NCBI GenBank assembly: GCA_030615035.1
Contig: JAUXAC010000046.1
Location: forward strand, 1 to 5,119
Direction: 5' to 3'
DNA: 5,119 nt
From: Dehalococcoidia bacterium
GTDB taxonomy: Bacteria > Chloroflexota > Dehalococcoidia > Dehalococcoidales > RBG-16-60-22
Shown: piece by piece, positions 1 to 5,119 of the stretch
Layout: each line of letters opens with the position of its first letter
Position numbering within the stretch: the first letter of the stretch is position 1
Made by a program: the position numbers and the translations under genes
The notes under the pieces: model-generated
What the model was told of the DNA's origin: nothing
What the model saw: only the letters and a program-made list of their open reading frames with translations
Database searches by the model: none

Positions 1-2
1 CG

Positions 3-164
3 GTGTTGTCGGGTGATTTAAATGGCTACCTGCTCTATCAGCACGATATAATTGGCGGCGACGGGGCAGTCAGCTTGGTCAACTATTTGGCTACAGACAC
101 CACCAAGGGCACCTATACTGTTGATGCCTCTGGAACGGTGGTCCAAGCATCCACCGGGTATTAA
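3..164 (+). CDS. C-terminal fragment of a secreted or pilin-like protein (5' end outside window)
   Basis: An open frame enters from the left edge and runs 53 codons to a TAA at 162-164; its start is outside the window. The visible peptide begins VLSGDLNGYLLY and ends KGTYTVDASGTVVQASTGY. It is rich in Thr, Gly, Val and Asp, has no membrane segment or cysteine, and reads like the exported beta-rich tail of a type IV pilin or pseudopilin. The 'GTYTVD..GTV' ending is my reason for that suggestion, helped by the pilus genes across the intergenic region. It is tail-to-tail with those genes and so belongs to a different transcript. A candidate terminator follows 56 bases downstream. That this is a real coding end is fairly safe from its codon use and clean stop. 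The pilin assignment is an inference, because the diagnostic N-terminal helix is not visible, and any exported beta-rich protein could end this way. Confidence 0.6.
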   Translation: MLSGDLNGYLLYQHDIIGGDGAVSLVNYLATDTTKGTYTVDASGTVVQASTGY

Positions 165-219
165 TAATCTGTAAAAAGCTAGTTTAGCAAAAGGGTTTGG
201 TGGAAGCGGAGGTATGAAA

Positions 220-267
220 GACAGGTGCTTACTCAGTGCGAATAAAAGAGGGGCACCTGTCCTTTTT
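220..267 (+). terminator. Candidate intrinsic terminator after the left-edge gene
   Basis: A perfect 9-bp inverted repeat, GACAGGTGC at 220-228 and GCACCTGTC at 253-261, is followed by C and then five T's at 263-267. The loop is long (24 nt), which weakens the call, and the T tract is short. The position, just after the stop of the left-edge gene and before the AT-rich repeats, fits a terminator for that transcript. It could instead be an unrelated palindrome. Confidence 0.45.
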
Positions 268-285
268 GGGAGCAGGGGGCAACCC

Positions 286-446
286 GGAAATACTAAATAC
301 TAATCTCTAAACTCTAAACAATATCAAATGACCTAAATCTAAAGAGACTAAACAGTTTTGAATTTGAAATTTGAAAATTAGAATTTATTTAGGATTTCGT
401 ATTTAGATATTAGGATTTAATCTTTATGGTTTGGAGCGAGCGACTT
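286..446. repeat. AT-rich intergenic repeat, copy A
   Basis: This stretch is closely similar to 711-914. The best core, 313-446, matches 786-914 with small indels, and 388-428 is identical over 41 bases to 855-895. The left half is built from CTAAA/CTAAT words and the right half from TTTAG/TTAGGATTT words, so the element is loosely self-complementary, like a degenerate palindromic miniature element. Its right end (TTTGGAGCGAGCGACTT) abuts the start codon of the zinc-ribbon gene and supplies that gene's GGAG. I see no reading frame of its own and no confident sigma70-type promoter in it. Confidence 0.8.
433..436 (+). promoter_or_regulatory. Shine-Dalgarno for the zinc-ribbon gene, carried by repeat copy A
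   Basis: GGAG lies 10 bases before the ATG at 447. It decides the start. The in-frame ATG at 426 sits upstream of this GGAG and inside repeated DNA (copy B has the same TTTATG), so translation most likely begins at 447, just outside the repeat. Confidence 0.5.
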
Positions 447-635
447 ATGGATTATCCGACTAAGACATGTCCTCGGTGTCAGGAGCAATTACAGCAGGGG
501 GATGGCGCCTTTGAGCTGGTAAGAAGAGGAATGGCAGGCTCAGAACATTCCCCGGGGTTCTCTGTCACCCTTTATTTTTGCCCCAAGTGCGGCTATATTG
601 AACTCTATGACCTCAAGGTCGTCAGTCGTATTTGA
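447..635 (+). CDS. Small zinc-ribbon protein (62 aa), function unknown
   Basis: A 62-residue protein with two CPxC knuckles, CPRC at residues 8-11 and CPKCGY at 45-50, separated by a stretch with strand-like character. This is the pattern of a single four-cysteine zinc ribbon. It has no signal peptide or membrane segment, so it should be cytoplasmic. Such stand-alone ribbons bind nucleic acid or protein, but the sequence does not say which, and I do not assign a function. The start at 447 is chosen over the longer 69-residue option at 426 because the extra seven residues come entirely from the flanking repeat. The TGA stop (633-635) abuts a hairpin repeat that begins at 636. The gene is boxed between two direct copies of an AT-rich repeat and is convergent with the pilus genes, which suggests a separate small transcription unit or a repeat-borne cassette. 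The cysteine pattern makes it likely to be a true gene. Confidence 0.75.
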   Translation: MDYPTKTCPRCQEQLQQGDGAFELVRRGMAGSEHSPGFSVTLYFCPKCGYIELYDLKVVSRI

Positions 636-667
636 GATTGCTTTGGCACTTTGTGCCTCGCAATGAC
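636..667. repeat. Short hairpin repeat between convergent genes, same family as 3018-3129
   Basis: The segment can fold as a two-part hairpin. Outer arms are ATTGC (637-641) and GCAAT (660-664), inner arms are GGCAC (645-649) and GTGCC (653-657), and the loop is TTT. It shares GATTGCTT and the 12-mer CCTCGCAATGAC, at almost the same spacing, with the longer palindrome at 3018-3129, so it looks like a half-length member of the same interspersed family. It directly follows a stop codon between convergent genes. It could help end transcription, but no T tract follows on either strand. Confidence 0.65.
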
Positions 668-704
668 AGCTATATGCGGTGAGGAAACTCTAAACACTAA
701 AGCC

Positions 705-788
705 CTAAAGGGAAATACTAAGCACTAATTTCTAAGCTCTAAAGGGAAATACTAAGCACTAATTCCTAAATTCTAATTCCTAAATTCT
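705..788. repeat. Short tandem duplications at the left end of repeat copy B
   Basis: The 26-base block 705-730 (CTAAAGGGAAAT...CACTAATT) recurs exactly at 739-764, a 34-base period. It is followed by the 14-mer AATTCCTAAATTCT at 761-774, repeated immediately at 775-788. Copy A has only one equivalent block, so copy B has grown by local duplication. No gene lies here. Confidence 0.8.
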
Positions 789-914
789 AAACAATATCAA
801 ATGACTAAAATTCAAAAGGACTAAGCAGTTTTGAAATTTGAAAATTAGGATTTGTTTAGGATTTCGTATTTAGATATTAGGATTTAATCTTTATGATTTG
901 GAGCGAAGCGACTT
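711..914. repeat. AT-rich intergenic repeat, copy B
   Basis: This is the second copy of the element at 286-446, in the same orientation and offset by about 470 bases. The core 786-914 matches copy A closely, including the identical 41 bases at 855-895. The right end (GATTTGGAGCGAAGCGACTTTA) runs into the TAA stop of the PilM-PilN gene at 914-916 on the opposite strand, so the repeat boundary and the gene end coincide. I find no coding frame in it. Confidence 0.8.
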
Positions 915-2335
915 TAGGGTTCAAGCTTAATAGTGCCGCCGGTGATATAAGAGAATTTCTCAGAGGGAGGAGTAACCGTAGAAAACCGGCCACTTTTCTC
1001 TAGAGCGGTTATATAGTCTCTAAAGACGATATAGCTCTCAGGCTCTGTCTGGCAGGTCATGGTGATACTCTCGCCTTCGTGGACAACAGACTCCACCTGG
1101 ACACCGAGTCGGTCAGCTTCACTTTTAATAACCGTCAGGTCTTCGGTAAAGCCGCCGCCCATATTCACAATGGTATTATATTCACCAATAGCCTGGTGCA
1201 GTGGTTCCCGGTTTTTAATTTCAAGCTGCTTCAGTTGCAGCTCATCGCTGAGAATGTTATATCTTCTTTCCAGGTCAGCAGTCTTATCCATAGCCCCCGA
1301 GGTTAGCTGATATAGAGGGAATAGCAGGGCGATGGCGGCTATTAAAGCACAGGCAAAGTATATCTGCCTGGCTGAAGGCTTCCATGCTTCATAGGTTTCG
1401 GGCAGGAGATTGATATCGGGGGGCAAATAGCCATCCTGCTCCAGACTTTTAGCTGGCACTGTCCCCTTCAGGGCAAGCCCGATATTGACGGCATACTGGG
1501 AGACAGGCATGTGTTCCGGACACTCTAACCGCGGTGACAGTGATTCAACGGGGTAGCCCACCCTGGCTTGCAGCTTCTCCATCAGGTCGAGGTCTCCGGA
1601 CACCTGCCCGGTGATAAGGAAGGGAGTAGCCGGGTCGAGAGGAGTATCGGAATGATGCGAATTATAGAAGCCCACTGTCAGCTCCAGATTCATTGCCAAG
1701 CGCTCCACCCTGTCTTCCCCGGTAAGACTATCCTGCTGCCAGGCTATGGTGCGCATAACCTCAGGTATGCCATTGACCACTATAATGATATCAAAGCTGG
1801 AGGGCTCGATATTGAGGATAAGAGCCTGCTCCTTATTCACCGCCCTGGCTAGCGCTATAGTCTTGAGGTCCAGGGTACGGGGATTGATGCCCGCCGCCCT
1901 CAAGGCTTGCATCTCAGCATCTATCACATCTCGGGGCACACCCACAATAAGAACTTGCTGGGCCTCCCCACCGGCAGTGATAGTCTGCCATGAGAGATAC
2001 AGCTCATCCATTGATAGGGGCATTATATCCCTTGCCGCCTCTAGAACTGCCTCCTGGGTGGTTATTCCCCCCCCCAGCGGGTTGGATACCGCCACGACAC
2101 GGCTTACCGAATAAAGACCACTGATACTGACAATGACATCCTTCGCCCTTATACCACTTGAGTCTATAAGCTGCTTGACCGCAGTGCTCAAAGCCCCGGG
2201 GTCTGAAATCACTCCCTCTTCAAACATGCCCGGTTCAAGAGAGAGGCTTGCCCATTTCACTACCCTTCCCTCTCTGGTTTCCATGAGCCTGATGGCAGTG
2301 GTATCTATTTCAAGGGTTACGATTCTCTTAGCCAA
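914..2335 (-). CDS. PilM-PilN fusion: type IV pilus inner-membrane platform protein (473 aa)
   Basis: Residues 1-291 read as PilM, the actin-like cytoplasmic component: N-terminal VTLEIDTTAIRLME (phosphate-1 position), NIEPSSFDIIIVVNGIPEVMRTI (phosphate-2 position, here split by description only), FLITGQVSGDLDLMEKL (adenosine position) and YAVNIGLALKG. Residues 308-312 are INLLP, the PilN motif that docks into PilM. A membrane helix follows at about 324-344, a coiled coil at about 350-378, and a ferredoxin-like periplasmic domain at about 398-473, as in PilN. Separate PilM is about 350 residues and PilN about 180-200, so both parts are compact. The classical DxG and GGG nucleotide-binding residues are not conserved (EID, NIE, TGQ), so ATP binding is doubtful. 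The start is TTG at 2335, chosen because AGGAG lies nine bases upstream; no in-frame ATG competes nearby. It follows the pilO-like gene by 37 bases. A G9 run encodes Gly88-90. Confidence 0.88.
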   Translation of the reverse strand: MAKRIVTLEIDTTAIRLMETREGRVVKWASLSLEPGMFEEGVISDPGALSTAVKQLIDSSGIRAKDVIVSISGLYSVSRVVAVSNPLGGGITTQEAVLEAARDIMPLSMDELYLSWQTITAGGEAQQVLIVGVPRDVIDAEMQALRAAGINPRTLDLKTIALARAVNKEQALILNIEPSSFDIIIVVNGIPEVMRTIAWQQDSLTGEDRVERLAMNLELTVGFYNSHHSDTPLDPATPFLITGQVSGDLDLMEKLQARVGYPVESLSPRLECPEHMPVSQYAVNIGLALKGTVPAKSLEQDGYLPPDINLLPETYEAWKPSARQIYFACALIAAIALLFPLYQLTSGAMDKTADLERRYNILSDELQLKQLEIKNREPLHQAIGEYNTIVNMGGGFTEDLTVIKSEADRLGVQVESVVHEGESITMTCQTEPESYIVFRDYITALEKSGRFSTVTPPSEKFSYITGGTIKLEP

Positions 2336-2344
2336 GGTTGCTTT

Positions 2345-2349
2345 CTCCT
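2345..2349 (-). promoter_or_regulatory. Shine-Dalgarno that selects the TTG start of the PilM-PilN gene
   Basis: On the minus strand AGGAG (within AGAGGAGAAAG) lies nine bases before TTG at 2335-2333. The nearby ATG at 2363-2361 is out of frame with the protein, so the TTG is the best-supported start. Confidence 0.7.
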
Positions 2350-2372
2350 CTGACTACTGGCATCAAATGCAA

Positions 2373-2951
2373 TCATCCCCCCGGTTTAGTATAAAGGTCA
2401 ACATCCAGGGTGGCAACGGTCTCAGTCGTGGTCACCCCTTCACCTTCGCCCTTAACTTCAATCTGTCTAATATCTACCCTTTTCAGCACCATGGTCTCCT
2501 GTGTTTCACCCGAATCAAGGTCGGAGATGAAAGCCATGACATTGCTATAATCACCCTGCACACTGATATTCTTGAAGGAAAAAACCTGATATGTGCCTCC
2601 CCCCACCTTCTCTTCTTTGACCGTTGCTGAGGAAACAACGAGCTTACCGCTATCAGTATCAATTCCGCTCTTCTCAGCTATGCCAACGAGTAATTCAATG
2701 GCATCACTATCTGTCATTGGAGTGAGAGCACTGTTGACCTTATCATATTCTTCCTGTAACTCTTCCTTGCTGGGTAATGGCTGAGCGACTATGCGGCTTA
2801 TTTTGGCGGATTGCTCCTCAAGTTCTCTTTGCTCTGAGCCCTGCTGCCAATAGACAAAGCCAAAGGCAATGTAGATAATAAGGAAAAAACCGATTAAAAC
2901 TAGAACTCCCGACTGGCGAAATCTGATGAGCAGGTTCTTTATAACTTCCAT
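2373..2951 (-). CDS. pilO: PilO-like type IV pilus alignment protein (192 aa)
   Basis: PilO pairs with PilN through membrane-proximal coiled coils and ferredoxin-like domains to form the inner-membrane platform of the pilus. Here a short cytoplasmic start (MEVIKNLLIRFRQSG) is followed by one membrane helix at about 15-34, a charged coiled-coil stretch at about 37-75 (containing PLPSKEELQEEYDKV), and an alpha/beta domain at about 81-187. That domain carries the recognisable VQGDYSNVMAFISDLDSG segment and the closing strand ATLDVDLYT. The length of 192 is close to the family norm of about 200. The ATG at 2951 is preceded by a purine-rich GAAGGGGGGCTGAAG, a weak but usable ribosome site. It sits just upstream of the PilM-PilN fusion, so the order is pilO then pilMN rather than the usual pilM-N-O. 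Similarity is structural more than sequence-level, so a GspM-like pseudopilus platform protein is the main alternative. Confidence 0.8.
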   Translation of the reverse strand: MEVIKNLLIRFRQSGVLVLIGFFLIIYIAFGFVYWQQGSEQRELEEQSAKISRIVAQPLPSKEELQEEYDKVNSALTPMTDSDAIELLVGIAEKSGIDTDSGKLVVSSATVKEEKVGGGTYQVFSFKNISVQGDYSNVMAFISDLDSGETQETMVLKRVDIRQIEVKGEGEGVTTTETVATLDVDLYTKPGG

Positions 2952-2965
2952 TCTTCAGCCCCCCT

Positions 2966-2980
2966 TCCCTTAATAAGGGA
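2966..2980. repeat. Small perfect palindrome upstream of pilO
   Basis: TCCCTTA at 2966-2972 is an exact inverted copy of TAAGGGA at 2974-2980 around a single A. It overlaps the purine-rich region just before the pilO start. With a one-base centre it suits a protein-binding dyad better than an RNA hairpin. Its function is unknown and it may be chance. Confidence 0.35.
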
Positions 2981-3002
2981 CGGGAAATTCTAAATCCCAA
3001 TT

Positions 3003-3138
3003 CCTAAACTAATCCCCTTTGGTCATTGCGGTGAGCCAAAGCCCAGAGCAAAGCGAAGGGAAAGCGAAGCAATCTCGCTATCTTCCCTACGGGATTGCTT
3101 CGTCGCTGACACTCCTCGCAATGACCAAAACGTTTAGG
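3003..3138. repeat. Long palindromic interspersed repeat inside the pilus gene cluster
   Basis: Nested inverted repeats define this element. CCTAAAC (3003-3009) pairs with GTTTAGG (3132-3138). TTTGGTCATTGC (3018-3029) pairs perfectly over 12 bp with GCAATGACCAAA (3118-3129). CGAAGCAATC (3065-3074) pairs over 10 bp with GATTGCTTCG (3093-3102). It shares GATTGCTT and CCTCGCAATGAC with 636-667. The flanks carry the same CTAAA/TTTAGGATTTAAT words as the AT-rich repeats. It has no coding capacity and resembles a non-autonomous palindromic (MITE- or REP-like) element. It fills most of the 202-bp gap between the 128-aa gene and pilO and could separate their expression, but no T tract marks it as an intrinsic terminator. 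Confidence 0.82.
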
Positions 3139-3153
3139 ATTTAATCCCTCTGG

Positions 3154-3540
3154 CTATTTCCACCTTTCACGCAGTGCCTTCTGAACCTTCTCCTCTATTG
3201 TTTCCTCTACCGCTTCCTTAACCGTCTCTTTTATTTTTAACTTTTGCTCCTGCTCCAGTTTTGATAGCTCTTCATCGTAGAAGCGCTCGTATAGTTGCCC
3301 CCCCCGTCTCCACCCCACCAGCCAGACCATAGCTAAGCCAAAGATGGCAATGGGTGCCACAACCTCAAGTCCCGCTTTGGTATATGTAGCTAAGATTATG
3401 ATAAGAATCAAAATGGCGAACAAGAGTATGAGAACATTAAGGTCCCACCTTGCATTTCTGGCTCTGTCCCTTGCTTTCCGGGCAGCCGTTCGTTCCATTT
3501 CCAGGCTAATCCCTACGATAACTTCAGTTTCGTCGGTCAT
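3154..3540 (-). CDS. Two-helix membrane protein with charged C-terminal helix (128 aa), unknown
   Basis: I do not recognise this as a named family. The N-terminus is short and polar, with a basic helix at about 17-31 (RTAARKARDRARNAR). It is followed by two hydrophobic segments at about 34-52 (LNVLILLFAILILIIILA) and 58-77, and a highly charged helical tail at about 83-127 rich in Glu and Lys that looks like a coiled coil. Two closely spaced helices predict an inner-membrane hairpin with both ends in the cytoplasm. The ATG at 3540 has a strong AGGAG five bases upstream. It lies 47 bases after the PilX-like gene on the same strand, so cotranscription with the minor pilins is plausible, and a palindromic repeat separates it from pilO. 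A G8 run encodes the Arg79-Gly80-Gly81 segment just after the second helix. A pilus role is suggested only by position; it could be an unrelated insertion into the locus. Confidence 0.75.
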   Translation of the reverse strand: MTDETEVIVGISLEMERTAARKARDRARNARWDLNVLILLFAILILIIILATYTKAGLEVVAPIAIFGLAMVWLVGWRRGGQLYERFYDEELSKLEQEQKLKIKETVKEAVEETIEEKVQKALRERWK

Positions 3541-3587
3541 TCTTACTCCTTGCCAGTTTTTACTCCACTACGGAGTGGATTAGACCA

Positions 3588-4715
3588 CTACTTATAGATG
3601 TAGCTGATAGTTGACAGTTCACCACCAGGCAGGTCCTGGCGACCCGTAAGCTCTGCGGCATAGGTAATTGCGGCATTGATTACGTCAACCGTATTACCAC
3701 CCACAGCCCCGTACAAGTGGGTATTTCCTGTTACCAGAACGTTACCATTAGGGGCATAGACCACAGCGTTTATTATATTCTTTGTGCACAGAATATCGCC
3801 GCCGGTAGAGATAACAACCGGGATGCGGTCGGAAACATACTCGCCTCCCTCAATGGTTATACTCTGCTCGGCAAGTATGTTCTCCTCACCCTCGAGGTAT
3901 GTACCTGGTTTCACTGCAATTATACCAGTAACATAAACAGTGCCCGTAAGTTCTACGAAGCTGTTTGGCGCAATCGTTAGGTTCCCCTCGATATACGCCG
4001 GTCCGAACTCTATGGGGTCTTCAAGGGTTCCACCATCAAGCGTCACATCCTCATTATAGATATCACCTTCCTGCGCCATCGTCTTATATAACTCGGAATA
4101 ATCCCCGGGGAACTGTATCGGCGGGCTGGGACACGTAACCATCCCGGTAACCTTGTCCTGCCCGGAAATCGTGCCAACGGCAGAGGCATCGCCGTCTACC
4201 AGCACATTAGAACCGACTAGGTCAATATCCCCGTTAGAATGGATATTAGCTCCACCTGGCTCGTCGGCGTCAACCGTGGCATTTTCAATTGTCATGCTCT
4301 CCTTAGCGGCAACAACGAAGGCGAAGGAACCGGCGCTCAGGTTGACATAGGCCTCAATGGTCGTGCTGCCACAACCGCCGCCGCTGGCGGTGGAGGTTAT
4401 CTTATAGGTGCCGCCAGTCTCATAACGAGCAGTAACATTTACCGTTCTGCCGTTGAGGTCAAAACTCGCTATTAAATAATCTTCTTCCGTATATTCCGTA
4501 TATCCGCCTGGGTTGTTATATAACTCGGTCAAGGCATATTGCATGCCAGCATCGGCAGAATAACTAGTCAACGTCCTACACTCGATTGATTGGTGATACC
4601 CCAGGTTGGTAAACGACTGGTTCAGCATCGGGACCACCATCAAGCTACCCACCGCCAGCAGGATTAAAGCCATTACCACGGTTTGTCCAGATTCCCTGCT
4701 CTTCAGCAATTTCAT
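3588..4715 (-). CDS. PilX-like pseudopilin with repetitive beta-rich C-terminal region (375 aa)
   Basis: The N-terminus has a short basic leader ending in Gly10 (KLLKSRESG) and a hydrophobic helix at about 11-31 (QTVVMALILLAVGSLMVVPM). This is the PilX-type arrangement, and the classical Glu at mature position 5 is absent. The YSADAGMQYALTEL segment at 52-65 is the 'ADAG' signature seen after the helix in PilX-like proteins. Residues from about 130 onward are short beta-strand repeats (HSNGDIDLVGSNVLVDGDAS, AYIEGNLTIAPNSFVELTG, VVYAPNGNVLVTGNTHLYG) resembling a stacked polymer or bactofilin-like solenoid. Cysteines fall at 46, 115, 195 and 310. It should be exported and anchored, or added to a pilus tip as a minor pilin. 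The ATG at 4715 follows GAGAGGG by nine bases, only 17 bases after the PilW-like stop, so the two are very likely cotranscribed. It is much longer than ordinary PilX (about 170-200), because of the solenoid. Confidence 0.8.
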   Translation of the reverse strand: MKLLKSRESGQTVVMALILLAVGSLMVVPMLNQSFTNLGYHQSIECRTLTSYSADAGMQYALTELYNNPGGYTEYTEEDYLIASFDLNGRTVNVTARYETGGTYKITSTASGGGCGSTTIEAYVNLSAGSFAFVVAAKESMTIENATVDADEPGGANIHSNGDIDLVGSNVLVDGDASAVGTISGQDKVTGMVTCPSPPIQFPGDYSELYKTMAQEGDIYNEDVTLDGGTLEDPIEFGPAYIEGNLTIAPNSFVELTGTVYVTGIIAVKPGTYLEGEENILAEQSITIEGGEYVSDRIPVVISTGGDILCTKNIINAVVYAPNGNVLVTGNTHLYGAVGGNTVDVINAAITYAAELTGRQDLPGGELSTISYIYK

Positions 4716-4732
4716 CTTTTGCTTCCCTCTCC

Positions 4733-5119
4733 TCAGCTGCTTGGCCTGAGCCGCTGGCTAATTTCGTAACTTCTTGTTGCACCAGTTTCATCTCTGGAAG
4801 CCCTTACGGTGAGCTTATAGAGACCGGCGTCGGCGTCCAGGACACTAAATGTGGTATTGCCAGTATCAATGTACTCGGCAATAAAAGTCTCCGAAGTCCC
4901 AAAGGAGTCATGCTTCTGACGCTTTAGCTTATCGCCATCAAACACATAATCAATGGTATAATCATTCTCCGGGTTATTATCCATTGGGATGTCAAGCCTT
5001 AGAAAAACACCAGGCTCACCAAGGGTCACAATTCTTGCCATCTGAACATCACGCGAAATCCAATAGCCGGCATTCTGCACTTGAGGCAGGGCCGTATTCT
5101 GCCCAGCAGCTTGCCCCTC
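4733..5119 (-). CDS. PilW-like minor pilin, C-terminal part (start outside window)
   Basis: The frame is open to the right edge of the window. The internal GTG at 5080 is not the start, because coding reads on through 13 further codons (EGQAAGQNTALPQ) to position 5119. The visible 128 residues begin after the pilin helix. The QVQNAGYWISRDVQMARIV segment is the typical post-helix region of PilW/PilJ-type minor pilins. It is followed by a beta-rich globular part with YTIDYVFDGDKLKRQ, then YKLTVRASRDETGATRSYEIS and the polar end QRLRPSS. Minor pilins of this type are processed by prepilin peptidase and help start filament assembly. The TGA stop overlaps the ribosome site of the next gene, which is 17 bases away, showing an operon with the PilX-like gene. 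Which minor pilin subclass it belongs to (PilW versus GspJ-like) cannot be settled without the N-terminus. Confidence 0.82.
   Translation of the reverse strand, partial: EGQAAGQNTALPQVQNAGYWISRDVQMARIVTLGEPGVFLRLDIPMDNNPENDYTIDYVFDGDKLKRQKHDSFGTSETFIAEYIDTGNTTFSVLDADAGLYKLTVRASRDETGATRSYEISQRLRPSS

What the first reader, a model, noticed from the sequence alone, without database searches (positions are those of the whole stretch)
914..2335. Natural PilM-PilN fusion with the docking motif in the linker
In studied type IV pili PilM is a soluble actin-like protein that binds the short INLLP-type N-terminal motif of membrane-bound PilN. Here one 473-residue frame carries a PilM-like domain (1-291), INLLP at 308-312, a membrane helix (about 324-344), a coiled coil and a ferredoxin-like domain, in that order. 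The fusion would make the PilM:PilN contact 1:1 and possibly intramolecular, or force domain swapping between neighbours, and would remove PilM exchange as a control point. It resembles the split between GspL (fused) and PilM/PilN (separate), so the line may keep or have re-evolved a GspL-like state within a pilus locus.
Basis: partly seen in the sequence, partly recalled or inferred. Interest (0 to 1): 0.7.

Follow-up and report, generated by a model that had tools for sequence, protein, structure and literature searches.

The report
Fused PilM-PilN pilus stator protein
In a large group of Chloroflexota bacteria, two proteins that normally meet at the base of the type IV pilus motor are made as one chain, yet the small plug that joins them is kept almost unchanged, so the joint seems to matter in itself and not only as a way to bring the two together.

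Summary
Window 914-2335 (minus) is one intact 473-residue frame: actin-like PilM domain (1-293), a variable linker, the PilN docking motif INLLP (308-312), a membrane helix, a coiled coil and a ferredoxin-like domain. It is neither a frameshift nor one odd genome: 301 of 308 distinct homologues listed by three searches are 440-545 residues long, among them proteins named Dehalococcoides mccartyi and Dehalogenimonas. Residues 1-293 are PilM, not GspL. N309, P312 and Y315 are nearly invariant while the linker drifts, so the dock is under selection despite the tether. In a predicted monomer the motif is modelled with much more confidence when the PilM domain is present, so docking in cis is feasible, not shown. 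The PilM domain lacks the insert I take for subdomain 2B, as unfused relatives do, and has lost nucleotide-motif glycines, further than those relatives. Fused forms are not one clade (AU p = 0.0003): fused or split changed at least three times, among relatives where pilN directly follows pilM. PilM-PilN fusion itself is in print for C. difficile. So: a widespread variant of a known kind, not found described for Chloroflexota in my searches.

The parts
914..2335 (-). fused PilM-PilN gene, 473 aa, TTG start, TAA stop
   Evidence: 308 distinct homologues listed, 301 of them 440-545 aa
1457..2335 (-). PilM (actin-like) domain, residues 1-293, short at the site of subdomain 2B
1415..1456 (-). linker, residues 294-307, variable and partly gapped in the family
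1400..1414 (-). PilN docking motif INLLP, residues 308-312
   Evidence: in 123 rows P312 123, N309 111 N and 12 D, Y315 120
1301..1369 (-). membrane helix, about residues 323-345
   Evidence: hydropathy, helix from 322 in the model
1154..1300 (-). coiled coil, about residues 346-394
   Evidence: predicted long helices
917..1153 (-). extracytoplasmic ferredoxin-like domain, residues 395-473
2345..2351 (-). AGAGGAG, ribosome-binding-like, before the TTG start
   Evidence: string printed; position counted by hand
2373..2951 (-). PilO-like gene directly upstream, 192 aa, 37 bases before the fusion
   Evidence: profile of 31 such genes (this one and 30 upstream neighbours of fused genes) matches M. 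xanthus PilO, E 1.5e-4; no Pfam match of its own

Best explanation
The gene encodes a permanently tethered PilM-PilN stator subunit of a type IVa-like pilus machine in Dehalococcoidia and kin. Shown: one frame carries PilM, the PilN docking motif, a membrane helix and the PilN outer domain; the layout is widespread in the lineage; the motif is far more conserved than the linker before it. Inferred: the motif docks into the groove of its own PilM domain (cis, which I favour) or of a neighbour's, giving one PilM per PilN, so that PilM sits as a fixed cytoplasmic ring under the PilN-PilO cage. Because the motif is kept although the tether already holds the parts together, the dock most likely is a load-bearing joint that orients PilM towards the PilB motor rather than a mere recruitment handle. 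Because nucleotide-motif glycines are gone, PilM here probably does not use ATP as a switch. It works like GspL by convergence but is PilM plus PilN by descent.
Confidence: 0.7

Rival explanations
1. Domain-swapped ring: the motif docks into the PilM domain of the neighbouring subunit, so the fusion links neighbours in a chain.
For: 14 to 16 residues lie between columns 291 and 308 in 102 of 123 rows, which might reach a neighbour; the conservation of the motif fits either way.
Against: The motif is modelled with raised confidence in a monomer, so a neighbour is not needed; no multimer was modelled.
Confidence: 0.28
2. Vestigial motif: the tether replaces the dock and INLLP is a left-over.
For: Covalent linkage makes recruitment needless (inference).
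Against: P312 is invariant in 123 rows and N309 is N or D in all, while the preceding linker varies and is partly gapped.
Confidence: 0.05
3. True GspL (type II secretion) rather than PilM-PilN.
For: Same layout; the outer-domain fold is at least as near to GspL as to PilO or GspM, tied; the GspL model TIGR01709 matches 11 of 53 family members at E up to 0.1, best 1.5e-6; GspL_C matches 2 of 31 PilO-like neighbours.
Confidence: 0.04
4. Assembly artefact or frameshift joining two genes.
For: Adjacent pilM and pilN genes in different frames exist in relatives.
Against: 301 of 308 distinct listed homologues are 440-545 aa, among them named Dehalococcoides and Dehalogenimonas proteins.
Confidence: 0.01

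Closest known systems
PilM + PilN of type IVa pili (Thermus, Myxococcus, Pseudomonas)
   Same: Actin-like PilM fold, PilN sequence, PilO-like gene next door; N-terminal docking motif before a membrane helix (motif of the models recalled)
   Different: One chain; PilM short at the 2B site and without the usual glycines; PilO-like gene before the fusion
PilM-PilN fusion of Clostridioides difficile (PMC6916266, passages; it cites Melville and Craig 2013, not seen)
   Same: PilM and PilN fused in a pilus locus
   Different: The review says the monoderm contact might use another, C-terminal PilN motif; here the diderm-type motif is kept. The C. difficile sequence was not compared here
Engineered PilM:PilN1-12 fusion, PDB 5eou
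   Same: PilN peptide joined behind PilM; model residues 3-313 align with chain residues 10-366
   Different: Laboratory construct with 12 PilN residues, ATP-bound (title)
GspL of type II secretion
   Same: Actin-like domain and ferredoxin-like outer domain in one protein; solved cytoplasmic chains are short, 224-238 residues
   Different: Poor sequence match and fold match far below PilM
Amuc_1101 family PilM-like pilus protein (NF045709)
   Same: 50 of 53 family members match it at E up to 0.1
   Different: 608-position model; the window protein scores 35 of the 650 bits required

Membership tests
PilM | Sequence match to PilM models | tested here: met
   PF11104 above cut-off (51.1 against 27 bits); TIGR01175 E 5.5e-19 but 68 bits, under its 133-bit cut-off
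PilM | Actin-like fold closest to solved PilM | tested here: met
PilM | Subdomain 2B present | tested here: not met
   strand 190-198 is followed by helix 206-227; 13-14 residues at columns 199-212 in 44 fused rows; M. xanthus PilM has about 40 more between its two aligned stretches. That this insert is 2B is recalled
PilM | Nucleotide-motif glycines | tested here: not met
   Gly at 11, 177, 244 in 0, 1 and 2 of 123 rows; G243 kept in 123, compared with letters printed; motif names recalled; binding itself not testable
PilM | Soluble separate protein that binds PilN | tested here: not met
   same frame goes on into a membrane helix
PilN | Docking motif before one membrane helix | tested here: met
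   INLLP 308-312, helix from about 323
PilN | Sequence match to PilN | tested here: met
   family profile to M. xanthus PilN E 2.1e-5; PF05137 in 36 of 53 members, not in the window protein itself
PilN | Outer ferredoxin-like domain | tested here: met
GspL | Match to the GspL sequence family | tested here: not met
   TIGR01709 E 0.04, 13 against a 65-bit cut-off
GspL | Works in a type II secretion locus with a secretin | tested here: inconclusive
   a relative's locus has a pilB-type ATPase, a platform protein, pilin-like genes and a PilO-like gene; no search for a secretin was made

The most novel reading that the evidence does not exclude
A pilus stator without a PilM switch: in this lineage PilM has lost nucleotide use and exchange, is welded to PilN, and keeps the docking motif purely as a mechanical joint that passes motor force to the PilN-PilO cage, a convergent GspL that arose and fell apart repeatedly.
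Probability: 0.33. Interest if true: 0.62.

Novelty: new variant of a known kind. Interest (0 to 1): 0.42.

Why it matters
In a model pilus, PilN binding is reported to change the structure and partners of PilM (title of McCallum 2016, seen in the reference list of PMC11656802; the paper is not held). A lineage that welds the two together and has lost the nucleotide glycines, yet keeps the dock, would separate two roles of the contact: control point or load-bearing joint. Naturally fused and split close relatives are ready-made comparison pairs, and the family is present in proteins named Dehalococcoides mccartyi and Dehalogenimonas, genera that I recall as cultured.

Tried and rejected
GspL identity, frameshift artefact and vestigial motif: see rivals. 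Idea that the fusion brought the loss of the 2B site: rejected, standalone relatives are short there too. For the glycines the picture is mixed: standalone rows lack Gly at 11 and 177 (0 of 40 each) but 28 have one at 12 and 13 at 176, fused rows 1 and 0 of 44; four of seven distant standalone rows (L094-L100) keep Gly at 11 and four at 177.

One clade of fused forms: the AU test rejects it for 42 fused rows against 39 (p 0.00029). Ten rows were left out before that count: fused L112 and L113, standalone L094-L100, and L072 (degenerate pilN), for long branches or a long stem. With all 91 rows the quick tree needs 5 changes and starred branches force 3. A single fusion followed by several splits is not excluded; gain and loss cannot be told apart without a sure root. 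Read with midpoint root, one search suggests one fusion at the base of a 43-row clade (86/80), one split (L078, L082, whose PilM ends run 23 and 12 residues past the domain against 1-3 in five other split loci) and one change between L092 and L064.

Structure search of the outer domain listed no PilN chain. Whole genome of the window: none held. Rfam: no match at gathering scores. Papers: ten searches gave, in the listings and in the passages read of PMC12488501, PMC6916266, PMC6668835, PMC4471445, PMC11656802, PMC6145873 and PMC13319060, no account of this fusion in Chloroflexota; most subscription journals are not held and no supplements were read. PMC13319060 says pilM is absent in Litorilinea aerophila.

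Full report
What is there. The frame at 914-2335 on the minus strand is real: 473 codons without a stop, a TTG start behind AGAGGAG, and 37 bases to the PilO-like gene upstream. Its first 293 residues are PilM by sequence (PF11104 1.3e-13; TIGR01175 5.5e-19 against GspL 0.04; Thermus PilM 2.8e-12). The rest is PilN by profile: the 123-row family profile matches M. xanthus PilN (E 2.1e-5) and PF05137 matches 36 of 53 members at E up to 0.1, though not the window protein itself.

How common. The protein search gave 543 homologues (120 listed), a Dehalogenimonas relative gave 109 and a relative from a 1.36-Mb contig gave 315 (120 listed), the best named Dehalococcoides mccartyi. Together 308 distinct proteins were listed, 301 of them 440-545 aa. 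In 393 genomes of the class of G001, the genome that holds the 83 percent identical locus L002 titled Dehalococcoidia, 143 have a match. The listing is cut; of its 150 rows, retyped by me, 95 rows in 82 genomes reach at least profile position 380 of 488 (a few are partial at the start), 53 rows in 50 genomes end between 270 and 315, 7 genomes have both kinds, and 2 rows fit neither. In 400 genomes of the phylum 50 match.

The motif. In 123 aligned homologues P312 is invariant, Y315 is 120, N309 is 111 N and 12 D, L311 is 103 L, while the linker columns 292-306 vary and two of them are gaps in 74 rows. The commonest forms are INLLP (41) and FNALP (27). Selection therefore still acts on the dock.

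Lost features. Strand 190-198 is followed directly by helix 206-227, where M. xanthus PilM has about 40 more residues between its aligned stretches; that this is subdomain 2B is recalled from the actin fold. Gly at positions 11, 177 and 244 stands in 0, 1 and 2 of 123 rows, where the solved PilMs printed have it. Forty standalone relatives are short at the same site (11-14 residues) and lack Gly at 11 and 177, but 28 and 13 of them have one a position away, against 1 and 0 of 44 fused rows. The short site thus came before the fusion; the fused line has gone further in losing glycines.

Origin. Seven standalone loci of the tree set have pilN directly downstream, in another frame and with a start codon of its own: overlapping the pilM stop in L078 and L082, within about 30 bases after it in L011, L012, L064, L065 and L103. 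In 14 others pilN lies upstream, and in the rest none was seen within the fetched, often short stretch (totals, which files L072 as downstream by my decision). Fused rows are not one clade. The window clade of four fused rows is sister to the split pair L078/L082 (100/96), fused L092 is sister to split L064 of the same genome (100/99), and 36 other fused rows form one clade (100/100). At least three changes are needed.

Context. In L084, around the closest named relative, the order is pilB-type ATPase with MshEN, platform protein, two pilin-like genes, DUF7305 gene, small membrane protein, PilO-like gene, fusion. The window shows the last four and, by position, part of the gene before them (4733-5119, no Pfam match). 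A profile of 31 PilO-like genes matches M. xanthus PilO (E 1.5e-4); singly, Pfam PilO matches 2 of 31 and GspL_C 2 of 31 at E up to 0.1.

Known ground. [quoted passage not shown] difficile and that the contact might use another PilN motif in monoderms. [quoted passage not shown] So the kind is known. What I did not find described is the widespread Chloroflexota fusion with the diderm-type motif retained, a PilM domain short at the 2B site and without the usual glycines, and repeated change between fused and split.

Noticed in passing
window 288-439 and 761-906: Two A+T-rich intergenic stretches repeat each other (78 nt at 82 percent and 77 nt at 96 percent identity), on either side of a 69-aa ORF at 426-635 with weak zinc-ribbon-like matches; the first copy overlaps the start of that ORF.
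   Followed up: no
window 3019-3127: Intergenic stretch with ends ggtcattgcg and cgcaatgacc, looks like a dispersed palindromic element; seen by eye only, the repeat finder did not list it.
   Followed up: no
window 3588-4715 and 3154-3540: DUF7305 protein and a small membrane coiled-coil protein upstream of the PilO-like gene; the same order in L084.
   Followed up: partly
G300, G655, G713, G729 and others (rows): Some genomes carry two or three fused PilM-PilN matches, and 7 carry a fused and a standalone PilM, so more than one pilus-like system may coexist.
   Followed up: no
L015, L023, L029, L033; L028, L032: Standalone PilM genes followed by what I read as a prepilin peptidase (first four) or a ScpB-like gene (last two); names from reading the translations, no family search.
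   Followed up: no
L064:2394-4241: PilN-like stretch at the start of an open frame of about 615 codons downstream of a standalone PilM, without a clear N-x-L-P motif.
   Followed up: no
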